Of a DNA stretch of 64,000 nt, positions 1 to 64,000 are shown one piece after another. Source of the DNA: Anaerolineae bacterium (GTDB lineage: Bacteria; Chloroflexota; Anaerolineae; Aggregatilineales; J027). The notes under the pieces were generated by a model. The model searched no databases, was not told where the DNA came from, and worked only from the letters and a program-made list of their open reading frames with translations. The number at the start of each line of letters is the position of its first letter. Within the stretch, counting starts at the first letter, position 1. The stretch lies in contig WBUL01000008.1 in assembly GCA_008933735.1 (NCBI GenBank), positions 124,001 to 188,000 of the forward strand, in the 5' to 3' direction. Made by a program: the position numbers and the translations under genes.

Positions 1-497
1 ACCCGCATCGGGCCCATATAACCTTTTTCGCGCCATACATCCGCTGCGCTTTGAGTCCCTGCGATGGCATAATCAATATGTTGAAACACCCATTTTTCCA
101 TCCAGCGGAATGGCAAAGGATACTTCCGGTTGATATTTTGCCAGGTAAAAAACAAGGATTTTGCCCCGACTCGCCGGGCAGCACGCAGGGCCAGCCAGGT
201 TGCCAGGTTATAGGGTTCTTCATCAATATGCAAAATGTCAGGTCGAAAAGCAGCAGCTTCTTTTGGAAACTCAGGGTAATAATGCAGATGAAAATGCCCG
301 TTAAACCGAATCGGGGTGACTTGCAGTGCATAACCGGTGGTATGGACTCGTTCGAGGAAAACCTCGCCGCGTTCATCAATCCAGGAGGGCGGCACCAACA
401 CCTTTAACTCTTTGACAGAAGGATGTTTGGCGATTTCTTCCAGCTTCCGCTGGTAAATCCCGACCAGACACGCCTTCGAAAGCATCAAGATACGCAT
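1..497 (-). CDS. Glycosyltransferase family 4, N-terminal part (truncated by window edge)
   Basis: This gene is missing from the ORF track because it runs off the left edge. On the minus strand an open frame starts at an ATG (495-497) and reads MRILMLSKACLVGIYQRK, then continues without a stop to base 1 (about 165 residues). It has the N-terminal half of a GT4 (GT-B fold) enzyme: a first beta strand RILMLSKA, a segment FRPDILHIDEEPYNLATW typical of the donor-independent N-domain, and a strand ending in DYAIAGTQSAADVW, where GT4 proteins check for a second sugar-binding domain. The donor-binding C-domain lies outside the window, so the sugar is unknown. It is divergent from pepF. The 118-residue plus-strand ORF at 51-407 is its shadow. 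Likely role is surface glycan assembly, an inference from the many other glycan genes here. Confidence 0.8.
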   Translation of the reverse strand, partial: MRILMLSKACLVGIYQRKLEEIAKHPSVKELKVLVPPSWIDERGEVFLERVHTTGYALQVTPIRFNGHFHLHYYPEFPKEAAAFRPDILHIDEEPYNLATWLALRAARRVGAKSLFFTWQNINRKYPLPFRWMEKWVFQHIDYAIAGTQSAADVWREKGYMGPMR

Positions 498-561
498 CAG
501 AAACCTCTGAGAGAACCTCTTAAGGATAATCGCAGTCAAGCAGCGAAAAAAGGATTAAATG

Positions 562-591
562 TGGTCAGGGGTTGGAATTTCTGGGTATGAT
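562..591 (+). promoter_or_regulatory. Possible sigma70-type promoter of pepF
   Basis: TGGTCA (562-567) and TATGAT (586-591) are 18 bases apart and would start transcription near 598, giving a leader of about 27 bases before the ATG at 625. The -10 matches five of six consensus bases, the -35 four of six. This also argues against the upstream start of the ORF track at 559, which would lie before the transcript. Confidence 0.3.
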
Positions 592-624
592 TTCGTTGAA
601 GAAAATTTTCAAAGGACAGGCGTC

Positions 625-2421
625 ATGACCTTACCTCCTCGCAGCGCTGTAGTGCACGAACATACATGGAATCGGGAAAGTGTTTTCGCTACGCCAGATG
701 GCTGGCAGAAAGAGTTAGAAGCGGTAAAAGGTGTGCTGGCCGAAGTCAAAAAATATCCTGGTCATCTGGGGGACAGCCCGGATGTTCTGGCCGACTGGTT
801 GGAACTGGTTCACGAAACCGAGAACCGAGTGACAGTGCTCTACCTCTACGCCACAATGGAACAAAGCGTTGACACCACTAATCAGGATGCTGCTGCCATG
901 ATGAGCCAGGTTCGCAGTTTACAGGGTGAGGCTCAGGCCGCGAGCGCGTTTGCTGAGCCGGAAATCCTCTCCCTCCGAAGGGAAAAACTGGACGGATGGA
1001 TGAAACAGCATAAACGGTTGGCATTGTATGCTCATTATTTTGATGACCTGTTCCGGCTGGAAAAATACACCCGCTCTGGCGAAGTTGAAGCAGTTTTAGG
1101 TCTGCTGGCAGACCCATTTGGCAATGTAACGACCACTTACGGCCTGCTCAATAACGCGGATTTGCCGTTCGAAGCTGCCCGTACTGGCAGTGATGAAGAA
1201 TTACCCGTTGCTCAAAGTACTATTACAACGCTCATGTCGAATCCTGATCGTGAAATCCGCCGTACCAGTTACGAGCATTACAACCAGGGGTATTTAACTT
1301 TCAAAAATACTTTCGCCAGCCTTCTAGCTACCTCCGTCAAGCAGGATGTGTTTATGGCAAAAGTGCGGGGTTTCGATTCAGCGCTGGAGGCCAGCCTCTA
1401 CCAGAATAATATTCCGCGCAGCGTGTATGATAATCTGATTGAAACCTACAAGAACAATCTCCCGACCTGGCATCGGTATTGGCGGGTACGCCGCAAAGCA
1501 CTTGGCTATGACACGCTGCGGCCTTACGATTTTTGGGCACCCCTGACCAATCAACCTCATGTAACTTTTGAGCAGGCGGTCAACTGGATTTCCGAGGGGA
1601 TGCAGCCCCTTGGGGAAGCTTATGTCTCGGCAGTACGGAAAGGCTGTTTAGAGGATCGCTGGGTTGATATTTACCCCAATCAGGGCAAGCGGGCGGGTGC
1701 TTTTTCCTTTGGAGCACATGGTACCCACCCCTTTATCTTCATGAGTTTTGCGAATACGCTTCAATCCATGAGCACCCTGGCACATGAACTCGGCCATTCA
1801 ATGCATTCTTATCTCAGCCGTCAGCACCAGCCGATTGTCTACGGGCGGTATACCCTGTTCGCTGCTGAAGTTGCCTCGAATTTCAACCAGGCAATGACCC
1901 GTGCTTATCTGCTTCAACACAACCCGGACCCCCAATTCCAGATTGCGGTTATTGAAGAAGCTATGTCAAACTTCCTGCGCTACTTTTTTATTATGCCCAC
2001 ACTGGCACGCTTTGAACTGGAAGTCCATACCTGGGCAGAAAAGGGCAAAGGTCTGACTGCGGATGCCATGATTAAACTCATGGCCGAACTGTTTGCAGAA
2101 GGCTACGGCGGTGAAGTCGACTTTGACCACGACAGCGTAGGGATTACCTGGGCACAGTTCGGGCATCTCTACTCGGCTTTTTACGTTTACCAGTATGCGA
2201 CTGGAATTTCGGCGGCACACGCCCTGGCAGATGGCATCCTGACAGGGAAAACGAGCGCAGTTGACAATTATCTCAAATTCCTGAGTGCGGGCGGTTCGCT
2301 CTATCCCATTGACGCGCTGAAAATGGCCGGGGTGGATATGAGTCAGCCGGAAGCTGTGACCCGTACCTTTGAGATTCTTGCCAGTTACGTTGATCGTCTT
2401 GAAGACCTGACTGCGAGATAA
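625..2421 (+). CDS. pepF: Oligoendopeptidase F (M3 family metallopeptidase)
   Basis: A cytoplasmic zinc peptidase of family M3 that degrades short peptides. The protein is 598 residues, the usual size for the family. The zinc site HELGHS lies near residue 387 as the HExxH motif, and the downstream helix with AAEVASNFNQ supplies the glutamate expected as third ligand. The N-terminal half is the helical cap domain of M3 enzymes. I place the start at ATG 625 (MTLPPRSAVV), preceded by AAAGGACAGG as ribosome binding site; the ORF-track start at 559 adds 22 residues with no homology character and no good binding site. It is monocistronic: a hairpin with a T-run follows at 2472-2502. No signal peptide is seen. 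PepF versus another M3 oligopeptidase is a family-level assignment. Confidence 0.92.
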   Translation: MTLPPRSAVVHEHTWNRESVFATPDGWQKELEAVKGVLAEVKKYPGHLGDSPDVLADWLELVHETENRVTVLYLYATMEQSVDTTNQDAAAMMSQVRSLQGEAQAASAFAEPEILSLRREKLDGWMKQHKRLALYAHYFDDLFRLEKYTRSGEVEAVLGLLADPFGNVTTTYGLLNNADLPFEAARTGSDEELPVAQSTITTLMSNPDREIRRTSYEHYNQGYLTFKNTFASLLATSVKQDVFMAKVRGFDSALEASLYQNNIPRSVYDNLIETYKNNLPTWHRYWRVRRKALGYDTLRPYDFWAPLTNQPHVTFEQAVNWISEGMQPLGEAYVSAVRKGCLEDRWVDIYPNQGKRAGAFSFGAHGTHPFIFMSFANTLQSMSTLAHELGHSMHSYLSRQHQPIVYGRYTLFAAEVASNFNQAMTRAYLLQHNPDPQFQIAVIEEAMSNFLRYFFIMPTLARFELEVHTWAEKGKGLTADAMIKLMAELFAEGYGGEVDFDHDSVGITWAQFGHLYSAFYVYQYATGISAAHALADGILTGKTSAVDNYLKFLSAGGSLYPIDALKMAGVDMSQPEAVTRTFEILASYVDRLEDLTAR

Positions 2422-2440
2422 ACGCCTTGCCCACGTTTGA

Positions 2441-2468
2441 TTGACGGCACAGGCGGCCATGTTATAAT
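2441..2468 (+). promoter_or_regulatory. Near-consensus sigma70 promoter
   Basis: TTGACG (2441-2446), a 16-base spacer and TATAAT (2463-2468). This is the best promoter match in the window. It would start transcription near 2475, inside the hairpin listed next, and drives the small secreted protein at 2519. Confidence 0.7.
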
Positions 2469-2471
2469 GCG

Positions 2472-2502
2472 AAGGGCGATTTGACTGGAATCGCCCTTTT
2501 TC
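2472..2502 (+). terminator. Intrinsic terminator hairpin overlapping a promoter start
   Basis: AAGGGCGATT (2472-2481) pairs perfectly with AATCGCCCTT (2489-2498) over a 7-base loop, followed by a T-run. It can terminate the pepF transcript. A transcript from the promoter just upstream would begin within the left arm and so could form only part of the stem. Confidence 0.75.
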
Positions 2503-2518
2503 TCACGGGGAAGACGCC

Positions 2519-3022
2519 ATGCGACGCCTGATCATCGCCCTTTTCTGCTTCATTTACGCCACACCGCTGCTCGCTCAATCGGGTGGGGAAATTTGCCTGC
2601 TTGCTTACGAAGATACCAATCAAAATGGGCAGCATGAACCCGAAGAAATATCATTTGCCGGAATTGGTGTGAATTTGCTGGTGCCGGATGAGGTTATTGT
2701 TGGCAGCCATGTTACCACGCCGGGCAGTGATTTTTTCTGTTTTCAAGGATTGTCCTCCGGTAACTATACGGTGCGTTTTGAATCCAGCCCAAACCACACA
2801 GCCACTACCGAAAACACTGCTGTTATTGATCTTACTGAAGGTCAGCGCATTCGTTTAGAATACGGTGCGGTGCCCCAGAACCCGTTTCTGGATCAAGCAC
2901 CGGCTAGTTCCGGGGACAAAGTGGAAACCGTAACTCGTATCCTGATTTCACTGATGGCCGCAGTGGTCGCTATGACCTTAATGCTTGGCTTCGGGGCAAT
3001 GGTCATGAGTTTTATGTATTAA
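2519..3022 (+). CDS. Secreted, C-terminally membrane-anchored protein with one SdrD-B-like domain
   Basis: A 167-residue exported protein. It has an N-terminal signal peptide (MRRLIIALFCFIYATPLLAQ), then a beta-rich domain (about residues 22-120) with the DTNQNGQHEPEE motif and FCFQGLSSGNYTVRF ending, which are typical of SdrD-B / prealbumin-like Ca-binding surface domains, and a C-terminal transmembrane helix (ILISLMAAVVAMTLMLGFGAM). It is probably displayed on the outer face of the membrane. The start has GGGGAAG upstream and a strong promoter. It converges on the Clp-N gene, from which its stop overlaps by about 10 bases. Function unknown; structural or adhesive role is an inference. Confidence 0.7.
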   Translation: MRRLIIALFCFIYATPLLAQSGGEICLLAYEDTNQNGQHEPEEISFAGIGVNLLVPDEVIVGSHVTTPGSDFFCFQGLSSGNYTVRFESSPNHTATTENTAVIDLTEGQRIRLEYGAVPQNPFLDQAPASSGDKVETVTRILISLMAAVVAMTLMLGFGAMVMSFMY

Positions 3023-3890
3023 AATGGGCTCTGAGTTTGATCTCCAACTCGACAAAATCGACACCGCAGCGGGCCAGCAGCATCTGTGAGGTTTTTTCCA
3101 GTGTCATTGCCAGCAGCAGATGGTCGGTTCCGGTGTAATGTGTTCCCATCGCTTCAGCCTGCTCAACGGCACGGTCAATGACTTCATCCAGCGTCGCTAC
3201 TGAAAGCGCGGCATCCGGTTGCAATTTCCGCATATCTTCTGCCAGCCGTTCCTGTTTAAAACCCGTATCCAGCAGCAGTTGGGCCGCAATGCTGCGCCGT
3301 TCCTGTGCCAGCACCATCAGTAAATGCTCCAACCCCGCCGCCGGATGGGTGTATTCGGAGGCAAGTTTTGCGGAAGCGTTCAGCACACGGCGCGAAAGTT
3401 CGCTTAGTGTAGCCATACGGCGGGCCGATTCGACGTTGATTTCCAGAATGCCTGCATTAACCAGACGTTTTACTTTTTGCCGGATCTGTATTTCGTTGAT
3501 ACTTAACTGGCGCATTAACTGGGATGCATCACCTGCACCGGAACGCACCAGCCCAAGCAGCAGATGTTCTGTTCCAATATAGTGATGTCCCAACCAGTAG
3601 GCTTCGTCCATCGCAAAGGCAAAGACGATTTTGAACGCGGCTGTATACGGCGGATTTCTGGGAGCTTCTTCCACAAACGGATGCAGATTGGCAAGTTTCG
3701 CTTCCAGTTGTTCCCGTTCAATCCTAAAATCTTGCAGGACGCGGTGACCAATACTGCCTTCTGCCAGCCAGATACCCGCCAGCAGATGCCCGGTATCAAT
3801 TAATGAATGACGGTATTTTTCCGCTAGAATCCGTGCTTGGGTAAGCGAACGGCGGGCGTGCTGGCTGTAGCGACGATCTGAGAAGGACAT
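3012..3890 (-). CDS. Orphan Clp N-terminal domain protein (four Clp repeats, no ATPase)
   Basis: A 292-residue protein made of two tandem Clp-N domains, each of two roughly 75-residue repeats. Repeats start with LTQARILAEKYRHSLIDTGH, FAMDEAYWLGHHYIGTEHLL, LSRRVLNASAKLASEYTHPA and IDRAVEQAEAMGTHYTGTDH. In ClpA/ClpC this domain binds adaptors and substrates, but here no Walker A or AAA module follows. ClpS-like or anti-degradation adaptor roles are conceivable. Start: ATG at 3890 (MSFSDRR) or TTG at 3899; AGGA sits 5 bases before the TTG and about 13 before the ATG, so the start is not settled. A TGCTATAAT extended -10 lies upstream. It is divergent from the GT4 at 3936, and its 3' end overlaps the preceding plus-strand gene by 11 bases. 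Confidence 0.8.
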   Translation of the reverse strand: MSFSDRRYSQHARRSLTQARILAEKYRHSLIDTGHLLAGIWLAEGSIGHRVLQDFRIEREQLEAKLANLHPFVEEAPRNPPYTAAFKIVFAFAMDEAYWLGHHYIGTEHLLLGLVRSGAGDASQLMRQLSINEIQIRQKVKRLVNAGILEINVESARRMATLSELSRRVLNASAKLASEYTHPAAGLEHLLMVLAQERRSIAAQLLLDTGFKQERLAEDMRKLQPDAALSVATLDEVIDRAVEQAEAMGTHYTGTDHLLLAMTLEKTSQMLLARCGVDFVELEIKLRAHFNT

Positions 3891-3920
3891 TAAGATCAAT
3901 TATCCTAGAGAAGCGATTTT

Positions 3921-3929
3921 ATTATAGCA
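3921..3929 (-). promoter_or_regulatory. Extended -10 promoter for the Clp-N gene
   Basis: On the minus strand the sequence reads TGCTATAAT, a perfect extended -10 element. It would start transcription near 3914, about 24 bases before the ATG at 3890. No clear -35 is seen, as is usual for extended -10 promoters. It lies just before the start codon of the divergent GT4 gene at 3936. Confidence 0.55.
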
Positions 3930-3935
3930 GGCAGT

Positions 3936-5063
3936 ATGATCCATATCGTAATCAACGCCCACTTACTCTCTGCCCAGACAGGCTATCGCAGCGCAGGTAT
4001 TCATGGCTATATCTATAATACGTTGCGCTGTTTACCCTATGTTACACCGGATTGGCATTACACAGTGCTGGTTGGCGAGGGGAATCCAGCCGAACATCCC
4101 AGGATGGAGATTCGACATTCTCGCTTTTCGACCCGTCATCCCGTGCAGCGCATTGTATGGGAACAGCTTGTGCAGCCAGGGGTGATTCGCCACTTAAAAC
4201 CGGATGTCTATCACGCAGCGGCATTTGTCTCACCTGTAATGATGCGTGTACCCTCGGTCGTGACCGTCTATGATTTGAGTTTTATCCGCTATCCGCAGGC
4301 GTTAAGTGCCTCGCGCCGTCTCTACCTGCAAACGTTTACCCGTTTGAGCTGCCAGCGAGCGGCTCAGGTGATTGCCATTTCGGAAAGCACGGCACGAGAT
4401 ATTATTGATCTGCTGGGTGTGCATCCGGAGAAAGTGACCGTTGCAGTACCGGGGGTCAGTGAGGATTTTTACCCACGCGAACCATCTGAAATCCAGGCTT
4501 TTCGAGAGAAAAATCAATTACCAGATCGTTTTATTCTTCATCTCGGCACCCTTGAACCGCGCAAAAATCTGCCGATGCTGCTGCGAGCGTATGCCACCCT
4601 GCCAGAATCACAGCGCGAAGAAGTTCATCTGATCCTGGCAGGCGGCAAAGGATGGGAATATGCGGATATTTTCGATACGGTAAAATCCTGCAATCTGGAA
4701 AGGGTCGTTCATTTTCCTGGATATGTAGCCAAAGACGAACTGCCACTATGGTACAATGCTGCCGAAATGCTGGTTTATCCTTCGGTTTTCGAGGGATGGG
4801 GATTGCCAGTGGTTGAGGCAATGGCGTGCGGATGCCCGACTCTCGTATCGGATGTGTCCTCACTGCCAGAAGCGGCGGGAAATACGGGACTGCGCCTTCC
4901 GCCAGATGATGAGACTGCCTGGGTGGAAGGGTTGCGACATGCCATCACAGATACCACATGGCGTGCATACAGCAGGCAGGCAGGCATTGAACGAGCAAAA
5001 CAGTTTACCTGGCAGGCAACTGCCGCCGCGACAGGTCGTGCTTACGAAAAAGCGCTGAGATGA
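3936..5063 (+). CDS. Glycosyltransferase family 4
   Basis: A 375-residue GT-B enzyme that moves a sugar from a nucleotide donor to a lipid-linked or oligosaccharide acceptor at the cytoplasmic face of the membrane. The N-domain includes QPGVIRHLKPDVYHA and the C-domain has FILHLGTLEPRKNLPMLL and the donor-binding E-x7-E segment (EGWGLPVVEAMACG, about residue 290), as in mannosyl/rhamnosyl GT4 enzymes. Its stop overlaps the start of the sugar transferase by 4 bases (ATGA), so the two are translationally coupled and likely act in the same pathway: the transferase loads the first sugar and this enzyme adds a later one. Only about 45 bases separate it from the divergent Clp-N gene. Donor and acceptor cannot be read from sequence. 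Confidence 0.88.
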   Translation: MIHIVINAHLLSAQTGYRSAGIHGYIYNTLRCLPYVTPDWHYTVLVGEGNPAEHPRMEIRHSRFSTRHPVQRIVWEQLVQPGVIRHLKPDVYHAAAFVSPVMMRVPSVVTVYDLSFIRYPQALSASRRLYLQTFTRLSCQRAAQVIAISESTARDIIDLLGVHPEKVTVAVPGVSEDFYPREPSEIQAFREKNQLPDRFILHLGTLEPRKNLPMLLRAYATLPESQREEVHLILAGGKGWEYADIFDTVKSCNLERVVHFPGYVAKDELPLWYNAAEMLVYPSVFEGWGLPVVEAMACGCPTLVSDVSSLPEAAGNTGLRLPPDDETAWVEGLRHAITDTTWRAYSRQAGIERAKQFTWQATAAATGRAYEKALR

Positions 5064-6508
5064 AAATTGTGAGTCGCACAGAATATCCCTGGAAGGGCTG
5101 GCACATCGCGCTGATAGATGCGCTGGTGGTCTGGTTGAGTTTTGGTATTTCCTACCTGCTGCGCTACGAAGTGCAGTTCCTGAGACCGGTTGACGAAATC
5201 AACTCGGCCCCTTTCCGCCCTTATATTCCCTATACTCTGATTTTTATGGTATGGGTGCTGACGATGCATCAGGCGGCGGGCTTATATCAGGATATGCGCG
5301 GGCGCAGTCTGGTCAGTGAAATTTTCAAAATTACGAATGCTACGAGCAACGCTGTCCTACTCATCATGGCTTTGAGTTTTTTGATTCGCCCTCTTGTGTT
5401 TTCTCGTTTGCTGATTATCCAGGCCGCGTTTATCAATGTTTTTTTGCAGCTTGTCTGGCGTCTGGCACTGCGTTCCTTCCGAAATACTCTGCATAGGCGA
5501 GGCGTTGGTGTCGAACAGGTGCTGGTGGTGGGCTGCCGTGAAGCCGGACGTTATGTAATTCGCACTATCGTAGCGCGGCCTGATCTTGGCTACAAACTAG
5601 TCGGTTTTGTTGATGACGACCCGGAGCTTGGCAGCAAAGACCTGGGACGGGTTCCGGCCCTGGGCGCGATCAGAAATATTCCAAAAATCGTCAAAAAAGA
5701 GCATGTTGACCTGGTAATCCTAACACTGCCCTGGGATGAGCAGCGCCACGCGATGGAGGTGATGCAGAATCACGCTCTGAAAAAAGTCTCCGTCCTGACT
5801 GTGCCTGATCTGTACCAGTTGAACCTGTCGCAGGTGCAGGTAGAAATGCTGGGCGGACTGCCGCTGCTGGGTCGTCAGAAAGAAGGGGAAATTCCTCGTC
5901 GCAATCTGGTTCTCAAACGTGCCCTCGATATTATTGCGACAGCACTGCTGCTGCCTTTTGCCCTGCCGATAATGGGTTTAGCTGCCCTGGCGATTCGACT
6001 CGACACCCCCGGGCCAATTTTATTCTATCAAAGGCGCGTGGGTCTTAATGGGCAGCTTTTCGAGATGGTCAAATTCCGCTCGATGGTGGAAGGTGCGGAG
6101 CAGCAGCACGATGAAGTCATCGGTTTGAATGAAGATGACCCCGAAGGCTACAAAAGAAAATACAAAGACGCCGATCCTCGTATTACCCGTGTAGGACGGT
6201 TTATCCGGCGTACCAGCATCGACGAACTGCCGCAGCTTTTTAATGTCCTGCGGGGGGAAATGAGCCTGGTCGGGCCTCGCCCTGCACTCCCGAAAGAAGT
6301 TGAACTCTACAAACCCTGGCATCGGCAGCGACTGATGGTGCGCCCCGGACTCACAGGACTATGGCAGGTGTCAGGCAGGAGCGAGATCCCCTTTGAGGAA
6401 AAGTGCCTGCTGGATATTTATTATATTGAGAACTGGTCAATCGGTTTAGACTTGCAAATTCTGATACAAACCGCGCCGCAGATCTTGTTCGGGACAGGCG
6501 CGTACTAG
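5060..6508 (+). CDS. Polyprenyl-phosphate sugar-1-phosphate transferase (exopolysaccharide initiation)
   Basis: A 482-residue WbaP/WcaJ-type enzyme that transfers a sugar-1-phosphate from a nucleotide sugar to undecaprenyl phosphate, the first step of exopolysaccharide or O-antigen repeat synthesis. Order: four or five N-terminal membrane helices (residues 10-135), a Rossmann-like CoA-binding-3 domain (about 150-260, starting [13 protein letters not shown]), a membrane helix at about 295-315, and the catalytic bacterial sugar transferase domain with [25 protein letters not shown] and VGPRPALP. Length fits the family. It is coupled to the upstream GT4. Its stop lies tail-to-tail with rho: both genes use the palindrome CTAG (6505-6508). 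The exact sugar (glucose, galactose or another) is not predictable. Confidence 0.93.
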
Positions 6509-7773
6509 GCTGGCGCCAGCATTTGCAGGAATTCTTCGTTGCTGTCTGTTCTCCGCATCTGGCTAATCAGGTCTTCGGTGGCCTGGAACGAATCTTCATC
6601 GGTAATTGAGCGCATATCCAGCATCCGGCGCATCGTCCATACCCGCTGAATAATATCGGGCCCCAGCAGCAGTTCTTCGCGGCGTGTCGAAGATTGGCGC
6701 ACATCGAAGGCCGGGAAGACACGGCGTTCTTGCAGTTCACGGGACAAATGTAGTTCCATGTTCCCCGTGCCTTTGAACTCCTCGTAGATTACATCGTCCA
6801 TACGGCTGCCCGTGCGGACGAGACACGTTGCTACAATGGTCAGGCTGCCACCTTCTTCTACGTTGCGGGCCGCGCCAAAGAATCGTTTGGGCGGGTAGAG
6901 GGCGACCGGGTCGATACCCCCTGTCAGGGTGCGTCCGCTGGGCGGGACGGTCAGGTTATATGCCCGTGCCAGACGGGTAACGCTGTCCAGCAAAATGGCG
7001 ACATCACGTCCACTTTCAACCAGGCGTTTCGCGCGGTTCAAAGCCATTTCCGCCACTCGGACATGGTGCGTGGCAACATCGTCAAACGTGCTGCTGATCA
7101 CTTCCGCTTCCACCGAACGATCCATATCGGTGACTTCTTCCGGGCGTTCACCAATCAGCACCACCATCAAATGGACATCCGGGTAGTTGCGGCTGATGGC
7201 GTTTGCAACTTCTTTCATCACGGTCGTTTTGCCAGCTTTAGGCGGGCTGACGATCAGCCCGCGCTGCCCTTTGCCTATTGGGGCAACCAGATTAATCAGT
7301 CGTGTTGAAATGATGTGACCGGATGTTTCCAGATCAAACCGTTCTAGCGGGAAGATCGGGGTCAGTTTATCAAAGTTCGGTCGGGTTTTGATGGCATCCG
7401 GTGACATGCCGTTGACGGCTTCAACCCGGAGCAGACCAAAATATTTTTCCGAATCCTTGGGTGGGCGCACCTGCCCAATGACCATATCCCCGGTACGAAG
7501 ATTAAAACGACGGATTTGAGTCTGGCTGACGTAAATGTCTTCCGAACTGGGCAGAAAGTTCTGTGCTGCCCGCAGAAAACCGATCCCATCATCAATGATT
7601 TCGAGGACGCCGCCGCGCAGTTCAAATCCCTGCTTTTCGGCTTTGGCTCGCAGTAGGCGCAGCACCAGATCGCTTTTTTTCAAGCGGCTGAACTGCGGTA
7701 TGTCATTCTCGCGTGCAATCACACGGAGTTCATCCAACTTCATGATTTCTAGTTGTGAGATGTCCAGATCCAT
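6505..7773 (-). CDS. rho: Transcription termination factor Rho
   Basis: A 422-residue hexameric RNA-dependent ATPase that ends transcription at untranslated RNA. Order: Rho-N helical domain ([18 protein letters not shown], residues 8-50), cold-shock-like RNA-binding domain (about 52-128), RecA-like ATPase with Walker A PPKAGKTT near residue 177, Walker B with [16 protein letters not shown], and the Q/R-loop region. I choose ATG 7773 ([10 protein letters not shown]), which has GAGG 8 bases upstream; the ORF track extends 37 residues into the leader. It lies downstream of the MFS/histidine kinase pair on the same strand but has its own likely promoter and a leader of about 93 bases. In other bacteria rho leaders support autoregulation; that is family knowledge, not seen here. 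Confidence 0.97.
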
Positions 7774-7872
7774 TGGGTATGCCTCTATAGCTGAAAGGGT
7801 GTTTGCCTCAGGGGGTTTGTATTGGGTGTTATTTACGATATAACGTTGTGGGAATAGTCTATGCTGCTCTAC

Positions 7873-7901
7873 AGGATAGCACAAGTTTCACGGCTCGGCA
7901 A
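7873..7901 (-). promoter_or_regulatory. Likely rho promoter (extended -10)
   Basis: Reading the minus strand, TTGCCG (7901-7896), 17 bases, then TATCCT (7878-7873) preceded by TGC, an extended -10. Transcription would begin near 7866, leaving a leader of about 93 bases before the rho ATG at 7773. The boxes are imperfect (four of six each). Confidence 0.4.
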
Positions 7902-7917
7902 ATAGGTTTTTTTTAAT

Positions 7918-9417
7918 TCATACTTTTCGGGTAAGAATGGTGCTTCTATCTCCGCCTAACACGGGCAGCCATACCGTAAAAACTGTCCCTACGTCAATCT
8001 GACTGACGACCTGAATCTGCCCATTATGGGCCTTGATAATCTCGTAAGTAATCGCCAGACCCAGCCCTGTTCCGCCCTGCTTGGCACGGTTGCGACTTTT
8101 ATCCACCTGATAAAACCGTTCAAAAATGCGTGATACATCTTCCGGCGGGATGCCTTCGCCTGTGTCCTGTACCTCCACCTGAATGCCACCATCAAGGGGC
8201 TTTGCCCGCAGCCAGACATGTCCGCCTGTATTCGTATGCTTGATGGCATTATCTACTAAATTAGTAAACGCCTGAGTCAGTCTGTCACCGTCACCTGCGA
8301 TACGGAACAACGGCGGCACTTCGAGGTGCAGTTCCACTCCTTTCTGACGGGCTTTAATCGCCAGACTGCTGCCAACCGCCGTTAATACACGGTCAAATTC
8401 AACGGCATGGCGAAGCATCTGCATTTTACCGGCCTGTATCCTGGCGATGTCCAGCAGGTCGGCCACAAGCCGCCCCATGCGATTGGCCTCTTCATTGATA
8501 ACCTGTGCGGCATGTTTAATATCTTGCGGGTCGGAACTCACGCCATCGATGAGTGCCTGAGAAAATCCATGAATGCTGGTCAGGGGTGTGCGTAAATCGT
8601 GAGTGACATTCGCCAGAAAATCAGTTTGTGACTGCTGCGCTAATTTCACCTGTTCGGTCATTTCATTAAAGGCCTGGGCAACCATCTGCGCTTCTGAAGG
8701 GCCCGTGACCGGGACTTTCAAATTGTAATTTCCGTGGGCGACTGCGATTGCTGCCCTTGCAACCGCCTGTAAGGGGCGTGCTACGGAACGGGATACCCAG
8801 AAGGAAAGCAGCAGGGCAATCCCAAGACCAACTGTTCCTGCCTGACACAGGGGCAGCAGAAATGTCCCACCGTAAGTGTCAAAAAGATAGCCAATAGTTG
8901 GCTCAGGGCGGGGTGTCGCAACCATGATTTCAATGCCCGGACTCTGTTCGGTCGTCAGGGTAAAACGCTGGCTGGAAAACACCCATTCCACGTCGTTCTT
9001 ATCCCTGAAAATGCCAGAGGCTAATATTGTGTTGAGTCGTTCGCGCTGGGTGACCAGGCGGCGTTCGGGCGGCGGTATGGGCAGTTGTTCGTCGGTCTTG
9101 AATTCCCCAGCGGAGTCGTAAATCACAAGGCCATTACCCCGCAGCAAGAGCACCCGGTTTCCGTCTGCCTGTTCAGTGAAGTGTACCGCCAGTTGTTCAA
9201 TTTCATCCCGGCGTGGCAGGCGATTCTGCTGGCGGAAGGTTTGCCATTCGTTGACGAAATTCAAGTCCAGTAATGTCGCCGTCAGATCATTCACAGTTTC
9301 TTCAATAGGGACAGGGCGCGTGCGAAGTACCAGTACCCAGATCACACCGATAATACACAGGGTAACAGCGAGAACAACAAGAAAAGCGGCGATCAGCCGA
9401 TATTGCAGACGGTTCAT
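7918..9417 (-). CDS. Membrane sensor histidine kinase (HAMP-HisKA-HATPase)
   Basis: A 499-residue orthodox sensor kinase. Transmembrane helix 1 (residues 9-31), an extracytoplasmic sensor domain (about 32-182), helix 2 (183-208), a HAMP linker (209-262), HisKA with the phosphorylated histidine H273 in THDLRTPLTS, and an HATPase domain with N box (TNLVDNAIKHT), DTGEGIPPED and GTGLGL. It lacks an adjacent response regulator, so it is an orphan in this window. The start overlaps the stop of the MFS gene by 4 bases (ATGA), which suggests that the transporter and kinase are co-translated and may sense or respond to the same compound. Ligand unknown. Confidence 0.93.
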   Translation of the reverse strand: MNRLQYRLIAAFLVVLAVTLCIIGVIWVLVLRTRPVPIEETVNDLTATLLDLNFVNEWQTFRQQNRLPRRDEIEQLAVHFTEQADGNRVLLLRGNGLVIYDSAGEFKTDEQLPIPPPERRLVTQRERLNTILASGIFRDKNDVEWVFSSQRFTLTTEQSPGIEIMVATPRPEPTIGYLFDTYGGTFLLPLCQAGTVGLGIALLLSFWVSRSVARPLQAVARAAIAVAHGNYNLKVPVTGPSEAQMVAQAFNEMTEQVKLAQQSQTDFLANVTHDLRTPLTSIHGFSQALIDGVSSDPQDIKHAAQVINEEANRMGRLVADLLDIARIQAGKMQMLRHAVEFDRVLTAVGSSLAIKARQKGVELHLEVPPLFRIAGDGDRLTQAFTNLVDNAIKHTNTGGHVWLRAKPLDGGIQVEVQDTGEGIPPEDVSRIFERFYQVDKSRNRAKQGGTGLGLAITYEIIKAHNGQIQVVSQIDVGTVFTVWLPVLGGDRSTILTRKV

Positions 9418-10730
9418 TGTGACTGCGGCTCACGGATCCGAATCGTGGCATAAGCGCTGAAAGCAAATAATACCATGATAATCCCGAAAAGGATGGAGTA
9501 TCCGGCAGCAGGCTCACTGGCACGGTCATTAATTGCGTCAATCAGATAGCCCCCCAACAGGCCAAAAATTCCACCGAGGGTGGTCGCCACATTTGCAAGC
9601 CCAAGATAAAACCCGGCCCGCCGGCTGGGAACGATATTGGTAATCAGCGCCCATCCCGCGCTGAAAAATATCCCTGACCCCATGCCAATAACACAAATCG
9701 CAATCACTGCCAGCGTCAGCCCCGGTGCGTCGATCAGTACCAGGGTCGCTGCGCTGGCAGCGATGCTGCCTGCCGCCGCCACCTGTTTTTTGCCTAACTG
9801 GTCAGCGACCCAGCCGCCGATGAGGGTAACCACGAAAACCAGAATCCCTGTCGCCAGCAGAATCATCCCCTGAAGTGAGCGGGCTTCTTCGCCGCTGTAA
9901 CCAAATACATCCGTGAGGTAAGTAATGCCAAACTTCCCCAGGGTATTGAAACAGGAATAAAACATAAAACGGCTGGCCAGCCACCATAACAACGGGCGTC
10001 GGCGAAAAATATGCCAGACGGAAAGCCTGTACAGACTGATTTGGGCACTGGTGCGGCTGCCTGAAGATGCAGCATACCATCCTGTATAACGCTTGATTAA
10101 ACTGGATTTTTGACGCGGAGAAAAGGCAGCCACTTTACCCGCTATACTTCGTATCGAAATCAGCGCAGCGACCAGCAGCCCGAAACCTGAGACAGCCACC
10201 GCCAGTGTGGGCTGCGTGTGATTCCCCAGAAATAGAAAAACCACTACGCCGCTCATGACAATACCAGCCAATTCAAGGACAGTTTTCAGGCTGGCCGCAA
10301 CACCACGCTGCGACGGATGAACATAATCAGAGATCAATGCCTGCATCGGGCTTTGTATGGTGTTCAGCCCAATCTGCAAAATAATGATGCTGGAAATCAA
10401 AATACCCCAGGTCTCCGCATTTGCAACGATCAACAAGGCGAGGGTACTGATCAAAATTCCCACAAACAGATAAGGGTAGCGGGTGCGGGTGCGGTCACTG
10501 AGCAAACCGACCGCAGGCTGGATCATTGTGGCGACCAGCAGCCCTACAATACCCAGTGTGCCAAGAGCGGTATTCAGGCGGTGTTCATCCAACAGTCCTC
10601 GATCAATAAAGCGGTTTAAAACATAATGGTACAGATTTGGATTATTGATCAGATGCACCATGGATAGACTGAAACCCGGTGCATTCAGCGCGAGAAAGAA
10701 CCACCAGGATTGATTTTGCAGGCGAGACAC
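9414..10730 (-). CDS. Major facilitator superfamily transporter
   Basis: A 438-residue protein with about 12 hydrophobic helices and the loop motif LSDRTRTRYPYLF between helices 2 and 3, as in MFS and GPH-like sugar symporters. A central cytoplasmic loop (about residues 195-225) divides two six-helix halves, and the second half repeats the loop as GGWVADQLGKKQ. Substrate unknown; the RTRTRYP form of the loop recalls sugar transporters of plants and bacteria, but this is weak. It is the first gene of a unit with the sensor kinase (4-base overlap) and possibly rho. Divergent from the YtxH-like gene at 10801. Confidence 0.85.
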   Translation of the reverse strand: MSRLQNQSWWFFLALNAPGFSLSMVHLINNPNLYHYVLNRFIDRGLLDEHRLNTALGTLGIVGLLVATMIQPAVGLLSDRTRTRYPYLFVGILISTLALLIVANAETWGILISSIIILQIGLNTIQSPMQALISDYVHPSQRGVAASLKTVLELAGIVMSGVVVFLFLGNHTQPTLAVAVSGFGLLVAALISIRSIAGKVAAFSPRQKSSLIKRYTGWYAASSGSRTSAQISLYRLSVWHIFRRRPLLWWLASRFMFYSCFNTLGKFGITYLTDVFGYSGEEARSLQGMILLATGILVFVVTLIGGWVADQLGKKQVAAAGSIAASAATLVLIDAPGLTLAVIAICVIGMGSGIFFSAGWALITNIVPSRRAGFYLGLANVATTLGGIFGLLGGYLIDAINDRASEPAAGYSILFGIIMVLFAFSAYATIRIREPQSQ

Positions 10731-10800
10731 GTTTTTGTCCTAAAGTTTTCGGTGGAACTTGGGTTATAATTTCCCTAACTTAGTTCTAAAGGAACGCCTT

Positions 10801-11025
10801 ATGCTGCGTCAAGTCTCATCTTTAATGGTTGGTCTGGCCTGTGGTGCGGCGGTGGCTACTGTGGTCGTCCTGCTTCTGACCCCGGATTCCGGTGAAAATC
10901 TACGCAAGCGCACCCGTGGCTGGTATCACCAACTCCTGGCTGACAGCACACAGGCTGCGGAAACCCGCCGTGAGGAACTCCGTGCAGAATTGCAGCGAAA
11001 AATCGCGGCGCATACGCAAAACTAA
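10801..11025 (+). CDS. Small YtxH-like membrane protein
   Basis: A 74-residue protein: one N-terminal membrane helix with glycines (LMVGLACGAAVATVVVLLL), the TPDSGENLRKRTRGW motif right after it, then a charged amphipathic or coiled-coil tail. This is the layout of the YtxH family, small stress-linked membrane proteins of unknown mechanism. ATG 10801 has AAGGA at a proper distance; the ORF-track start at 10759 lies in the promoter region, where a TATAAT is seen at 10765-10770. It is probably transcribed alone, since a separate promoter precedes the next gene. Confidence 0.75.
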   Translation: MLRQVSSLMVGLACGAAVATVVVLLLTPDSGENLRKRTRGWYHQLLADSTQAAETRREELRAELQRKIAAHTQN

Positions 11026-11029
11026 TGTC

Positions 11030-11057
11030 TTTACGCTGTCCCCCATACTGGTATAGT
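11030..11057 (+). promoter_or_regulatory. Promoter for the polyprenol-sugar synthase / YfhO-flippase unit
   Basis: TTTACG (11030-11035), 16-base spacer and TATAGT (11052-11057). Predicted transcription start near 11063, with GGAGG at 11083 and the TTG start at 11093. Confidence 0.5.
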
Positions 11058-11092
11058 ATTCTCCACGCGCAAATGCGCTCTTGGAGGCTGTA

Positions 11093-11863
11093 TTGCAATT
11101 AACAATCGTGCTGCCCACGTATAACGAGGCCGAAAACTTAGAAAAGATGGTGAGGGCGCTGCTCGCTCTTACGATCCCCTGTTCAGTTCTGGTGGTCGAT
11201 GACAACTCGCCCGATGGCACAGGTCAGATTGCCGACCGTCTTTGCGGCGAATTTCCGGGTCGGGTCAAGGTGCTGCACCGACAAGGGAAAGAAGGATTGG
11301 GGAAAGCATACCTCGCGGGATTCAGGCAGGCCATTGAAGACGGGGCAGAGTTAATTATCCAGATGGACTGCGATTTTTCGCATCAACCAAAGTATGTTCC
11401 TGAGATGGTGTCGGCTGCCGAAGATGCCGACATGGTGCTGGCCTCACGCTTTGCGCCCGGTGGTAAAGTGGATGAAACATGGGCATGGTGGCGCAAATTA
11501 TTGAGCTGGTTTGCCAACAGTGTGTATGTGCGTCTCATGCTGAACACTAATCTACGGGACTCAACAGGAGGTTTCCGGCTGTGGCGGCGCGAAACGTTGA
11601 TCGGGATGGATATTCAAAATCGGATTCATTCCAACGGCTATGTGTTCCAGGTGGAAATGGCCTACGTGGCCCTGAAACTCGGCTACAAGATCAAGGAAAT
11701 CCCAATTTACTTCCCTGACCGTGAACAAGGCGAATCCAAAATGAGTTTTTATATCCAGCGTGAGGCCGCCCTGCGCGTGCTGGAAGTTCGCCGCCGACAT
11801 GGACACCTGCGCCCAGAACACCGCGTCATTGAGACGCCTGCCATGGATCAAGTCAAAGCCTGA
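11093..11863 (+). CDS. Polyprenol-phosphate sugar synthase (GT2, DPM1-like)
   Basis: A 256-residue GT-A fold enzyme of the dolichol-phosphate mannosyltransferase type: it moves a hexose from a nucleotide sugar to polyprenyl phosphate on the inner face of the membrane. Visible motifs: TIVLPTYNEAENLEKMV at the N-terminus, VVDDNSPDGTG, the metal site QMDCDFSHQP, and SRFAPGG. There are no C-terminal membrane helices, so it resembles soluble DPM1 rather than CsbB or ArnC. The start is a TTG at 11093 with GGAGG five bases upstream; the ORF-track start at 11081 overlaps that binding site. Five bases separate its stop from the next gene, the YfhO-flippase fusion. That gene is the likely user of the sugar-lipid made here. 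Confidence 0.9.
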   Translation: MQLTIVLPTYNEAENLEKMVRALLALTIPCSVLVVDDNSPDGTGQIADRLCGEFPGRVKVLHRQGKEGLGKAYLAGFRQAIEDGAELIIQMDCDFSHQPKYVPEMVSAAEDADMVLASRFAPGGKVDETWAWWRKLLSWFANSVYVRLMLNTNLRDSTGGFRLWRRETLIGMDIQNRIHSNGYVFQVEMAYVALKLGYKIKEIPIYFPDREQGESKMSFYIQREAALRVLEVRRRHGHLRPEHRVIETPAMDQVKA

Positions 11864-11868
11864 TTTTC

Positions 11869-14800
11869 ATGAAAGTTCGCCGCCTGCTTCCAGACCTGCT
11901 GATCGCACTGGGTCTGCTGCTTCTGCCGCTGGCATTCTTTTTTCCGGTCACCCTGGGCGGCAAAACCCTGATTCCAGCGGACAACTTGTATCAGGTAGAG
12001 CCCTGGAGCAGTTACCGAGAGAGTCAGGGTGTACCAGAAATCCCACTTAACGGGCTGCTTTCTGACCTGATCTTACAGAATTACCAGTGGAAAACCTTTC
12101 TCAGGCAGAGCATTGACCAGCGGGAAATTCCTCTCTGGCAGCCGAATCAGTTTAGCGGCACACCATTTTTAGCGAATGGGCAGCATTCCGCGCTGTATCC
12201 CTTCAGCATCATTTATTATGTCATGCCGCTGGAAACCGCTTACGGTTGGTTCACCGTCAGCCAATTGTGGCTGGCAGGATTGTTCATGTATCTGTTTGTA
12301 CGCGGCCTGGGCCTAAGCCGCTTCGCAGGTATGGTTGCAGGGGTCGGGTACCAACTCAGCAGTTTTTTCATCGTTTCTACCGTGCATCCGATGATTCAGG
12401 CGGGGGCGGCGTGGCTGCCTCTCCTTCTGCTCATGCTGGAATTTATCATCCAGCGCCGCCCGTTTTTTGCTGGCCGCCAAAGCGGTTTCTCCACCTTACC
12501 CTGGGTGCTCATCGGTGGCATCGCCCTGGGAATGAGCTTTTTAGCGGGGCATGTCGAAATTACCTACTACACCCTGCTTATCATGGCAATGTATGCCCTG
12601 ATGCGCCTGATTGTTGAGACAAAGTGGAGATTCTCTTTTCCCTTAACACGTGGGGATGCAGGGGCAGCACCTTTTGCCCAACTTATTTTTATGCTCATCC
12701 TGTTGGTGCTGCTGGGGTTTGGACTGGGGGCAGTCCAGTTTATCCCCTTTGTTGAAACCGCCAGCGACAGCTTCCGAACCGAGCGATCCAGCCTGGAAGA
12801 GGTGCGGGATTATGCCCTGCCACTGCGGCATGTTGCCAAATGGCTGATACCCAATGTTTACGGCAATCCTGCCCACCATGAATATGTAGATATTTTTACC
12901 GATAAGCAAACACAGCACGATTGGATTCGGGTAGATGCCAATGGCAATGAGATCCGCGTCACGAATACTGATTTTGGGATCAAGAATTACGTGGAAGGCG
13001 GTGTTTACGTCAGCATCCTGATTCTGGTGTTGGCCTTCATTGGTTTATTCTTCAACCGGCAAGCCGGATTTTATCGCTGGGTATTTTTTATTTTAGGGCT
13101 TATCGCGGCGGCGTTCGCATTTGGCACCCCCTTGTACGCGGTCCTGTATTATTTATTCCCTGGTGTGAATCAGCTTCACACCCCATTCCGGTGGGCGTGG
13201 CTCATCACCTTCGTGCTGTGTATCTTTGCCGCTTACGGGGCAGATGTCCTGCTGAAAAACAGATCACGCTGGCTGACACGCGCCGGAATCGGGCTGGCGG
13301 TCGTTGGCCTGACCCTGATGCTGCTCATGGCATCCAGCCGCCAGTTTTATGACTCGATTGATTCTCCTGTGCAGCATCTCTACAATGGGCTGGCAAAAGC
13401 CAGCGAAGCCTTCCCCAATGCAAAAGCCTTCTACAGCTATGAAGCCAGCAATATTTACACTTTCGGCGTTATGGTTTTTACTGCCGGCTTGGTTCTCTGG
13501 CTCAGCCAGCGCAAATCGCCGGTCTGGCAGTTGGCCGCTATTCTGGTCATTGTGGTTGATTTGTATGCTGCCAGCGGTGATTTTAATACCCGTGCTGAGA
13601 AAACCTGGCTGAACTTCACCCCACCCGAAGTTGCCTTTTTACAACAGAAGAATCAGGAAAGCCTGGATTCCGCCAACGGCCCCATAAGAATTCAGGCGTT
13701 TAACTGGGGTGAGCGTCCGCTGGACGCTAATTCCGGATGGCGCTATGGATTACAGGATGTGCGTGGCTACGACAGCCTGTTCAGCAAACAGTATGCCGAT
13801 TACATGCGCCGGATCGCACCACAGGGGGAAGTTGATTTTAACCGCATCGCGCCGATCCTCTATGACAATCCGCAGGCCCTGCTGGATAGTCGTCTGAACG
13901 CGCTGAACGTCAGTTATATCATCACCGACTGGATCATCCGCCCTGAAGAAGAGTTTGGCGTAGAATCGCTGGAGGAAATTGGGCTGGAACAGGTCTATGA
14001 GAGTACGGGCACGCGGATTTATAAAAACAAAAATGCGCTGCCGCGTGCGTATAGTGTTGCAGGCGAAAAACCGGCCTTTGAGACCCTCGCTCCTGCGGAC
14101 TTCATTCCGGCAAAAATCACCCGCTACGAAAGTTCAACGGTTTTTGTCGATATAGAGGCCACCGAGGAGAGCTGGCTTATCCTCAGCGATACTTATGCCC
14201 CCGGCTGGCGGGCCTTTGTTCGTCCCCTGGGAGCCGATGAGGGCGAGGAAAAGGAAATTCATGTTGAGCGCGTGTTGGAAAACTTCCGAGGTGTCGCGCT
14301 TGAACCCGGTGCATGGACGGTGCGCTTCCGCTACAGCCCACAGAGTTTCCAACTGGGAGCATTCACCTCGTTTGTGAGCGGCATGGTGGTAATTTTTCTG
14401 GCGCTGTTGTGGCTGTGGACAACCTTCGTCAGAGAAAGTGCTGATTCGGACTCCGCCCGCCGTGTGATCAAAAACAGTCTGGCGCCGATTATCCTGAACC
14501 TCTTCAATCGGGGGATTGATTTTGCCTTCGCTTTTATCATGCTCCGCATTTTGGGGCCAGAAGGCGCGGGCATTTATTACTACGCGATTGTCATCTTTGG
14601 CTGGTTTGAAATCCTGACCAACTTTGGGTTGAATACGCTGCTCACCCGTGATGTTTCCCGCAACCGATCCCAGGCCCGGAACTATCTGCTCAATACGACC
14701 GCGCTGCGGCTGGCACTGGCCTTACTTGGCATTCCGGCGCTGGCGATCTTTCTGTTTATTCGTAATGCTGCGGTTTCCCCCACGCTGGATGAAACCGCGC

Positions 14801-15927
14801 TTGCGGCCATTGTGCTGCTGTATATTGGGCTGATCCCAAACAGCTTCAGCACCGGACTTACTGCCCTGTTTTATGCCTTTGAGAAAGCTGAATATCCCGC
14901 CGCGCTCACCACCGTCAGCACGCTGGCGAAAGTGTCATTAGGTCTGGGGGCGCTGCTGATGGGCTGGGGCGTGGTTGGCCTGGCTGGAGCGAGCATCCTC
15001 ACCAACGTTATGACGCTCGTAATGATGCTGTACCTCGCATGGCCGCTGATGCAGCCGGAAGTAGAAAAAGCGGTGTGGCACATCTCACCCGTTTTCATGC
15101 GCGGGATGGTTCATGAATCATGGCCGTTGATGCTCAACCATCTGCTGGCGACGATCTTCTTTAAGAGCGATGTCATTCTGATGGAAGCCATCAATGGGGT
15201 TGAAATCGTTGGTATCTACAGCACAGCGTACAAATGGCTTGACGCACTGAACATCATTCCCGCGTTTTTGACGATGGCGCTGCTGCCGCTCATGTCTCGG
15301 CAGGCGCATGAGGACAAAACCGCCCTGCGCCGCAACTACATCTTCGGCTTTAAGTCGCTTTACATGGTGGCGCTGCCCGTTGCCATCGTCACGACCTTCA
15401 TCGCGCCCGCTCTTATTGGTATTCTTGGTGGGGCGGAATTTTTGCCGGATGGTGGCATCGCGCTGCAAATTATGATCTGGTCCATTCTGGTCGGGTGGAT
15501 TAACAGCCTGACGCAGTATGTCTTAATTGCCCTTGACCGTCAGCGTTTGATTACATGGGCATTTATCGCTGCGGTGAGCTTCAACATCCTTGCCAATCTG
15601 ATCTTCCTGCCAGAGTACAGCTATCGTGCCGCCGCAGTGATTACGATTTTCAGTGAACTGGCACTGCTGGTCGGGTTTTATCGTCTGATTCGTGGCGATC
15701 TGGGCAGCATCAATTTTGTACAGGTCTTGTGGCGGCCTACGTTGGCGGGGGGGGCAATGCTCGGCGCGATAGTGCTCTGCTGGAATTTCAGTCCCCTCCT
15801 GGCGGTGCTGGCTTCTATCGTTGTTTATCCGGCAGTATTGATTATCTTCAAACCGCTCACTTCAGAAGAAGCCGAACGCCTGGGGCGGGTGATACCGGGT
15901 CGTTTGCGAAGTCGATTAGTTCGTTAG
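11869..15927 (+). CDS. YfhO-like GT-C glycosyltransferase fused to a MOP-superfamily flippase
   Basis: A 1352-residue two-part membrane protein. Residues 1 to about 850 match the YfhO type: an N-terminal helix, the extracytoplasmic loop with QPNQFSGTPFLANGQHSALYP, about 12 further helices, and an outer domain (about 570-825) ending with a last helix at about 828-848. A short charged linker (RESADSDSARR) leads to residues 860-1340, a complete Wzx/MATE-like flippase with NSLAPIILNLFNRGIDFAFA at its first helix and about 14 helices. YfhO in Firmicutes is the final transferase of three-part glycosylation systems, which also need a sugar-lipid synthase and a flippase. Here the synthase is the preceding gene and the flippase is fused on. 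No frameshift or stop is visible at the junction. Confidence 0.88.
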   Translation: MKVRRLLPDLLIALGLLLLPLAFFFPVTLGGKTLIPADNLYQVEPWSSYRESQGVPEIPLNGLLSDLILQNYQWKTFLRQSIDQREIPLWQPNQFSGTPFLANGQHSALYPFSIIYYVMPLETAYGWFTVSQLWLAGLFMYLFVRGLGLSRFAGMVAGVGYQLSSFFIVSTVHPMIQAGAAWLPLLLLMLEFIIQRRPFFAGRQSGFSTLPWVLIGGIALGMSFLAGHVEITYYTLLIMAMYALMRLIVETKWRFSFPLTRGDAGAAPFAQLIFMLILLVLLGFGLGAVQFIPFVETASDSFRTERSSLEEVRDYALPLRHVAKWLIPNVYGNPAHHEYVDIFTDKQTQHDWIRVDANGNEIRVTNTDFGIKNYVEGGVYVSILILVLAFIGLFFNRQAGFYRWVFFILGLIAAAFAFGTPLYAVLYYLFPGVNQLHTPFRWAWLITFVLCIFAAYGADVLLKNRSRWLTRAGIGLAVVGLTLMLLMASSRQFYDSIDSPVQHLYNGLAKASEAFPNAKAFYSYEASNIYTFGVMVFTAGLVLWLSQRKSPVWQLAAILVIVVDLYAASGDFNTRAEKTWLNFTPPEVAFLQQKNQESLDSANGPIRIQAFNWGERPLDANSGWRYGLQDVRGYDSLFSKQYADYMRRIAPQGEVDFNRIAPILYDNPQALLDSRLNALNVSYIITDWIIRPEEEFGVESLEEIGLEQVYESTGTRIYKNKNALPRAYSVAGEKPAFETLAPADFIPAKITRYESSTVFVDIEATEESWLILSDTYAPGWRAFVRPLGADEGEEKEIHVERVLENFRGVALEPGAWTVRFRYSPQSFQLGAFTSFVSGMVVIFLALLWLWTTFVRESADSDSARRVIKNSLAPIILNLFNRGIDFAFAFIMLRILGPEGAGIYYYAIVIFGWFEILTNFGLNTLLTRDVSRNRSQARNYLLNTTALRLALALLGIPALAIFLFIRNAAVSPTLDETALAAIVLLYIGLIPNSFSTGLTALFYAFEKAEYPAALTTVSTLAKVSLGLGALLMGWGVVGLAGASILTNVMTLVMMLYLAWPLMQPEVEKAVWHISPVFMRGMVHESWPLMLNHLLATIFFKSDVILMEAINGVEIVGIYSTAYKWLDALNIIPAFLTMALLPLMSRQAHEDKTALRRNYIFGFKSLYMVALPVAIVTTFIAPALIGILGGAEFLPDGGIALQIMIWSILVGWINSLTQYVLIALDRQRLITWAFIAAVSFNILANLIFLPEYSYRAAAVITIFSELALLVGFYRLIRGDLGSINFVQVLWRPTLAGGAMLGAIVLCWNFSPLLAVLASIVVYPAVLIIFKPLTSEEAERLGRVIPGRLRSRLVR

Positions 15928-15936
15928 GAGTTCAGA

Positions 15937-16944
15937 ATGGAATATCGATACATGGGGCGCACCGGCTTAAAAGTCAGCGAGTTGTGCCTGGGCGCGATGA
16001 CGTTTGGACGTGAAACCAGCGAACCGGACAGCTATCCAATGATGGATTATTTCGCTGAACACGGCGGGAATTTCATCGATACGGCGGATGTCTATTCGTT
16101 GGGCGTATCGGAAGAAATCGTTGGGCGCTGGCTAAAAAATAAGCCGCGTGACCAGTTTATTATTGCGACAAAAGTTCGTTTTTCAATGGGCAGCGGCCCC
16201 AATGATGTTGGCTTAAGCCGGAAGCACATTCTGGCGGGCGCGGAAGCCAGTCTGCGCCGCCTCGGAACCGACCACATTGACCTGTATCAGATTCATGGGT
16301 GGGACAGAGGCACTCCGTTAGAAGAAACCTTAAGCACCCTCAATACCCTGGTACAAAGTGGTAAGGTGCGTTATGTGGGCGTGAGCAATTATGCTGGCTG
16401 GCAGATGCAAAAAGCAGTTGACCTGAGCCGCCAGCACGGATGGGAGGTTTTTAGCTGCTTACAGCCGCTTTATAACCTACTTGACCGCACTATCGAGTGG
16501 GAACTCATTCCTGTCTGTGAAAATGAAGGCATCGGTATTATTCCCTGGAGTCCCTTACGCGGGGGCTGGCTGAGTGGTAAATATCATCGTGGGATGGAAA
16601 AACCGCCGGAAAACACCCGCATCAAAGAGGCAGAACGACAGGGTTGGAGCGAAGCCTGGAGCGCCTATGCTAACGAGCGCACCTGGACGGTGATTGACAC
16701 CCTGCTGGCGGTGGCAAAAGAGGTCGGGAAAACACCCGCGCAGGTTGCGCTAAACTGGTTGTTACGGCGGCCAGGGGTGACTGCACCGATCATTGGGGTC
16801 CGGTCAATGGAACACCTGAAGGATAACATGGGCGCGGTGGGGTGGCTGCTGAACGAGGCACAGATGCAAAAACTGAACCAGGTCAGCGAACCGGATGCCC
16901 CATATCCCTATAGCTTTATCACGGGTTTCCAGAGAGATCGGTAA
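15937..16944 (+). CDS. Aldo/keto reductase
   Basis: A 335-residue NADPH-dependent (beta/alpha)8 oxidoreductase of the AKR superfamily, close to the potassium-channel beta / YghZ / YajO-type groups. Tetrad residues are seen: Asp in FIDTADVYS, Tyr in the same motif, Lys in IIATKVRFS and His in LYQIHGWD. The cofactor end shows [14 protein letters not shown]. Start ATG has TTAGGAG upstream. It follows the fusion gene by 9 bases and may share its transcript, though its metabolic link to it is unclear. Substrate unknown. Confidence 0.9.
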
Positions 16945-16949
16945 TGCAC

Positions 16950-16973
16950 TGGGCGAGGTGCTGCCCTCGCCCA
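16950..16973. terminator. Bidirectional hairpin between convergent genes
   Basis: TGGGCGAGG (16950-16958) and CCTCGCCCA (16965-16973) pair perfectly over a six-base loop. It lies between the stop of the aldo/keto reductase and the stop of copB, so it can end transcription from both sides. Neither side has a strong T-run. Confidence 0.55.
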
Positions 16974-16981
16974 ATTGATGA

Positions 16982-18991
16982 TCATGACCAGCGCCTTAAC
17001 AACTGAGCATTCAGCGCTACGACAATTGTACTCGCCGACATAAAAAGTGCCCCGATAGCGGGCGAGAGCACAATGTCAAATGGTGCCAGTACCCCTGCCG
17101 CAAGCGGCAGCGCGACCACGTTATATCCAGTTGCCCACAGCAGATTTTGAATCATCTTGCGGTAGCTGGCGCGGCTGAGTTCAATGATCTTGACCACGTC
17201 CAGCGGGTTGCTCTGTACCAGAATCAGTCCCGCTGATTCAATGGCTACATCGGTCCCGCTCCCGATGGCAATGCCAATATCCGCACGAGTCAGGGCAGGA
17301 GCATCGTTGACACCATCGCCGACCATCGCCACTTTTTTGTTCTGGCGCTGCAATTCTGCAATTTTCTGGTCTTTGTGTTCGGGCAGGACTTCCGCGAATA
17401 CCCGGTCAATACCGAGTTCACGAGCCACCGCTTTCGCAACAGCCTGACTATCGCCTGTCAGCATCGCCACTTCGATGCCCATCTTGTGGAGTTGTTGAAC
17501 CGCCTGTTTACTTTCGGGGCGGATTACATCCGCCAGAGCAAACACCGCCGCGATTTGTTGATCCTGTACCAAGTAGACCACTGTCTGGCCCTTTTCCCCG
17601 GCCTCCTCAGCGAATTGTTTAATCCCATCGTCTGGAGCAGCTTGCAGCATTTCCAGCAGGCGTGGCCCACCCACATATACGGTATGTCCGTTCAAGTTTG
17701 CCTGAGCGCCGCGCCCTTTGAGGGCTTCAAAGCCGCTGATTTCCGGCAGCGAAAGTCTTCTTTCCTCTGCGGCCTGACGGATGCCCTTGGCAATCATATG
17801 TTCCGAGTCGCCTTCAATCGCTGCGGCCAGTGCCAGCGCCTGGTTTTCATCCCACGCTGGTGCAGCGGCAATTCCAACCACACCCTGTTGGCCTCGGGTC
17901 AGTGTGCCAGTTTTATCGAAAACAATTACATTGACATGACGCGCCTCTTCGAGCGCCAGACGATCCCGAATCAGAATGCCGCGTTTGGCAGACAGGGAAG
18001 TGACAATCGCTACCACCAGAGGGATCGCCAGCCCCAGTGCATGAGGACAGGCAATCACCAGTACGGTCACAACGCGCTGAAGCACTTCCACTTCAAAACC
18101 TACCGCAATAATCCACGCGACCGCCGTAATACCTGCCACACCAAGCGCCACGTAAAACAACCAGCCTGCCGCTTTATCGGCTAAAAGCTGTGCACGGGAT
18201 TTGCTTTCCTGCGCTTCCTTAACCAGTCGCATGATACCCGCCAGGGTCGTCTGGTCACCGGTGCTGCTGACCCTTACTCGCAGACTGCCGTCGCCGTTAA
18301 TGGTGCCGCCAATGACCTTATCGCCTGGTAGTTTGGAGACCGGTCGTGATTCACCGGTAATCATGGCCTCATTGAGTTCAGATTTACCTTCCACAACTTC
18401 CCCATCGGCGGGGACACTGGTGCCGGGGCGTACCAGCAGAAGATCGCCTGTTTGAAGCTGATGAACCGGCACAACTTCAATTTCGCCATTGTCTTTCACG
18501 CGCTCGGCAGTGTCCGGCATAAGCTTGGCAAGCTCATTTAAGGCACCAGACGCCTGCCGCACGCTCCTCATTTCAAACCAGTGACCAAGCAGCATCACAT
18601 CAATCAAGGTCGCCATTTCCCAGAAAAAACCGCTTTCCGGGTCAAAGAACAGCGCCGCAAGGCTATATACAAAAGCGACACTGATCGCTAAGGAAATGAG
18701 CAGCATCATACCCGGCTCACGGTTTCTAAGTTCGGGGACAGCCATTTGCAGAAATGGTACACCGCCATAGAGGAAAATGATGATGGAAAAGATGGGTGCG
18801 ATCAGTTGGCTGCCGCTAAATTCTGGCATCGAGAATCCGAACCAATCCTGAATCATCGGACTATACAGCAGCACAGGAACAGTCAGGATTAAGCTGACCA
18901 GGAAACGGTTGCGGAACATCAACTCATGCCCGGTATGGTCGGCTGAGTGATGGGCGTGGCTGGAATGGTCTTCCATATGATTTTTGTGCAT
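16982..18991 (-). CDS. copB: Copper-exporting P1B-type ATPase, CopB-like
   Basis: A 669-residue heavy-metal ATPase. It has a His-rich cytoplasmic N-terminus ([15 protein letters not shown]) instead of a CxxC metal-binding domain, and the membrane motif CPH (residues 315-317, [10 protein letters not shown]), which marks the P1B-3 / CopB group, rather than the CPC of CopA. Other motifs: TGES near 212, phosphorylated D359 in DKTGTLT, the SEHMIAKGI form of the HP locus and [16 protein letters not shown]. It exports copper from the cytoplasm, according to family knowledge. Start at ATG 18991 with GGGAG upstream. It is divergent from a two-component system whose kinase has a metal-binding YHS tail, a likely regulator. 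Silver is an alternative substrate. Confidence 0.92.
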
Positions 18992-19018
18992 GATGGTTTA
19001 CTCCCTCTCTTCTCATGC

Positions 19019-19047
19019 ACTATAAGACAAACATCGAATCCTGTAAC
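19019..19047 (-). promoter_or_regulatory. Likely copB promoter
   Basis: On the minus strand GTTACA (19047-19042), 17 bases and TATAGT (19024-19019), with a start near 19012, about 20 bases before the copB ATG. A 12-base palindrome touches its upstream side. Confidence 0.45.
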
Positions 19048-19048
19048 A

Positions 19049-19060
19049 CGCCATCTGGCG
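19049..19060. promoter_or_regulatory. Palindrome CGCCATCTGGCG between divergent copB and regulator genes
   Basis: CGCCA-TC-TGGCG is a 5+5 inverted repeat located just upstream of the proposed copB -35 box and just before the -35 of the regulator. Its position suits an operator for the NarL-type regulator encoded next to it, but NarL-family sites vary and nothing else supports the call. Confidence 0.3.
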
Positions 19061-19063
19061 GAT

Positions 19064-19091
19064 TTGAGGAGCTTCTGCAATTGGTTATCCT
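19064..19091 (+). promoter_or_regulatory. Likely promoter of the two-component operon
   Basis: TTGAGG (19064-19069), a 16-base spacer and TATCCT (19086-19091). The start would be near 19098, followed by GAGGAG at 19105. Each box matches four of six consensus bases. Confidence 0.35.
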
Positions 19092-19118
19092 AATGTAAAT
19101 TTAAGAGGAGAAATGGCA

Positions 19119-19760
19119 ATGAGGGTGCTGCTGGCAGAAGATCATAAAATTGTGAGACAGGGAACCCGCCTGTATCTCGAAAGTGTTGGGATTGAAGTAG
19201 TAGGCGAGGCGGCTAACGGGCATGAGGCGATTCAACTGGTGCGTCAGATGCAGCCCGATGTGGTTGTGATGGACATTCATATGCCAGACCTAACCGGCAT
19301 AGAGGCCACGCGGCGGATTCGTCATGAAAATGAGGATGTGCGGGTGCTGGTGCTGACTGCTTACGACAACCCCACCTACGTCCAGGCCTTGCTCAATGCA
19401 GGGGCAGATGGGTTTGTCCTCAAAACAGCAGAATTTGCTGAACTTCACCGTGCCTTGAAGGAGGTTTATGTTGGACGCTCGGCATTTGACCCCCAAATCG
19501 TGGAAAAAGCGGCCCGCCTCAATGAGGAACTGCCTGCTTTTGTGGAAGATTTGACTGACCGTGAAATTGAAGTCTTAAGACACGCCGCGCAGGGGTTAAC
19601 GAACAAGCGAATCGGTGAAATCCTGTTTATTTCAGATCGCACTGTGCAGGGGCATTTGCAGAGAATTTACCGCAAATTGAATGTTACCACCCGTACAGAA
19701 GCGGTCACCACCGCCTTGGGCCAGGGTTATATTACTTTAGATGAGGAGGATAATCGATGA
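19119..19760 (+). CDS. NarL/FixJ-family response regulator
   Basis: A 213-residue regulator: receiver domain (residues 1-120) with acidic pocket in LLAEDHK, the phosphoacceptor Asp in VVVMDIHMPDLTG, Thr in LVLTAYD and Lys in FVLKTAE, then a LuxR-type helix-turn-helix (LTDREIEVLRHAAQGLTNKR, about 145-205). The second ATG at 19119 is preferred because GAGGAG (19105-19110) is 8 bases upstream; it is only 2 bases before the ATG at 19113. The next gene, the kinase, overlaps by 4 bases (ATGA), so they form one two-component system. Its place opposite copB suggests copper-responsive control. Confidence 0.93.
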   Translation: MRVLLAEDHKIVRQGTRLYLESVGIEVVGEAANGHEAIQLVRQMQPDVVVMDIHMPDLTGIEATRRIRHENEDVRVLVLTAYDNPTYVQALLNAGADGFVLKTAEFAELHRALKEVYVGRSAFDPQIVEKAARLNEELPAFVEDLTDREIEVLRHAAQGLTNKRIGEILFISDRTVQGHLQRIYRKLNVTTRTEAVTTALGQGYITLDEEDNR

Positions 19761-20884
19761 TATTTTTTCCCGCCCACTGGCATACGCTGATTCATTTATG
19801 TTTCTGGCTGGCGCTGCTGGTGACTCCTGTTCTCGTTGGGCTGACTTTGCTCAATATCTGGCTGGTGGTGCGGGTCCTGTATCCGCTTCAACGTCTCGCC
19901 ACTCAGGCTGTCCGCCTGCAAAATGGCGATTTTGTGGCTTTTGAATCTCGCATTGGTGGAATTGCAGAAATTGAACACCTGCGCTGTTCACTCTCCGGCA
20001 TGGTGCGTCATATCCGTCACAGTCATGAACAGCGCCAGGGATTCATTGAGACTCTGACGACGGCGCAGGAAGCGGAACGCAGCCGCATTGCCCGCGAACT
20101 CCACGATGATACCGTGCAGTCATTTATTGTGGTTGGGCAGAGTGTTGACCTGGCAAGTCAGTGGATTGAAAGCACCCCCTCACGAGCAGTAGACATCCTC
20201 AGGATGGCCCGGCAGCAGGTCACGGAAACAGTAATGAATTTGCGAAACCTTATTGCTGATCTGCGTCCGCCGGCGCTGGAAGAACTGGGTTTAGTTCCTG
20301 CGTTACAAATGTGGGCAGAAAACCTTTCCGATATTCGGTTGAATGTTGAGATTCATGGAACACAGCGCCGCCTGAATGAGGTGAGTGAATTAACGCTTTT
20401 CCGCTGCGCCCAGGAAGGAATCTCTAATGCTCAGCGTCACGGTCGGGCGACGGAGATCTTTTTGCAGATTATCTACCAGCCAGAGTGTGTGCGGCTAATT
20501 GTTTCGGATAATGGCACGGGATTCGATGTCCTGGCGCAGATCAATGCCAATGCCTCACACGGTCATTATGGGCTGTTGGGCATTCAAGAACGAGTGAATC
20601 GGCTGAACGGCACGCTTGACCTGCAAAGTACACTTGAACACGGCACCACGCTGCACATTTCACTGCCCACTGCCGAAGCCATCCAACCGCCTAACACCGT
20701 CCGTGATCCGATTTGCCATGCCCTTATTGAGCCGCATGAGGCTTACTACAGTCTTGTCTACGAAGGCGAACGTTTCTATTTCTGCTGTCCGGTTTGCCAG
20801 GGAGCATTCCAGAACGCGCCAGATTTGTATCTGCCAGAAGCTAAAAAGCCAACATCACCTATAAAAAACTTGACTCCGGCCTGA
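19757..20884 (+). CDS. NarL-type sensor histidine kinase with C-terminal YHS metal-binding domain
   Basis: A 375-residue kinase. A single hydrophobic stretch (residues 10-42) follows a His-rich start (FFPAHWHTLIHLC), then a HAMP-like linker (43-95), HisKA-3 with H116 in RIARELHDDTVQSF, an HATPase domain with GISNAQRHGRATE and DNGTGF, and after it (317-360) a YHS domain: DPICHALIEPHEAYY and FYFCCPVCQGAF, with cysteines 320, 343, 344 and 347. YHS domains bind metals and are found in copper ATPases and mercury or copper chaperone-like proteins. Placement next to copB suggests that the tail senses cytoplasmic copper and adjusts kinase activity. This arrangement is uncommon to my knowledge. Direct ligand evidence is absent. 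Confidence 0.88.
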   Translation: MIFFPAHWHTLIHLCFWLALLVTPVLVGLTLLNIWLVVRVLYPLQRLATQAVRLQNGDFVAFESRIGGIAEIEHLRCSLSGMVRHIRHSHEQRQGFIETLTTAQEAERSRIARELHDDTVQSFIVVGQSVDLASQWIESTPSRAVDILRMARQQVTETVMNLRNLIADLRPPALEELGLVPALQMWAENLSDIRLNVEIHGTQRRLNEVSELTLFRCAQEGISNAQRHGRATEIFLQIIYQPECVRLIVSDNGTGFDVLAQINANASHGHYGLLGIQERVNRLNGTLDLQSTLEHGTTLHISLPTAEAIQPPNTVRDPICHALIEPHEAYYSLVYEGERFYFCCPVCQGAFQNAPDLYLPEAKKPTSPIKNLTPA

Positions 20885-20924
20885 CATGAAATTTTCATTT
20901 ATTATGCTCTCGCACAATTCTATC

Positions 20925-20953
20925 TTGAACAACGAGTAAACCTGGGCTAACAT
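20925..20953 (+). promoter_or_regulatory. Promoter of the SRP RNA gene
   Basis: TTGAAC (20925-20930), 17 bases and TAACAT (20948-20953), giving a start near 20960, just upstream of the left arm of the SRP RNA helix at 20968. Confidence 0.5.
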
Positions 20954-20963
20954 TTCAAACACG

Positions 20964-21103
20964 ATGCGTTCTCTGCATAGAGGTCGGTCTGGGCCTTGCA
21001 CGGCAGGGTCTCCGAACCATGTCAGGACCTAGCGGTAGCAGCATTAAGGGGAATACCCTGGGTGTTGCAAGATCACCTGGGCTGACCTCTATGCAGAGAA
21101 CTT
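20964..21103 (+). ncRNA. ffs: Signal recognition particle RNA (4.5S-like, small bacterial type)
   Basis: The RNA scaffold of the SRP, binding Ffh and, through the apical loop, FtsY. An 18-base arm GTTCTCTGCATAGAGGTC (20968-20985) pairs perfectly with GACCTCTATGCAGAGAAC (21084-21101) as terminal helix. Inner helices follow: GGTCTGGG with CCTGGGCT (with wobbles), CTTGCA with TGCAAG, CAGGGT with ACCCTG. The universal core is seen: GTCAGG (21021-21026), a three-base stem ACC/GGT, and AGCAGC (21037-21042), with the flanking GAACCAT and ATTAAGGGG also typical. The apical tetraloop is TAGC instead of GGAA. There is no Alu domain. No T-run terminator follows, so the 3' end may be processed. The exact ends are uncertain by a few bases. 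The 5' part of ORF 21019-22488 is a shadow of this RNA. Confidence 0.95.
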
Positions 21104-21126
21104 GGCCTGTAGGAATTTCCCCGCGC

Positions 21127-22488
21127 ATGAGTTTCCGAACACTGCGTTTTGCAGGCGCAGTTTTTTTTGTCTTTCTGGCAGTGGCAGCACTGTACTGGTT
21201 TTCCCTGGACAAAATCACCTTTAGTATCAACGGAAAAACTTTTTCGGCGCGTCTTCATGGCGAAACTGTTGGTGATGCCATCAAAATGGCGGAGGTGCTG
21301 GTTGATTCTGCCGATATCGTTGAACCAGCTATGAGTACACCTCTTTCCGATGGGATGACTATCAATATCAAGAAAGCGGAGCAGGTTGCCGTTGAAGCAG
21401 ATGGTCAGATTCTGCGAGTGTATACCCATGCCACCGACCCATTAATTATTCTTTCAGAAGCCAATATCCAGCTTGGTGAAAATGATGAAGTGATCGTCGA
21501 TGGTATCCCTATCAAACAGCATACAATTACCCAACGCCCACCTCGCGTTTTGCGAGTCCTCCGCGCAATGGTTGTTACAATAGAGGACAATAACACGTCG
21601 ATAACAGTGAGTACGACGGCGCAGACGGTAGGGGGGGCGTTAACCAACGCCAACTTATCGTTGTTTGTAGCTGATAAGGTGATCCCACCGCTGGATGCAC
21701 CATTGACGGAGGGAATGAGGGTTCAAATTAACCGTTCTCGTCCGGTAACAGTTCGTATAGATGGCCGCATGATCATAACACGCACGACAGCAGAAACAGT
21801 CCAGGAGGCACTGGTTGAGTTAGGGATTGCCCTTTCCGGCCTCGATTATGTGATTCCGAATGAAACCGCCCCCCTTGCTGCCGAGATTCAGGTGGTGAGG
21901 GTGACAGAAACATTTGAGATTATTGAAGAAGCCTTACCATACCGCACGATCCTGCGCCCCGATGGAAACCTACCGCTGGATGTCAGAGCAACACTCCAAC
22001 CTGGTGAGCAGGGGGTCTTCAGGAGACGCTACCGTACCCGTCTGGAAGATGGGCAGATGATCAGCCACGTGCAGCTCGATAGCTGGATCGAAAAACACCC
22101 GATAGACGAAATTGTCGTCTATGGCACGCAAATTCAAATCCGTACACGCCCGACGGAAATCGGGCAAATCGAATACTGGCGTGTCCTGACCATGAACGTC
22201 GGTGCTTACAGTCCAGCACTTGCTGGTAAAAATATGACCAGCACCGGTGAAATTCTGCGGAAAGGGGTTGTCGCTGTTGATCCAGCAGTGATTCCGCTGG
22301 GCAGTCGGGTTTATATCGAGGGCTATGGTCAGGCTGTCGCCGCCGATGTACTTCCAGAAGCCAGCGGGCTTTCGATCATGCTCGGCTACGAAGATGATCA
22401 TATTCAGCCCTGGAGTGGTGAGGTAGAAGTCTATTTGCTCACCCCACCGCCCCAGTTCATTCCCTATCTATTGCAGGAATCACCATGA
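21127..22488 (+). CDS. Membrane-anchored DUF348/G5/3D-domain cell-wall protein (YabE/Rpf-like)
   Basis: A 453-residue exported protein. Order: N-terminal signal or anchor helix (RFAGAVFFVFLAVAALYWF), three DUF348 ubiquitin-like repeats (about 30-270; each with the TVGDAIKMA, IILSEANIQL or TVQEALVELG type of motif), a G5 domain (about 285-355, with LPYRTILRPDG) and a C-terminal 3D domain (about 375-445; TSTGEILRKGVVAVDPAVIP, GSRVYIEGYG). Such proteins are cell-wall lytic enzymes related to YabE and resuscitation-promoting factors. The last 3D motif is AADVLPEASGLSIMLGYEDD and lacks the usual third Asp arrangement, so activity is uncertain. The start at ATG 21127 has AGGA 12 bases upstream; the ORF-track start lies inside the SRP RNA. 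It overlaps ksgA by 4 bases, the same order seen for yabE-ksgA in Firmicutes. Confidence 0.85.
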   Translation: MSFRTLRFAGAVFFVFLAVAALYWFSLDKITFSINGKTFSARLHGETVGDAIKMAEVLVDSADIVEPAMSTPLSDGMTINIKKAEQVAVEADGQILRVYTHATDPLIILSEANIQLGENDEVIVDGIPIKQHTITQRPPRVLRVLRAMVVTIEDNNTSITVSTTAQTVGGALTNANLSLFVADKVIPPLDAPLTEGMRVQINRSRPVTVRIDGRMIITRTTAETVQEALVELGIALSGLDYVIPNETAPLAAEIQVVRVTETFEIIEEALPYRTILRPDGNLPLDVRATLQPGEQGVFRRRYRTRLEDGQMISHVQLDSWIEKHPIDEIVVYGTQIQIRTRPTEIGQIEYWRVLTMNVGAYSPALAGKNMTSTGEILRKGVVAVDPAVIPLGSRVYIEGYGQAVAADVLPEASGLSIMLGYEDDHIQPWSGEVEVYLLTPPPQFIPYLLQESP

Positions 22489-23312
22489 CTAATCCCCGTC
22501 AACTGTTAGATGCATATGCTGTTCAGCCTAAAAAAGGGCTGGGGCAGAATTTTCTGTTTGACCCCAACACCCTTCAAAAGATCGTGGACTGTGCCAGACT
22601 TCAAAAAAGCGATACCGTATTAGAAATTGGGCCGGGAACAGGCGGCATGACCGCCCTTCTGGCCCGGCAGGCCGCTCAGGTGATTGCGGTTGAACTCGAT
22701 GAACGGTTGCAGCCGATACTGGCCCACGAATTTGCCAGTTATCGCAATGTTGAATTTTACTGGGGAGACATTTTAGAAGTCGATCTTGCTGAGTTGGTGG
22801 GAAATCGCCCTTACAAAGTCGTGGCAAATCTTCCATACTACATTACCAGCGCGATCTTACGAAAACTGCTTGAATCTGTGCCCAGACCGCAAACCCTCAC
22901 AGTGACCGTCCAAAAAGAAGTGGCTGAACGAGTCATTGCTCAGCCAGATAATATGAGCTTGTTGAGCGTTAGTGTGCAGTTTTATGGCAAACCACACATC
23001 GTCGCAAAAGTTAAATCCGCTGTGTTCTGGCCCAAACCGGATGTGGACTCGGCAGTACTGCATATTGAGGTGTATGATACGCCGCCTGTTGATGTGCCGG
23101 ATGAGGATACATTTTTCAAGATGGCGCGTGCAGGGTTCAGCCAGAAGCGTAAACAAATTAAAAATTCACTGGCGGGTGGACTCGGGCTGTCCAATGAGGT
23201 GGTGACCACTTTACTGAACACTGCTCGAATTGACGGGACGCGCCGCGCTGAAACAATGAGATTAGAAGAATGGGCGGCGCTCACCAGAGCATATAAAAAT
23301 GAAGGATACTGA
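22485..23312 (+). CDS. rsmA: 16S rRNA (adenine1518-N6/adenine1519-N6)-dimethyltransferase
   Basis: A 275-residue Rossmann-fold methyltransferase that dimethylates two adjacent adenines in the 3' hairpin of 16S rRNA during 30S maturation, using S-adenosylmethionine. Motifs: KKGLGQNFLFD at the N-terminus, EIGPGTGGMTA (motif I), VIAVELDERL (motif II) and the catalytic NLPYYITSAIL (motif IV), then the helical C-domain with FSQKRKQIKNSL. Length is standard. Its start overlaps the upstream 3D-domain gene (ATGA), and the next gene begins right after its stop codon, so all three form one unit. Also known as ksgA. Confidence 0.97.
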   Translation: MTNPRQLLDAYAVQPKKGLGQNFLFDPNTLQKIVDCARLQKSDTVLEIGPGTGGMTALLARQAAQVIAVELDERLQPILAHEFASYRNVEFYWGDILEVDLAELVGNRPYKVVANLPYYITSAILRKLLESVPRPQTLTVTVQKEVAERVIAQPDNMSLLSVSVQFYGKPHIVAKVKSAVFWPKPDVDSAVLHIEVYDTPPVDVPDEDTFFKMARAGFSQKRKQIKNSLAGGLGLSNEVVTTLLNTARIDGTRRAETMRLEEWAALTRAYKNEGY

Positions 23313-24350
23313 ATGCGCGTGTTAATTACCGGCGGCGCGGGTTTTATCGGGTCGCATATGTCTACCTACTGGGCGGAACAGGGCGCCGATGTGATCGTCT
23401 TTGATAATCTGACAAGGCGCGGTGCGAAGCACAACCTGGATGCCTTGCGCGAGAAATTTCCCACGCTGACCCATATTATGGGTGATGTACGCAATTTTGA
23501 TGCGGTCAGCACGGCGATGCAGGGTGTTGATCTGGTGCTGCACCTGGCAGGGCAGGTCGCTGTCACAACGTCCGTGGTTAACCCCCGCTCGGATTTTGAA
23601 ATTAATGCACTTGGCACCTTGAATGTCCTGGAGGCAGTGCGGCTTTCGAAAAATCCACCCATTCTGTTCAATTTTTCGACGAATAAAGTTTACGGGCATC
23701 TGGATTACCTGCCAGTAGTGGAGCAGGAGACGCGCTATGCTTTCGATCACAATCTGAAGGGCATTACAGAAGATTACCCATTGGATTTTCATTCTCCTTA
23801 TGGATGCTCTAAAGGAACAGGTGACCAGTATGTGCGTGATTATGCCCGGATTTATGGACTGCGGAACGTTGTTTTCCGCATGTCCTGTATTTATGGCCCG
23901 CGCCAGTTCGGAATCGAGGATCAAGGCTGGCTGGCACATTTTGTCATTTCCGCACTGCTTGATCGTCCGATTACAATTTACGGCAACGGAAAACAGGTGC
24001 GCGATGTGCTGTTTGTGGCAGATTTGGTTCGGGCCGTCGCGTCCGCAGTTCAAAACATAGACCACACCGCCGGAAATATCTATAACATTGGTGGTGGACT
24101 GGATAACTCACTGGCGGTGTGGACGGAATTTGCCCCCCTGCTCGAAGAAATTTCTGGCCTGCGAATTCCGGTCAGGTACAGCGAGTGGCGTCCCGGTGAC
24201 CAGAAGATATACATCAGCGACACCGGCCGGGCTTTTCAGGATTTTGGCTGGCAGCCAACGATCTCCCCGCGTGAAGGGGTGCGGCGCATGACCGAGTGGA
24301 TACAGGAAAATCTAGGCACAATTCAATCTTATCTGGCGGCGTCTTCGTAA
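23313..24350 (+). CDS. NAD-dependent epimerase, CDP-paratose 2-epimerase-like
   Basis: A 345-residue extended short-chain dehydrogenase/reductase. The NAD site is VLITGGAGFIGSH at the N-terminus, the catalytic YxxxK is in FHSPYGCSKGTGDQYV (about residue 167), and TNKVYG plus SCIYGPRQFGIEDQGW are hallmark segments of CDP-tyvelose/paratose 2-epimerase (RfbE) relatives. It probably makes or interconverts a nucleotide-linked deoxy or plain sugar for surface glycan. ATG follows directly after the rsmA stop (TGAATG), so it is co-transcribed with rsmA. Its end overlaps the convergent GT4 by 22 bases. UDP-glucose 4-epimerase-like activity is the alternative; no galE is otherwise seen in the window. 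Confidence 0.85.
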   Translation: MRVLITGGAGFIGSHMSTYWAEQGADVIVFDNLTRRGAKHNLDALREKFPTLTHIMGDVRNFDAVSTAMQGVDLVLHLAGQVAVTTSVVNPRSDFEINALGTLNVLEAVRLSKNPPILFNFSTNKVYGHLDYLPVVEQETRYAFDHNLKGITEDYPLDFHSPYGCSKGTGDQYVRDYARIYGLRNVVFRMSCIYGPRQFGIEDQGWLAHFVISALLDRPITIYGNGKQVRDVLFVADLVRAVASAVQNIDHTAGNIYNIGGGLDNSLAVWTEFAPLLEEISGLRIPVRYSEWRPGDQKIYISDTGRAFQDFGWQPTISPREGVRRMTEWIQENLGTIQSYLAASS

Positions 24351-25453
24351 ATCTGTACCAGTCGGCAGGCCAGATTCGACCATGACAGGCGCTCAGCATG
24401 ATGAGGTGCCGCCGCTTTCATTTTTTTGTACAACGATTCGTCTGTCAACAGACGTACCAGGGCATCGGCAGTAGCCTGCGGGTCATTTTGTGGCACCAGC
24501 AGTCCGGTTTCCTCATGAACAATCGCTTCCATTGCGCCACAGTTGTAAGTGCCAATGGCAGGTGTTCCGGCTGCCGCCGCTTCCAGAAATACAAATCCCA
24601 AGCCCTCAAAACTGCTGCCTTGATTCACCGACGGCAGCAAGAACACATCTGACCGTTGGTACCACGCCACCAGTGTACTGTACGGCGGAAGCTGCCCCAG
24701 AAAATGTACCTGTGTATTCAGGTTCAGTTCGGTAATGCGTTTTTTCAGAGCAGCGGTGTAATCGGGCATCTCATTAAAATTTCCTGCAATGGCGTAGTGC
24801 AGATTGGGTATCTTTTCCCGTACAAGCGCGACGGCTTCAATTGATATGTGCATTCCCTTACGCGGTTTGACAGCACCCACGCTCAGTACAACGGGTTCCT
24901 TGCCAACCCATTCCGGCAGATCAGCTTCGATAGTCTTCTGAAAACGCTCAGGATGCACACCACCGGGAAGAATTTCCGTTGGCGGGAGTTTCATCAGCTT
25001 TGCCATCCAGTCACGGGTGAAGCCACTGATGCTGACGATTTTGCTGGCTCTACGGAACGCAGGGGCAAAAAACAATCGCTGCATTGGATTTTCAAGCGGG
25101 CGGATCGCCCAGGTGCCAAATACGGAGAGAATAAACGGCATGTTCTGGGGGAGTGCGGCAGCCACGACCGGCGCGTAGAGTTCAACAATACAGTGAACAG
25201 CGTCGCAGGTTTGCAAAATGCGGCGAAGTGACGGGATCGTAAGTAAGTTGCGGGGCGTTTCCAGACGGCGTGTCAGAACAGGCGGCAAAATGGGGTGATG
25301 CTCCACATCTGCCAGCGCCGGATCCTTGCCCGAATCGGCAGTCACCAGGACGGGTTCAATCCCCAATTTTCGTACTCCGGACACAACTTCAACGGTGTAT
25401 CGCCCCCATCCGGCCTTACTAACCGCCTCGTGCGAGACATAACAAACACGCAA
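24329..25453 (-). CDS. Glycosyltransferase family 4
   Basis: A 374-residue GT-B enzyme. N-domain MRVCYVSHEAVSKAGWGRYT, C-domain VVLSVGAVKPRKGMHISIEA and FEGLGFVFLEAAAAGTPAIG with the E-x7-E donor motif near residue 285. Start is a TTG at 25453 with AAGGAG 8 bases upstream; that binding site lies in the last codons (ATC AAA GGA GAA) of the lipoprotein gene, so the two are translationally coupled. Its last 22 bases overlap the convergent epimerase gene. The sugar is unknown. Confidence 0.88.
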   Translation of the reverse strand: MRVCYVSHEAVSKAGWGRYTVEVVSGVRKLGIEPVLVTADSGKDPALADVEHHPILPPVLTRRLETPRNLLTIPSLRRILQTCDAVHCIVELYAPVVAAALPQNMPFILSVFGTWAIRPLENPMQRLFFAPAFRRASKIVSISGFTRDWMAKLMKLPPTEILPGGVHPERFQKTIEADLPEWVGKEPVVLSVGAVKPRKGMHISIEAVALVREKIPNLHYAIAGNFNEMPDYTAALKKRITELNLNTQVHFLGQLPPYSTLVAWYQRSDVFLLPSVNQGSSFEGLGFVFLEAAAAGTPAIGTYNCGAMEAIVHEETGLLVPQNDPQATADALVRLLTDESLYKKMKAAAPHHAERLSWSNLACRLVQIYEDAAR

Positions 25454-25456
25454 GTA

Positions 25457-26203
25457 TTATTCTCCTTTGATCCCATCAGCAGTGATTGTCACTCGGTAGG
25501 TCTCTGCATAGGGTTCTAACAAGATCAAGGTGGTTTCAAATGCTTCTGGTTCTGCTTGAATCAACGTGCGGAAACCAATAACGCTGCCTGCCGCGTCCTG
25601 TACCGTGACCACAATTTTAACCTCTTTGACAATCACTGGGCTTTTATTATGTATTTGACCAGAAACGCGATACACCTTACCATCCCACTCCATTGTTACC
25701 CGGCGGACTTCCAGGCTAATGTGAGTGTTTTCGCGGACAGGTCTGGTCGTGATCAGTCCAATCTGGGGTGTGACGGGAACGGGCGGGAGGTCAGCAAAAA
25801 TAAAGCGATAAGGTGTGCCTGACTGTGGGGGCAGCCATTCTCTAACAGGCGATATATTTTGTGAAACAATGGCATCGCCGTTATCATCCACTAACTTCAG
25901 ATTGAGCAAAATACTTTCCTGAGCATGGTCAAGGGGGTTATGAATCCAGCCGAGACATACAAGAGACTGGACCGGGGTTTCGTAGCAGGTTGGCCCAATG
26001 AGGCTTAATGCAGGCAGGCCAGAGGGCGTAGAAGTCATAGGAGGACGGATCAACGATCCGATGGGCAGGCTGGCGGTCACTGGGGTAAAGCGCAGCAATG
26101 TGGGGGGTGGCGTCTCGGAACGAGCAGATGGGCTTTGACCGCAGGCGGCAGTAAGAAGCACGCCCACAAAAAAACATAACCATCGCCAAAACCATTGTCC
26201 CAT
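25457..26203 (-). CDS. Putative lipoprotein of unknown function
   Basis: A 248-residue protein with a lipoprotein signal peptide (hydrophobic core FFVGVLLTAACG; lipobox LTAAC with Cys at about residue 21), a Ser/Thr/Pro-rich stretch, and two beta-rich segments. The last (VYRVSGQIHNKSPVIVKEVK, about residues 175-248) resembles FxLYD-type or transglutaminase-associated beta-sandwich domains that occur on bacterial surface proteins. It is expected to sit on the outer face of the membrane. It is the first gene of a two-gene unit with the GT4. Function unknown. Confidence 0.7.
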   Translation of the reverse strand: MGQWFWRWLCFFVGVLLTAACGQSPSARSETPPPTLLRFTPVTASLPIGSLIRPPMTSTPSGLPALSLIGPTCYETPVQSLVCLGWIHNPLDHAQESILLNLKLVDDNGDAIVSQNISPVREWLPPQSGTPYRFIFADLPPVPVTPQIGLITTRPVRENTHISLEVRRVTMEWDGKVYRVSGQIHNKSPVIVKEVKIVVTVQDAAGSVIGFRTLIQAEPEAFETTLILLEPYAETYRVTITADGIKGE

Positions 26204-26233
26204 CGCAACCGGATACTTTTATGACCTGCACGC

Positions 26234-26239
26234 ATTATA
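26234..26239 (-). promoter_or_regulatory. Consensus -10 box for the lipoprotein-GT4 unit
   Basis: TATAAT on the minus strand, with a predicted start near 26227, about 24 bases before the lipoprotein ATG. No convincing -35 hexamer is visible. Confidence 0.45.
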
Positions 26240-26337
26240 GCGGAAAGAAGTGAACCTGAAAGTATTATCCAAAGACAATAGGCAAATCGTATTTTTCGCG
26301 TTTGCGGAGTATAGTTGTAACCAAAAGGGAGGATGCG

Positions 26338-27285
26338 ATGACAGCCATCTGTTTTGGCGAGCTGTTGATTGATTTTGTGTCAACCCAACGTGATGTCAGT
26401 GTGGGAGACGCCCCTGGTTTTGTCAAAGCACCGGGGGGAGCACCCGCGAATGTCGCTGTCGGGCTGGCAAAACTGGGAGTTCCAACGGCTTTTATGGGGC
26501 AGGTCGGCAATGATCCCTTTGGGCATTATCTCGCGGGTATTTTACAAGAACAAAAGGTTGATATTTCTGCCCTGCGTTTTTCAGAAGAAGCCCTGACAGC
26601 CCTTGCTTTTGTGTCAATAGAGGCCAGTGGCGAACGCAGCTTCGTATTTTACCGTAAACCAAGCGCTGATATGCTGATGCGTGAAACCGATCTGGATAAA
26701 AACCTGCTGGCAAGGGCAGGGTTATTCCATTTTGGCTCGATTACGCTGATTGATAATCCTGTCCGAAAAACCACCCTTGCTGCCGTCAACTATGCCCAGA
26801 AAAATGGAGCTCTCATCAGCTACGATCCCAATCTGCGCGAACCCCTGTGGCCTGACCTGGATGTGGCCCGAACAGGTTTAAAGCTGGGATTTGAATTTGC
26901 CGACGTGGTCAAGCTCAGTGAAGAAGAACTCGATTTTCTCACGGATACCCATGTATTGGAAACTGGGGTACGCCGATTGTGGACACAGAAAACGAAATTA
27001 ATGGTTGTGACTCGTGGCGCGGAAGGTTGTGAAGCCTTTACGGAAGACCAACACTGGATAGTGCCAGGATATAAGGTCAAAGTGGAAGATACTATCGGCG
27101 CTGGGGATGGGTTTGTAGCAGGGCTGCTGACGGGAATTTTAGAACTCGGCGTGAATTGGCCTCAAGCCGATTTGCAGCCTATCTTGCAGCGTGCCTGTGC
27201 GGTTGGCGCTTTGACCACCACGAAACGTGGCGCGATACCTGCCCTGCCAACCCGGGCTGAGGTTGATGCTTTCATGGCACAATAA
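26338..27285 (+). CDS. PfkB-family sugar kinase, fructokinase-like
   Basis: A 315-residue ribokinase-fold enzyme that phosphorylates a sugar with ATP. Signature 1 is in APGGAPANVAVGLAKLGVPT (substrate-side glycine motif) and signature 2 in DTIGAGDGFVAGLLTG with catalytic Asp near residue 255. Fructokinase is suggested by CFGELLIDFV and the overall pattern. ATG 26338 has AGGGAGG upstream, while the ORF-track start at 26302 does not. It overlaps the convergent deacetylase-family gene by 14 bases at the 3' end. Other hexose or nucleoside substrates cannot be excluded. Confidence 0.88.
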   Translation: MTAICFGELLIDFVSTQRDVSVGDAPGFVKAPGGAPANVAVGLAKLGVPTAFMGQVGNDPFGHYLAGILQEQKVDISALRFSEEALTALAFVSIEASGERSFVFYRKPSADMLMRETDLDKNLLARAGLFHFGSITLIDNPVRKTTLAAVNYAQKNGALISYDPNLREPLWPDLDVARTGLKLGFEFADVVKLSEEELDFLTDTHVLETGVRRLWTQKTKLMVVTRGAEGCEAFTEDQHWIVPGYKVKVEDTIGAGDGFVAGLLTGILELGVNWPQADLQPILQRACAVGALTTTKRGAIPALPTRAEVDAFMAQ

Positions 27286-28354
27286 ATCCGCTCAGAAAAC
27301 TGACTGCCAGCTTACCAAGCGACTCAACTGCATAGCCGCCTTCCTGAATCAACAGCGTGGGCAGTTTAAAAGCAGCCACCCTGCGGGCAATTTTATGGTA
27401 GGTATTTGCGGTCAATTGAAAAGTGCCCAGTGGGTCATCTTGGTAAGTATCAAAACCCAGCGAAACCACGACACTGCGAGGCTCAAAAGCGCGAATGCTC
27501 GGAGTAACTTCATCAAATGCGGCAAGATAATCTGTTTCTCCTGTTCCGGGTGGCAGGGGCTTGTTGATGATGGTGCCATGTGGGCCGGTTTCATCTGCAT
27601 AACCAGAATAATAAGGATAATCCGTGTCCGGGTCGGCATGAAGGGAAATAAACAACACGTCCGGCACCTCCCAGAAAATCGACTGAGTTCCATTTCCATG
27701 ATGGTAGTCAATATCAATCAGAGCGACTTTACCTGCTGCTCGTAAGTGATGGGCGGCAATTGCAGCGTTATTCACATAACAGTAACCGCCCATAAAATCA
27801 ATCCCCGCATGGTGCCCTGGGGGACGGCATAAGGCATAAGCGACATGGGTCTGGCCCGAAAGGATCAACTCTGCCCCGGCATAGGCCAACGATGCCGCCC
27901 CTGACGCCGCTTTCCAGGTTTCTCTACCAATCGGTGCCTCTGTATCAAAAAAATAGAAGCCATGCGGCCCACGTGCATTTTCACGCAGGCGGTTCATCGA
28001 AGAGCGCACCGGAAACACGGAAGGATAAAGGTAGTTCTGATCAGGGCTGGGCCGATATGCGGCGGCATCACTGTGCATGACCTGGTTCAGTCTGTCGCTG
28101 GCTGTTTCCAGGAATTCAACCATCCCCGCATCATGGGCCTTCAGAATGGCGCTTTTCGGTACGGAATCTCCGCATTCCTCCAGGTTGACCAGGCCGCTTT
28201 TTTCAAGTGCGGATCGGATATTTTCAATACGCTGGGGCTGTTCCGCATAAGGGATCGTTTTGCCGTGCAAATACTCCACCGATGGAGCATGGCCGTGATG
28301 GAGGGCACTGTATAGGAGCGGGATTAATGTCTGTTCAAAATCTGATCTCATCAT
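27272..28354 (-). CDS. Histone deacetylase-family hydrolase (acetylpolyamine amidohydrolase-like)
   Basis: A 360-residue zinc-dependent amidohydrolase of the arginase/deacetylase superfamily. Motifs: RPPGHHAGIDFMGGYCYVNN (His-His charge relay and channel), LIDIDYHHGNGTQSIFW (Asp/His zinc ligands and catalytic region), SLHADPDTDYPYYSGYADE, VVSLGFDTYQDDPLG (second Asp) and QEGGY (Tyr). Bacterial members remove acetyl groups from polyamines or small molecules, or from proteins such as acetyl-CoA synthetase (AcuC). ATG 28354 or 28351 is chosen on family length; 28390 is possible but leaves no room for a leader next to the kinase. Divergent from the Ser/Thr kinase. Substrate unknown. Confidence 0.88.
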   Translation of the reverse strand: MMRSDFEQTLIPLLYSALHHGHAPSVEYLHGKTIPYAEQPQRIENIRSALEKSGLVNLEECGDSVPKSAILKAHDAGMVEFLETASDRLNQVMHSDAAAYRPSPDQNYLYPSVFPVRSSMNRLRENARGPHGFYFFDTEAPIGRETWKAASGAASLAYAGAELILSGQTHVAYALCRPPGHHAGIDFMGGYCYVNNAAIAAHHLRAAGKVALIDIDYHHGNGTQSIFWEVPDVLFISLHADPDTDYPYYSGYADETGPHGTIINKPLPPGTGETDYLAAFDEVTPSIRAFEPRSVVVSLGFDTYQDDPLGTFQLTANTYHKIARRVAAFKLPTLLIQEGGYAVESLGKLAVSFLSGFIVP

Positions 28355-28421
28355 GTAAAACTTTCGGAGATACTTTCTTCTCAGTATCATAGTGTTAACT
28401 GCTGTTAAGGAGTTGGGCTGC

Positions 28422-30533
28422 GTGACAACCGCTAGTAATTTACCTAAGAGACTCGGTAAATATGAAATACGTTCTCTGCTTGGTCAGGGCGGCATGGCAA
28501 CCGTCTATCTTGCCTATCAATCAGATATTGACCGGGAAGTTGCCATCAAGGTGCTGCCTCCTCACCCCGGACAAGACCCACAATTCATGGATCGTTTTCA
28601 GCAAGAAGCCCGTACTATTGCCCGTTTACAGCATCCCCACATTTTACCCGTTTTCGATTTCGGAGTAGAAAATGAGATTCTTTATCTGGTCATGCCCTAT
28701 GTCGGTGGTGGTTCATTAAAAAACCTGATGCAGGGCCGCCGCTTACCGCCTTCACGTATTGTTGAGGTGATTACGGACGTGGCTTCTGCGATTGATTATG
28801 CACATCGCCAGGGGATTATTCATCGTGATATTAAACCAGACAATATCTTATTAGATAAAGAGGGCAACCCGATCCTGACCGATTTTGGCATCGCTAAACT
28901 GCTCGAAAGCAATGTCCAGTTTACGGCTTCCGGGGGATTCCTGGGGACACCCGCCTATATGGCACCGGAACAGGGACGCGGGGTCAAGGATATAGACGGA
29001 CGGGCAGATATTTACGCGCTTGGCGTGCTGGCCTTTGAAATGCTCACCGGGCGCCATCCCTATTCTGCCGAAACACCCATGATGGTCATGTTCAAACATG
29101 TGAGTGACCCGGTCCCATCGCTGCTGGAAGTAGCCCCAGAGTATCCGCCTGCGGTGGATGGAGTTTTGCAGCGTGCCCTTGCCAAGGATCGTGAAGCACG
29201 CTACCAGACCGCTACGGAATTTGCGAAAGCGCTTGCGTCAGCACTGGCAGGTCAGATTGATACGGCGGTTGGCGTATCCACTGCGTATGATAACGCAGAA
29301 AATATTGAAACGCTGCTTGTGACTGATACTCCCACAGGAAGCCCAAGACCAACTCAGTCCATATCAGATCAGACGATCCCACCCACTCAGTACTACACCG
29401 CTTCAGGTCAACAGCGGCGGAGTGGATTCTTCATCGGTGTAATATCCGTCATTTTGCTGATCGCACTGGTCGCGGCGGGGCTGCTGCTCAATCGGCAAGA
29501 TGGTGAGGAAGCCGATGAAACAGGACAGTCCGCCACAGAAACCCCATCCGCGAGTGAAACAACCGTACCTGTGGCGTCCGCCAATTTTGGACAGGTGCGA
29601 TTCAACACAACGAATGTTACAGGGGATACCGTTGTTTTTAGCACACAGCAGATTCAGCAGCCAGAGGCTAACCAGGTTTATCAGGCCTGGCTTTACAGCA
29701 GTCAGAACAATCGTTGGCTGGCGCTGGGCACCCTTCCCGTTGATGTATTTGGGGAAGCTGTGCTGACATTTACTTCGGCGGATTCTGAAAATCTGTACAC
29801 GAGCTATGATGGCGCTGCTGTTTCTTTAGAGCCTTCCGGGACAACCCCTGCTGCACCCAGCCAGATTCTATACAGCGGGGTGCTGCTGCCCGAAGTGAGC
29901 AGCGCGTTGCAGCAAATCCTGGTCGCCTGGATTCCGGATGACCCCAATTTGAACCCGCGTGCTCTTAGTCTGGTAGATATAGCACGAGATGAATTTAGTT
30001 TTGCGGCTGACCACGCAGACCGCGCCTTAAGCGGTGCAACACGAGGATCGGGGCCAAATACCCGTGTCCATGCGGAGCATGTTTACAATATTTTGAATGG
30101 CACCGTGGACGACATTAACGGCGATAATTCGTCTGGCAATAACCCTAGCAACCTCAAGGTGGGTTTGCTGCCTGCTCTGACGGCTCTGGACAATTTGCTT
30201 ATCGCTGCTTTGAATGCGCCGGGGATTACCCCGGAACAGCAGGCACAGATTGTGACTGTCCAGACATGCGCTGAAAATTCCCTGTTTGCCCTGGGTCCGC
30301 TGGTAGAGCAGGCACAGCAGTTTGCTAACGTTCAAGACAGCGAAATAACGAACATGGTTGCCAGTGTCCAGACCTGGCGCGACGCGATTGTGCCGCTAGG
30401 CCCGGGTCAGGATGTGGATGGGGACAGTGTGATTGAACCGATTGAGGGAGAATGTGGCATCGAAGGGGTGAGACGGTTTGCCCTTTTTATGAACATCATC
30501 ATTTTCTCAGAAGGAGATGTAATTACCCGATAG
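28422..30533 (+). CDS. Membrane Ser/Thr protein kinase with RskA-like extracytoplasmic domain
   Basis: A 703-residue Hanks-type kinase. N-terminal kinase domain (residues 9-275): glycine loop LLGQGGMATVYLAY, Lys in VAIKVLPPH, HRDIKPDNILLD, DFGIAKL and the APE-type MAPEQGRG. A disordered juxtamembrane stretch follows, then one helix (GVISVILLIALVAAGLLL, about 337-355), a Ser/Thr-rich spacer and an outer beta domain (QVYQAWLYSSQNNRWLALGT) that resembles the anti-sigma-K factor C-terminal domain, then a helical tail with cysteines. PASTA repeats are absent. GTG 28422 is preferred, with AAGGAG 9 bases upstream; the ORF-track GTG at 28392 lies before it. It probably senses an external signal and phosphorylates cytoplasmic targets. 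Confidence 0.9.
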   Translation: MTTASNLPKRLGKYEIRSLLGQGGMATVYLAYQSDIDREVAIKVLPPHPGQDPQFMDRFQQEARTIARLQHPHILPVFDFGVENEILYLVMPYVGGGSLKNLMQGRRLPPSRIVEVITDVASAIDYAHRQGIIHRDIKPDNILLDKEGNPILTDFGIAKLLESNVQFTASGGFLGTPAYMAPEQGRGVKDIDGRADIYALGVLAFEMLTGRHPYSAETPMMVMFKHVSDPVPSLLEVAPEYPPAVDGVLQRALAKDREARYQTATEFAKALASALAGQIDTAVGVSTAYDNAENIETLLVTDTPTGSPRPTQSISDQTIPPTQYYTASGQQRRSGFFIGVISVILLIALVAAGLLLNRQDGEEADETGQSATETPSASETTVPVASANFGQVRFNTTNVTGDTVVFSTQQIQQPEANQVYQAWLYSSQNNRWLALGTLPVDVFGEAVLTFTSADSENLYTSYDGAAVSLEPSGTTPAAPSQILYSGVLLPEVSSALQQILVAWIPDDPNLNPRALSLVDIARDEFSFAADHADRALSGATRGSGPNTRVHAEHVYNILNGTVDDINGDNSSGNNPSNLKVGLLPALTALDNLLIAALNAPGITPEQQAQIVTVQTCAENSLFALGPLVEQAQQFANVQDSEITNMVASVQTWRDAIVPLGPGQDVDGDSVIEPIEGECGIEGVRRFALFMNIIIFSEGDVITR

Positions 30534-30656
30534 ATTGGTAGTTTCTACAAATTCATTGCGGCATTATTCACATATCTATTTGCCTGATTGCTATTCCTGT
30601 GTTACAAAATGGGGCTGCATTAAGGTAGCCTAAGTGATAAAGGAGTATTTTTTATT

Positions 30657-31721
30657 ATGCGTCGCATTCTCATAGTAATGACTTTGCTCTTGCTTGTAAT
30701 GGCTAGCGCATCCATTACCTCAGCCCGGCAAGCGGAGCCCGGCCCTAAATTAACAGAAATTGTTGAACGTGGCATTTTGAACTGCGGTGTCGGCGGCGCA
30801 CTCCCCGGCTTTTCCTCAGTAAATCCCGATACCAACCGGATGGAAGGTATTGATGCGGACTTCTGCCGGGTGGTGGCAGCAGCGATTTTTGGCCCCGATG
30901 ATGTGGACAGCAAAGTGAATTTTGTCCCGTTGACGGCCAATGAACGCTTCAATGCACTTCAGGCCGGTCAGGTGGATTTGCTGATTCGCAATACCACCTG
31001 GACGCTGACCCGTGACGCCAGTCTGAACTCCAATTTTGGCCCTACCACCTTTTATGACAGTCAGGGTTTGATGGTCAAACAGGAACTGATTGACTCGGGT
31101 GTACAGTCGCTTGCAGATCTCGAAGGGGCAAGTTTTTGCAGCCAGAGTGGAACGACCACCGAAAAGAATATGGTCGATGCCTATACCCAGTTGTTCGGTG
31201 TTGCGCCTGCCCTTGTCTTGGCGGAAACCTCCGACGCAACGCTGCGTGACTTTGAAAACGGCGCGTGCGATGTGCTGACTTCGGACAAGAGTCAGCTGGC
31301 AGGTCTGCGTTCTGCCTCCACCAACCCCTCGAATCTGGTTATTCTGAACGATACACTCTCCAAAGAACCCCTCGGCCCGATGTATCTGGACGATGATACC
31401 CAGTTTGGCGACATTGTGGACTGGGCAGTTTATGCCACCTTCACGGCTGAAGAACTGGGCATTACCAGCCAGAATATTGATGAATTTGCCGGAACAGAAG
31501 ATATTGTGATTGCTCGTTTCCTCGGACAGGATGAATCAGGTCTGGGTGCGTTGTTGGGACTTTCCAACACCTTCGCTGCCGATATTATCCGTGCGGTAGG
31601 CAACTATGCTGAAATCTACGAACGTAACGTTGCTCCAGTGGGTATTCCGCGAGACAGCTCTAACGGCATTAATCAACTCTACACCAACGGTGGTTTGATT
31701 TACGCGCCTGCATGGCGTTAA
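30657..31721 (+). CDS. Amino-acid ABC transporter substrate-binding protein, AapJ-like
   Basis: A 354-residue secreted or membrane-tethered binding protein (SBP family 3). Signal peptide MRRILIVMTLLLLVMASASITSA, then mature domain with LTEIVERGILNCGVGGALPG and the amino-acid contact region LIRNTTWTLTRDASLNSNFG, as in AapJ/BztA general L-amino-acid binding proteins. AAAGGAG lies upstream. It heads the operon with two permeases and an ATPase; a strong terminator follows at once (31747), which should keep its product in excess over the membrane parts. Glutamate, aspartate or a broad amino-acid range is likely, from family knowledge. Confidence 0.9.
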   Translation: MRRILIVMTLLLLVMASASITSARQAEPGPKLTEIVERGILNCGVGGALPGFSSVNPDTNRMEGIDADFCRVVAAAIFGPDDVDSKVNFVPLTANERFNALQAGQVDLLIRNTTWTLTRDASLNSNFGPTTFYDSQGLMVKQELIDSGVQSLADLEGASFCSQSGTTTEKNMVDAYTQLFGVAPALVLAETSDATLRDFENGACDVLTSDKSQLAGLRSASTNPSNLVILNDTLSKEPLGPMYLDDDTQFGDIVDWAVYATFTAEELGITSQNIDEFAGTEDIVIARFLGQDESGLGALLGLSNTFAADIIRAVGNYAEIYERNVAPVGIPRDSSNGINQLYTNGGLIYAPAWR

Positions 31722-31746
31722 GATCATTGCAGGTTAAGTACAGCTT

Positions 31747-31777
31747 CTGCCTCACTCCATGTGAGGCAGTTTTTTAT
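31747..31777 (+). terminator. Intrinsic terminator between binding protein and permease genes
   Basis: CTGCCTCAC (31747-31755) and GTGAGGCAG (31761-31769) form a perfect 9-bp stem with a 5-base loop, followed by TTTTTT and further T-rich sequence. The ORF-track start of the next gene (31761) sits in the right arm. Partial read-through is needed for the permease genes, as no other promoter is evident. Confidence 0.9.
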
Positions 31778-31799
31778 ATTTTTGTTGCGAAGGGTATTT

Positions 31800-33287
31800 A
31801 TGACTGTTTATAACGACCCGATTGAGAACCGTCCTCCTCCTAAACGTCGGCGTGCCTATCAGATTTTTACGCCGGGAATCCCATTTTATCGGGATGTGCG
31901 GGTGCTGCGATTGGTGGCGCAAATCGTGTTTGCCGTGCTTTTCATTGGAACCCTGGCGGTAACCTGGATCAGCCTGACCACCAACCTGGAACAATCGCAG
32001 ATTGCGCTGGATTTTGGGGTCTATAAGCGCAGCTTTGCAGCAGGGCTTCCAGAAGGTATTCCATTTGACACGGAATGGGATTGGGCAGGTAACTTAGACC
32101 TCGCAAACTCGACCATCTTTCCGGTCTGGATTGTACTCTGGCTGGGGATCGCTTATTATGCTTACACGCGCTTGCGACAGCGTAACCGCCAGTTAGCCAT
32201 CATTGCAGCGGCGGTCATTGTGCTGCTGATTCCGCTGCACCCAACTATCATTTCAGAATTGGACAAAGCCGTTTCGCCCTATTTGTTTCCCAAGTCCAAT
32301 ACGCGTGCCATCATCAGCGGCATTGTGAATACCCTGCGGGTCGTGGTGCTGTCTGTGTTTGCCTCGACCCTGCTGGGGGTGCTGATAGGGATAGGGCTGC
32401 TTTCGACAAATTATCTGGTTCGTACAGTTTCCCATGTGTACGTTGAAATCTTCCGTAACACCCCTCTACTGGTGCAGCTCGTACTGATTTACCAGGGAGC
32501 ACTTCTCATCCTGCCCATTGTTGCCAATTCTATGACTTCGCCCGATAAAATCGGCCCATTGAGATTCTATGAGAAGTTCTACGTCGTTAATGTTCGTGCC
32601 TTTTCCTTTCCCAAATTGAACCCTACCGACACCGCAGCCTGGTTTTACGGGGGACTCATCGTTGGCTTGATCGTGGGCTACCTTGTGCGTCGCTGGCGCA
32701 TTCGAGTTCAGGAACTGACCGGAACGCCCTCCCGTACCTGGTTGTTTGTGATCCCGCTTTTTATCGTCTGTATGATCACCGGATGGCTCATAGCGGGTGG
32801 ATGGCCGCTGTCCAGCGGGCCATTTAATGTCGAATATCCACAGTTCGGACGATTCAATATCGAAGGTGGCACGCAGATTTCCACCCCCTTTATGTCGCTG
32901 TTTTCTGCGCTCACCCTATATACAACTGCCTTCATTGCGGATATTGTGCGTGCCGGCATTCAATCGGTTCCTAAAGGGCAGGTAGAAGCAGCCCGTTCAC
33001 TCGGATTAAGCGGCCCGCAGGTCTTGGGCATGGTGGTTTTGCCGCAGGCTCTGCGCCTGATTATCCCTCCCCTTGGCAACCAGTATGTCAATATCGGTAA
33101 AAACTCCAGCCTGGGGTTGGCGGTAGGTTATGCGGACACCTATCAGGCCGTGCAGCTTGTGAATAATGAAAGTGGTCAATCCGTACCCTTGTTTGTGGGT
33201 ATGATGATCATTTACCTCGCGCTCAGTTTATTGTTCTCGCTGCTGACTAATCTGCTTAATACGACTACCCGCTTGAGGACACGCTGA
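31800..33287 (+). CDS. Amino-acid ABC transporter permease, AapQ-like
   Basis: A 495-residue membrane protein of the HisM/AapQ family. About eight helices; the conserved BPD-TM1 domain has GIVNTLRVVVLSVFASTLLG and EIFRNTPLLVQLVLIYQG in the N-terminal part, and the EAA loop VEAARSLGLSGPQVLGMVVL in the C-terminal part that contacts the ATPase. Longer than AapQ (about 400 residues): extra length lies before the first core helix and between helices 3 and 4. The start is ATG 31800 with AAGGG upstream; the ORF-track start at 31761 is within the terminator stem. Coupled by TGATG to the next permease. It forms a heterodimer with it. Confidence 0.9.
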   Translation: MTVYNDPIENRPPPKRRRAYQIFTPGIPFYRDVRVLRLVAQIVFAVLFIGTLAVTWISLTTNLEQSQIALDFGVYKRSFAAGLPEGIPFDTEWDWAGNLDLANSTIFPVWIVLWLGIAYYAYTRLRQRNRQLAIIAAAVIVLLIPLHPTIISELDKAVSPYLFPKSNTRAIISGIVNTLRVVVLSVFASTLLGVLIGIGLLSTNYLVRTVSHVYVEIFRNTPLLVQLVLIYQGALLILPIVANSMTSPDKIGPLRFYEKFYVVNVRAFSFPKLNPTDTAAWFYGGLIVGLIVGYLVRRWRIRVQELTGTPSRTWLFVIPLFIVCMITGWLIAGGWPLSSGPFNVEYPQFGRFNIEGGTQISTPFMSLFSALTLYTTAFIADIVRAGIQSVPKGQVEAARSLGLSGPQVLGMVVLPQALRLIIPPLGNQYVNIGKNSSLGLAVGYADTYQAVQLVNNESGQSVPLFVGMMIIYLALSLLFSLLTNLLNTTTRLRTR

Positions 33288-35164
33288 TGACCGACGAACA
33301 GAAATTCTTTGTTCACTATACTGCACCCAAAGAACCGCCTCCCTCACGGCATCCCCCCATCCGTGACTCCGGTATAATTGGTTGGGCGCGGGTGAATCTC
33401 TTTAGCAGTCTGGTAGATACCATCAGCACGCTGACCATGTTGGCGATCCTGGGGTTTGCCGGGTATTTGTTCCTGGATTGGGCGATTTTTAAGGCGCAGT
33501 GGGAGGTTGTGTTCCTGAATCTGCGTCCGCTGGGGTCAGGGCCCGAATTCCCACCGGAGGAAGTGCCTCGTATTGAACTCTCTATATATATCCTGTTTTT
33601 CCTGGCGATGCTGTCCGTCGGGTTTTGGGGACGGGTGCGCGGGTTTGTGTTTGCGATTCTGGCGCTCATTGCAGTCGTTACGATTGTGGTACCCATTGTG
33701 GCCGACGCCGTAGAAGAACCGACCATCCATTACTACATTGACGCCAATTACAACATCCGGCAGGTCAATTTTGTAGCGGATGAAGGCGAAGTGCTGACCT
33801 TTACCCTTGACCCGGTCACGGATAAGTCGGATTTTGACAATGACAAACTCCAGGGCTATTATGGCAACGAAAAGCTGCCGAATCCAGCGATGGATGCTTT
33901 TGCGGCAGCCATCGGAGAAGTCAATCGCGGCGCGATTGACCCGGCAAATTACGATCTGAATCTTGCCATCCAAATCTGGGATCGAAGAGGTCAGGTTATC
34001 GCCCAATCGGATTTCTCACAGGGCACATCAGAGTCGACTGTGCTGGAATGGGAGTCCCCCGCTGAGGACTGGTATACGGTCACAGTAGTGCGCGACCCCA
34101 ACGCCCCCGGCGAAAACGGGATCGCCTGGTTCAAAATTGATGATTTAGAGGTGTTTTACAGCACACGCACCGAAACCCGCAAACGACTGGATCGTTTTGG
34201 AGATCCCCCCAGGCTGAACTGTGAAGGGTGCGCGATTAGCACGAACCGGACGGATCTGCGTTTTAACGGCGAACGCACCCTGGCGCAGTGGTTTAGCTTA
34301 CAGCTTGCGCCGTACCTGACCGAAATTCGCATGTTCCTTTTTATCAGTTTGGCGGTCGGACTGGTGGGATACGGATTTGGGCAGGCGGGTAAAGTTCAGC
34401 TTGATCGAAAACTCATGTCGCGCATTGTGGTCGGGTTGTGGCTGCTGTCAGTGCCGGTACAAATTTTTGTGATCCGTGGGGTTGGCGGCGAAGATTTTCT
34501 CCCACGCCTGAGTACCACTGACCTGGGGGGAATCTACCTGACGATTCTGCTGTCCATTGCGGGAATCCTGGCCTCTTTTCCGATTGGTATCCTGCTCGCA
34601 CTGGGACGTCAGAGCGATTTACCTGTCGTCAGTTTGCTCTGCACGCTGTTTATTGAGGTAGTACGCGGTGTGCCGCTGATTACACTGCTTTTTATGGGGC
34701 GCTTGATCCTGCCGTTTGTAGCAGACGCGCTGCAAAATGCTGACCTTGTAATTCGCCTGTCCATTGTGCTGACCCTGTTCACGGCAGCGTATCTCGCAGA
34801 GGTGATTCGCGGAGGGCTGCAAATTGTCCCCAAAGGGCAGACCGAAGCTGCGAGAGCACTTGGGCTAAGTGAAGTTTACATTACGACTCTGATTGTTCTG
34901 CCGCAGGCACTACGTGCCGTCATCCCTGCCATCATGGGGCAGTTTGTGAGCCTGCTGAAGGATACTTCGCTGGTTGCCCTGGTCGGGTTGTTTGAGGTCA
35001 CAGGCGCGATGCGGCGTCTGCTGTCCGATACACAAACAGGATACACCCTGTTCCAACGCGAAGGGTATATCTACATCGGCATCGTTTATTTTATTTTGTG
35101 TTATGTACTGGCAGAAGTCAGCCGCCGTCTGGAAGAAACCGGCGCGGGCGCAGCACGACGTTAG
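33287..35164 (+). CDS. Amino-acid ABC transporter permease, AapM-like, with large inserted outer domain
   Basis: A 625-residue permease; AapM is about 380. The C-terminal third (about 380-615) is a standard BPD-TM1 permease with LGGIYLTILLSIAGILASFP, FIEVVRGVPLITLLFMGRLI and the EAA loop TEAARALGLSEVYITTLIVL. The N-terminal part has about four helices, and between the fourth and fifth (about 145-340) there is a soluble domain without hydrophobic helices: NYDLNLAIQIWDRRGQVIAQ and ESPAEDWYTVTVVRD look like a pre-peptidase/PPC-type beta-sandwich, followed by a paired-cysteine segment (LNCEGCAIS). It should face outside. The insert may contact the binding protein or the ligand. It starts at a TGATG junction and is followed by the ATPase gene. 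Confidence 0.85.
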   Translation: MTDEQKFFVHYTAPKEPPPSRHPPIRDSGIIGWARVNLFSSLVDTISTLTMLAILGFAGYLFLDWAIFKAQWEVVFLNLRPLGSGPEFPPEEVPRIELSIYILFFLAMLSVGFWGRVRGFVFAILALIAVVTIVVPIVADAVEEPTIHYYIDANYNIRQVNFVADEGEVLTFTLDPVTDKSDFDNDKLQGYYGNEKLPNPAMDAFAAAIGEVNRGAIDPANYDLNLAIQIWDRRGQVIAQSDFSQGTSESTVLEWESPAEDWYTVTVVRDPNAPGENGIAWFKIDDLEVFYSTRTETRKRLDRFGDPPRLNCEGCAISTNRTDLRFNGERTLAQWFSLQLAPYLTEIRMFLFISLAVGLVGYGFGQAGKVQLDRKLMSRIVVGLWLLSVPVQIFVIRGVGGEDFLPRLSTTDLGGIYLTILLSIAGILASFPIGILLALGRQSDLPVVSLLCTLFIEVVRGVPLITLLFMGRLILPFVADALQNADLVIRLSIVLTLFTAAYLAEVIRGGLQIVPKGQTEAARALGLSEVYITTLIVLPQALRAVIPAIMGQFVSLLKDTSLVALVGLFEVTGAMRRLLSDTQTGYTLFQREGYIYIGIVYFILCYVLAEVSRRLEETGAGAARR

Positions 35165-35181
35165 ATTTATAGGAAGTATGT

Positions 35182-35958
35182 ATGACTGAAAAAGCCAAAC
35201 GAGAAAAGCCAAAGATTGACCACTCCGGGCAGCCAATTATCTCCTGCCGAGCCGTCAACAAGTGGTTCGGCGATTTCCATGTGCTGAAAGATGTCAGTCT
35301 GGATGTGATGGAAGGTGAAGTGGTCGTCATCTGTGGTCCATCCGGGTCAGGAAAGTCCACCTTCATTCGCTGTATCAACCGTTTGGAAGAACATCAGGAG
35401 GGACAGATTTCCGTTGATGGGATCGAGCTCTCCAACGACACACGCAATATCGCCGAAATCCGGCGCGAAGTGGGCATGGTCTTCCAACAGTTTAATCTGT
35501 TTCCACACCTGACGGTGATGCAAAACATCACCCTCGCCCAGCGTTATGTGCGCCATCGTCCACGCAAAGAGTCGGAAGAACGGACGATGGAGCTGCTTGA
35601 CCGTGTAGGAATCCCTGAGCAGGCCAATAAATATCCGGGGCAGCTTTCTGGCGGTCAGCAGCAGCGTGTTGCCATTGCGCGGGCACTGGCGATGGATCCC
35701 AAAATCATGTTATTTGACGAACCAACCTCCGCCCTTGACCCGGAAATGATTAAAGAGGTGCTGGACGTGATGCTGGAACTTGCTTACGGTGGCATGACGA
35801 TGTTGTGCGTCACGCATGAAATGGGTTTCGCCCGCGAGGTCGCCAGCCGCGTGGTGTTCATGGATGGGGGACGGATTGTCGAAGTTGCCGAACCGGAGGA
35901 ATTTTTCTCTGACCCCAAACATGACCGCACCAAACTGTTCCTGTCTCAAATCCTATAA
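35182..35958 (+). CDS. aapP: Amino-acid ABC transporter ATP-binding protein
   Basis: A 258-residue ATPase of the GlnQ/AapP group: Walker [11 protein letters not shown]-loop [13 protein letters not shown], signature [15 protein letters not shown], Walker [14 protein letters not shown], and H-loop CVTHEMGF. Residues 1-20 are a Lys-rich extension. Last gene of the operon, with AGGAAG before the start; a strong 12-bp hairpin follows. It energises the two permeases. The symbol is by family; GlnQ-type paralogues cannot be separated by sequence alone. Confidence 0.95.
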
Positions 35959-35968
35959 TGGAATTCTG

Positions 35969-36015
35969 CCTCACCTTAAATCTTCTTCATGTCTGGAGGG
36001 GAGTTTAAGGTGAGG
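35969..36015 (+). terminator. Long-stem hairpin after the amino-acid transporter operon
   Basis: CCTCACCTTAAA (35969-35980) and TTTAAGGTGAGG (36004-36015) are a perfect 12-bp inverted repeat with a 23-base loop. It lies just after the aapP stop. There is no immediate T-run, so it could be an mRNA-stabilising end or factor-dependent terminator. Confidence 0.55.
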
Positions 36016-36127
36016 TCATCCGCGATTTTTCCACGAAGACAGCGCTAAGATTTCATTGGCGAATTTACACTTTCTGGCAATCCTCATCCGTATAGTAGAA
36101 TAAGAGCGTGTATGAAAGGCGCTTGAT

Positions 36128-37390
36128 ATGGCACTACTCGCTAAAGCTGTCGCTGCTGACCATCAACTGCTGGATGAATCAACAATTCGTGAAACGCTCC
36201 AAGCCGGCTTAGGCGGGCAGTTTCAAAAAGCGCGGGTGCTGGTCCTGATTCCTGACCATACCCGCACCATGCCCTTACCGCAGCTTTTCCGGCTGATGGT
36301 AAATACCCTGCATGATGTTTCCCAACTTGATTTTATGGTGGCACTGGGAACACATCCCCCGCTTACCCATGAGCAACTGCTTCATCTCGTTGGTATCTCG
36401 TATGAAGAGTCCCAGAAAGAATATGCCCATGTTGGGCTGCTCAACCACATCTGGAATGACCCCGAACTGCTGCTCCAACTGGGGGTGCTGCCTCTGGAAC
36501 AGATTCAGACCATTGCAGGTGATAACTGGCATCCCTCTCTGGGAGGCGATGTTCCGGTGCAGATTAACCAGCTTGCCATGACCTATGACCAGATAATCAT
36601 TCTGGGCCCGACCTTTCCACATGAGGTGGTTGGTTTTTCGGGAGGGGCAAAATACCTCTTCCCCGGCATTTCCGGGCCAGAAATGATTAATGTGACTCAC
36701 TGGCTGGGGGCACTGATCACGATTCTGGATACCATCGGCATTGAGAATACCCCTATGCGAGAGATGATCCATGCGGCAGCAGCGATGGTGCGCGTTCCCA
36801 TAACCCTGGTCAGCGTGGTGGTAGAAAAAGTGGGTCTGGCGGGCATGTTTATTGGGGATATGCAGACAGCCTTTCATGAGGCTGTAAAGCTTTCCTCCGC
36901 GCTGCAAATCACCTGGGTGGACGAACCCTTTCAGCAGGTGTTATCATTTGCGCCGCCGATGTATGACGAATTGTGGACCGCGGCCAAGGCCATGTACAAA
37001 CTCGAACCCGCGATAGCTGACGGGGGAGAAGTGATTGTCTATGCGCCGCATCTGGAAAAGGTCAGTGACGTACACGGAAAATTCCTGCACCGAATCGGCT
37101 ATCATGTCCGGGATTATTTCCTCAAACAGTGGGAACAATTTCAGGATGTGCCACTTGGAGTGTTGGCACACAGCACTCACCTCAAGGGAAGCGGCACTTT
37201 TGAAAATGGCATCGAAAACCCACGTATCAAGGTCACACTGGCATCAAAAATGTCTCGTGAGGACTGCGAACGCCTGAATCTGGGTTATCTGGATTACCGC
37301 ACCATAAACCCTGCTGACTGGCAGGGTCGTGAGGGCATGTTGTACGTGCCGAAAGCGGGTGAAATGCTTTACCGTCTGAAGGCCAGGTAG
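36128..37390 (+). CDS. LarA-family nickel-dependent 2-hydroxyacid racemase/epimerase homologue
   Basis: A 420-residue DUF2088/LarA protein. LarA racemises lactate with a nickel-pincer nucleotide (NPN) bound to a lysine. Here the N-domain has IPDHTRTMPL (R46) and ALGTHPPLT, and the second domain HEVVGFSGGAKYLFPG with H165 and K175 and then H191. Spacing of these three (10 and 16) matches the LarA catalytic histidine, NPN-linking lysine and nickel-ligand histidine recalled from L. plantarum LarA (174, 184, 200). So the cofactor site looks intact. The protein is cytoplasmic. It opens a compact operon with an AEC carrier, an FGGY kinase and a nucleotidyltransferase. No NPN-making larB/C/E genes are present here. 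Substrate unknown; an aldonate or malate-like acid is suggested by neighbours. Confidence 0.88.
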   Translation: MALLAKAVAADHQLLDESTIRETLQAGLGGQFQKARVLVLIPDHTRTMPLPQLFRLMVNTLHDVSQLDFMVALGTHPPLTHEQLLHLVGISYEESQKEYAHVGLLNHIWNDPELLLQLGVLPLEQIQTIAGDNWHPSLGGDVPVQINQLAMTYDQIIILGPTFPHEVVGFSGGAKYLFPGISGPEMINVTHWLGALITILDTIGIENTPMREMIHAAAAMVRVPITLVSVVVEKVGLAGMFIGDMQTAFHEAVKLSSALQITWVDEPFQQVLSFAPPMYDELWTAAKAMYKLEPAIADGGEVIVYAPHLEKVSDVHGKFLHRIGYHVRDYFLKQWEQFQDVPLGVLAHSTHLKGSGTFENGIENPRIKVTLASKMSREDCERLNLGYLDYRTINPADWQGREGMLYVPKAGEMLYRLKAR

Positions 37391-37393
37391 GGC

Positions 37394-38308
37394 ATGAGTT
37401 TTGTTCTGGAAGCAGCCGAAGTTTCGCTGAATGTCATCTTACCCATTTTCCTGGTGGTCGGGGTGGCGGCGGCGTTCAGCCGTCACCAACAGCCAGATAC
37501 CAAAATGCTTTCCGGCATGGTCATCTATCTGTTCAACCCCTGTCTGGTCGTAGACAGTCTGATCAAAACAAACATTAGCGGGGAAAAAATCGGCAAGATT
37601 GTCCTGCTGGTGGTTGTTTTGCACCTTATCATGATGGGGGTAGGTTGGACAGTATCGAAAGGGTTAAAGTTCAGCCGTTCACGCGAAAGCGCCTTTATGC
37701 TTTCCGTGATGCTCATTAATGCAGCGAATTATGGCATCCCGTTTAACGAATTCGCTTTTGGGCAGGATGCCCGCCAGATTGCCGTCATCTTCTGGCTGGC
37801 AACCATGATGGTCAATTACACGTTGGGGGTATACGTGGCCTCGCGGGGAAATGTTTCTACCCCACAGGCGCTTCGCAATATCATTACAATACCAACCGGT
37901 TACGCGATGGTGGTAGGTTTTACCCTCAATCTGGCCGATATGAATCTGCCGCTCCCCATTATGCGTGCGGTTAGTTTACTGGCAGATGGGGCGATTCCGG
38001 TCATGCTGGTCATGCTCGGCTTTCAGGTGTCCCATTTGTCACTCCGGGGGAATCCGAAACCGATGCTGATGGCCGCCTGCCTGAGACTATTTATCGGCCC
38101 TCTTGTCGGGCTGATTCTGGTGACGCTGCTTCAACTGGAGGGGTTGACCCGCAACGTCATCATTGTGGAGTCTGCCATGCCCACCGCCGTGATCGCCGGG
38201 GTGCTGGCAACAGAATTCGGCAGCGATTCCGAATTTACCGCTTCGGTCATTCTCCTGAGCACAGTGGCAAGTGTTGTTACGCTGAGTTTTCTGGCAGCCA
38301 TCCTATGA
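37394..38308 (+). CDS. AEC-family (auxin efflux carrier-type) transporter
   Basis: A 304-residue membrane protein with about ten helices in two five-helix halves: N-half VILPIFLVVGVAAAFSRHQQ, C-half AVSLLADGAIPVMLVMLGFQ with the PVMLVMLG motif typical of AEC carriers. AEC proteins in bacteria often carry malate, malonate or related organic acids. It follows the LarA homologue by 3 bases and its stop overlaps the FGGY kinase start (ATGA). The set suggests that it takes up the acid acted on by its neighbours. Confidence 0.87.
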   Translation: MSFVLEAAEVSLNVILPIFLVVGVAAAFSRHQQPDTKMLSGMVIYLFNPCLVVDSLIKTNISGEKIGKIVLLVVVLHLIMMGVGWTVSKGLKFSRSRESAFMLSVMLINAANYGIPFNEFAFGQDARQIAVIFWLATMMVNYTLGVYVASRGNVSTPQALRNIITIPTGYAMVVGFTLNLADMNLPLPIMRAVSLLADGAIPVMLVMLGFQVSHLSLRGNPKPMLMAACLRLFIGPLVGLILVTLLQLEGLTRNVIIVESAMPTAVIAGVLATEFGSDSEFTASVILLSTVASVVTLSFLAAIL

Positions 38309-39756
38309 GTATTCTGGTTCTGGATATTGGCAGTTCGTCAGTGCGGGCCCTGCTTTTTGATGAAAACGCACGGTTGATCCCTGGTGCAGTTGTTTCCCGC
38401 TTGTATGAATTTGAAACTTTGCCGCCTGGTAGTGCCACTTTCCATCCGTTGGATTTGCAAAGACTGACGGAAGCCTGTGTGGACGAGATTTTGCGGCACC
38501 CGGAGGCTGCCCACATTCAAGCGGTAGGGATGGATACCTTTGTTGGCAATATCCTGGGCGTGGGTTTAGCAGGGCAGCCTGTCACGCCTGGCTACAGCTA
38601 TGCCGATACTCGCAGCGCGGATGATGTTGCTTTTCTACGCGGAAAAATCGACCTGGAAGCCGTTCACCAGCGCACCGGATGTATTCACCACACGGCTTAT
38701 CTGCCCGGTCGCCTGCGCTGGCTCCGCCGGACGCAGCCAGATTTGTTTAACCGCGTTGGAAAATGGATTGATTTTGGGGCCTATCTCTACTCGCGGTGGT
38801 TTAGCTCGGTTTCAACAACCTACTCCGTCGCTTCCTGGAGCGGGCTGCTGAACCGCCAGACACTGGCCTGGGACAGCGAATGGCTGGATTTACTGGAAAT
38901 GAAGGTCCAGCAGTTTCCACCTTTGGTCGATTACGACGAATTTGAGCACGGTTTGCGCCCTGATTATGCGGCCCGCTGGCCTGCGCTGAAAAACACGCCA
39001 TTTTATTTGCCCATGGGTGATGGCGCAGCAGCGAATGTGGGTTCAGGCGCGGTGACATCGGCGCATATGGCGCTGACAGTTGGTACCACTGCCGCATTAC
39101 GTATCATCTCTGATGAACAACTCCCACCTGTGCCCACTGGATTGTGGAGCTACCGCGTCAATAAGTCCCTGCATTTAATTGGTGGGGCCACAACCGAGGG
39201 CGGGAATATTTTTAGCTGGGTGCGCGAAACCCTGAACCTCGCTGATTTAACCGCCGCAGAAGCGGACATCGCCAACCGTCCAGCCGATGGTCACGGATTA
39301 ACTTTTCTGCCGCTTCTGGCAGGCGAACGCAGCCCCGGTTGGTCGCTTCATGCCAGCGGCGCGGTGGTGGGGCTGCGACTCAGCACCACATCAACCGATC
39401 TATTACAGGCGGCTTTGGAGGGTGTCGCGCTGCGCCTAGCGCTGATCGCTGAACAACTCCGCCCCATGACAGGCGATAACGTGAATCTGATGGTCAGCGG
39501 CGGCGCGGTGAAAAAATCACGAGTCTGGTCTCAGATTTTTGCAAACGCGCTTAATCAACCGCTTCACCTGCTGGACGAGGCCGAAATTACGGCACGCGGC
39601 ACCGCAGTGATGGTGCTTCATGCGCTGAATGGGGCGGGCTTAGCACAGTTTCCCCCCCAGATTGAAACGACTCTGCTTCCGCAGCCAGCACAGGTCGAAG
39701 CACTGTTCCATGCCCGTCAGCGACAGATCAACTTATACAGGAAATTAATAGGATGA
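38305..39756 (+). CDS. FGGY-family carbohydrate kinase, gluconokinase-like
   Basis: A 483-residue two-domain actin-fold kinase: phosphate-1 motif MSILVLDIGSSSVRALLF, substrate region AVGMDTFVGNILGV, linker motif LGEGRS-like FLPLLAGERSPGWSLHASGA and adenosine motif LMVSGGAVKKSRVWSQIFAN. The family phosphorylates gluconate, glycerol, xylulose and similar. Gluconate or another aldonate is the likely class, from neighbours and sequence style. It is coupled to the carrier before it and the nucleotidyltransferase after it, each by a 4-base ATGA overlap. Confidence 0.88.
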   Translation: MSILVLDIGSSSVRALLFDENARLIPGAVVSRLYEFETLPPGSATFHPLDLQRLTEACVDEILRHPEAAHIQAVGMDTFVGNILGVGLAGQPVTPGYSYADTRSADDVAFLRGKIDLEAVHQRTGCIHHTAYLPGRLRWLRRTQPDLFNRVGKWIDFGAYLYSRWFSSVSTTYSVASWSGLLNRQTLAWDSEWLDLLEMKVQQFPPLVDYDEFEHGLRPDYAARWPALKNTPFYLPMGDGAAANVGSGAVTSAHMALTVGTTAALRIISDEQLPPVPTGLWSYRVNKSLHLIGGATTEGGNIFSWVRETLNLADLTAAEADIANRPADGHGLTFLPLLAGERSPGWSLHASGAVVGLRLSTTSTDLLQAALEGVALRLALIAEQLRPMTGDNVNLMVSGGAVKKSRVWSQIFANALNQPLHLLDEAEITARGTAVMVLHALNGAGLAQFPPQIETTLLPQPAQVEALFHARQRQINLYRKLIG

Positions 39757-40529
39757 AGCCAGAAGCCTATCAAGAATTCACGCAGCATCTGCAAAAAAAT
39801 CTGGAACAAAATGCCCACGTTTTGGGCCTCGTGGCAGTCGGTTCGATGGCAAACACGGATCACCAACCGGACGAGTGGTCGGATCATGATTTTATGGTCA
39901 TTGTGGAAACCGGACAGCAAGAGAGGTTCCGCCAGAGTTTAAACTGGCTGCCCGATGCGGAGAAGATCATTTTTTCTCATCGGGAAACCGAACATGGCCT
40001 GAAGGTGCTGTATGAATATGGGCATCTCATTGAGTTCGCAGTATTTGATAAAAAGGAATTGTATCTTGCACGGGTCAACAGCTACCGTGTGTTATTTTCC
40101 CGCTGGGACATTACACAGGATCTGGAAAAAATCCGCCTTGCTTCTGACAGCGCTCCTCGTGACGATACCTACTATGTGGGACAGTTTCTCGCACACTTAC
40201 AGGTAGGGGTCGGGCGTTTTGCACGTGGTGAAAAACTCAGTGGGCATATTTTTATCAAGCATCATGCCATTGACGATCTGCTTTCGCTGATGGCGAAATA
40301 CCAGCCGGACAAATCGCTTCTGGATAACCTTGATCCTTTCCGCCGCTTTGAATTTGTCCTGCCAGACATCGGCGCGGAACTGAATGCAATGCTGCTGCTC
40401 GAACCGCCCCAGGCCGCTGAAGAGTTGCTCCTGCTGTTTGAACGGGAATTCCAACACCGCCTGTCCGATTACCCGCGTGAGGCGGTGAAGGTCGTTCAGC
40501 ATTATATCCGGTCTATTTATCCCGCGTGA
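39753..40529 (+). CDS. Nucleotidyltransferase-domain protein
   Basis: A 258-residue protein with the Pol-beta-type nucleotidyltransferase signature GSMANTDHQPDEWSDHDF, in which the GS and D-x-D carry the metal, and a likely third carboxylate in HLIEFAVFD. The C-terminal half is helical (RFARGEKLSGHIFIKHHAID). It resembles aminoglycoside or lincosamide adenylyltransferase-like proteins of unknown substrate. The gene is fully coupled to the FGGY kinase, so a role in the same pathway or in self-protection is possible. The last 17 bases overlap the convergent MalG-like gene. Resistance is not supported by the sequence alone. Confidence 0.75.
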   Translation: MKPEAYQEFTQHLQKNLEQNAHVLGLVAVGSMANTDHQPDEWSDHDFMVIVETGQQERFRQSLNWLPDAEKIIFSHRETEHGLKVLYEYGHLIEFAVFDKKELYLARVNSYRVLFSRWDITQDLEKIRLASDSAPRDDTYYVGQFLAHLQVGVGRFARGEKLSGHIFIKHHAIDDLLSLMAKYQPDKSLLDNLDPFRRFEFVLPDIGAELNAMLLLEPPQAAEELLLLFEREFQHRLSDYPREAVKVVQHYIRSIYPA

Positions 40530-41340
40530 GGGCGAAGCCGTTCATAAACTGGCGCTGGAGCAGCAAGAACAAGATCAACGGCGGTAGCGACGCGATCACA
40601 CCAGCGGTCATGAGCAGGCCAAAGTCGGTTTGTGAACCGGAGGTTGCCGCGTTCCGCACCCCGACCTGAATCAACTGTTCGCCGGGTTCAACCACAAACA
40701 GCGGCCAGGCATACTGGTGCCACATATAGATAAACTGAATGACCACGTGTGCCCCAATGACATTCCATGACATCGGCAGCAGCACAGAGAACAAAAAACG
40801 CAGCGGGGATGCCCCGTCCATCTGCGCGGCTTCGACAAGTTCACGCGGGATATTGCTAAAATGCTGGCGGAATAAAAACACCCCGGTTGCGGTCGCCAAA
40901 AAGGGAACAGTCAGCGCCAGCTTGGGATGTTTTGCGCCCCATTCCAGATCCGCGACCAGATTAAACAGCGGTACGAGAATAATTTCCGTCGGCATGAGCA
41001 GAGTCAGCAGCACCAGGAAAAACAGGAAGATTTTTCCCGGAAAGTGATAGTAAACAAAAGCCAGCCCTGCCAGCATCGCCAGGGCGGTCTTGGTGATCAC
41101 CGTGACTGCCGCCACCGTAATGGTATTCCACAACAGCCGGTCAAAATCCTGCGTATTAAACAGGGTTCTGGCATTTTCAAAAAAGTCATTGCTTGGCGGG
41201 AACAGGCGCGGCGGCACATCAAACGCCTGCTCAACCGTCAGGGTTGCGACCTGCAAGGCATACAGTGCAGGGCAGGCCATAAAAATACACACGGCAATCA
41301 GAGCAAGGTGTGTCCAATAGCGGGTTTTCCTGTTTGGCAT
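40513..41340 (-). CDS. Sugar ABC transporter permease (MalG/UgpE-like)
   Basis: A 275-residue CUT1 inner-membrane permease with six helices. The EAA loop is IPRELVEAAQMDGASPLRFL, and the C-terminal end GLLMTAGVIASLPPLILFLL is characteristic. It is the last gene of the operon and pairs with the MalF-like permease, which ends 5 bases before it. The 3' end overlaps the nucleotidyltransferase gene on the other strand by 17 bases. No ABC ATPase gene is in this operon; CUT1 systems often share a distant MsmK/UgpC ATPase. Substrate is not predictable; glycerol-phosphate and oligosaccharides are the usual options. Confidence 0.9.
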   Translation of the reverse strand: MPNRKTRYWTHLALIAVCIFMACPALYALQVATLTVEQAFDVPPRLFPPSNDFFENARTLFNTQDFDRLLWNTITVAAVTVITKTALAMLAGLAFVYYHFPGKIFLFFLVLLTLLMPTEIILVPLFNLVADLEWGAKHPKLALTVPFLATATGVFLFRQHFSNIPRELVEAAQMDGASPLRFLFSVLLPMSWNVIGAHVVIQFIYMWHQYAWPLFVVEPGEQLIQVGVRNAATSGSQTDFGLLMTAGVIASLPPLILFLLLQRQFMNGFALTRDK

Positions 41341-41344
41341 CTGG

Positions 41345-42955
41345 CTATCCCCCGTAAGTCACGCGGCGCTCAATGTAACGAAACTGTACAATGGTCATGA
41401 TCCCGACCAGCAAAAACAAAATCAACGACTGCGCGGCAGCCTGCCCAATCGGAGAGCCGGATTGAAAGCCGTCCTGGTAGAGTTTGTTAATCAACACATT
41501 CGTCGCGCCGCCTTCTGACCCCGCCGGGCCAAGTGGGGGGCCACCCTGCGTCAGGGTATCCACGACCCCGTAAATCCCGTAAAACGAAAAGGTCACGTTG
41601 GTGACGAGCAAAAAGAAGGTAAATGGCGCAAGCAAAGGAAAGGTCACGCGGACAAAACGCTGCACCCGATTCGCGCCGTCCAGCGCGGCGGCTTCCAACA
41701 AATCCTGAGGGATATTTTGCAGCCCTGCCACGTAAAACAGGATGTTAAACCCCATCACGTTCCAGACCGATGCGAGAATGATCACCCAGGGCGCAAGGTC
41801 TTCGCTGCGTAACCATTTCGGCTGAATACCAAGTGTGTTGTTCAGTGCCCAGTTGATCACACCTGCGCCGCCTTCCCGGAACAGCGAAAGGAAAATCACA
41901 CCCGTCACGACCGGCGAGATGGCGTAGGGCCAGACCAGCAGGGTACGGTAAAAGTCTGCCCCTTTTACCTTTTGAGAAGCCAGCACGGCGACCACCAGCG
42001 ACAGCACAATGCTCAACAGAACAATCGCCACCGTGATAAACAGCGTCGTAGTGAAACTGTTCTGGTAGATGACGTTGTCTTTTAACAAGGTGTAATTTTG
42101 CAGGCAAACAAAACGCTCCTGCGGCAGCGGAAAAATCCTGGCACGCAGGGATAAGGTTATCATCTGAGAGGCGGGATAGTACAGAAATATGACCAACAGG
42201 AGCAGGGTTGGCAGCAGCAATAGATAAGGCAGTCCACGATTGCGAAAATAACCGGCTGTACTGCGATATTCCGCGATATTGTAGCGGCGGTTGAGCCAAG
42301 TCCACGTTGGGATGAGCAAAAACAGGGTGCTGGCGGCTGTAACCGCTAATCCTGCACGATATTCAAAACGGGTCGCCTGTGATCCATAAGTGCAATGTTG
42401 GATAGGGTACATCAAAATCTGGCTGCCTGCCGCTCCAATCACACCACCTACGACCAGGCTCATCACCAGGGTATTGAAGGCCGGACGGTTATTGAGACGG
42501 CGGAGGGTGTCGGCACCCAGAAAGCGCCGCAGTTCTTTCCCTATCACCAGTTCTATGAGAACCAGTCCAACCAGGACAATGACTATCGCATTCCAGAACC
42601 CTATTCCCATGAAAAAATAGGCCGCGCCCCCTGCCAGAAGACTGCCCCACACAGCTCGATTTGAAAATCGAGGAAACAATAGCAGCCCACCAGCCGAGAG
42701 CGTGACAATAGCAGTTGCCCCTGCTCCAAAAATTGCCCCCACCAGCAGCGAACGCCACAGTCGGCCATAAGAAATTTTTTCAAAATAATCAATCAGTTTT
42801 TCAATAAAGTCCGGAAGCGAGATCAGAGCATTCCATAAAAAATCCCAGAGTTTAGCCAGCCCGTCCAATTCGACCCCGAAGAAGTAAACGAGAATGGCAG
42901 CGCTGATTAAGAGAATCAGATTTTGGTAGGTCGCTTCAAATTTATAAGAGCGCAT
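41345..42955 (-). CDS. Sugar ABC transporter permease (MalF/UgpA-like) with N-terminal membrane extension
   Basis: A 536-residue permease, about 240 residues longer than UgpA-type proteins. Residues 1-240 carry about six helices that are not part of the core (for example SLLAGGAAYFFMGIGFWNAI). The core (about 245-530) has LLLPTLLLLVIFLYYPASQM, the segment ESGGATNVL-like GSEGGATNVLINKLYQ and the EAA loop IPQDLLEAAALDGANRVQRF. Start: ATG 42955 with AGAGGGG upstream; the ORF-track start at 42997 lies in the terminator that precedes it. It pairs with the MalG-like permease. The extension may be a regulatory or partner module; no ATPase is fused. Confidence 0.85.
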   Translation of the reverse strand: MRSYKFEATYQNLILLISAAILVYFFGVELDGLAKLWDFLWNALISLPDFIEKLIDYFEKISYGRLWRSLLVGAIFGAGATAIVTLSAGGLLLFPRFSNRAVWGSLLAGGAAYFFMGIGFWNAIVIVLVGLVLIELVIGKELRRFLGADTLRRLNNRPAFNTLVMSLVVGGVIGAAGSQILMYPIQHCTYGSQATRFEYRAGLAVTAASTLFLLIPTWTWLNRRYNIAEYRSTAGYFRNRGLPYLLLLPTLLLLVIFLYYPASQMITLSLRARIFPLPQERFVCLQNYTLLKDNVIYQNSFTTTLFITVAIVLLSIVLSLVVAVLASQKVKGADFYRTLLVWPYAISPVVTGVIFLSLFREGGAGVINWALNNTLGIQPKWLRSEDLAPWVIILASVWNVMGFNILFYVAGLQNIPQDLLEAAALDGANRVQRFVRVTFPLLAPFTFFLLVTNVTFSFYGIYGVVDTLTQGGPPLGPAGSEGGATNVLINKLYQDGFQSGSPIGQAAAQSLILFLLVGIMTIVQFRYIERRVTYGG

Positions 42956-42966
42956 ATTCCCCTCTT

Positions 42967-43003
42967 TAAAAAATATGGGATGAGTGCGGCCACCCATCCC
43001 ATA
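42967..43003 (-). terminator. Intrinsic terminator between sugar-binding protein and permease genes
   Basis: Reading minus: TATGGGATG (43003-42995), 12-base loop, CATCCCATA (42982-42974), then ATTTTTT. It closes the binding-protein transcript just before the MalF-like gene, the same plan as at 31747. Confidence 0.85.
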
Positions 43004-43021
43004 ATTAGTGTGAAGGCTGTA

Positions 43022-44365
43022 TTACTCGCCAATGACGCTGTTATAATCCTTAATCAACTGATCGGCACGGACTTTGGCGGCTGCCAACGCTTCTTCGGGG
43101 GCGCTACCACCGTCAATCATCGACTGCACGGCCTCATTGTGGACATCACGCACCTGACCATACGGCCCCATAATTGCGCCCGCGTTAGCGGGGTTGGATT
43201 CAGAAGCACTTAAAAGCTGGTTAAGGGCGATGCGGAACGGGGGATTGGCTTCAAACCAACCTTCGGCCTCCAGAATATCGACCGCGGATTGGCGATTGGG
43301 CAGATAACCCGTGCCTTTGTGCCATTGCACAATGCTGTCGGTGCTGGTCATGAAAAACACAAAATCAACAGCGGCTTGAATTTCCGCATCGGGATGCCCC
43401 GCAGTGACAAACAAGGCCGCGCCCCCTGCTGTAACCCCATTGTTGGATTCTTCGGTCGGCTTGATCAACTGCGCGATTCCCAGGGTGAACCCCTGTGCCT
43501 GACTGAAGGAGAGCAGGTTGGTTAACCCTGCGGTGCTGGTAATGTGTATGGCTGTTCCTTTGCTCAGAAAAGTGATCGCTTCGCCTGTGTAGGCTTCGGT
43601 AGAACCCGTGTAAGTGAAGTAGCCCTTATCTGCCATGTCCTTCCACCAGGACAGAATACCGAGCATTTCCGGCGTATCCCACAGAACTTCGGTCACGCGG
43701 CCACTGCGCCCATTGTCATTGTTGGCAAAAAGCACGCCTTCCATAGAAAGCCACTGTTCCGTAAACCAGCTTGTGACCGGCCAGTTAGCACAGGCGGTCA
43801 AACCTTCGATATTGGCACTCATAATGGCTTCACAGGCGGTCATCAGTTCCGCGAAAGTGGTGGGTGGGCTGTCCGGATCTAAACCAGCCTGTTCGAACAT
43901 TTCGCGGTTGTAATACAGCAGGGGATTTGAGGAATTCCAGGGAACCCCCCAGAACTCATTGGTATCCATACCATAGTAATTGCGAATCGCGGGCAAAATA
44001 TCGCTGACCGTTGCCAGTTCATCTGCGGTCGCATAATCGCTGAGTTTGATGAAATATGTTGAGTCAATGGCGAGCTGCGAGAGGGTATCTTCAACCTGTA
44101 CTACGTGCGGCGCATTGCCCTGGCTGGCAGCCAGCAGCGCCGCATCAAACACCTGCCCATAATCGTCACTCTCGGCCTGCACGTTGACAACAATGCCGGG
44201 ATTTTGTGCCATAAATTCATCAACCAGTTTTTGAACTTCGGCTTTTCTCAGATCATCGGTAAAAATGTGCGTGAACGTGATTTCCACCGTATTCTGTGCA
44301 GATGCTGCCGGGAATAACCCTATCCCTAATACCACCAATAGAATCAAGAATGCAGCTTTTCTCAA
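43022..44365 (-). CDS. Sugar ABC transporter substrate-binding protein (CUT1/UgpB-like)
   Basis: A 447-residue exported protein of SBP family 1. Signal peptide MRKAAFLILLVVLGIGLFPAASAQ; mature domain with VEITFTHIFTDDLRKAEVQK, the hinge segment NEFWGVPWNSSNPLLYYNRE and KGTAIHITSTAG. It binds a carbohydrate outside the membrane and hands it to the two permeases. Start is a TTG at 44365 with GAGGAGAAA upstream. It leads the unit, which has a terminator after it. No ATPase in the operon. The ligand is unknown. Confidence 0.9.
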   Translation of the reverse strand: MRKAAFLILLVVLGIGLFPAASAQNTVEITFTHIFTDDLRKAEVQKLVDEFMAQNPGIVVNVQAESDDYGQVFDAALLAASQGNAPHVVQVEDTLSQLAIDSTYFIKLSDYATADELATVSDILPAIRNYYGMDTNEFWGVPWNSSNPLLYYNREMFEQAGLDPDSPPTTFAELMTACEAIMSANIEGLTACANWPVTSWFTEQWLSMEGVLFANNDNGRSGRVTEVLWDTPEMLGILSWWKDMADKGYFTYTGSTEAYTGEAITFLSKGTAIHITSTAGLTNLLSFSQAQGFTLGIAQLIKPTEESNNGVTAGGAALFVTAGHPDAEIQAAVDFVFFMTSTDSIVQWHKGTGYLPNRQSAVDILEAEGWFEANPPFRIALNQLLSASESNPANAGAIMGPYGQVRDVHNEAVQSMIDGGSAPEEALAAAKVRADQLIKDYNSVIGE

Positions 44366-44455
44366 GGCTTATTTCTCCTCATTCGTCGCCAAGATTTTAT
44401 CGTGTGCGGGAAAATACACACAAAAATGGGATTAAATTTTCTTAACGCGCTGACA

Positions 44456-46255
44456 CTATTTCCGTTTGATGATGAACAACGTAAAATCATCGGACTGAGG
44501 TGTATTCGCGGTAAACTCGTTTACGGTATCGATGACCCCACGCACAATGTTGGCAGCGTTATCGTGGGCGTGGCGGCGCAGGGTTTCGATAAAGCGTTCC
44601 TCCTCAAATTCATGGCCGTCCGCACTCATTGCCTCGGTGACGCCGTCGGTGTAAAAAACAACAAAATCTCCAGGGGCAAGCTGCGTTGAGCTTTCGTGCA
44701 GGGTGATGTTCTCAAAAATTCCCAGGACAATGCCTGGCAGCGCTAATTTGTGAAATGTGTCTGTGGCCGCTTCATACCAGATGGGCGGATTGTGTCCTGC
44801 GTTAGTCCAGTCCAGTCGTCCTGTTTTTGTGTGGAGGATTGCGTAAAACGCGGTCAGAAAGGCATCTGTTTGGATGTCCTTGAGCAGTAGTTCGTTCGCA
44901 CGCATCAGTGCTGCTGCCGGGGTACGCCCCGTGAGCGCTGTTGTGCGGATCAAAGTTCGGCTGAGCGCCATGAAAATCGCGGCGGGAATGCCTTTATCGG
45001 ACACATCTGCGATGACCATGCCCAGACGGTGAGACGCTTTGGGAAGGTAAAAGAAATCGTAAAAATCGCCCCCGACCTGGCGTGCGGCTTTGTAAAATGC
45101 CTCAATTTCCCAGCCAGGAATAATCGGGCAGCATTCCGGCAGCATACTGAGCTGAATTTGCTTGCCAATAGCAAGTTCTTCTTCGATGCGGTGTAGTTTT
45201 AAGTCCTCCTGGTGCAGGTAAGCGGTTTGCAGGGCAATAGCTGCCTGATTCGCCAGCAGGCGCAAGAAGCCAAGCTCATTGTCGTCTAGGGCACGTGGTT
45301 GGCGGGTATTAACGACGACCGTTCCAATAGATTCCCCATCGACAAGCAACGGTACTACCGCATGACCACGAAAGCGTTCCGCCCTAAGCCAGTCGGTCAT
45401 CCAGGGAACACGGTCATCCATTTCCAGGTCTTCAATGATCAGAGGGCGCTGTGTTCTCATCACCAGACCAGGGCCCGTGCTTTCGTTGTTAGGGAGATGC
45501 CGCCCTTTGCTCACCGGGTCGGTTTGCCAGCCGCTTTCCGCCCTGAAGTACAAATTATTACCGCTTTTATCCGGCAGCAGCAGGGCACAGGCATCTACTT
45601 GCAGCAGAGTCCGGGCTTCTTCTACCAGGTATTTCATCAAATCATCCAGACTGTGACGGCTCAGAAGCTGGTTGGAAAGGTCAAGCAGGGCTAGCTGTTC
45701 GTTAATACGCTTTTCCTGAAGCAAATCGTATAAACGGGCGCGTTCCAGGGCAACCCCCATCTGACTGCCGACATTCGTGAGCAACGCCAGTGCACGCGGG
45801 GTAAACGCTTCCCAATTTGGTGCGGCAACATTCATAATTCCCAGCCTCCGTTCGCCGGAAAGGAGCGGCACTGACGCATGAACAATCAGCCCCGCTTTAT
45901 TGCCATGTACCTCCGACAATCGGCTGCAAATGATCTCGTTATACGCTTCGTGAAAGCTGCCTTTGTTGCACAACGTCTGGCACTGGCACCCACCATCCCA
46001 CGCATCCGGGTTGTCAGGGTGCATAGCGGGAGGCAGGTTATGGTGAGCCAGCAGACGATAGCCTCGTCCTGCCCAACGACTCTGGGCGGCAGGATCCACC
46101 AAAAAAATCCAGCCAGTTTCCAGCCCCAGCAGTTCCACCAACTGTGCCAGCGCCGACGACAGAGCCGTTTGTACGTCTGCTGCCCGATTGAGCGTATCCG
46201 CGATTTTATTCAACGCCTGTAGATTTTCAATCAGGGTTTGTTCTTCAGAAATCAT
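44456..46255 (-). CDS. GAF-GAF-SpoIIE (RsbU-like) PP2C phosphatase
   Basis: A 599-residue cytoplasmic regulator. GAF 1 (about 20-185) includes a cysteine group GGCQCQTLCNKGSF (C90, C92, C96) and C110. GAF 2 (about 205-350) has the usual RGHAVVPLLVDGESIGTVVV. The PPM/SpoIIE domain (about 370-595) has GGDFYDFFYL (metal Asp), VIADVSDKGIPAAIFMALSR and WTNAGHNPP. Such proteins dephosphorylate anti-anti-sigma factors in stress pathways; the partners are not in this window. The gene is upstream of the sugar ABC operon on the same strand but 90 bases away. Confidence 0.92.
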   Translation of the reverse strand: MISEEQTLIENLQALNKIADTLNRAADVQTALSSALAQLVELLGLETGWIFLVDPAAQSRWAGRGYRLLAHHNLPPAMHPDNPDAWDGGCQCQTLCNKGSFHEAYNEIICSRLSEVHGNKAGLIVHASVPLLSGERRLGIMNVAAPNWEAFTPRALALLTNVGSQMGVALERARLYDLLQEKRINEQLALLDLSNQLLSRHSLDDLMKYLVEEARTLLQVDACALLLPDKSGNNLYFRAESGWQTDPVSKGRHLPNNESTGPGLVMRTQRPLIIEDLEMDDRVPWMTDWLRAERFRGHAVVPLLVDGESIGTVVVNTRQPRALDDNELGFLRLLANQAAIALQTAYLHQEDLKLHRIEEELAIGKQIQLSMLPECCPIIPGWEIEAFYKAARQVGGDFYDFFYLPKASHRLGMVIADVSDKGIPAAIFMALSRTLIRTTALTGRTPAAALMRANELLLKDIQTDAFLTAFYAILHTKTGRLDWTNAGHNPPIWYEAATDTFHKLALPGIVLGIFENITLHESSTQLAPGDFVVFYTDGVTEAMSADGHEFEEERFIETLRRHAHDNAANIVRGVIDTVNEFTANTPQSDDFTLFIIKRK

Positions 46256-46404
46256 TGCCTTCGCAGTTCAGACTAGCTCTTCTGATTGTAGCTAATCTGA
46301 CGCGATTTCGATATAAACAGGTTCGATCTTCTTGAAGCGGTTATATTAGCATTCCACCTCTGTTGGTATCATAATCAAGACCCACAAGGGAAAGGAAGCT
46401 TTTC

Positions 46405-46806
46405 TTGAAACTTGAAATCGGCATGAAAGCCACCCGCATCAAAGTTTTTTCTGATGAGGATATTCGCAAATTCGCGGAAGTCTCCGGCGATACTAATGCT
46501 ATCCACCTGGACGACGAGTACGCGGCAAAATCCCGTTTTGGTAAGCGCATCGTTCATGGGATGCTGACGGCCAGTGTCGTTTCCGCGATTCTGGGCATTG
46601 ATTTTCCCGGGCTTGGTACCGTTTATCTGAGCCAGTCTCTTCAATTTAAAGCTCCGGTTTTTATCGGGGATCAAATTACCGCCCAGGTGGAATTAATCAA
46701 ATATCGAGAAGAAAGGCGCATTGCGACCTTTCGCACCACCTGCACGAATCAGGACGGGGTGCTGGTTTTGGACGGCGAAGCGGTGGTCTTGGTACCAGAA
46801 GGATGA
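46405..46806 (+). CDS. MaoC-family (R)-enoyl-CoA hydratase-like protein
   Basis: A 133-residue hotdog-fold protein. The catalytic motif is seen in FAEVSGDTNAIHLDDEYAAK (Asp and His of the MaoC dyad) with RIVHGMLTAS and VYLSQSLQFKAPVFIGD. Short single-domain members hydrate trans-2-enoyl-CoA to (R)-3-hydroxyacyl-CoA (PhaJ-like), or act in lipid or butanoate routes. Start is TTG 46405, with AAAGGAAG 6 bases upstream; the ATG at 46423 is too far from it. Divergent from the phosphatase. A hairpin follows its stop. Confidence 0.88.
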   Translation: MKLEIGMKATRIKVFSDEDIRKFAEVSGDTNAIHLDDEYAAKSRFGKRIVHGMLTASVVSAILGIDFPGLGTVYLSQSLQFKAPVFIGDQITAQVELIKYREERRIATFRTTCTNQDGVLVLDGEAVVLVPEG

Positions 46807-46813
46807 ATCCTAT

Positions 46814-46839
46814 CCCCTCCCTGACTGCTCAAGGAGGGG
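46814..46839. terminator. Hairpin between convergent genes
   Basis: CCCCTCC (46814-46820) and GGAGGGG (46833-46839) pair perfectly over a 12-base loop. It lies between the MaoC stop and the stop of the giant surface protein. A-run on the plus side, no T-run on either transcript, so the strength is uncertain. Confidence 0.5.
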
Positions 46840-46846
46840 AAAAAGA

Positions 46847-49800
46847 TTATCCACCAACAGAGGCGATTTGCTGATCTTCCTCCTCAACTTCTGCCAGTGT
46901 AATCCAGCGTATATGGGAAACATTCTGGTTTTGAAGCTGGATCATTGGCGCAACCCGTGATCCATCTTCGTAGCCGTAGTAGATCACCGAGCCGTCATCA
47001 AAACCGAGAAATCCATGACCGGGGCCAGGAGCAGGGTTGTCAATGTTGCTCACACCCATATCGACCGCGTCCAACCCCTGTATCCCATAGCGATAGAGCG
47101 TTTGGACACCATTGACAGTGCAAACAAAGTACACTGAAAGCGAATCCGGGCCAAACATTGGGGCAAAACAGGGAGAGTCCAGCGGTTGGTTGGTGATGGG
47201 ATGTACTTTAATCTCGGTCGGTGTTTCAACCAGCACATAGATATTCTGAGTCCCCTGTTTATCGAGATGTTCAAAGACCACGTAACGCCCGTTCGGGGCA
47301 AATGCACCCGCTGTGACGTTATCCACCAGAAGCTCCGGTTCAGGGATATTGGTCGGGTCGCTGATGTCCAGCCCGTAAATGCTGGGTGTACCAATTTCAT
47401 CGACGAGGGTGATAAGCAGACGCTTGCCATCTGGTGACCAGGAGGGCGGGAACAGCGCGATTTTGAAATTCGATTTGCTGGTATCTTTCAGGCTGGTATC
47501 GGTCAGAACTGGCAGCGAAATATTCCGCTCGATATTCAGGACACGCACAGTAACCGCGCCTGAAGTCAGATCAACGGTCAAAAAGGCGACAAATTTTCCT
47601 GTAGGATCAAGGGTCGGGTAAAAATTGCTTTCCGGGGTACCTTCAAATGGCTGCGTGATTTCCTGTCCAATGACAATGAAAATGGTCGTCTGTTCACCAA
47701 TGTCTGCCTGGAAGACTGCATTGGCATTAGGTGTGAACTGTGTCGGCAGTTCTAACAAGCCGAATTTTTCAATGTTGTCAGTCACTAAACCTGCTGTCTC
47801 ATTGCGAAGTTCCTCGCTGACCAGCGTATCACCCGTCGTGCCCGCATCCTCACCGCCGGAAGGTACAGGTGGAGCAGGCGATGTGACCGTCACGTTAAAA
47901 GCGGTTCCAGCGGTGGTGCTGCCGTCGCTGGCAATGATCGTCACGGTTGTGGTGCCCGCATTGACTCCAGAAATGGTCAGGGTCGTGCCCGACAGCGAAA
48001 CATTGGCAACACTTGCAGCAGCCGAAGTTGCGGTCAGGGTCAGGGGATCACCGTCGGCGTCTGTCGCGGTAACGGTCACATTCACTGATGCTCCTACCTG
48101 CACTGACTGATTGCCAATTGGGTTCACAATGGGCGGCGTATTCGGCGCGGGTGCGTTTACGGTCACCTCAAAGGTCGTGGTGGAGGTATCGGTTCCATCG
48201 CTCGCTTCGACGGTCACAGTGGCGGTTCCGACCCCGTTTCCTGTGACGGTCAGCAGATTGCCAACGGCGACTACATTGGCGACTGCCGGGTTGCTGCTTG
48301 CCGCCGTGATCGTGATTGGGTCACCTTCCGCGTCTAAGACGGTTACCCCTACATTGATAAACGATCCCACAAGCAGAGTCTGATTTGCAATCGGGTTAAT
48401 CACTGGCGGCGTATTGACCAGCGCCCCAGGCGGGCAGCCATCCGGATTGACCGAAAACTCATCCGGGCAGGCATCCACATCATTGGTTTTGCCATCCCCA
48501 TCGTTGTCCCCCGGTGGCAGAGTCAGCCCTGCACAAACGTCCGCCCGCGACAGCACCGCGATTTTTTGTGCCCAGGGGGAGGACGTAGTAATCACCTGAC
48601 CATCGGCTAAAGTCATTTCGCTGGCACCAATCCCCAGGCAGGCGGGCAGGGGTTGATCCTGGTCGGCCAGGGTCAAAATACCCTGCTCCATGAACTTGAC
48701 GGCTGTCGTGCAAGGATTAATTGCGCTCAATACCACCCATAGGGTATACAGGTTGAGCTCGGCTTCATAGCTCTTGAGAAAATACGCCAGATCCGGACAG
48801 GCAAGCATTGTAGGTGACACCTCCGGGTCGGTGGTTGGGTCTTTCAGATTTGCCCCCATTGTCCCCAGAATATCCGCGCAGAAGGTGACTGGGTCTACTG
48901 CCAGAACCGCCGCAAAATTGACCCCGGCAGCATCCGCCAGATAAACCAGATAATAGGACTCGTAAATGCCGAGACCACATTCTCCTTGCAGCGTCGTCAC
49001 CATCGCCTGTTTATCCGGCGTTAAATCACCATACATGTTAAAAAATTCCACCAGCGTACAGCCGTAGGTAAAAATATCTGTATCCTGCACCCCTGCCGTT
49101 TGCATTCGCTCACGTATTTTGGCCGCACGCTGCGGGCTGATAGGCGTCAAAATACAAATGGAAATCGCCGTATCGATCAGCGCTGCACTGGCGGGGGCAT
49201 AGAGCGGTTTCAGAATCGAACCCGTATACGGTTTAGCCAGTGGTGTCATCGTCGGGAAACTGGATGCCGAAAGTGCATTGGCGAACTCTGGTGGTATGAC
49301 ACCGTTAGCCACCGAGCCAGCAATCTGGCAGGCGTTTTCTGGTGTCATGACGCTGTCCAGAATTTGCCACGCATTGCTGTTAATGCCATACAGCCTGTCC
49401 ATCATTCCCGTAAGCGCTGGCAAAACTTCGGGGCAGTTTTCTAATATTGCCTGTGCGTTTTCTTCAGAGAGTGTCGGGTCGGGCTGCCCAAAAACCAGTT
49501 CCCCCAGTAAGTTTTCAAGATACTGGCAGGGGTTGAGACGATTGCCACTGGCAATGTCCAGTTGAATGAAAATGGGCAGCGTTTGAGCATCCAGAAGAAG
49601 CTGAGGGCAGTTTTGCAGTGCGCCGCTCAGGTCAATCGTCGAATCGACCAGTACGACTTCCCCAGTAGGGCAGCCGTTGTTATCAATTGGGCCGGGTTCC
49701 TGTGGGCAGGCATCCGTATTGTCGGGCAGGCCGTCTCCGTCCGAGTCAGGAATGGGGGTAGCAACCTGGAAAGGATCAGGCAGGGTTGAGCAGTCACCGC

Positions 49801-50620
49801 CCAACCGCACAACGAATCCGGCTACCCAGCCCGAACTGATCTGATACCATGCGCCATCGGGCATGGTGGTTTGACCTATAACGTTGTAAACGCCTGCTGG
49901 CTCGATCTGACCAACAATCGCGTCATTCGTGGAGGGGGCAGAACGCACATTGACCCGTGTTTGCCCCTGGGTCGCCAGCACACATGCACCGCTGGTGGGA
50001 AGCTCCGGCAATGGGATGTCTGTCGCTGGCGGTTGTGTGGGCGTGACCGGGGTTGGGCACCCGTTATTTTCACGTGGGCCCGCTTGACTCGGGCACTGGT
50101 CGTACTGGGTGGTCAGCCCATCCCCATCTGCGTCAGCGCATCCTCCCCATTCGGGAATGCCAAACTCATTGGGGCACACATCCTGACCATCTGGCACGGT
50201 ATCACCGTCTGAATCGACAAGTGGACAGCCATCTGAGGTGTTTGGCGCGGGGAGCTGCGGACATTTATCCTGGCCGTCAGGGATACCATCCTGATCAGAA
50301 TCGATCTGAGAAACGGAAAAAAAGACACTGTTACTGCGAACGTAGAATTCACCGGATCCGGATTCACAGTAAAACTCTATACGTCCCTGCGCGTTGGCAG
50401 GAATCGTGTAATTCAGCGTGTAGTAAAGCCCCCCAAGCGCGATGCCCCCACCAAAACATCGTTCATAAGGGTAATTGGAACTCAGGGTGATCACTGTTCC
50501 GGGGGGGCCGGAAGTGGGATTAATGCTGATGTTCGCCGTTTGATAGGCGACAGAGGCCGAGATACCCACTGCGAGCATTGGAACTGCGACGAGAAGAATG
50601 AATAGAACCTTAGCTTTCAT
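46847..50620 (-). CDS. Giant secreted multi-domain protein (TSP3, SH3b, Cys-rich helical region, Ig-like, PD40 propeller)
   Basis: A 1257-residue exported protein. Order: signal peptide (MKAKVLFILLVAVPMLAVGI), an IPT/Ig-like part, thrombospondin type 3 calcium repeats (about 105-205; DSDQDGIPDGQDKCP, DSDGDTVPDGQDVCP, DADGDGLTTQYDQCP), an SH3b domain (about 222-280, VNVRSAPSTNDAIVGQ), another TSP3 unit (about 295-320), a long helical region with scattered cysteines (about 335-690), a TSP3 unit near 700, two tandem Ig-like domains (737-825, 827-915; each begins NTPPxxNPIxNQ), and a C-terminal PD40/TolB-like propeller (about 990-1245; WSPDGKRLLITLVDE, FAPNGRYVVFEHLD). Probably calcium-stabilised and wall- or sheath-associated. 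No C-terminal anchor is seen. Function unknown. Confidence 0.85.
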   Translation of the reverse strand: MKAKVLFILLVAVPMLAVGISASVAYQTANISINPTSGPPGTVITLSSNYPYERCFGGGIALGGLYYTLNYTIPANAQGRIEFYCESGSGEFYVRSNSVFFSVSQIDSDQDGIPDGQDKCPQLPAPNTSDGCPLVDSDGDTVPDGQDVCPNEFGIPEWGGCADADGDGLTTQYDQCPSQAGPRENNGCPTPVTPTQPPATDIPLPELPTSGACVLATQGQTRVNVRSAPSTNDAIVGQIEPAGVYNVIGQTTMPDGAWYQISSGWVAGFVVRLGGDCSTLPDPFQVATPIPDSDGDGLPDNTDACPQEPGPIDNNGCPTGEVVLVDSTIDLSGALQNCPQLLLDAQTLPIFIQLDIASGNRLNPCQYLENLLGELVFGQPDPTLSEENAQAILENCPEVLPALTGMMDRLYGINSNAWQILDSVMTPENACQIAGSVANGVIPPEFANALSASSFPTMTPLAKPYTGSILKPLYAPASAALIDTAISICILTPISPQRAAKIRERMQTAGVQDTDIFTYGCTLVEFFNMYGDLTPDKQAMVTTLQGECGLGIYESYYLVYLADAAGVNFAAVLAVDPVTFCADILGTMGANLKDPTTDPEVSPTMLACPDLAYFLKSYEAELNLYTLWVVLSAINPCTTAVKFMEQGILTLADQDQPLPACLGIGASEMTLADGQVITTSSPWAQKIAVLSRADVCAGLTLPPGDNDGDGKTNDVDACPDEFSVNPDGCPPGALVNTPPVINPIANQTLLVGSFINVGVTVLDAEGDPITITAASSNPAVANVVAVGNLLTVTGNGVGTATVTVEASDGTDTSTTTFEVTVNAPAPNTPPIVNPIGNQSVQVGASVNVTVTATDADGDPLTLTATSAAASVANVSLSGTTLTISGVNAGTTTVTIIASDGSTTAGTAFNVTVTSPAPPVPSGGEDAGTTGDTLVSEELRNETAGLVTDNIEKFGLLELPTQFTPNANAVFQADIGEQTTIFIVIGQEITQPFEGTPESNFYPTLDPTGKFVAFLTVDLTSGAVTVRVLNIERNISLPVLTDTSLKDTSKSNFKIALFPPSWSPDGKRLLITLVDEIGTPSIYGLDISDPTNIPEPELLVDNVTAGAFAPNGRYVVFEHLDKQGTQNIYVLVETPTEIKVHPITNQPLDSPCFAPMFGPDSLSVYFVCTVNGVQTLYRYGIQGLDAVDMGVSNIDNPAPGPGHGFLGFDDGSVIYYGYEDGSRVAPMIQLQNQNVSHIRWITLAEVEEEDQQIASVGG

Positions 50621-50639
50621 GGTAAAAGCCTCGTGTTAT

Positions 50640-50660
50640 CTATACTTTCTTCATGTATAG
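50640..50660. repeat. Inverted repeat upstream of the giant surface protein
   Basis: CTATAC (50640-50645) and GTATAG (50655-50660) flank a 9-base centre, about 20 bases upstream of the minus-strand start codon at 50620. The position and AT content suit a -10 region or operator. It may also be chance. Confidence 0.3.
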
Positions 50661-50727
50661 CATGAAACAAGACGCTACGCTGGACGGTTCCTCACATGTT
50701 TTTATAGGTTTTTGCGAACTCTAACAA

Positions 50728-53124
50728 TTAATCCAGTTTCAGATACGGTTCGCTGGCTTGGATTGCCTCGTACACATCAGCGGGGTCAGTCTCGTCATCA
50801 TCGTCGCTCGCGTAGCGTTCCGCCAGCCAGAACCAGGGTTCGTAAGCGGTCCTGCCCTGCCCTGGTACTTTCAACTGTGGCAGGTAATTCAAGCGGGCAG
50901 GACGGGCATACACCGCCGAAGCGTATTCCTGGACGCTGATTTCTGGCACAACCGCTCGAATCAAGTATTGATTGATTGTCTTTTCGTCTTCGCCGGAAAG
51001 CTGTGCCAGCACATAATATGCCCGTGCCCCATCAATAGGGTTGAGAAAAATCGCGGTGCGAGCATCTTTTTCAGCGTCTTCCCTTTGACCCATGCTGAGC
51101 GATATTTCAGCCCGCTCCGCATAGAGCACTGGCAGATTTCCCACGTTGTTTTCAATCGCCTCAGTGTACCATTGGAGCGCGGCAGCATGATCCTCTCTGT
51201 ACAGCGCATAATGGGCCAACGCCAGATAATCCAGATAAGATTCCGGCTCGATGTCAGCGACGGCTTTTTCCGCCCTTTCCGGCCAATCCAGATTCACCGC
51301 CAGAAGGGTGCGCTGCGCGGGCGAAAGCGTTGCATAAGCCAGCTCAAGTGCTGCTTCACGGGTCGGCGTGAGGGCATTCCAGTATTCGGAACGGGTGATT
51401 TCAATCCGCTTATCCAGGGCTTCCACATAAGACTGAATCGCGGCATCGGGCTGGCCTGCCGATTCCTGGTAGTCGGCCAGTAGGAGCCAGTACTGCCACA
51501 GGTCGGGACGAATGGCAAGCGCTTGCTGCATCGACTCAACAGCGCTGGCGTAATCGTTTTTCTGAGCATAGAGCGCAGCGAGATTGGCAAATCCGGTATC
51601 AAAAGTTGGATTGTCTTTCAATGTATCCACATGGGCAGCCACCGCCGCGTCGAGGTATTTTTCCGGCTCGTTTTCCGCTATCAAACCCAGCACATAGGCA
51701 TCCTGCAACAGATAAAGCCCAAAATCAGGATCAAGTGACTGCGCCCCACTGAGATAATCGCGGGATTGGGTGTATTCTTCCTTGCCAATCTGAACAAGAC
51801 CATTCATATAGCGCAGTCCGGCAACATCAACTCTTATCAGCCAGGCAAAAAATCCGATCACAAATACGGCTACACCATAGCTCCACAATCGGGATCTGTC
51901 GGTCGTTTCGCCACGCCGAAACGGGGTATGGTGACCCGCCACCACATAGGCGGAAAAAATGAGGATCGGCAGCACCGAGGCGGAAAGGGTAAAGGTGTCA
52001 ATCAGGCTGTGCAGGCAAAATCCAACCAGCGCGGCCAGTATTCCTTCCAACCGGATCTGGCGTCCTGTGCCCTCGTCCGACCATGTGCGCCACCAGAGCA
52101 CCAAAAAAATACCACCAAGCCAGAACACCACCATCAGCCCCGGTAAACCAATTTCTGCCAGCGTATTCAGCCAGAGATTGTGAGCCGCAACAATTTTGTC
52201 CTGAATCAGCGTTTTGTCACGGACCAGGCGATATTCCGCCCCAAACTGATAAACACCAACCCCGGTCATGGGATCATCCTCAACCATCCTCAGGGCGCTT
52301 TCCCACATATCGACTCGGCGCTGGTCGCTGGTGGAACTGGAACGGAACGCGAAAAACATCACCATGGCGCCAAGCAGAAAAATAACAGCCACCAGGCCGG
52401 TTAGAATGAATTTTCTGGGGAACAGTCTACGGCGTATTAACCAGAAACTCCCCATCACGCTAATTGCCCCTGCCAGAGCAACCAGACTCCCGCGTGATCC
52501 ACTTCCGACCAGCACCCACAGGATACCCAGACCGAGCAGATGCAGCCCTAACCGATGATCAGGTTGGCGAGCCGTCAGCCCCCAGGCAAAAACAACAGGC
52601 AATAGCAGAGCGGCATAATTGCCGACAATCGTTGAGACATTTAAGGCCAGTGAGAGCTTATGCAGTTCTGGGGGAATACTCACCCCCCCTATCGGGAACC
52701 ATCCCTGTTCCAGACCTGCGAATCCGGTCCCAAAATACCAGGAGAGAATTTCGACAATGCTGACAATGATCAGCACGCCCCCAGCCATGAACAGCGCCTC
52801 AAAGACCCAGCGCTGCCGCCCTCGCTGCATGACATCGATCAGGAGGTAGTACCAGACAACATGCATCCAGAAAGGCCAGCTTTGCTCCAGGCTGATACGC
52901 CAGTTTTGTGAGCTGGCGGTTGTCAGCCCCAGAATCAACGCATACACCAGGAGGGGCAGGTCAAATGGTGTGCGGGGCCAGTCACGCCGGACTAACCAGA
53001 GGAGAACAACCGCTGTGACTACGACGTGAAAAAAAATCCGCAGTACCAGGTTATTGGCAGTGTAAGCAGTTCCCCCGATAAAGGTAATGTATAAAATGGC
53101 GGCTAGGATTGCAAAACGCTGCAT
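50728..53124 (-). CDS. O-antigen ligase-like membrane protein with C-terminal TPR repeats
   Basis: A 798-residue protein. Residues 1-430 hold about 11 helices and the Wzy-C/WaaL-type outer loop with GSGSRGSLVALAGAISVMGS and VGVYQFGAEYRLVRDKTLIQ. Residues 430-798 are alpha-helical TPR repeats (for example FDTGFANLAALYAQKNDYAS, LYAERAEISLSMGQREDAEK), which should lie on the outside. Such ligases join polymerised glycan to lipid or protein acceptors; the TPR part may hold the acceptor. It follows the GT4 by 3 bases on the same strand, so the two share a transcript. Polymerase (Wzy) function is an equal alternative to ligase. Confidence 0.87.
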   Translation of the reverse strand: MQRFAILAAILYITFIGGTAYTANNLVLRIFFHVVVTAVVLLWLVRRDWPRTPFDLPLLVYALILGLTTASSQNWRISLEQSWPFWMHVVWYYLLIDVMQRGRQRWVFEALFMAGGVLIIVSIVEILSWYFGTGFAGLEQGWFPIGGVSIPPELHKLSLALNVSTIVGNYAALLLPVVFAWGLTARQPDHRLGLHLLGLGILWVLVGSGSRGSLVALAGAISVMGSFWLIRRRLFPRKFILTGLVAVIFLLGAMVMFFAFRSSSTSDQRRVDMWESALRMVEDDPMTGVGVYQFGAEYRLVRDKTLIQDKIVAAHNLWLNTLAEIGLPGLMVVFWLGGIFLVLWWRTWSDEGTGRQIRLEGILAALVGFCLHSLIDTFTLSASVLPILIFSAYVVAGHHTPFRRGETTDRSRLWSYGVAVFVIGFFAWLIRVDVAGLRYMNGLVQIGKEEYTQSRDYLSGAQSLDPDFGLYLLQDAYVLGLIAENEPEKYLDAAVAAHVDTLKDNPTFDTGFANLAALYAQKNDYASAVESMQQALAIRPDLWQYWLLLADYQESAGQPDAAIQSYVEALDKRIEITRSEYWNALTPTREAALELAYATLSPAQRTLLAVNLDWPERAEKAVADIEPESYLDYLALAHYALYREDHAAALQWYTEAIENNVGNLPVLYAERAEISLSMGQREDAEKDARTAIFLNPIDGARAYYVLAQLSGEDEKTINQYLIRAVVPEISVQEYASAVYARPARLNYLPQLKVPGQGRTAYEPWFWLAERYASDDDDETDPADVYEAIQASEPYLKLD

Positions 53125-53127
53125 GAG

Positions 53128-54336
53128 CTATTGGGCTTCCAGAAGGATTTTTTCATAGGCGAGGACTACCTGTTGATGGTCATAATGCTGCTCTGCGTAT
53201 CGGCGGGCGGAGCGGCTGCATTGGTCGTGAAAGTCCTGATCATCGAGCAGTTTTTCTATTGCAGCCACCAGGCCGCTGACATCCTTGCAGGGCACAGTGA
53301 TACCTGCCCCGCTTTCCTTGATAATTGCCGCTCCTAATCCGTTCATACAGGCCGCAACCGGAATTCCACAGGCCATCGACTCATAGATTTTGGCAGGAAT
53401 AGTGCCTTGATACAGATCATGATCGCCCATCGCCCAGTAGGTTAACTGCGATACATTCCATGCCTGGGGAATTTCGTCTCTATCCAGCCAGTGAATCCAT
53501 TTCATCCCGTCGGACAGGTTTTTTTTCACGAGCTCTTTCTGGCTGCCCTGCCCAATGAATACAAACTGAACATCCTCACGATGATCAAAAGCGCGAGCAG
53601 TCTCGATCATCGTTTGAAAATCATACTGTGTGGAAAATGTGCCAATGAAAGAGACGATTTTTTTTTGCCCAAGCTGATATTTCTGGCGAAACGCATCGGT
53701 CTCACACGTGGGATTAAATTCATTTAAATCCACTCCGTTATAAATTACCTTGACCTTTTTATTGATCCCACTGTACTGCTGTATTTTCTCCGCCCAGATT
53801 GGGCTAAGGGCGACAATCTGGCTGGCGTGGCGGTAGGCAAAGTCAACCGTTTTGCGGGAGAGGCGGTAGATCAGGCTTGTTTCCGTCAGTGCCCCCACTG
53901 ACAGCAAATGATCAGGCCATAAATCTGAGACGTTCAGAACATAAGGCGTGCGCTTCAGGAGAGCCAGGGCAACCCCCGCCATTGCCGGGAAAACCGGCTG
54001 GGCTTCAATCAGGATCACATCAACCCTGGGAATGGCCAGTCCGCGCAAAAACGCGGTGAGCATAAAACTAATGTGGCTGATGAGTTTGTGACTGATACGC
54101 GAGCTGGCTGTAGGCAGCAGCCAGGTTTGGATCACGCGCATACCATTCCGGTTTTCAGCCACAATGAACTTGCCACGATACCCGTCATGAATGTGGCCCT
54201 GGGGGTAATGCGGCAGACTGGTCAGGATCGTTACCTGGTGCCCACGCTGATTCAGCAGGCGTGCAAGACGAGTCAGGCGAACAGCGGCAGCCCCCGAGTC
54301 CGGTTCAAAATAATTGCTGATAAAGAGAATGTGCAT
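53128..54336 (-). CDS. Glycosyltransferase family 4 (WbuB-like)
   Basis: A 402-residue GT-B enzyme. N-domain MHILFISNYFEPDSGAAAVR and SDLWPDHLLSVGALTETSLI, with the DLWP segment typical of WbuB / FucNAc or GalNAc GT4 enzymes; C-domain KKIVSFIGTFSTQYDFQTMI, and ESMACGIPVAACMNGLG in place of the usual E-x7-E. Start ATG at 54336 is preceded by a weak binding site. It heads the GT4 / O-antigen ligase unit. Donor not predictable. Confidence 0.88.
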   Translation of the reverse strand: MHILFISNYFEPDSGAAAVRLTRLARLLNQRGHQVTILTSLPHYPQGHIHDGYRGKFIVAENRNGMRVIQTWLLPTASSRISHKLISHISFMLTAFLRGLAIPRVDVILIEAQPVFPAMAGVALALLKRTPYVLNVSDLWPDHLLSVGALTETSLIYRLSRKTVDFAYRHASQIVALSPIWAEKIQQYSGINKKVKVIYNGVDLNEFNPTCETDAFRQKYQLGQKKIVSFIGTFSTQYDFQTMIETARAFDHREDVQFVFIGQGSQKELVKKNLSDGMKWIHWLDRDEIPQAWNVSQLTYWAMGDHDLYQGTIPAKIYESMACGIPVAACMNGLGAAIIKESGAGITVPCKDVSGLVAAIEKLLDDQDFHDQCSRSARRYAEQHYDHQQVVLAYEKILLEAQ

Positions 54337-54385
54337 TGGCGCTGGTCATTCCCCGTAGTCTAGGCCAATTTTAGCCGAAAGCCGC

Positions 54386-55441
54386 TCAATTTTGAATTAA
54401 TCCGAGGATGCGGGCACGGGCGGCGGCCTGAGTCCGGCTGTGAACACTCATTTTATGATAGATGCTCTTCACATGGGTTTTGACGGTACCAGGAGATACA
54501 ATCAGAATTTGCGCGATGTCCTGGTTAGAATAACCCGCCGCCAGAAGCTGCAAAACCTCTAATTCCCGGTCTGTCAGAGAATCAGAGAGCGGTTGTGTCG
54601 ATATGGCGGGTGGGGTCGATAGGGTTCGGTTATTGAGGGCATCAAGCAGCTTATTGGCATACATCGCCGAAACCGGAGAGCGTGTCGTCAGCACACCCTT
54701 CAACAGATCAGTCAGGGGGGGGCCGGTATCCGTAAAAAGCCGGATAAATCCCTCCGATTCGGTCATTTCCAACACACGGCTTAGAATACTGACCGCCTGT
54801 GCGGTTTCCCCAAACACATGAAATGTTTCTGCCTGAAGGAGCATTAATTTAAGCTGGTATACCAAATGGTTGTTTTCTTCTGCCACCCCAAGCTGCGCGT
54901 CGAGCAAATCCAATACTTCCTCAGCCTCGCCGCGCACCAGCAGCATTTTAATATAAGTTAGAAATTCAATCGCCGAGGCATTTTTTAATTCGACAGTGTC
55001 AAACCAGTCAGTGCCGATGCTGTAATCATCCTGCCTCAGAGCTATCAGAACGCGAAACGCCGCACACTGAGTCTTTAAGTCAGGAGGAGCTAATTCCTCA
55101 GCTTTTTTCAGATGATCGAACGCGCCTGAAGGGTGTTGTCCGGCAATTTTTACCCACGCCAGGGCAAGCTGTGTCTCAATCCTGATGTCATCAGATGGAA
55201 AACTCAGAGCATCGTTTAGATAACGAGAGGCCAGTGTTAAATCATTCCATTCATAGGCGAGCTGACCTAATCCAAGATAAGCCAGACCGAGTCCGGGAGG
55301 GTCGCTACGATCAGGAACCAGTTTTAACGCCTGCTGGTAAGTCTGGTGAGCGAGAGTCAAACTACCCGCCGCGTAATATTCGCGGGCAAGACGGCAAATC
55401 GCCCACAGGCAGGTTTCCAGCCAGAATGAGTTTGAGATCAT
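54386..55441 (-). CDS. LuxR-family regulator with TPR-like repeats, lacking the MalT ATPase domain
   Basis: A 351-residue protein. The helical N-terminal part (1-265) is of TPR type (GLGLAYLGLGQLAYEWNDLT, LALAWVKIAGQHPSGAFDHL), as in the sensor half of MalT-type LAL regulators; the C-terminal HTH is LTDRELEVLQLLAAGYSNQD through KTHVKSIYHKMSVHSRTQAA (290-345). The Walker ATPase domain that comes first in MalT is absent. The codon just upstream of the ATG is a stop, and no ribosome binding site is visible, so either the N-terminus was lost or this is a naturally short regulator. Divergent from the GT-C-like gene, which it may control. Confidence 0.72.
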   Translation of the reverse strand: MISNSFWLETCLWAICRLAREYYAAGSLTLAHQTYQQALKLVPDRSDPPGLGLAYLGLGQLAYEWNDLTLASRYLNDALSFPSDDIRIETQLALAWVKIAGQHPSGAFDHLKKAEELAPPDLKTQCAAFRVLIALRQDDYSIGTDWFDTVELKNASAIEFLTYIKMLLVRGEAEEVLDLLDAQLGVAEENNHLVYQLKLMLLQAETFHVFGETAQAVSILSRVLEMTESEGFIRLFTDTGPPLTDLLKGVLTTRSPVSAMYANKLLDALNNRTLSTPPAISTQPLSDSLTDRELEVLQLLAAGYSNQDIAQILIVSPGTVKTHVKSIYHKMSVHSRTQAAARARILGLIQN

Positions 55442-55477
55442 AGTCTATGTTTTACCAGACAAAGCGATAATTGAGTA

Positions 55478-55507
55478 TTGATAACCCCGGTGTTCAAGCT
55501 ATATAGT
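55478..55507 (+). promoter_or_regulatory. Promoter of the GT-C-like / GT2 unit
   Basis: TTGATA (55478-55483), 18-base spacer and TATAGT (55502-55507); both boxes match five of six consensus bases. Start near 55513 would leave the ATG at 55516 without a leader, supporting 55531 as the true start. Confidence 0.6.
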
Positions 55508-55530
55508 GGATTGTTATGAGGAAGGTCAGG

Positions 55531-57879
55531 ATGCAAAATGCGCTCCATCGGCATGGGGTTTCCTTGCTGATTTTGTTGATTATCGTCCTCTATGTGGCTG
55601 TCAATATAAAAAGTTTTTCCGGGAAACCGCTTATCCGATGGGGAGATACCGATGTTTATGACGAAATCTCTCAGGCAGGTTTTACCGATAGAGCCATGTG
55701 GGTCGGCCAGAAGCCACCAACCTTGCCCCTGGTCTACCGCTTCTTTAGAAATGACGATCAGCAGATAGCCAACTTTCAACTGGCTGTCTCGATGATTAGC
55801 TGGATTTTCTTTGGGCTTACCCTGACGCTCATTCTTGAAAATCGGCTGCTTAAAGTTCTGGCATTGCTGGCGGCGCTGGGCCTGAGTCTAAGCGTTAGTC
55901 TTTTTTTATGGCATACCATCATGCTCTCGGAAAGTCTGTCCAACTCGCTCATGGTGCTGGCAGTCGGTAGTTCCCTGCTCTCGATCTGGTATCTGAAAAA
56001 AAGACCTGACCTCAATTGGCGCTATCAGATACTACTGGCGTCTGGGCTGCTGCTGGTTTTCTTTCCCTGGGGATTTATCCGCGACCCCAACGGTTACTTT
56101 CTGCTTGGCTGTGCAGGTTTGATCGCCATCGGTCTTGCGGGAGCATGGTGGAAATGGCGTACCTTTCGCCCATATACTCCCTTTTTGATAACCGTCATAA
56201 TCGGTTTCATCGCAATGTTCTGGGGACTTAACCGCACGGCCTCAATCGTTGGGCGCTGGAAACCGAGTATTTACATCGTCACCGCTCAATTCATCCTGCC
56301 TGACCCTGAAAGCACTGCTTTTTTTGTGGATCATGGAATGCCTGAGCCTGACTCATTGCGTCAGTTTGAGGGACTCCTCCCCCCCTGGGAAAGTGCATGG
56401 CCCACCGCATACGATGAGTGGGTTAACAGCGGAAAAGCGAGACAGGTTTATCTGGAATATTTGCTCTGGAAAGCGCCAGAGAGTTTAATAACCCCCCTGA
56501 AACACTGGCGTCTAATCTATGCGCCAGATTTACAGGGTTGGGGAAAACACGAAATTCAGGCGGCTTTTCTTGAGAAGTTTTTTGACGAAAATGTCTACAC
56601 GCCTACCGGTTTTTGGCTCATCAGCCTTCTGTTCGTCACCATCCTACTTCTTAGCTACTTAATCTCACAGGCAGCTTATACCGAATACTGGCTTGTTCCC
56701 CTGATATTGCTCATCCTACTTTATCCGCTTACTTTTATGATCTGGTATTCCAGTGGGGGGCACACAGATCGCCATGCGCTCACTGTGAATCTCCAACTGC
56801 GATTGACCGTGCTGCTCTTTTTGTTTCTTAGCATGGATACCTTTTTGAAACTAAGATCGATGCAACGCGCATGGCGCTGGGCATCACCGCACCGGATACA
56901 AACGGTGCTGCTCACTGGAATTGTGCCTTTGATGATCCTGGAAGTTATTTTTCGATTACCGCTTACCCGTGATACGTTCATCTTACCTGCTGCAACCGCG
57001 CTCTCTTCTCAGCAAAATATTCTGAGTCCCTGGCATGTACATGACGTGGTGTATTTTGCTTACGAAGACAACCTAGAAAAATGGACAGGGGAAGATGCGG
57101 TGCTGGTCAGTTCGATGTCCACAGAGCCAGGACGTATGACGCTGCTGTATGCTGAAAAGTGGAGGGCAGTGCCGGATCGAGAGATTGACGACATAAACCT
57201 GGCACGTTACGTAAGACAGTGGCAGGAAACCGGATCACCTGAATTTTTGACAACCGCAAATATAGAATTCATGTTTCTGGAGCGCTCCTGGCTGGAGAAG
57301 CAGGAACCCTTCCAGAGACTTGCTCTGGAAAATCCGGCTTACTATGAATTATTGTACGAAAATGATGCTCGGCTTTTATATCGGGTGCAGGATGGCGTAA
57401 CGCCAACCACCTCGAACAGTGCGACGATGGGACTGTCAGAGGCAAATTATGAGGATTATCTCGCTTATCCATTTACCCTGGTGGAACCAGGCAGCGTTAT
57501 CTTCAGCCCGATGCGCGGCCTGGATTGGTTTGAAAACGCCTCAGATATTGGCAGGCTTGTTGAAGCGGCACAGTTACCGGGCGAACAACGTCATTTTTTC
57601 TATGATTTGATGCACCTCTGGGAGCAGCGCCTTACCCCCGACACCTTGAATCTAAACCCACAGAAAACTGCCATCTTTCAGGAATGGCAAGCGACTCGCT
57701 ATTCAAGTTATCTGGCTGAACTGGGCATCGATTATCTTTTGGTCAATGATCTGTGGATGTCATATCTGACAACCGATGAATATTATGTTTTTCAACTGTC
57801 CACGCATTATGAACTCGTCGCTGAATGGTCAGATAATCTTCCAGGCTTCTATCGGCTATACCGGGTCGTGTCAGGTTAG
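55531..57879 (+). CDS. GT-C-like polytopic membrane protein with outer domain
   Basis: A 782-residue protein with a signal-like first helix (VSLLILLIIVLYVAVNI), an outer loop containing GDTDVYDEIS, about 11 helices to residue 480, and then a soluble outer domain. The early acidic loop, the helix count and the outer domain fit the GT-C fold (PMT/YfhO type) that takes sugars from polyprenyl phosphates. The outer part contains two related segments, IEFMFLERSWLEK...ARLLYRV and IDYLLVNDLWMSY...FYRLYRV. Start: ATG 55531 with GAGGAAGG five bases upstream; ATG 55516 would overlap it. It lies upstream of a GT2 that makes such donors. No exact family name can be given. Confidence 0.7.
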   Translation: MQNALHRHGVSLLILLIIVLYVAVNIKSFSGKPLIRWGDTDVYDEISQAGFTDRAMWVGQKPPTLPLVYRFFRNDDQQIANFQLAVSMISWIFFGLTLTLILENRLLKVLALLAALGLSLSVSLFLWHTIMLSESLSNSLMVLAVGSSLLSIWYLKKRPDLNWRYQILLASGLLLVFFPWGFIRDPNGYFLLGCAGLIAIGLAGAWWKWRTFRPYTPFLITVIIGFIAMFWGLNRTASIVGRWKPSIYIVTAQFILPDPESTAFFVDHGMPEPDSLRQFEGLLPPWESAWPTAYDEWVNSGKARQVYLEYLLWKAPESLITPLKHWRLIYAPDLQGWGKHEIQAAFLEKFFDENVYTPTGFWLISLLFVTILLLSYLISQAAYTEYWLVPLILLILLYPLTFMIWYSSGGHTDRHALTVNLQLRLTVLLFLFLSMDTFLKLRSMQRAWRWASPHRIQTVLLTGIVPLMILEVIFRLPLTRDTFILPAATALSSQQNILSPWHVHDVVYFAYEDNLEKWTGEDAVLVSSMSTEPGRMTLLYAEKWRAVPDREIDDINLARYVRQWQETGSPEFLTTANIEFMFLERSWLEKQEPFQRLALENPAYYELLYENDARLLYRVQDGVTPTTSNSATMGLSEANYEDYLAYPFTLVEPGSVIFSPMRGLDWFENASDIGRLVEAAQLPGEQRHFFYDLMHLWEQRLTPDTLNLNPQKTAIFQEWQATRYSSYLAELGIDYLLVNDLWMSYLTTDEYYVFQLSTHYELVAEWSDNLPGFYRLYRVVSG

Positions 57880-57944
57880 TGTCTGGTATAACACTCAACT
57901 TCGTCGCTATACTCATGATCGCTTGTGATAGTTAAGGAGAATTT

Positions 57945-58817
57945 ATGCTGCCGGAAAATTTATCGGTCTCTGTCATTATCCCCGCTCACAATGAGGAAAA
58001 GGAAATCGGGGATATTGTGCGGCGGATTCTGGCAGTTCGGTCAGATTTTGAAGTGATCGTAATAAACGACGGTTCTCGTGATAACACCGCCAAAGCGGCA
58101 GAGGCGGCAGGTGCACGGGTCATTTCTCATCCGTATAATCTCGGTAATGGGGCGGCGGTCAAAACCGGGATTCGGGAAGCCAGAAATGACGTGATCCTGA
58201 TGATTGATGCCGACGGTCAGCACCCCCCGGAAAGCATTCCCCAACTAATTGACAAATTGGATCTGTACAAGATGGCTGTGGGATCACGAACCCCTAAATC
58301 CAAGGTATCACGCTTCCGCACGTTTGGGAATACATTTATGCGCTATTTCGCCATGTACCTGACTGATGCCTACATCGCGGATTTAACCTCCGGCTACCGG
58401 GCAGTGTACCGCGATGTAGCGCTGGAATTTATTCATCTGCTGCCGAACAAGTATTCCTATCCAACCACACTGACCATGTGTCTGCTGAAAGAAGGGTATC
58501 CGATTGCCTGGGTGCCGATGGATGAAATCAGCGGGCGGGGTTCTGGCGCCAGCGGGATTAAACCTTTGCGTGATGGGATACGGTTTTTATCCATCATGAT
58601 TCGGATTACGATGCTGTTCAGCCCGCAGCGTGTTTTTTTCCCGATTGGAGCGGCGGTGCTGGCACTGGGCATTTATATGTCCGTCCTCACCATCCGTCGC
58701 AGTATCCTTGAACCCAGCGCTGCAATGGTGGTAATGGTAGGTGTGTTTATTATTCTATTCGGGTTGGTTGCAGAACAACTGGCGGTGATTCGGCGCGAGT
58801 TGAATCGGCGCTGGTGA
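57945..58817 (+). CDS. Polyprenol-phosphate glycosyltransferase (GT2, with two C-terminal helices)
   Basis: A 290-residue GT-A enzyme: VSVIIPAHNEEKEIGDIVRR, VINDGSRDNT, the metal motif MIDADGQHPPESI and TSGYRAVYR. Two hydrophobic helices at the C-terminus (VFFPIGAAVLALGIYMSVLT and AAMVVMVGVFIILFGLVAEQ) place it with CsbB/GtrB/ArnC-like transferases that load a sugar on polyprenyl phosphate. AAGGAG lies upstream. Directly after its stop comes the AP-superfamily gene. Together with the GT-C-like gene before it, it forms a donor-and-transferase pair. Confidence 0.9.
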   Translation: MLPENLSVSVIIPAHNEEKEIGDIVRRILAVRSDFEVIVINDGSRDNTAKAAEAAGARVISHPYNLGNGAAVKTGIREARNDVILMIDADGQHPPESIPQLIDKLDLYKMAVGSRTPKSKVSRFRTFGNTFMRYFAMYLTDAYIADLTSGYRAVYRDVALEFIHLLPNKYSYPTTLTMCLLKEGYPIAWVPMDEISGRGSGASGIKPLRDGIRFLSIMIRITMLFSPQRVFFPIGAAVLALGIYMSVLTIRRSILEPSAAMVVMVGVFIILFGLVAEQLAVIRRELNRRW

Positions 58818-58832
58818 ATGGAGAAAACAACA

Positions 58833-60470
58833 ATGCGTGTCCTGGTCATTGCGCTGGATGGCGCAACCTTCGATATTTTGACCCCCTGGTTAGATCAACT
58901 GCCGACCCTCAAAAAGCTGCATGATGAAGGGGCAAAAGCCTCTCTGATGACCACCTTTCCGCCTATTACAGCGGCGGCATGGAATTCGTTTGCGACTGGC
59001 AAAAACCCCGCTAAACACGGCATTTTTGAATTTTTGCAGCGCCGGGAGGGCAGTTATGATGTTGAAACCATGACTGCCAATCATCGAAAAGCACGTACTC
59101 TATGGCGAATTCTGAGTGACGCGGGCAAAAATGTAATTGTTGTTAACGTACCTGTCACCTATCCTCCAGAGCCCGTCAATGGGTCGCTGGTCGCCGGAAT
59201 GCCCGTCCCAGCGAACCGGAGGGATTTTGCACATCCCCCGGAACTAACGCAGGAAATCATGCAGTGGTTTCCTGACTACAGCATCAACGCGACCAGCGTG
59301 TATATTCGTGGCAGAGCAGAGGATTTTCTGAACGACATTCGCCGTGAATTGAACCAGCGCTTAACGGTTGCTGAACGCCTCATGCAGCGGCAGGACTGGG
59401 ATTTTGCGATGATACACATCCTCGGTACCGACCGGATACAACACGAGTTCTGGCACTGCATGGATGAAAGCCATCCTAAACACACGGGGGAAGCACCCAG
59501 GTACAAAAATGCGATTCTGGAATATTATCAGGAGATTGACCGTAACCTGCACCGTCTTCTTGATCTTACGGACGAAAAGACCAGCGTATTTGTCATTTCA
59601 GATCACGGTTTTGGGCCGCTGCATCAATTTGTCTATCTCAACACCTGGCTGCTTGCCGAAGGTTTTCTTGTGCTGAAGAAAAATGGGCTGACACGGCTCA
59701 AATCACTGGCCTTCCGGCTTGGATTTTCACCAACCAATATCTATAAACTGGTGGCAATGCTGGGTCTAGGTGGTGTGCGCGGCGGGATGGACATGGGCAA
59801 ACGCCAGCAGCTATTGGATATGCTGTTCCTCTCGCTGCGCGATGTCGATTGGTCAAAAACAAAAGCCTATGCACGCGGCAATTTTGGGCAGATTTTTTTG
59901 AATGTTAAGGGCCGTGAACCGGAGGGCATCGTTGAGCCTGGCGTTGATTATGATAAAACGGTCTGGGAAATTATCAAACGCCTCCCCAATTTAAAAGACC
60001 CTCAAACGGGTCAGCCGCTGGTTGCACGGGCGGAAAAACGCGACGCCCTGTTCAATGGGGCTTATCTCAATCGTGCCCCCGATATTGCGGTTTTCATGAA
60101 GGAAGAAACGTATGTGCCGCTTGGCACTGCCGATTTTCCCGCCAACACAGTTGCGGAAGCCGCTGTTGGTAATACGGGCGACCACCGCTTTAATGGAATC
60201 CTCGTCATGAATGGCTACGGTATACAGCAGGCTGATCTGGGTGAAGCGAGTTTAATGGATGTAGCGCCGACGGTTCTGCATCTGCTGGGTGTTCCAGTGC
60301 CAAAAGACATGGATGGAAAAGTGCTTTTATCAGCCCTGACTCCCGATTTACACGCGGTACAATATATCGATGTTGTGGATGAATCACTACCTGCTGCCCG
60401 TTCACCCTACAGTGCTGAAGAAGAAGCCGAGATGACGCAGCATCTCGCAGACCTGGGATACTTAGGCTAA
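58833..60470 (+). CDS. Alkaline phosphatase-superfamily phosphodiesterase/nucleotide pyrophosphatase-like hydrolase
   Basis: A 545-residue metal-dependent hydrolase. First metal Asp in [10 protein letters not shown], nucleophile Thr in [20 protein letters not shown], second metal site in [13 protein letters not shown], and the last His in [14 protein letters not shown]; these are the ligand sets of the NPP/phosphopentomutase-like AP superfamily. No signal peptide, so it is cytoplasmic. ATG 58833 has GGAG 9 bases upstream, in the codons after the ATG at 58818; the earlier ATG is possible (550 residues). It lies in the GT2 unit and may cleave a nucleotide-sugar or phosphodiester in the same pathway. 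Substrate unknown. Confidence 0.85.
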
Positions 60471-60474
60471 AATT

Positions 60475-61512
60475 ATGATTGACTTAACTGAACGTCCGCA
60501 CCGCCGTTACAATCCTCTCACCAATGAATGGATTCTGGTCAGTCCGCATCGTGCCAAACGCCCCTGGCAGGGACAGGTCGAAACCATACCGGAAGAGGTT
60601 CGCCCTGAATATGACCCGACGTGTTACCTCTGCCCCGGCAACCCCCGTGCCGGCGGCAACCAGAATCCGCCGTATGAAGAAACCTTTGTTTTCAACAATG
60701 ACTTTCCTTCCTTGCTGCCCGATACGGAACCTGGCGTTGATGATACGAATCCATTGTTCCAATCTCAGGCTGAACGAGGAATCTGTCGCGTCATTTGTTT
60801 TTCGCCACGTCATGACTGGACTCTGGCCCACATGCCTGTACTGGATATTCAAAGAGTCGTGGATGCCTGGGCCAGAGAAACTCAGGAACTGGCGGCGAAC
60901 GCTCCCTGGATGCACTACGTACAGGTGTTTGAAAACAAAGGCGAGATGATGGGCTGCTCGAATCCGCACCCGCATGGACAAATCTGGGCGACCGAACGAC
61001 TGCCACGTGAAGTGGAAAAAGAGGAAGCCCCGCAGCGCAGCTATTTTGAAAAATACGGGCGAACGATGGTGGCGGATATTCTGGCGGAGGAGCAAAAGCG
61101 CCAGGAGCGCATCGTGTACGCTAATGAACACTGGACAATTCTAATTCCGTTCTGGGCAGTGTGGCCTTTTGAAACATTGATGATTTGCCACCGGCCGGTA
61201 CAGTGGCTGTATCAACTCAATGAGACTGAGCGACGCGCACTGGCAGATGCGGTTTCCGCCTTGACGATTCGCTACGACAACCTGTTTAAGATTTCTTTCC
61301 CGTACAGTATGGGGTTCCATCAAGCGCCGGTGAACAGCGGCGACCAACCACACTGGCATCTGCACGCTCATTACTATCCGCCGCTGCTGCGAAGCGCAAC
61401 GGTACGGAAACACATGGTCGGTTATGAAATGCTTGGGACACCGCAGCGCGATATTACAGCGGAAATCGCGGCAGCACGCCTGCGTGAACTGCCCGGTGTG
61501 AGATTTGCTTAG
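60475..61512 (+). CDS. galT: Galactose-1-phosphate uridylyltransferase
   Basis: A 345-residue HIT-superfamily enzyme that exchanges UMP between UDP-glucose and galactose-1-phosphate in the Leloir pathway. Zinc cysteines CYLCPGN near residue 46, substrate region VFNNDFPSL, active-site HPH in [14 protein letters not shown] (about residue 162-166), and the C-terminal motif [18 protein letters not shown] with further metal His. Four bases from the upstream hydrolase and 11 bases before galK: one transcript is likely. No galE or galM in the window. Confidence 0.95.
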
Positions 61513-61523
61513 AAAGATAACCC

Positions 61524-62678
61524 ATGATACAAGAAAAAGTCATTGAAACTTACCGGAAAATCTTCGGCGAACAGCCGCAGTTTCTTGTCCGTGCACCGGG
61601 CCGGGCTAATCTGATTGGCGAGCATACCGATTACCATGATGGTTTTGTCATGCCGCTGGCAGTTGACCGGGCGGTTTGGCTGGCAATAGCGCCGCGCAGT
61701 GATAACCACATCAGTGTACACACCCTCGATTTTGGAAATGAGATGATCTCTTTTGGGCTTGACCAGCTCCAGGACAGCAGCCTGCCGCACTGGACAAAGC
61801 ATGTACGTGGGGCATGGTGGCTAGTGGCACATCAGGAAGGCAAACAGGCTCCCGGAGTGAATATCGTTATCGGCAGCGATATTCCGATGGGGTCGGGTAT
61901 GTCATCTTCAGCCGCGATTGAGGTTGCGATGATCGAAGCGGCGCTGGCTTTGCTGGGGGAAACTTCATCCTACACGCAGGCGCAAAAAGCGCTGTTAGCG
62001 GTAGAAATTGAGCATCAATTTATGGGAATGCCATGTGGTATTCTCGACCAGATGGCTTCCGCCGCCGCGCTGGAAGGAACAGCCATGCTGCTGGACTGCC
62101 GCAGCTTTGACCGCACCCCTGCCCCAATACCGGATTCGGTGCGTGTCGTGGTCATGAACACTATGAAAAGCCGCGAGTTGGGAGATTCGGGATATGCGAC
62201 CCGCCGGCGTGAAAGCGAATCTGCTGCACAACTCCTGGGGGTTAAAGCCCTCCGTGATGCGACCATGGACATGATTGACGCCAAACGCACAGAGCTAGGG
62301 GATGTTCGCTATCGGCGTGCCAAGCATGTCGTTACGGAAAACGAGCGCACCCTCCAGATGAAAGCCATTCTGGAAAGCCATGACCTGCAAGGAGCAGGTA
62401 AACTCCTCAACGCCAGCCACATCAGCTTACGGGACGATTACGAGGTCTCGGTTTATGAGCTGGATGTGATGAGCGAAATCGCTCAATCACATCCGGCTTG
62501 TTATGGAGCACGCATGATGGGCGGCGGGTTTGGCGGCTGCGCGGTCGGGTTAGTTAACGCAGATGCGATTGATGATTTTCTCAACGCGCTTCAGCCGCGC
62601 TATACCGAAAAAACAGGTAAACACCCGGAATTTTATGTGTGTGTTCCCGCTGCCGGAAGCGGTGTAACCCGTCTGTAA
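61524..62678 (+). CDS. galK: Galactokinase
   Basis: A 384-residue GHMP kinase that phosphorylates galactose at C1 with ATP. Galactokinase signature PGRANLIGEHTDYHDGFVMP at residue 25, the GHMP ATP-loop DIPMGSGMSSSAAIE (about 118), and motif 3 MMGGGFGGCAVGLVN near 333. Length is standard. With galT it feeds galactose into UDP-galactose, a likely donor for the glycan genes nearby. It converges on the PhnE-like gene 16 bases downstream. Confidence 0.96.
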   Translation: MIQEKVIETYRKIFGEQPQFLVRAPGRANLIGEHTDYHDGFVMPLAVDRAVWLAIAPRSDNHISVHTLDFGNEMISFGLDQLQDSSLPHWTKHVRGAWWLVAHQEGKQAPGVNIVIGSDIPMGSGMSSSAAIEVAMIEAALALLGETSSYTQAQKALLAVEIEHQFMGMPCGILDQMASAAALEGTAMLLDCRSFDRTPAPIPDSVRVVVMNTMKSRELGDSGYATRRRESESAAQLLGVKALRDATMDMIDAKRTELGDVRYRRAKHVVTENERTLQMKAILESHDLQGAGKLLNASHISLRDDYEVSVYELDVMSEIAQSHPACYGARMMGGGFGGCAVGLVNADAIDDFLNALQPRYTEKTGKHPEFYVCVPAAGSGVTRL

Positions 62679-62680
62679 CA

Positions 62681-62697
62681 TGATCCCTTGTGGATCA
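62681..62697. terminator. Short hairpin between convergent galK and PhnE-like genes
   Basis: TGATCC (62681-62686) and GGATCA (62692-62697) flank five bases; the right arm includes the stop codon of the minus-strand gene. Only a 6-bp stem with no T-run, so weak support as a terminator. Confidence 0.3.
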
Positions 62698-64000
62698 GAC
62701 ATATTGCTCACGAATGCGGGCGCTGGCGTAATCCAGAATGGTGACAACAATCGCAATCATCCATACTGCGATGCCCACTGAGTCGTATTTGGCAAGGCGA
62801 ATCCATTGAATCAACACCAGCCCGATACCACCACCACCAACCGCTCCGATAATCGTGGACATACGAACGTTGATATCCCAGCGATAAATGGTGAAAGACA
62901 CAAACGGCGGAATGACCTGCGGCACCACAGCATACATAATGGTCTGCAATCGATCTGCCCCTGTCGCCTGAATCGCTTCAATCGGGCCGGGGTCAATACT
63001 TTCAATGGCCTCCGAATAGAGCTTGGCGAGCGATGCGATGGTATGAATGGTCAGTGCCAGCACACCCGCAAAGGGCCCAGCGCCCACCCAGATAATCGCT
63101 ATCAAAGCCCAGACGATTGGCTCAATGGAACGAACAACATTTAGGATCACACGAATGATGTAATAGGCAGCAATAGTAATCCGCGATGTAGACATCAGAT
63201 TACGCGCCGCCAAAAAGCTCACAGGTACAGCCAGTACAAGACCGGCAATCGTCGCCATGAGCGCCAGAAACAGCGTTTCAATGATGCCTTCAAAAGACAG
63301 CCAGAAATCCTCACTGAGCTTGAGCGACCCAACTTCCTGCTTCTGACGCACAGTAATTTCAACAGGGGTACTTGTGGTCGCCGTAGCGGGGATGGTGAAG
63401 TTGGGCATCACAAAACTCAGCTCAAATTCGCCATTTTCATCGGGAATTACGCGCACCCGTTCACCTTCCACCACCACCCGAAATTCCGGCACGCTGCCGG
63501 GTTTCAGCACGAGTTCCGCTTCTTCGCCGGGGCGGAAGTCATAACCTTTGATGTTAATCGTGGTGCCTTCATCCCGCGATCCATCAGGTTTTCTTAAGCC
63601 GGAAATACTGCCGCAGACCGAATCAATTTCAATATAAGACTCACCCTCGGTATGTGTTGGCTGTTTAACGGGGGTATCGTCGCAGGGTGTTTCCCACATT
63701 GCCACGCCATCGAAGGTTTCCACTTCGCGCGTAAACGCGGAGTCATCGGGATTCCAGGGCCATAAGATTTGTTTTAGGCGAGGGCTGACATCCCCGATTT
63801 CGTTGACCGCCTTTGCAATATCAATTTCCGTGATATGAGCGCCGATGATCAGGGTCGCAATAGTAATAAATAGACCCGGCACCAGCGCTGGCGAAGGTTT
63901 GCCACCTGCACTGACATAGCCATCGTAGATATTCCAGACATAGCCAACGGTGGTCAGCAAAATGGCAAGGGTGGCAAAAATAAACGCTTGTTCCTGTTTT
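62695..64000 (-). CDS. PhnE-like phosphonate/phosphate-type ABC permease with inserted outer domain (5' end outside window)
   Basis: The frame stays open to base 64000: upstream of the ORF-track start it reads KQEQAFIFATLAILLTTVGY, a transmembrane helix, so the gene is truncated by the window and the listed TTG start is not real. The C-terminal half (from about residue 240 of the visible part) is a PhnE/PtxC permease: FLALMATIAGLVLAVPVSFL, RSIEPIVWALIAIIWVGAGP, EAIESIDPGPIEAIQATGAD and STIIGAVGGGGIGLVLIQWI. Between the first helices and the core lies about 150 residues with a conserved-looking IPT/TIG-like segment (TTINIKGYDFRPGEEAELVL). This should face outside. Substrate: phosphonate, phosphite or phosphate ester by family; the partner genes lie beyond the edge. 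Confidence 0.85.
   Translation of the reverse strand, partial: KQEQAFIFATLAILLTTVGYVWNIYDGYVSAGGKPSPALVPGLFITIATLIIGAHITEIDIAKAVNEIGDVSPRLKQILWPWNPDDSAFTREVETFDGVAMWETPCDDTPVKQPTHTEGESYIEIDSVCGSISGLRKPDGSRDEGTTINIKGYDFRPGEEAELVLKPGSVPEFRVVVEGERVRVIPDENGEFELSFVMPNFTIPATATTSTPVEITVRQKQEVGSLKLSEDFWLSFEGIIETLFLALMATIAGLVLAVPVSFLAARNLMSTSRITIAAYYIIRVILNVVRSIEPIVWALIAIIWVGAGPFAGVLALTIHTIASLAKLYSEAIESIDPGPIEAIQATGADRLQTIMYAVVPQVIPPFVSFTIYRWDINVRMSTIIGAVGGGGIGLVLIQWIRLAKYDSVGIAVWMIAIVVTILDYASARIREQYV

Follow-up and report, generated by a model that had tools for sequence, protein, structure and literature searches.

A probable hexonate operon with a GntE-branch LarA homologue in an Anaerolineae genome without recognised LarB, LarC and LarE

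Described gluconate epimerases and the operon in the window

In Thermotoga, hexuronate is degraded through fructuronate, mannonate and gluconate to 6-phosphogluconate, a route in which GntE takes part (PMC3750489, PMC7583248). D-gluconate 2-epimerase activity was shown for GntE2/LarAH20 of Thermotoga maritima (PDB 4NAR), and the signature of the GntE enzymes (groups 18-20) consists of an E-V or E-S loop after the second catalytic His and a Trp in alpha-11 (PMC7583248). Genomes with larBCE but without larA were noted before (PMC11796402); in the literature searched, with the founding papers of 2014 and 2012 outside its scope, the reverse case of LarA without larBCE was not mentioned.

Four co-directional ORFs on the + strand were identified at 36128-40529 by an ORF check of the window, which is the whole 64-kb stretch of DNA analysed (Table 1). 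The LarA and AEC genes are separated by 3 bases (37391-37393), and one ATGA overlap joins each of the AEC/FGGY and FGGY/nucleotidyltransferase pairs, in agreement with the arrangement given in the first-pass annotation. Among the LarA loci compared, the complete four-gene unit was seen in the window only. An FGGY kinase gene also adjoined the LarA gene in L006, L013 and L119 of the same LarA clade and in L138 and L147 of the sister clade, and neither an AEC nor a nucleotidyltransferase gene adjoined LarA at any other locus compared. A 12-bp perfect inverted repeat without a T-run (CCTCACCTTAAA at 35969-35980 and TTTAAGGTGAGG at 36004-36015 of the window) was observed in the interval that separates larA from the ABC gene upstream of it, and may be an operator or a terminator.

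Table 1. Genes of the putative hexonate operon in the window
Feature	Position	Strand	Length	Basis
LarA homologue, GntE branch	36128-37390	+	420 aa	Pfam Lar_N, 4nar match, conserved residues
AEC-family (PF03547) secondary carrier	37394-38308	+	304 aa	Pfam Mem_trans, operon position
FGGY kinase, probable gluconokinase	38305-39756	+	483 aa	TIGR01314 and 3gbt best matches
ANT(6)/LinB-like nucleotidyltransferase, probable passenger	39753-40529	+	258 aa	motif, predicted fold

The LarA superfamily domain Lar_N was found in the first protein at 73 bits (Pfam cut-off 23.3). The best NCBIfam model was NPN_18_hexonate (LarAH18, "putative hexonate epimerase", NF052594), which aligned over residues 13-393 and gave 180.8 bits; this is far under the equivalog cut-off of 500 and counts against an exact assignment. 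PDB 4nar was the closest solved relative by sequence (E=3e-53) and also the top fold match of the AlphaFold model (pLDDT 88.5, TM 0.86), with a full-length alignment at about 29% identity, whereas the NPN-loaded LarA holoenzyme structures were matched with TM of about 0.7. The NPN-binding and catalytic residues and the Glu of the specificity loop are shared with GntE2, the loop being E-V in the window protein and E-S in GntE2.

The first-pass annotation had placed K175, H191 and H165 as in LarA, and D43, R46, H76 and K287 complete the site, in which R46, K175 and H191 would bind NPN and D43, H76, H165 and K287 would be catalytic. All seven were exactly invariant in an alignment of 36 sequences, and conservation of the LarA-site residues exceeded 93% in each of two groups (73 sequences in total, including 50 clade members). 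The GntE signature is conserved as E166-V167 after the second catalytic His and W283 in alpha-11. A347-H348 is conserved as well, its match to the A-then-H of GntE alpha-14 (LarA W358/T359) depending on an assumed register. The single-histidine type of LarA (PMC12611868) was ruled out because H165 is present. Judged by its sequence, the protein is a member of the GntE (gluconate-2-epimerase) branch and probably a D-mannonate/D-gluconate C2-epimerase.

In the kinase, FGGY_N and FGGY_C were found at 105 and 91 bits, both over the Pfam cut-offs. The gluconokinase model TIGR01314 scored highest of all NCBIfam models, although its 205 bits stay under the equivalog cut-off of 648, and the best PDB match was 3gbt, a "gluconate kinase" (E=1e-53). 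The enzyme, which occupies the position held mostly by GntK in the operons of relatives, is probably a gluconokinase. Mem_trans was matched in the AEC carrier at 98 bits (Pfam cut-off 25.7), and a hexonate may be what it moves, to which it is linked by operon position only.

Neighbourhoods of relatives and the proposed route

A total of 35 loci came from one scan of genome contigs and 40 more regions from two class-wide searches. Around the clade members, D-mannonate oxidoreductase, glucuronate isomerase UxaC, UxaE, GntK and 6-phosphogluconate dehydrogenase (Gnd) were found, together with a LacI regulator and a PPi-type phosphofructokinase; neighbours were identified by models over their cut-offs, and UxaE by Pfam. 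When five gene types were counted, with gluconokinase scored as GntK or FGGY, at least one pathway gene lay near LarA in 36 of the 49 clade loci and at least two in 26, with none in the other 13. Mannonate oxidoreductase was observed at 27 of these loci, Gnd at 17, GntK or FGGY at 17, UxaC at 12 and UxaE at 3. Around the other LarAs of the same genome set no pathway neighbour was found (0/20 loci). Gnd, UxaE, mannonate oxidoreductase and gluconokinase are neighbours of GntE2 too (PMC3750489). Within the 64-kb window UxaC, mannonate oxidoreductase and Gnd were absent, and the kinase is the only hexuronate-route gene there. In one sub-branch (L008, L014, L016, L018-L020 and L022-L024) the mannonate/gluconate operon is extended by the PPi-type phosphofructokinase, joined in most cases by a HAD-family protein.

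It is fairly likely that the four genes form a hexonate catabolic operon with a C2-epimerase, an FGGY gluconokinase and a passenger nucleotidyltransferase, for which NPN does not come from LarB, LarC and LarE. A hexonate would be carried across the membrane by the AEC protein, D-mannonate and D-gluconate would be interconverted at C2 through hydride transfer by the LarA homologue, as its branch, residues and neighbours suggest, and the kinase would supply 6-phosphogluconate to the pentose phosphate pathway. We infer the assignment of the Thermotoga steps to these genes, with the operon corresponding to the part of the Thermotoga-type hexuronate route that GntE and GntK carry out, and an FGGY gluconokinase replacing GntK. 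The first-pass annotation had proposed inversion of an aldonate at C2 followed by phosphorylation by the FGGY kinase; the neighbours in relatives point the same way and specify D-mannonate and D-gluconate with a gluconokinase. Its further suggestion of an undescribed aldonate route was not borne out: the route was already described for Thermotoga (PMC7583248, PMC3750489) and is therefore not new, and the operon probably belongs to this known type of pathway, with an FGGY kinase as its variant feature.

Another sugar acid, such as an aldarate or an L-aldonate, might be the natural substrate, with the kinase acting on a different product. The very high KM of GntE1 of C. glutamicum for mannonate (PMC7583248) and the lack of uronate genes at the window locus would fit such a substrate, but the genes that recur near the clade members, those for mannonate oxidoreductase, gluconokinase and Gnd, speak for the hexonate reading, and we regard the other substrate as unlikely. 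A functional part for the nucleotidyltransferase, for example in cofactor activation as LarC does with CTP, is far less probable, to the point of being very doubtful. Its gene overlaps the kinase gene by ATGA, and cytidylylation of the cofactor precursor was reported for LarC (PMC11796402), but the nucleotidyltransferase gene adjoins no other LarA. In five members of the same family or order, homologues of 46-51% identity were found away from LarA, AEC and FGGY, and of the 19 clade genomes without larC in the class set, 10 have no homologue. A role in the pathway was rejected on this ground, and the gene is probably a passenger in the operon, because the copies of relatives lie away from LarA. 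The first-pass annotation had left the gene without an obvious place.

For the nucleotidyltransferase itself, Adenyl_transf was matched at 19.4 bits, under the Pfam cut-off of 22, and a GS...SDxDF motif was conserved in 17 homologues. The motif is shared with ANT(6)/LinB, and ANT(6)-Ib and LinB were the best fold matches of its model (pLDDT 90.4); in contrast, the identity to them was 13-15% and the TM below 0.4, which possibly reflects domain orientation. No evidence for an antibiotic-resistance role was obtained from this comparison.

Cofactor supply in the clade

To our knowledge, LarB, LarC and LarE are the only way to NPN. In the source genome no match over the cut-off was found for any of the three, and a second LarC model gave no match either; the assembly is 81.5% complete, so that the absence from this single genome is weak by itself. 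Through the loci 28 genomes were reached, of which 27 contain clade members and one, from a Planctomycete, contains a LarA of the sister type. LarB, LarC and LarE were absent from 25 of them, among which are the named Thermaceae strains Meiothermus granaticius NBRC 107808 and Calidithermus roseus NBRC 110900, and all three were present together in the remaining three (G009, G016 and G026). The weak LarE matches inspected were NadE-like and AsnB-like by sequence motifs, and one weak LarB match was PurE-like. LarC was detected in Thermotoga maritima, which served as search control, but almost never in the clade. In the class (298 genomes), it was found in 129 of the 205 genomes where any LarA was matched, in 21 of the 93 others, and in none of the 19 with the window clade.

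The first-pass annotation had held that a genome without NPN-synthesis genes would speak against the epimerase. These genes are indeed missing within the 81.5%-complete assembly, but the epimerase reading was kept; the absence is a puzzle of cofactor supply rather than a refutation, because it is nearly clade-wide while the active site and operon context are retained.

In a quick maximum-likelihood tree, 50 sequences formed one clade (SH-aLRT 100) on a stem of 0.6 changes per site; of the 46 with known status, larC was absent from 42 and present in 4. Among the larC-bearing ones, three (G009, G120 and G231) have further LarAs for which LarC may be required, while G016 has no other LarA. Of the larC-less clade genomes, 12 have a further LarA; its NPN motif was read intact in 10 of them, and for the other two, G272 and G192, a portion of the searched NPN pattern was missing. 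The second LarA of the source genome (G000:C24:46654-47916; L186:7655-8917) was assigned to the LarAH5 malate racemase model (529 bits, cut-off 462) and is likewise without larBCE. The 448-aa ORF before it gave no Pfam match.

It is on balance probable that this clade of LarA-type epimerases, found in Chloroflexota and Thermaceae, works without LarB, LarC and LarE, either through a second cofactor route or import, or by having escaped the need. NPN or a close analogue would most likely still be used, because the full nickel-pincer site is kept, and would come from an unrecognised pathway or from uptake. That the clade is instead NPN-independent and epimerises hexonate with the same residues and another cofactor or a bound metal is improbable. 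The long and fully supported stem, the lack of larC in 42 of the 46 clade genomes of known status, and the clade member being the only LarA match found in 11 of the 19 class genomes that contain the clade would agree with NPN-independence. However, the residues R46, K175, H191 and K287 and the two catalytic His are kept, with just nine modest clade-specific differences, and the further LarAs of larC-less clade genomes, mostly with the NPN motif intact, such as LarAH5 in the source genome, argue for another NPN supply rather than NPN-independence of this clade alone. Less likely still is that larBCE are present and were missed through assembly gaps or divergence. One larBCE cluster could plausibly have been lost to a gap in the 81.5%-complete assembly, but among the genomes of the class with a completeness of at least 90%, none of the 18 with the clade had LarC, versus 51 of the 69 with the sister clade (Fisher p=5e-9, uncorrected for kinship and too small because the species are related). 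The sides of this comparison were set by score to the window protein, so that G120 and G231, which carry LarC and fall inside the clade by tree, were counted on the other side for their lower score. The two LarC models agree, the three genes always occur together (3 of 28 genomes), and the two named Thermaceae strains without larBCE are not labelled as MAGs, all of which also speaks for real absence.

What stands out is that a GntE-type LarA clade persists without the known cofactor pathway. With a conserved NPN site and a conserved catabolic operon but no larBCE, the clade raises the question whether the cofactor is made by another route or taken up, or whether LarA chemistry can proceed without NPN, and this could be tested directly in cultured members of the Thermaceae, for example Meiothermus granaticius.

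Neighbour clustering around the clade and the other LarAs was searched for a replacement of larBCE, and no recurrent candidate besides the pathway genes was obtained. At L025:9263-9676 the gene after larA encodes a phosphoribosyltransferase-like protein of 136 aa (PF00156), and equivalents are present in L028-L030 and L033. In L025 and L028-L030 this gene separates larA from gntK, and the genes overlap. It is confined to Thermaceae and might be considered a candidate there, since NPN is a nucleotide.

Four other LarAs of larC-less Chloroflexota (L192:6075-7247, L200, L201 and L202) lie near a galactarate/altronate dehydratase-like gene, which suggests further sugar-acid LarAs. Two clade LarAs, G158:C11:106490-107725 and G308:C33:28644-29048, contain in-frame stops (TGA, TAA), and these copies are possibly pseudogenes or assembly errors.

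Follow-up and report, generated by a model that had tools for sequence, protein, structure and literature searches.

Three genes were found at positions 55531-60470 of the window (the whole stretch of DNA that was analysed, 64,000 nucleotides), with galT and a galK-like gene directly behind them. The features of the locus are as follows.

55478..55507, + strand: candidate sigma-70-like promoter, TTGATA-18-TATAGT, with 10 of 12 consensus matches
55531..57879, + strand: gene 1, GT-C-fold membrane glycosyltransferase of 782 aa (open reading frame, AlphaFold model, PDB search)
55531..56850, + strand: membrane domain of gene 1, residues 1-440 (alignment of relatives)
57121..57429, + strand: outer module A of gene 1, first copy, about residues 531-633 (profile comparison, AlphaFold)
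57430..57876, + strand: outer module B of gene 1, second copy, residues 634-782 (profile comparison, relatives)
57945..58817, + strand: gene 2, predicted GT2 polyprenyl-phosphate-sugar synthase of the DPM/GtrB/ArnC type (290-aa open reading frame; Pfam, NCBIfam, PDB)
58818..60470, + strand: gene 3, NPP-like phosphoesterase of the AP superfamily (PF01663), cytoplasmic (550-aa open reading frame; Pfam, alignment)
60475..61512, + strand: galT, galactose-1-phosphate uridylyltransferase, probably co-transcribed (open reading frame, Pfam, NCBIfam)
61524..62678, + strand: galK-like galactokinase, probably co-transcribed (open reading frame; motifs by eye)

The original prediction of three genes driven by one strong promoter was retained for the genes, which are open reading frames on the + strand. 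The reading frame of gene 1, ending at 57879, has two possible starts, at 55516 (787 aa) and 55531 (782 aa), and the latter, which was also the start first proposed, is likelier because the purine-rich AGGAAGG precedes the ATG at 55531. The word "strong", in contrast, was dropped, as the promoter is a consensus match only and the region contained 11 promoter-like sites against 7.7 +/- 2.8 in shuffled sequences. No convincing + strand terminator was found between the genes of the operon, and galT and galK follow closely, with gaps of 4 nt (gene 3 to galT) and 11 nt (galT to galK), suggesting that the operon probably comprises five genes rather than three. The galK-like protein carries the motifs GRANLIGEHTDY and PMGSGMSSSAA, read by eye. 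We considered galT and galK as conserved partners of the three genes and rejected this, since no other fetched locus has both and one has galK alone.

Gene 1 gave no match in Pfam (at E 0.05) or NCBIfam, and a sequence search of named genomes returned no relative of the membrane protein. Its AlphaFold model (pLDDT 78.8) has numerous membrane helices together with an outer domain, and the top 20 matches in a PDB structure search were all GT-C enzymes, including STT3, DPY19, AglB, Pmt4, ArnT, and PglB (best E 1.1e-4, probability 1.00), in agreement with the GT-C-like fold that had been proposed. The TM-scores were low (0.2-0.3 by query), and gene 1 was therefore placed in the GT-C superfamily without a subfamily; a profile search of PDB sequences with the alignment of the gene 1 family gave nothing at E 1, so the structure model is what carries this placement. 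An acidic motif expected in the first outer loop of GT-C enzymes is present as D39 (in GDTDVY) and E/D134, and these residues, together with R414 and H415, are conserved in 13/13 relatives. The membrane domain of gene 1 is a new GT-C family for which there is no Pfam model. The two related segments noticed earlier in the outer domain are, as judged from their sequences, a tandem duplication: modules A and B matched each other in profile-profile comparison (E 4e-12, probability 97.6%), and the second copy was matched by an independent profile at E 3.9e-5. The module has no Pfam model, and module B is mobile, being borne also by otherwise different proteins. The modules probably bind the acceptor or a partner.

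Gene 2 matched PF00535 at 3.5e-32, and the solved structures nearest to its GT2/GT-A catalytic domain were ArnC, dolichol-P-mannose synthase, and GtrB sll0501. With two hydrophobic segments at its C terminus, it is predicted to be a polyprenyl-phosphate-sugar synthase of the DPM/GtrB/ArnC type. These matches and the model of gene 1 support the proposed sugar-lipid pathway of a GT-C enzyme and a GT2.

Gene 3 matched PF01663 at 7.7e-42; it has no signal peptide, its sequence beginning right at the first beta strand. In an alignment of 20 sequences, D14, D205, H209, D262, H263, and H456 were invariant and T51 nearly so; D14, T51, and D262-H263 align with PhnA/NPP1, and T51 falls in the nucleophile column, where mutant PDB entries carry Ala. 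By profile, the closest solved relatives are nucleotide pyrophosphatases/phosphodiesterases and phosphonoacetate hydrolase. Gene 3 thus shares with the NPP/phosphonoacetate hydrolase branch the ligands of the two metals and the position of the Thr nucleophile, but differs from that branch in being cytoplasmic, in its length of 550 aa, in a long insert that lies between residues 270 and 430, in a conserved C-terminal LGYLG end, and in the replacement of the phosphate-binding Asn of NPPs (at T+21) by Phe72, for which the family consensus is HGLxDF as against HGIIDN of NPPs. The group was detected in 214 of the 396 genomes searched from the class of the window, Anaerolineae, and a second such gene of the source genome adjoins a PMT_2 GT-C. 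A search of the literature for a role of this family in glycan clusters yielded nothing specific, and we know of no activity for it, which counts against the explanation that we favour below.

The conservation of the three-gene neighbourhood was analyzed around the relatives of gene 3 (AP loci). A DPM-type GT2 was present at 15/20 AP loci versus 2/40 control regions of the same genomes (p 3e-8), and a GT-C at 11/20 versus 2/40 (p 3e-5). The linkage was weaker in a cross-phylum set, with GT2 at 21 of 79 AP loci and GT-C at 13 of 79, the latter not significant (p 0.06). The exact order GT-C, GT2, AP recurred in loci L089 and L090; elsewhere the AP gene stands beside GT-C families other than that of gene 1, and it was found at none of the 17 loci fetched around relatives of the gene 1 GT-C or its module. 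The suggested three-gene set was therefore upheld for AP and GT2, but not for the GT-C family of gene 1, whose slot other GT-Cs fill. On the AP tree, GT2 linkage required 15 changes, at least 11 of them forced by well-supported branches. The AP gene is fused in frame to DUF2304 in five genera, with the fusions directly downstream of the GT2; in further loci DUF2304 lies between GT2 and AP, and overlapping stop and start codons occur. Three long open frames that looked like GT2-AP fusions (L269, L271, L272) were rejected, as the homology to GT2 or AglD was in a different frame or belonged to a gene of its own that overlaps the AP gene. The recurrent linkage and the DUF2304 fusions suggest that AP is probably a dedicated cytoplasmic component of the polyprenyl-phosphate-sugar synthase step, and with PF01663 and the missing signal peptide they bear out the earlier view of a cytoplasmic AP hydrolase as third partner. 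Many AP relatives lie in polysaccharide clusters that hold Wzx, GT4, or other GT2s and lack a DPM-type GT2, so the substrate of AP may be broader.

We consider it fairly likely that the locus, in which a GT-A and a GT-C enzyme are encoded together, is a cassette for multi-component transmembrane glycosylation that includes a phosphoesterase as an extra component. Gene 2 would charge polyprenyl phosphate at the inner face with a hexose from a UDP-sugar, for which the adjoining galT and galK suggest UDP-galactose or UDP-glucose. The lipid-linked sugar would be turned over by a flippase encoded elsewhere; the operon has none of the GtrA or Wzx type, and one GtrA-type gene lies elsewhere in the genome (C5:243248). 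Gene 1, whose fold is taken from the model, would pass the sugar to an extracytoplasmic acceptor. Gene 3, a putative zinc-type cytoplasmic phosphoesterase, would partner the synthase step by hydrolysing unused lipid-linked sugar, freeing the carrier polyprenyl phosphate, and the galactose so released might be re-used by GalK and GalT.

This chemistry is proposed tentatively, ahead of a second, more doubtful one, in which gene 3 hydrolyses cytoplasmic UDP or UDP-sugar and so pulls the reversible synthase forward or sets the donor level. The nucleotide pyrophosphatases/phosphodiesterases among its closest solved relatives agree with such a role, as do the linkage and the DUF2304 fusion, which put AP at the site of UDP production; yet the Asn of NPPs is lost, and hydrolysis of UDP needs no lipid-side localisation, while five genera have AP fused to a membrane subunit. 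Dephosphorylation of a phosphorylated lipid-linked sugar, or installation of a phosphate-containing modification, appears quite unlikely: sugar-modifying genes abound around AP, and dedicated phosphatases (a HAD-type PRP domain, Rv3807c) are known in the three-component pentofuranose systems (PMC11127046), but here the donor would be charged by a DPM-type GT2 with nucleotide sugars, not by a phosphoribosyltransferase, and the cassette has no enzyme transferring a phosphosugar. Least probable is that AP is a passenger of another pathway beside a working GT2 and GT-C pair, for although it is unlinked to the gene 1 GT-C family at the 17 loci fetched and, in many relatives, the two nearest genes on either side include no DPM-type GT2, the enrichment over same-genome controls, the independent associations on the tree, the overlapping codons, and the fusions stand against it. 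Hydrolysis of lipid-linked sugar remains our preferred reading. Its generalization, that the AP family comprises unrecognised dedicated subunits of synthases (GT2 with or without DUF2304) in Chloroflexota and other phyla that edit or recycle lipid-linked sugar before flipping, is speculative; if true, a carrier-lipid salvage step would be built into bacterial glycosylation cassettes.

Multi-component transmembrane glycosylation is a known kind of system, of which this locus would be a variant that has, besides the two familiar enzymes, an unstudied phosphoesterase. In CsbB-GtcA-YfhO and GtlA-GtcA-GtlB, likewise, a GT-A that charges undecaprenyl phosphate adjoins a GT-C, and the GtrA flippase is separate, maybe encoded elsewhere (PMC8035078); the window differs in a GT-C from a family without a Pfam model, with a duplicated outer module, and in the cytoplasmic phosphoesterase gene after the GT2. 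GacI/GacJ (WpsA/WpsB) is a polyprenyl-P-GlcNAc synthase with a DUF2304 activator, and no AP partner is described at its loci in the two reports (PMC10821137, PMC8327497). It resembles our system in its GT2 making a polyprenyl-P-sugar, and AP homologues lie beside or are fused to the DUF2304 subunit, whereas no DUF2304 gene accompanies the GT2 of the window, which carries C-terminal membrane segments itself. In Bacillus subtilis, UshA (YqjL) was recently proposed as a putative cytoplasmic UndP-sugar hydrolase that frees UndP (PMC11898649); the parallel with gene 3 would be functional, as UshA belongs to the alpha/beta hydrolases, is controlled by SigM, and is not an AP-superfamily metalloenzyme in a synthase operon. 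Carrier-lipid use is a bottleneck common to all surface-glycan pathways, and the recurrent linkage with five DUF2304 fusions gives a specific hypothesis for the function of this AP-superfamily group. The annotation of surface-glycan genes in the lineage would be helped by the gene 1 GT-C family and its mobile duplicated module.

The window holds another sugar-lipid system (11081-15927), whose 11869-15927 protein matches YfhO (PF09586) at 3.3e-25; gene 1 had no PF09586 match at E 0.05. An outer pattern and an origin shared with YfhO had been suggested, and the pattern is indeed present:

13870..14028, + strand: YfhO outer-domain element, VSYIITD ... TRIYKN (pattern, core comparison, AlphaFold)

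As evidence, however, the bare motif was rejected, because the regular expression matched 3/28 GT-C proteins and 11/143 (about 8%) unrelated large proteins. Profile-profile comparison of the whole outer domains gave a probability of 2-5%, which is not significant, and the YfhO outer domain had no match in PDB at E 0.001. Descent of both systems (11081-15927 and 55531-60470) from one ancestral GT2 and GT-C pair, outer domains included, is unlikely: the membrane domain of gene 1 does not match YfhO, gene 1 lacks the beta-sandwich and the flippase fusion of the YfhO half, and the relatedness of the two GT2s (25% identity, E 2e-18) says little, since GT2s of such a kind are all related. A comparison restricted to the core of the outer domains, on the other hand, gave a probability of 45% (pairwise E 2.2e-4) for a match that was in register and scored best among 42 windows, and the AlphaFold models of both outer domains have the order H-H-E-H-H-E-E, which is suggestive of a shared origin of these domains.

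The three genes form a genuine glycosylation cassette, and its general type is known (PMC8035078). Its features include an unrecognised GT-C family, an outer module that is both duplicated and mobile, and a recurring AP-superfamily component of putative role. ORF calls placed all three genes at the predicted positions on the forward strand, and the features discussed below are as follows.

55478–55507, promoter-like TTGATA-18-TATAGT, 10/12 matches
55531–57879, + strand, ORF of gene 1 (GT-C-like membrane protein)
57945–58817, + strand, ORF of gene 2 (GT2)
58818–60470, + strand, ORF of gene 3 (AP-superfamily phosphoesterase, AP)
Gene 1 residues about 531–633, module A, one copy of an outer segment
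Gene 1 residues 634–782, module B, the other copy

The ATG of gene 1 at 55531 is preceded by a purine-rich AGGAAGG; use of an alternative in-frame ATG at 55516 would leave the transcript nearly leaderless. The original prediction placed the three genes behind one strong promoter. The site at 55478–55507 is consensus-like, but promoter-like sites in the region were about as numerous as in shuffled sequences. Furthermore, galT and galK follow gene 3 with gaps of only 4 and 11 nt, and no convincing + strand terminator was found between the genes from gene 1 to galK, suggesting that the transcription unit likely comprises these five genes rather than three. The divergent upstream gene (54386–55441) encodes a regulator of the LuxR type, which has a TPR region like that of MalT but no N-terminal ATPase domain.

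Gene 1 had no match in Pfam or NCBIfam at E 0.05 and represents a GT-C family absent so far from Pfam. The GT-C-like fold was supported by the AlphaFold model (mean pLDDT 78.8, pTM 0.63), whose best twenty PDB matches were all GT-C proteins (STT3/OST, AglB, PglB, DPY19, Pmt4, and ArnT). The TM-scores of these matches were low (about 0.2–0.3 by query length), and the model therefore supports the superfamily, with no subfamily assigned. In a search across the class Anaerolineae, the relatives of residues 1–440 were stand-alone proteins of ~450–650 aa, mostly within one family of the class. D39 (GDTDVY), W91, W127, G269-M270-P271, R414, and H415 were invariant in 13 sequences of the gene 1 family, with E or D at position 134 throughout. 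One full-length paralogue is encoded in this genome (within 4796–9943 of L009, contig C34). It immediately follows a gene for a DegT aminotransferase and belongs to a sugar-building cluster, with genes for a GFO/IDH oxidoreductase and for an NAD-dependent epimerase nearby.

The two related segments noted in the outer domain are a tandem duplication. Profile-profile alignment of modules A and B gave a probability of 97.6% and a pairwise E of 4e-12, and the module B profile independently matched the upstream copy of gene 1 at E 3.9e-5 and that of two paralogues at 2.6e-6 and 1.1e-4. Both modules are modelled as helix-helix-strand-helix-helix-strand-strand. Module B is mobile, since four proteins of this genome carry it at their ends behind differing N-terminal parts. 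It also ends a short ORF in G008 and, in G009, a 520 aa protein (L013, 4175–5737) whose gene comes immediately after one for an MBOAT acyltransferase; this protein has no Pfam match and is SGNH-like by eye. Module B looks lineage-specific, because no match was found in 297 other class genomes searched.

A similar pattern, VSYIITD...TRIYKN, had been taken as a sign of possible shared origin with the first system (11081–15927), and it is present in the YfhO half at about 13870–14028. As evidence of kinship, the bare pattern is uninformative, since its regular expression matched 3/28 GT-C and 11/143 unrelated proteins >500 aa. Comparison of the whole outer domains was not significant (2–5%), but that of the cores alone gave a probability of 45% and a pairwise E of 2.2e-4, with the YfhO core ranking top of 42 windows in the register originally predicted. 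The YfhO outer domain model also has, at this core, the H-H-E-H-H-E-E order of the modules. A common origin is thus plausible for this small outer element, not established for the systems. The YfhO half is fused to a Wzx/MATE flippase half (11869–15927, 1352 aa), downstream of a polyprenyl-phosphate-sugar-synthase-like (DPM-type) GT2 gene. This fusion looks near-universal in the class, because the YfhO outer domain occurs in 100/120 genomes, nearly always within open frames of ~1300–1500 aa.

Gene 2 matched PF00535 at 3.5e-32; its best NCBIfam relatives were AglJ and polyprenyl-P-sugar synthases, all under their own cut-offs. The closest solved structures were ArnC, dolichol-P-mannose synthase, and GtrB sll0501. 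Two hydrophobic segments lie at the C-terminus, and identity to the first-system GT2 is about 25%.

Gene 3 matched PF01663 at 7.7e-42. D14, D205, H209, D262, H263, and H456 were invariant among 20 relatives, and T51 nearly so; these residues are the metal ligands and nucleophile of the NPP branch. D14, T51, and D262-H263 align with their counterparts in phosphonoacetate hydrolase and NPP1, with Ala in the T51 column in two mutant PDB entries. In contrast, Phe72 replaces the NPP asparagine, and therefore substrate handling differs from that of NPP. As originally predicted, the enzyme is cytoplasmic, since the family starts right at the first beta strand and has no signal peptide.

Conservation of the three-gene neighbourhood held in part. 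With some control regions shorter than the case loci, a gene 2 relative occurred at 15/20 class AP loci vs 2/40 same-genome control regions (Fisher p 3e-8), and PMT_2/TMEM260 GT-C genes at 11/20 vs 2/40 (p 3e-5, the seeds' own loci excluded). The excess of GT2 near AP persisted across the broader named set (21/79, p 0.003); that of GT-C fell short of significance there (13/79, p 0.06). Two loci (L089 and L090) have the exact order GT-C > GT2 > AP, and variants include TMEM260 > methyltransferase > GT2 > radical SAM > AP and GT2 > PMT_2 > AP. A tree of 127 AP proteins requires 15 changes in GT2 linkage, and well-supported branches force at least 11 of these. However, the gene 1 family itself stood beside AP at 0/17 loci elsewhere; the GT-C slot is conserved, but not the family filling it. 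A cluster of TMEM260-like GT-C, methyltransferase, DPM-type GT2, radical SAM/SPASM, and AP genes recurs in L091, L094, L096, and L105. This genome has a second AP gene (within 8346–13620 of L279, contig C19), which lies between D-glucuronyl C5-epimerase-like and PMT_2 GT-C genes and overlaps the latter by 4 nt, start to stop.

A DUF2304 gene sits between GT2 and AP in several loci. GacJ, of the DUF2304 family, complexes with GacI and increases its polyprenyl-P-GlcNAc synthase activity (PMC8327497, PMC10821137). Single ORFs that join DUF2304 to AP occur in five genera, each immediately after a gene for a DPM-type GT2, as follows.

L107, DUF2304-AP single ORF
L273, DUF2304-AP single ORF
L275, DUF2304-AP single ORF
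L276, DUF2304-AP single ORF
L277, DUF2304-AP single ORF

Of all the evidence that AP and the synthase work together, these fusions are the strongest. No description of this AP partner was found in the open-licence literature searched.

The fold or family of each protein, the linkage, and the fusions are shown; beyond these, we propose that the GT2 would charge polyprenyl phosphate with a sugar, that a flippase would turn the lipid-sugar over, for which the one GtrA-type protein of the genome, encoded outside this locus, is a candidate, and that gene 1 would hand the sugar on outside, with the modules binding acceptor or partner. For AP, we tentatively favour hydrolysis of unused lipid-linked sugar, which would free the carrier, because of the analogy with UshA, a putative cytoplasmic UndP-sugar hydrolase (PMC11898649), although the fold of UshA differs. 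P-O cleavage would release free sugar, which could be salvaged by GalK and GalT. Removal of UDP or UDP-sugar by AP is ranked second, as somewhat less likely. Dephosphorylation of a phosphosugar intermediate, by analogy with pentofuranose systems (PMC11127046), comes third.

Gene 3 relatives occurred in 214/396 class genomes, and a scan of named genomes found family members in Chloroflexota, Planctomycetota, Elusimicrobia, Omnitrophota, Desulfobacteraceae, and others. In L163 (1518–4802) and L270 (1263–4547), two AP domains lie in tandem within one open frame of 1095 aa.
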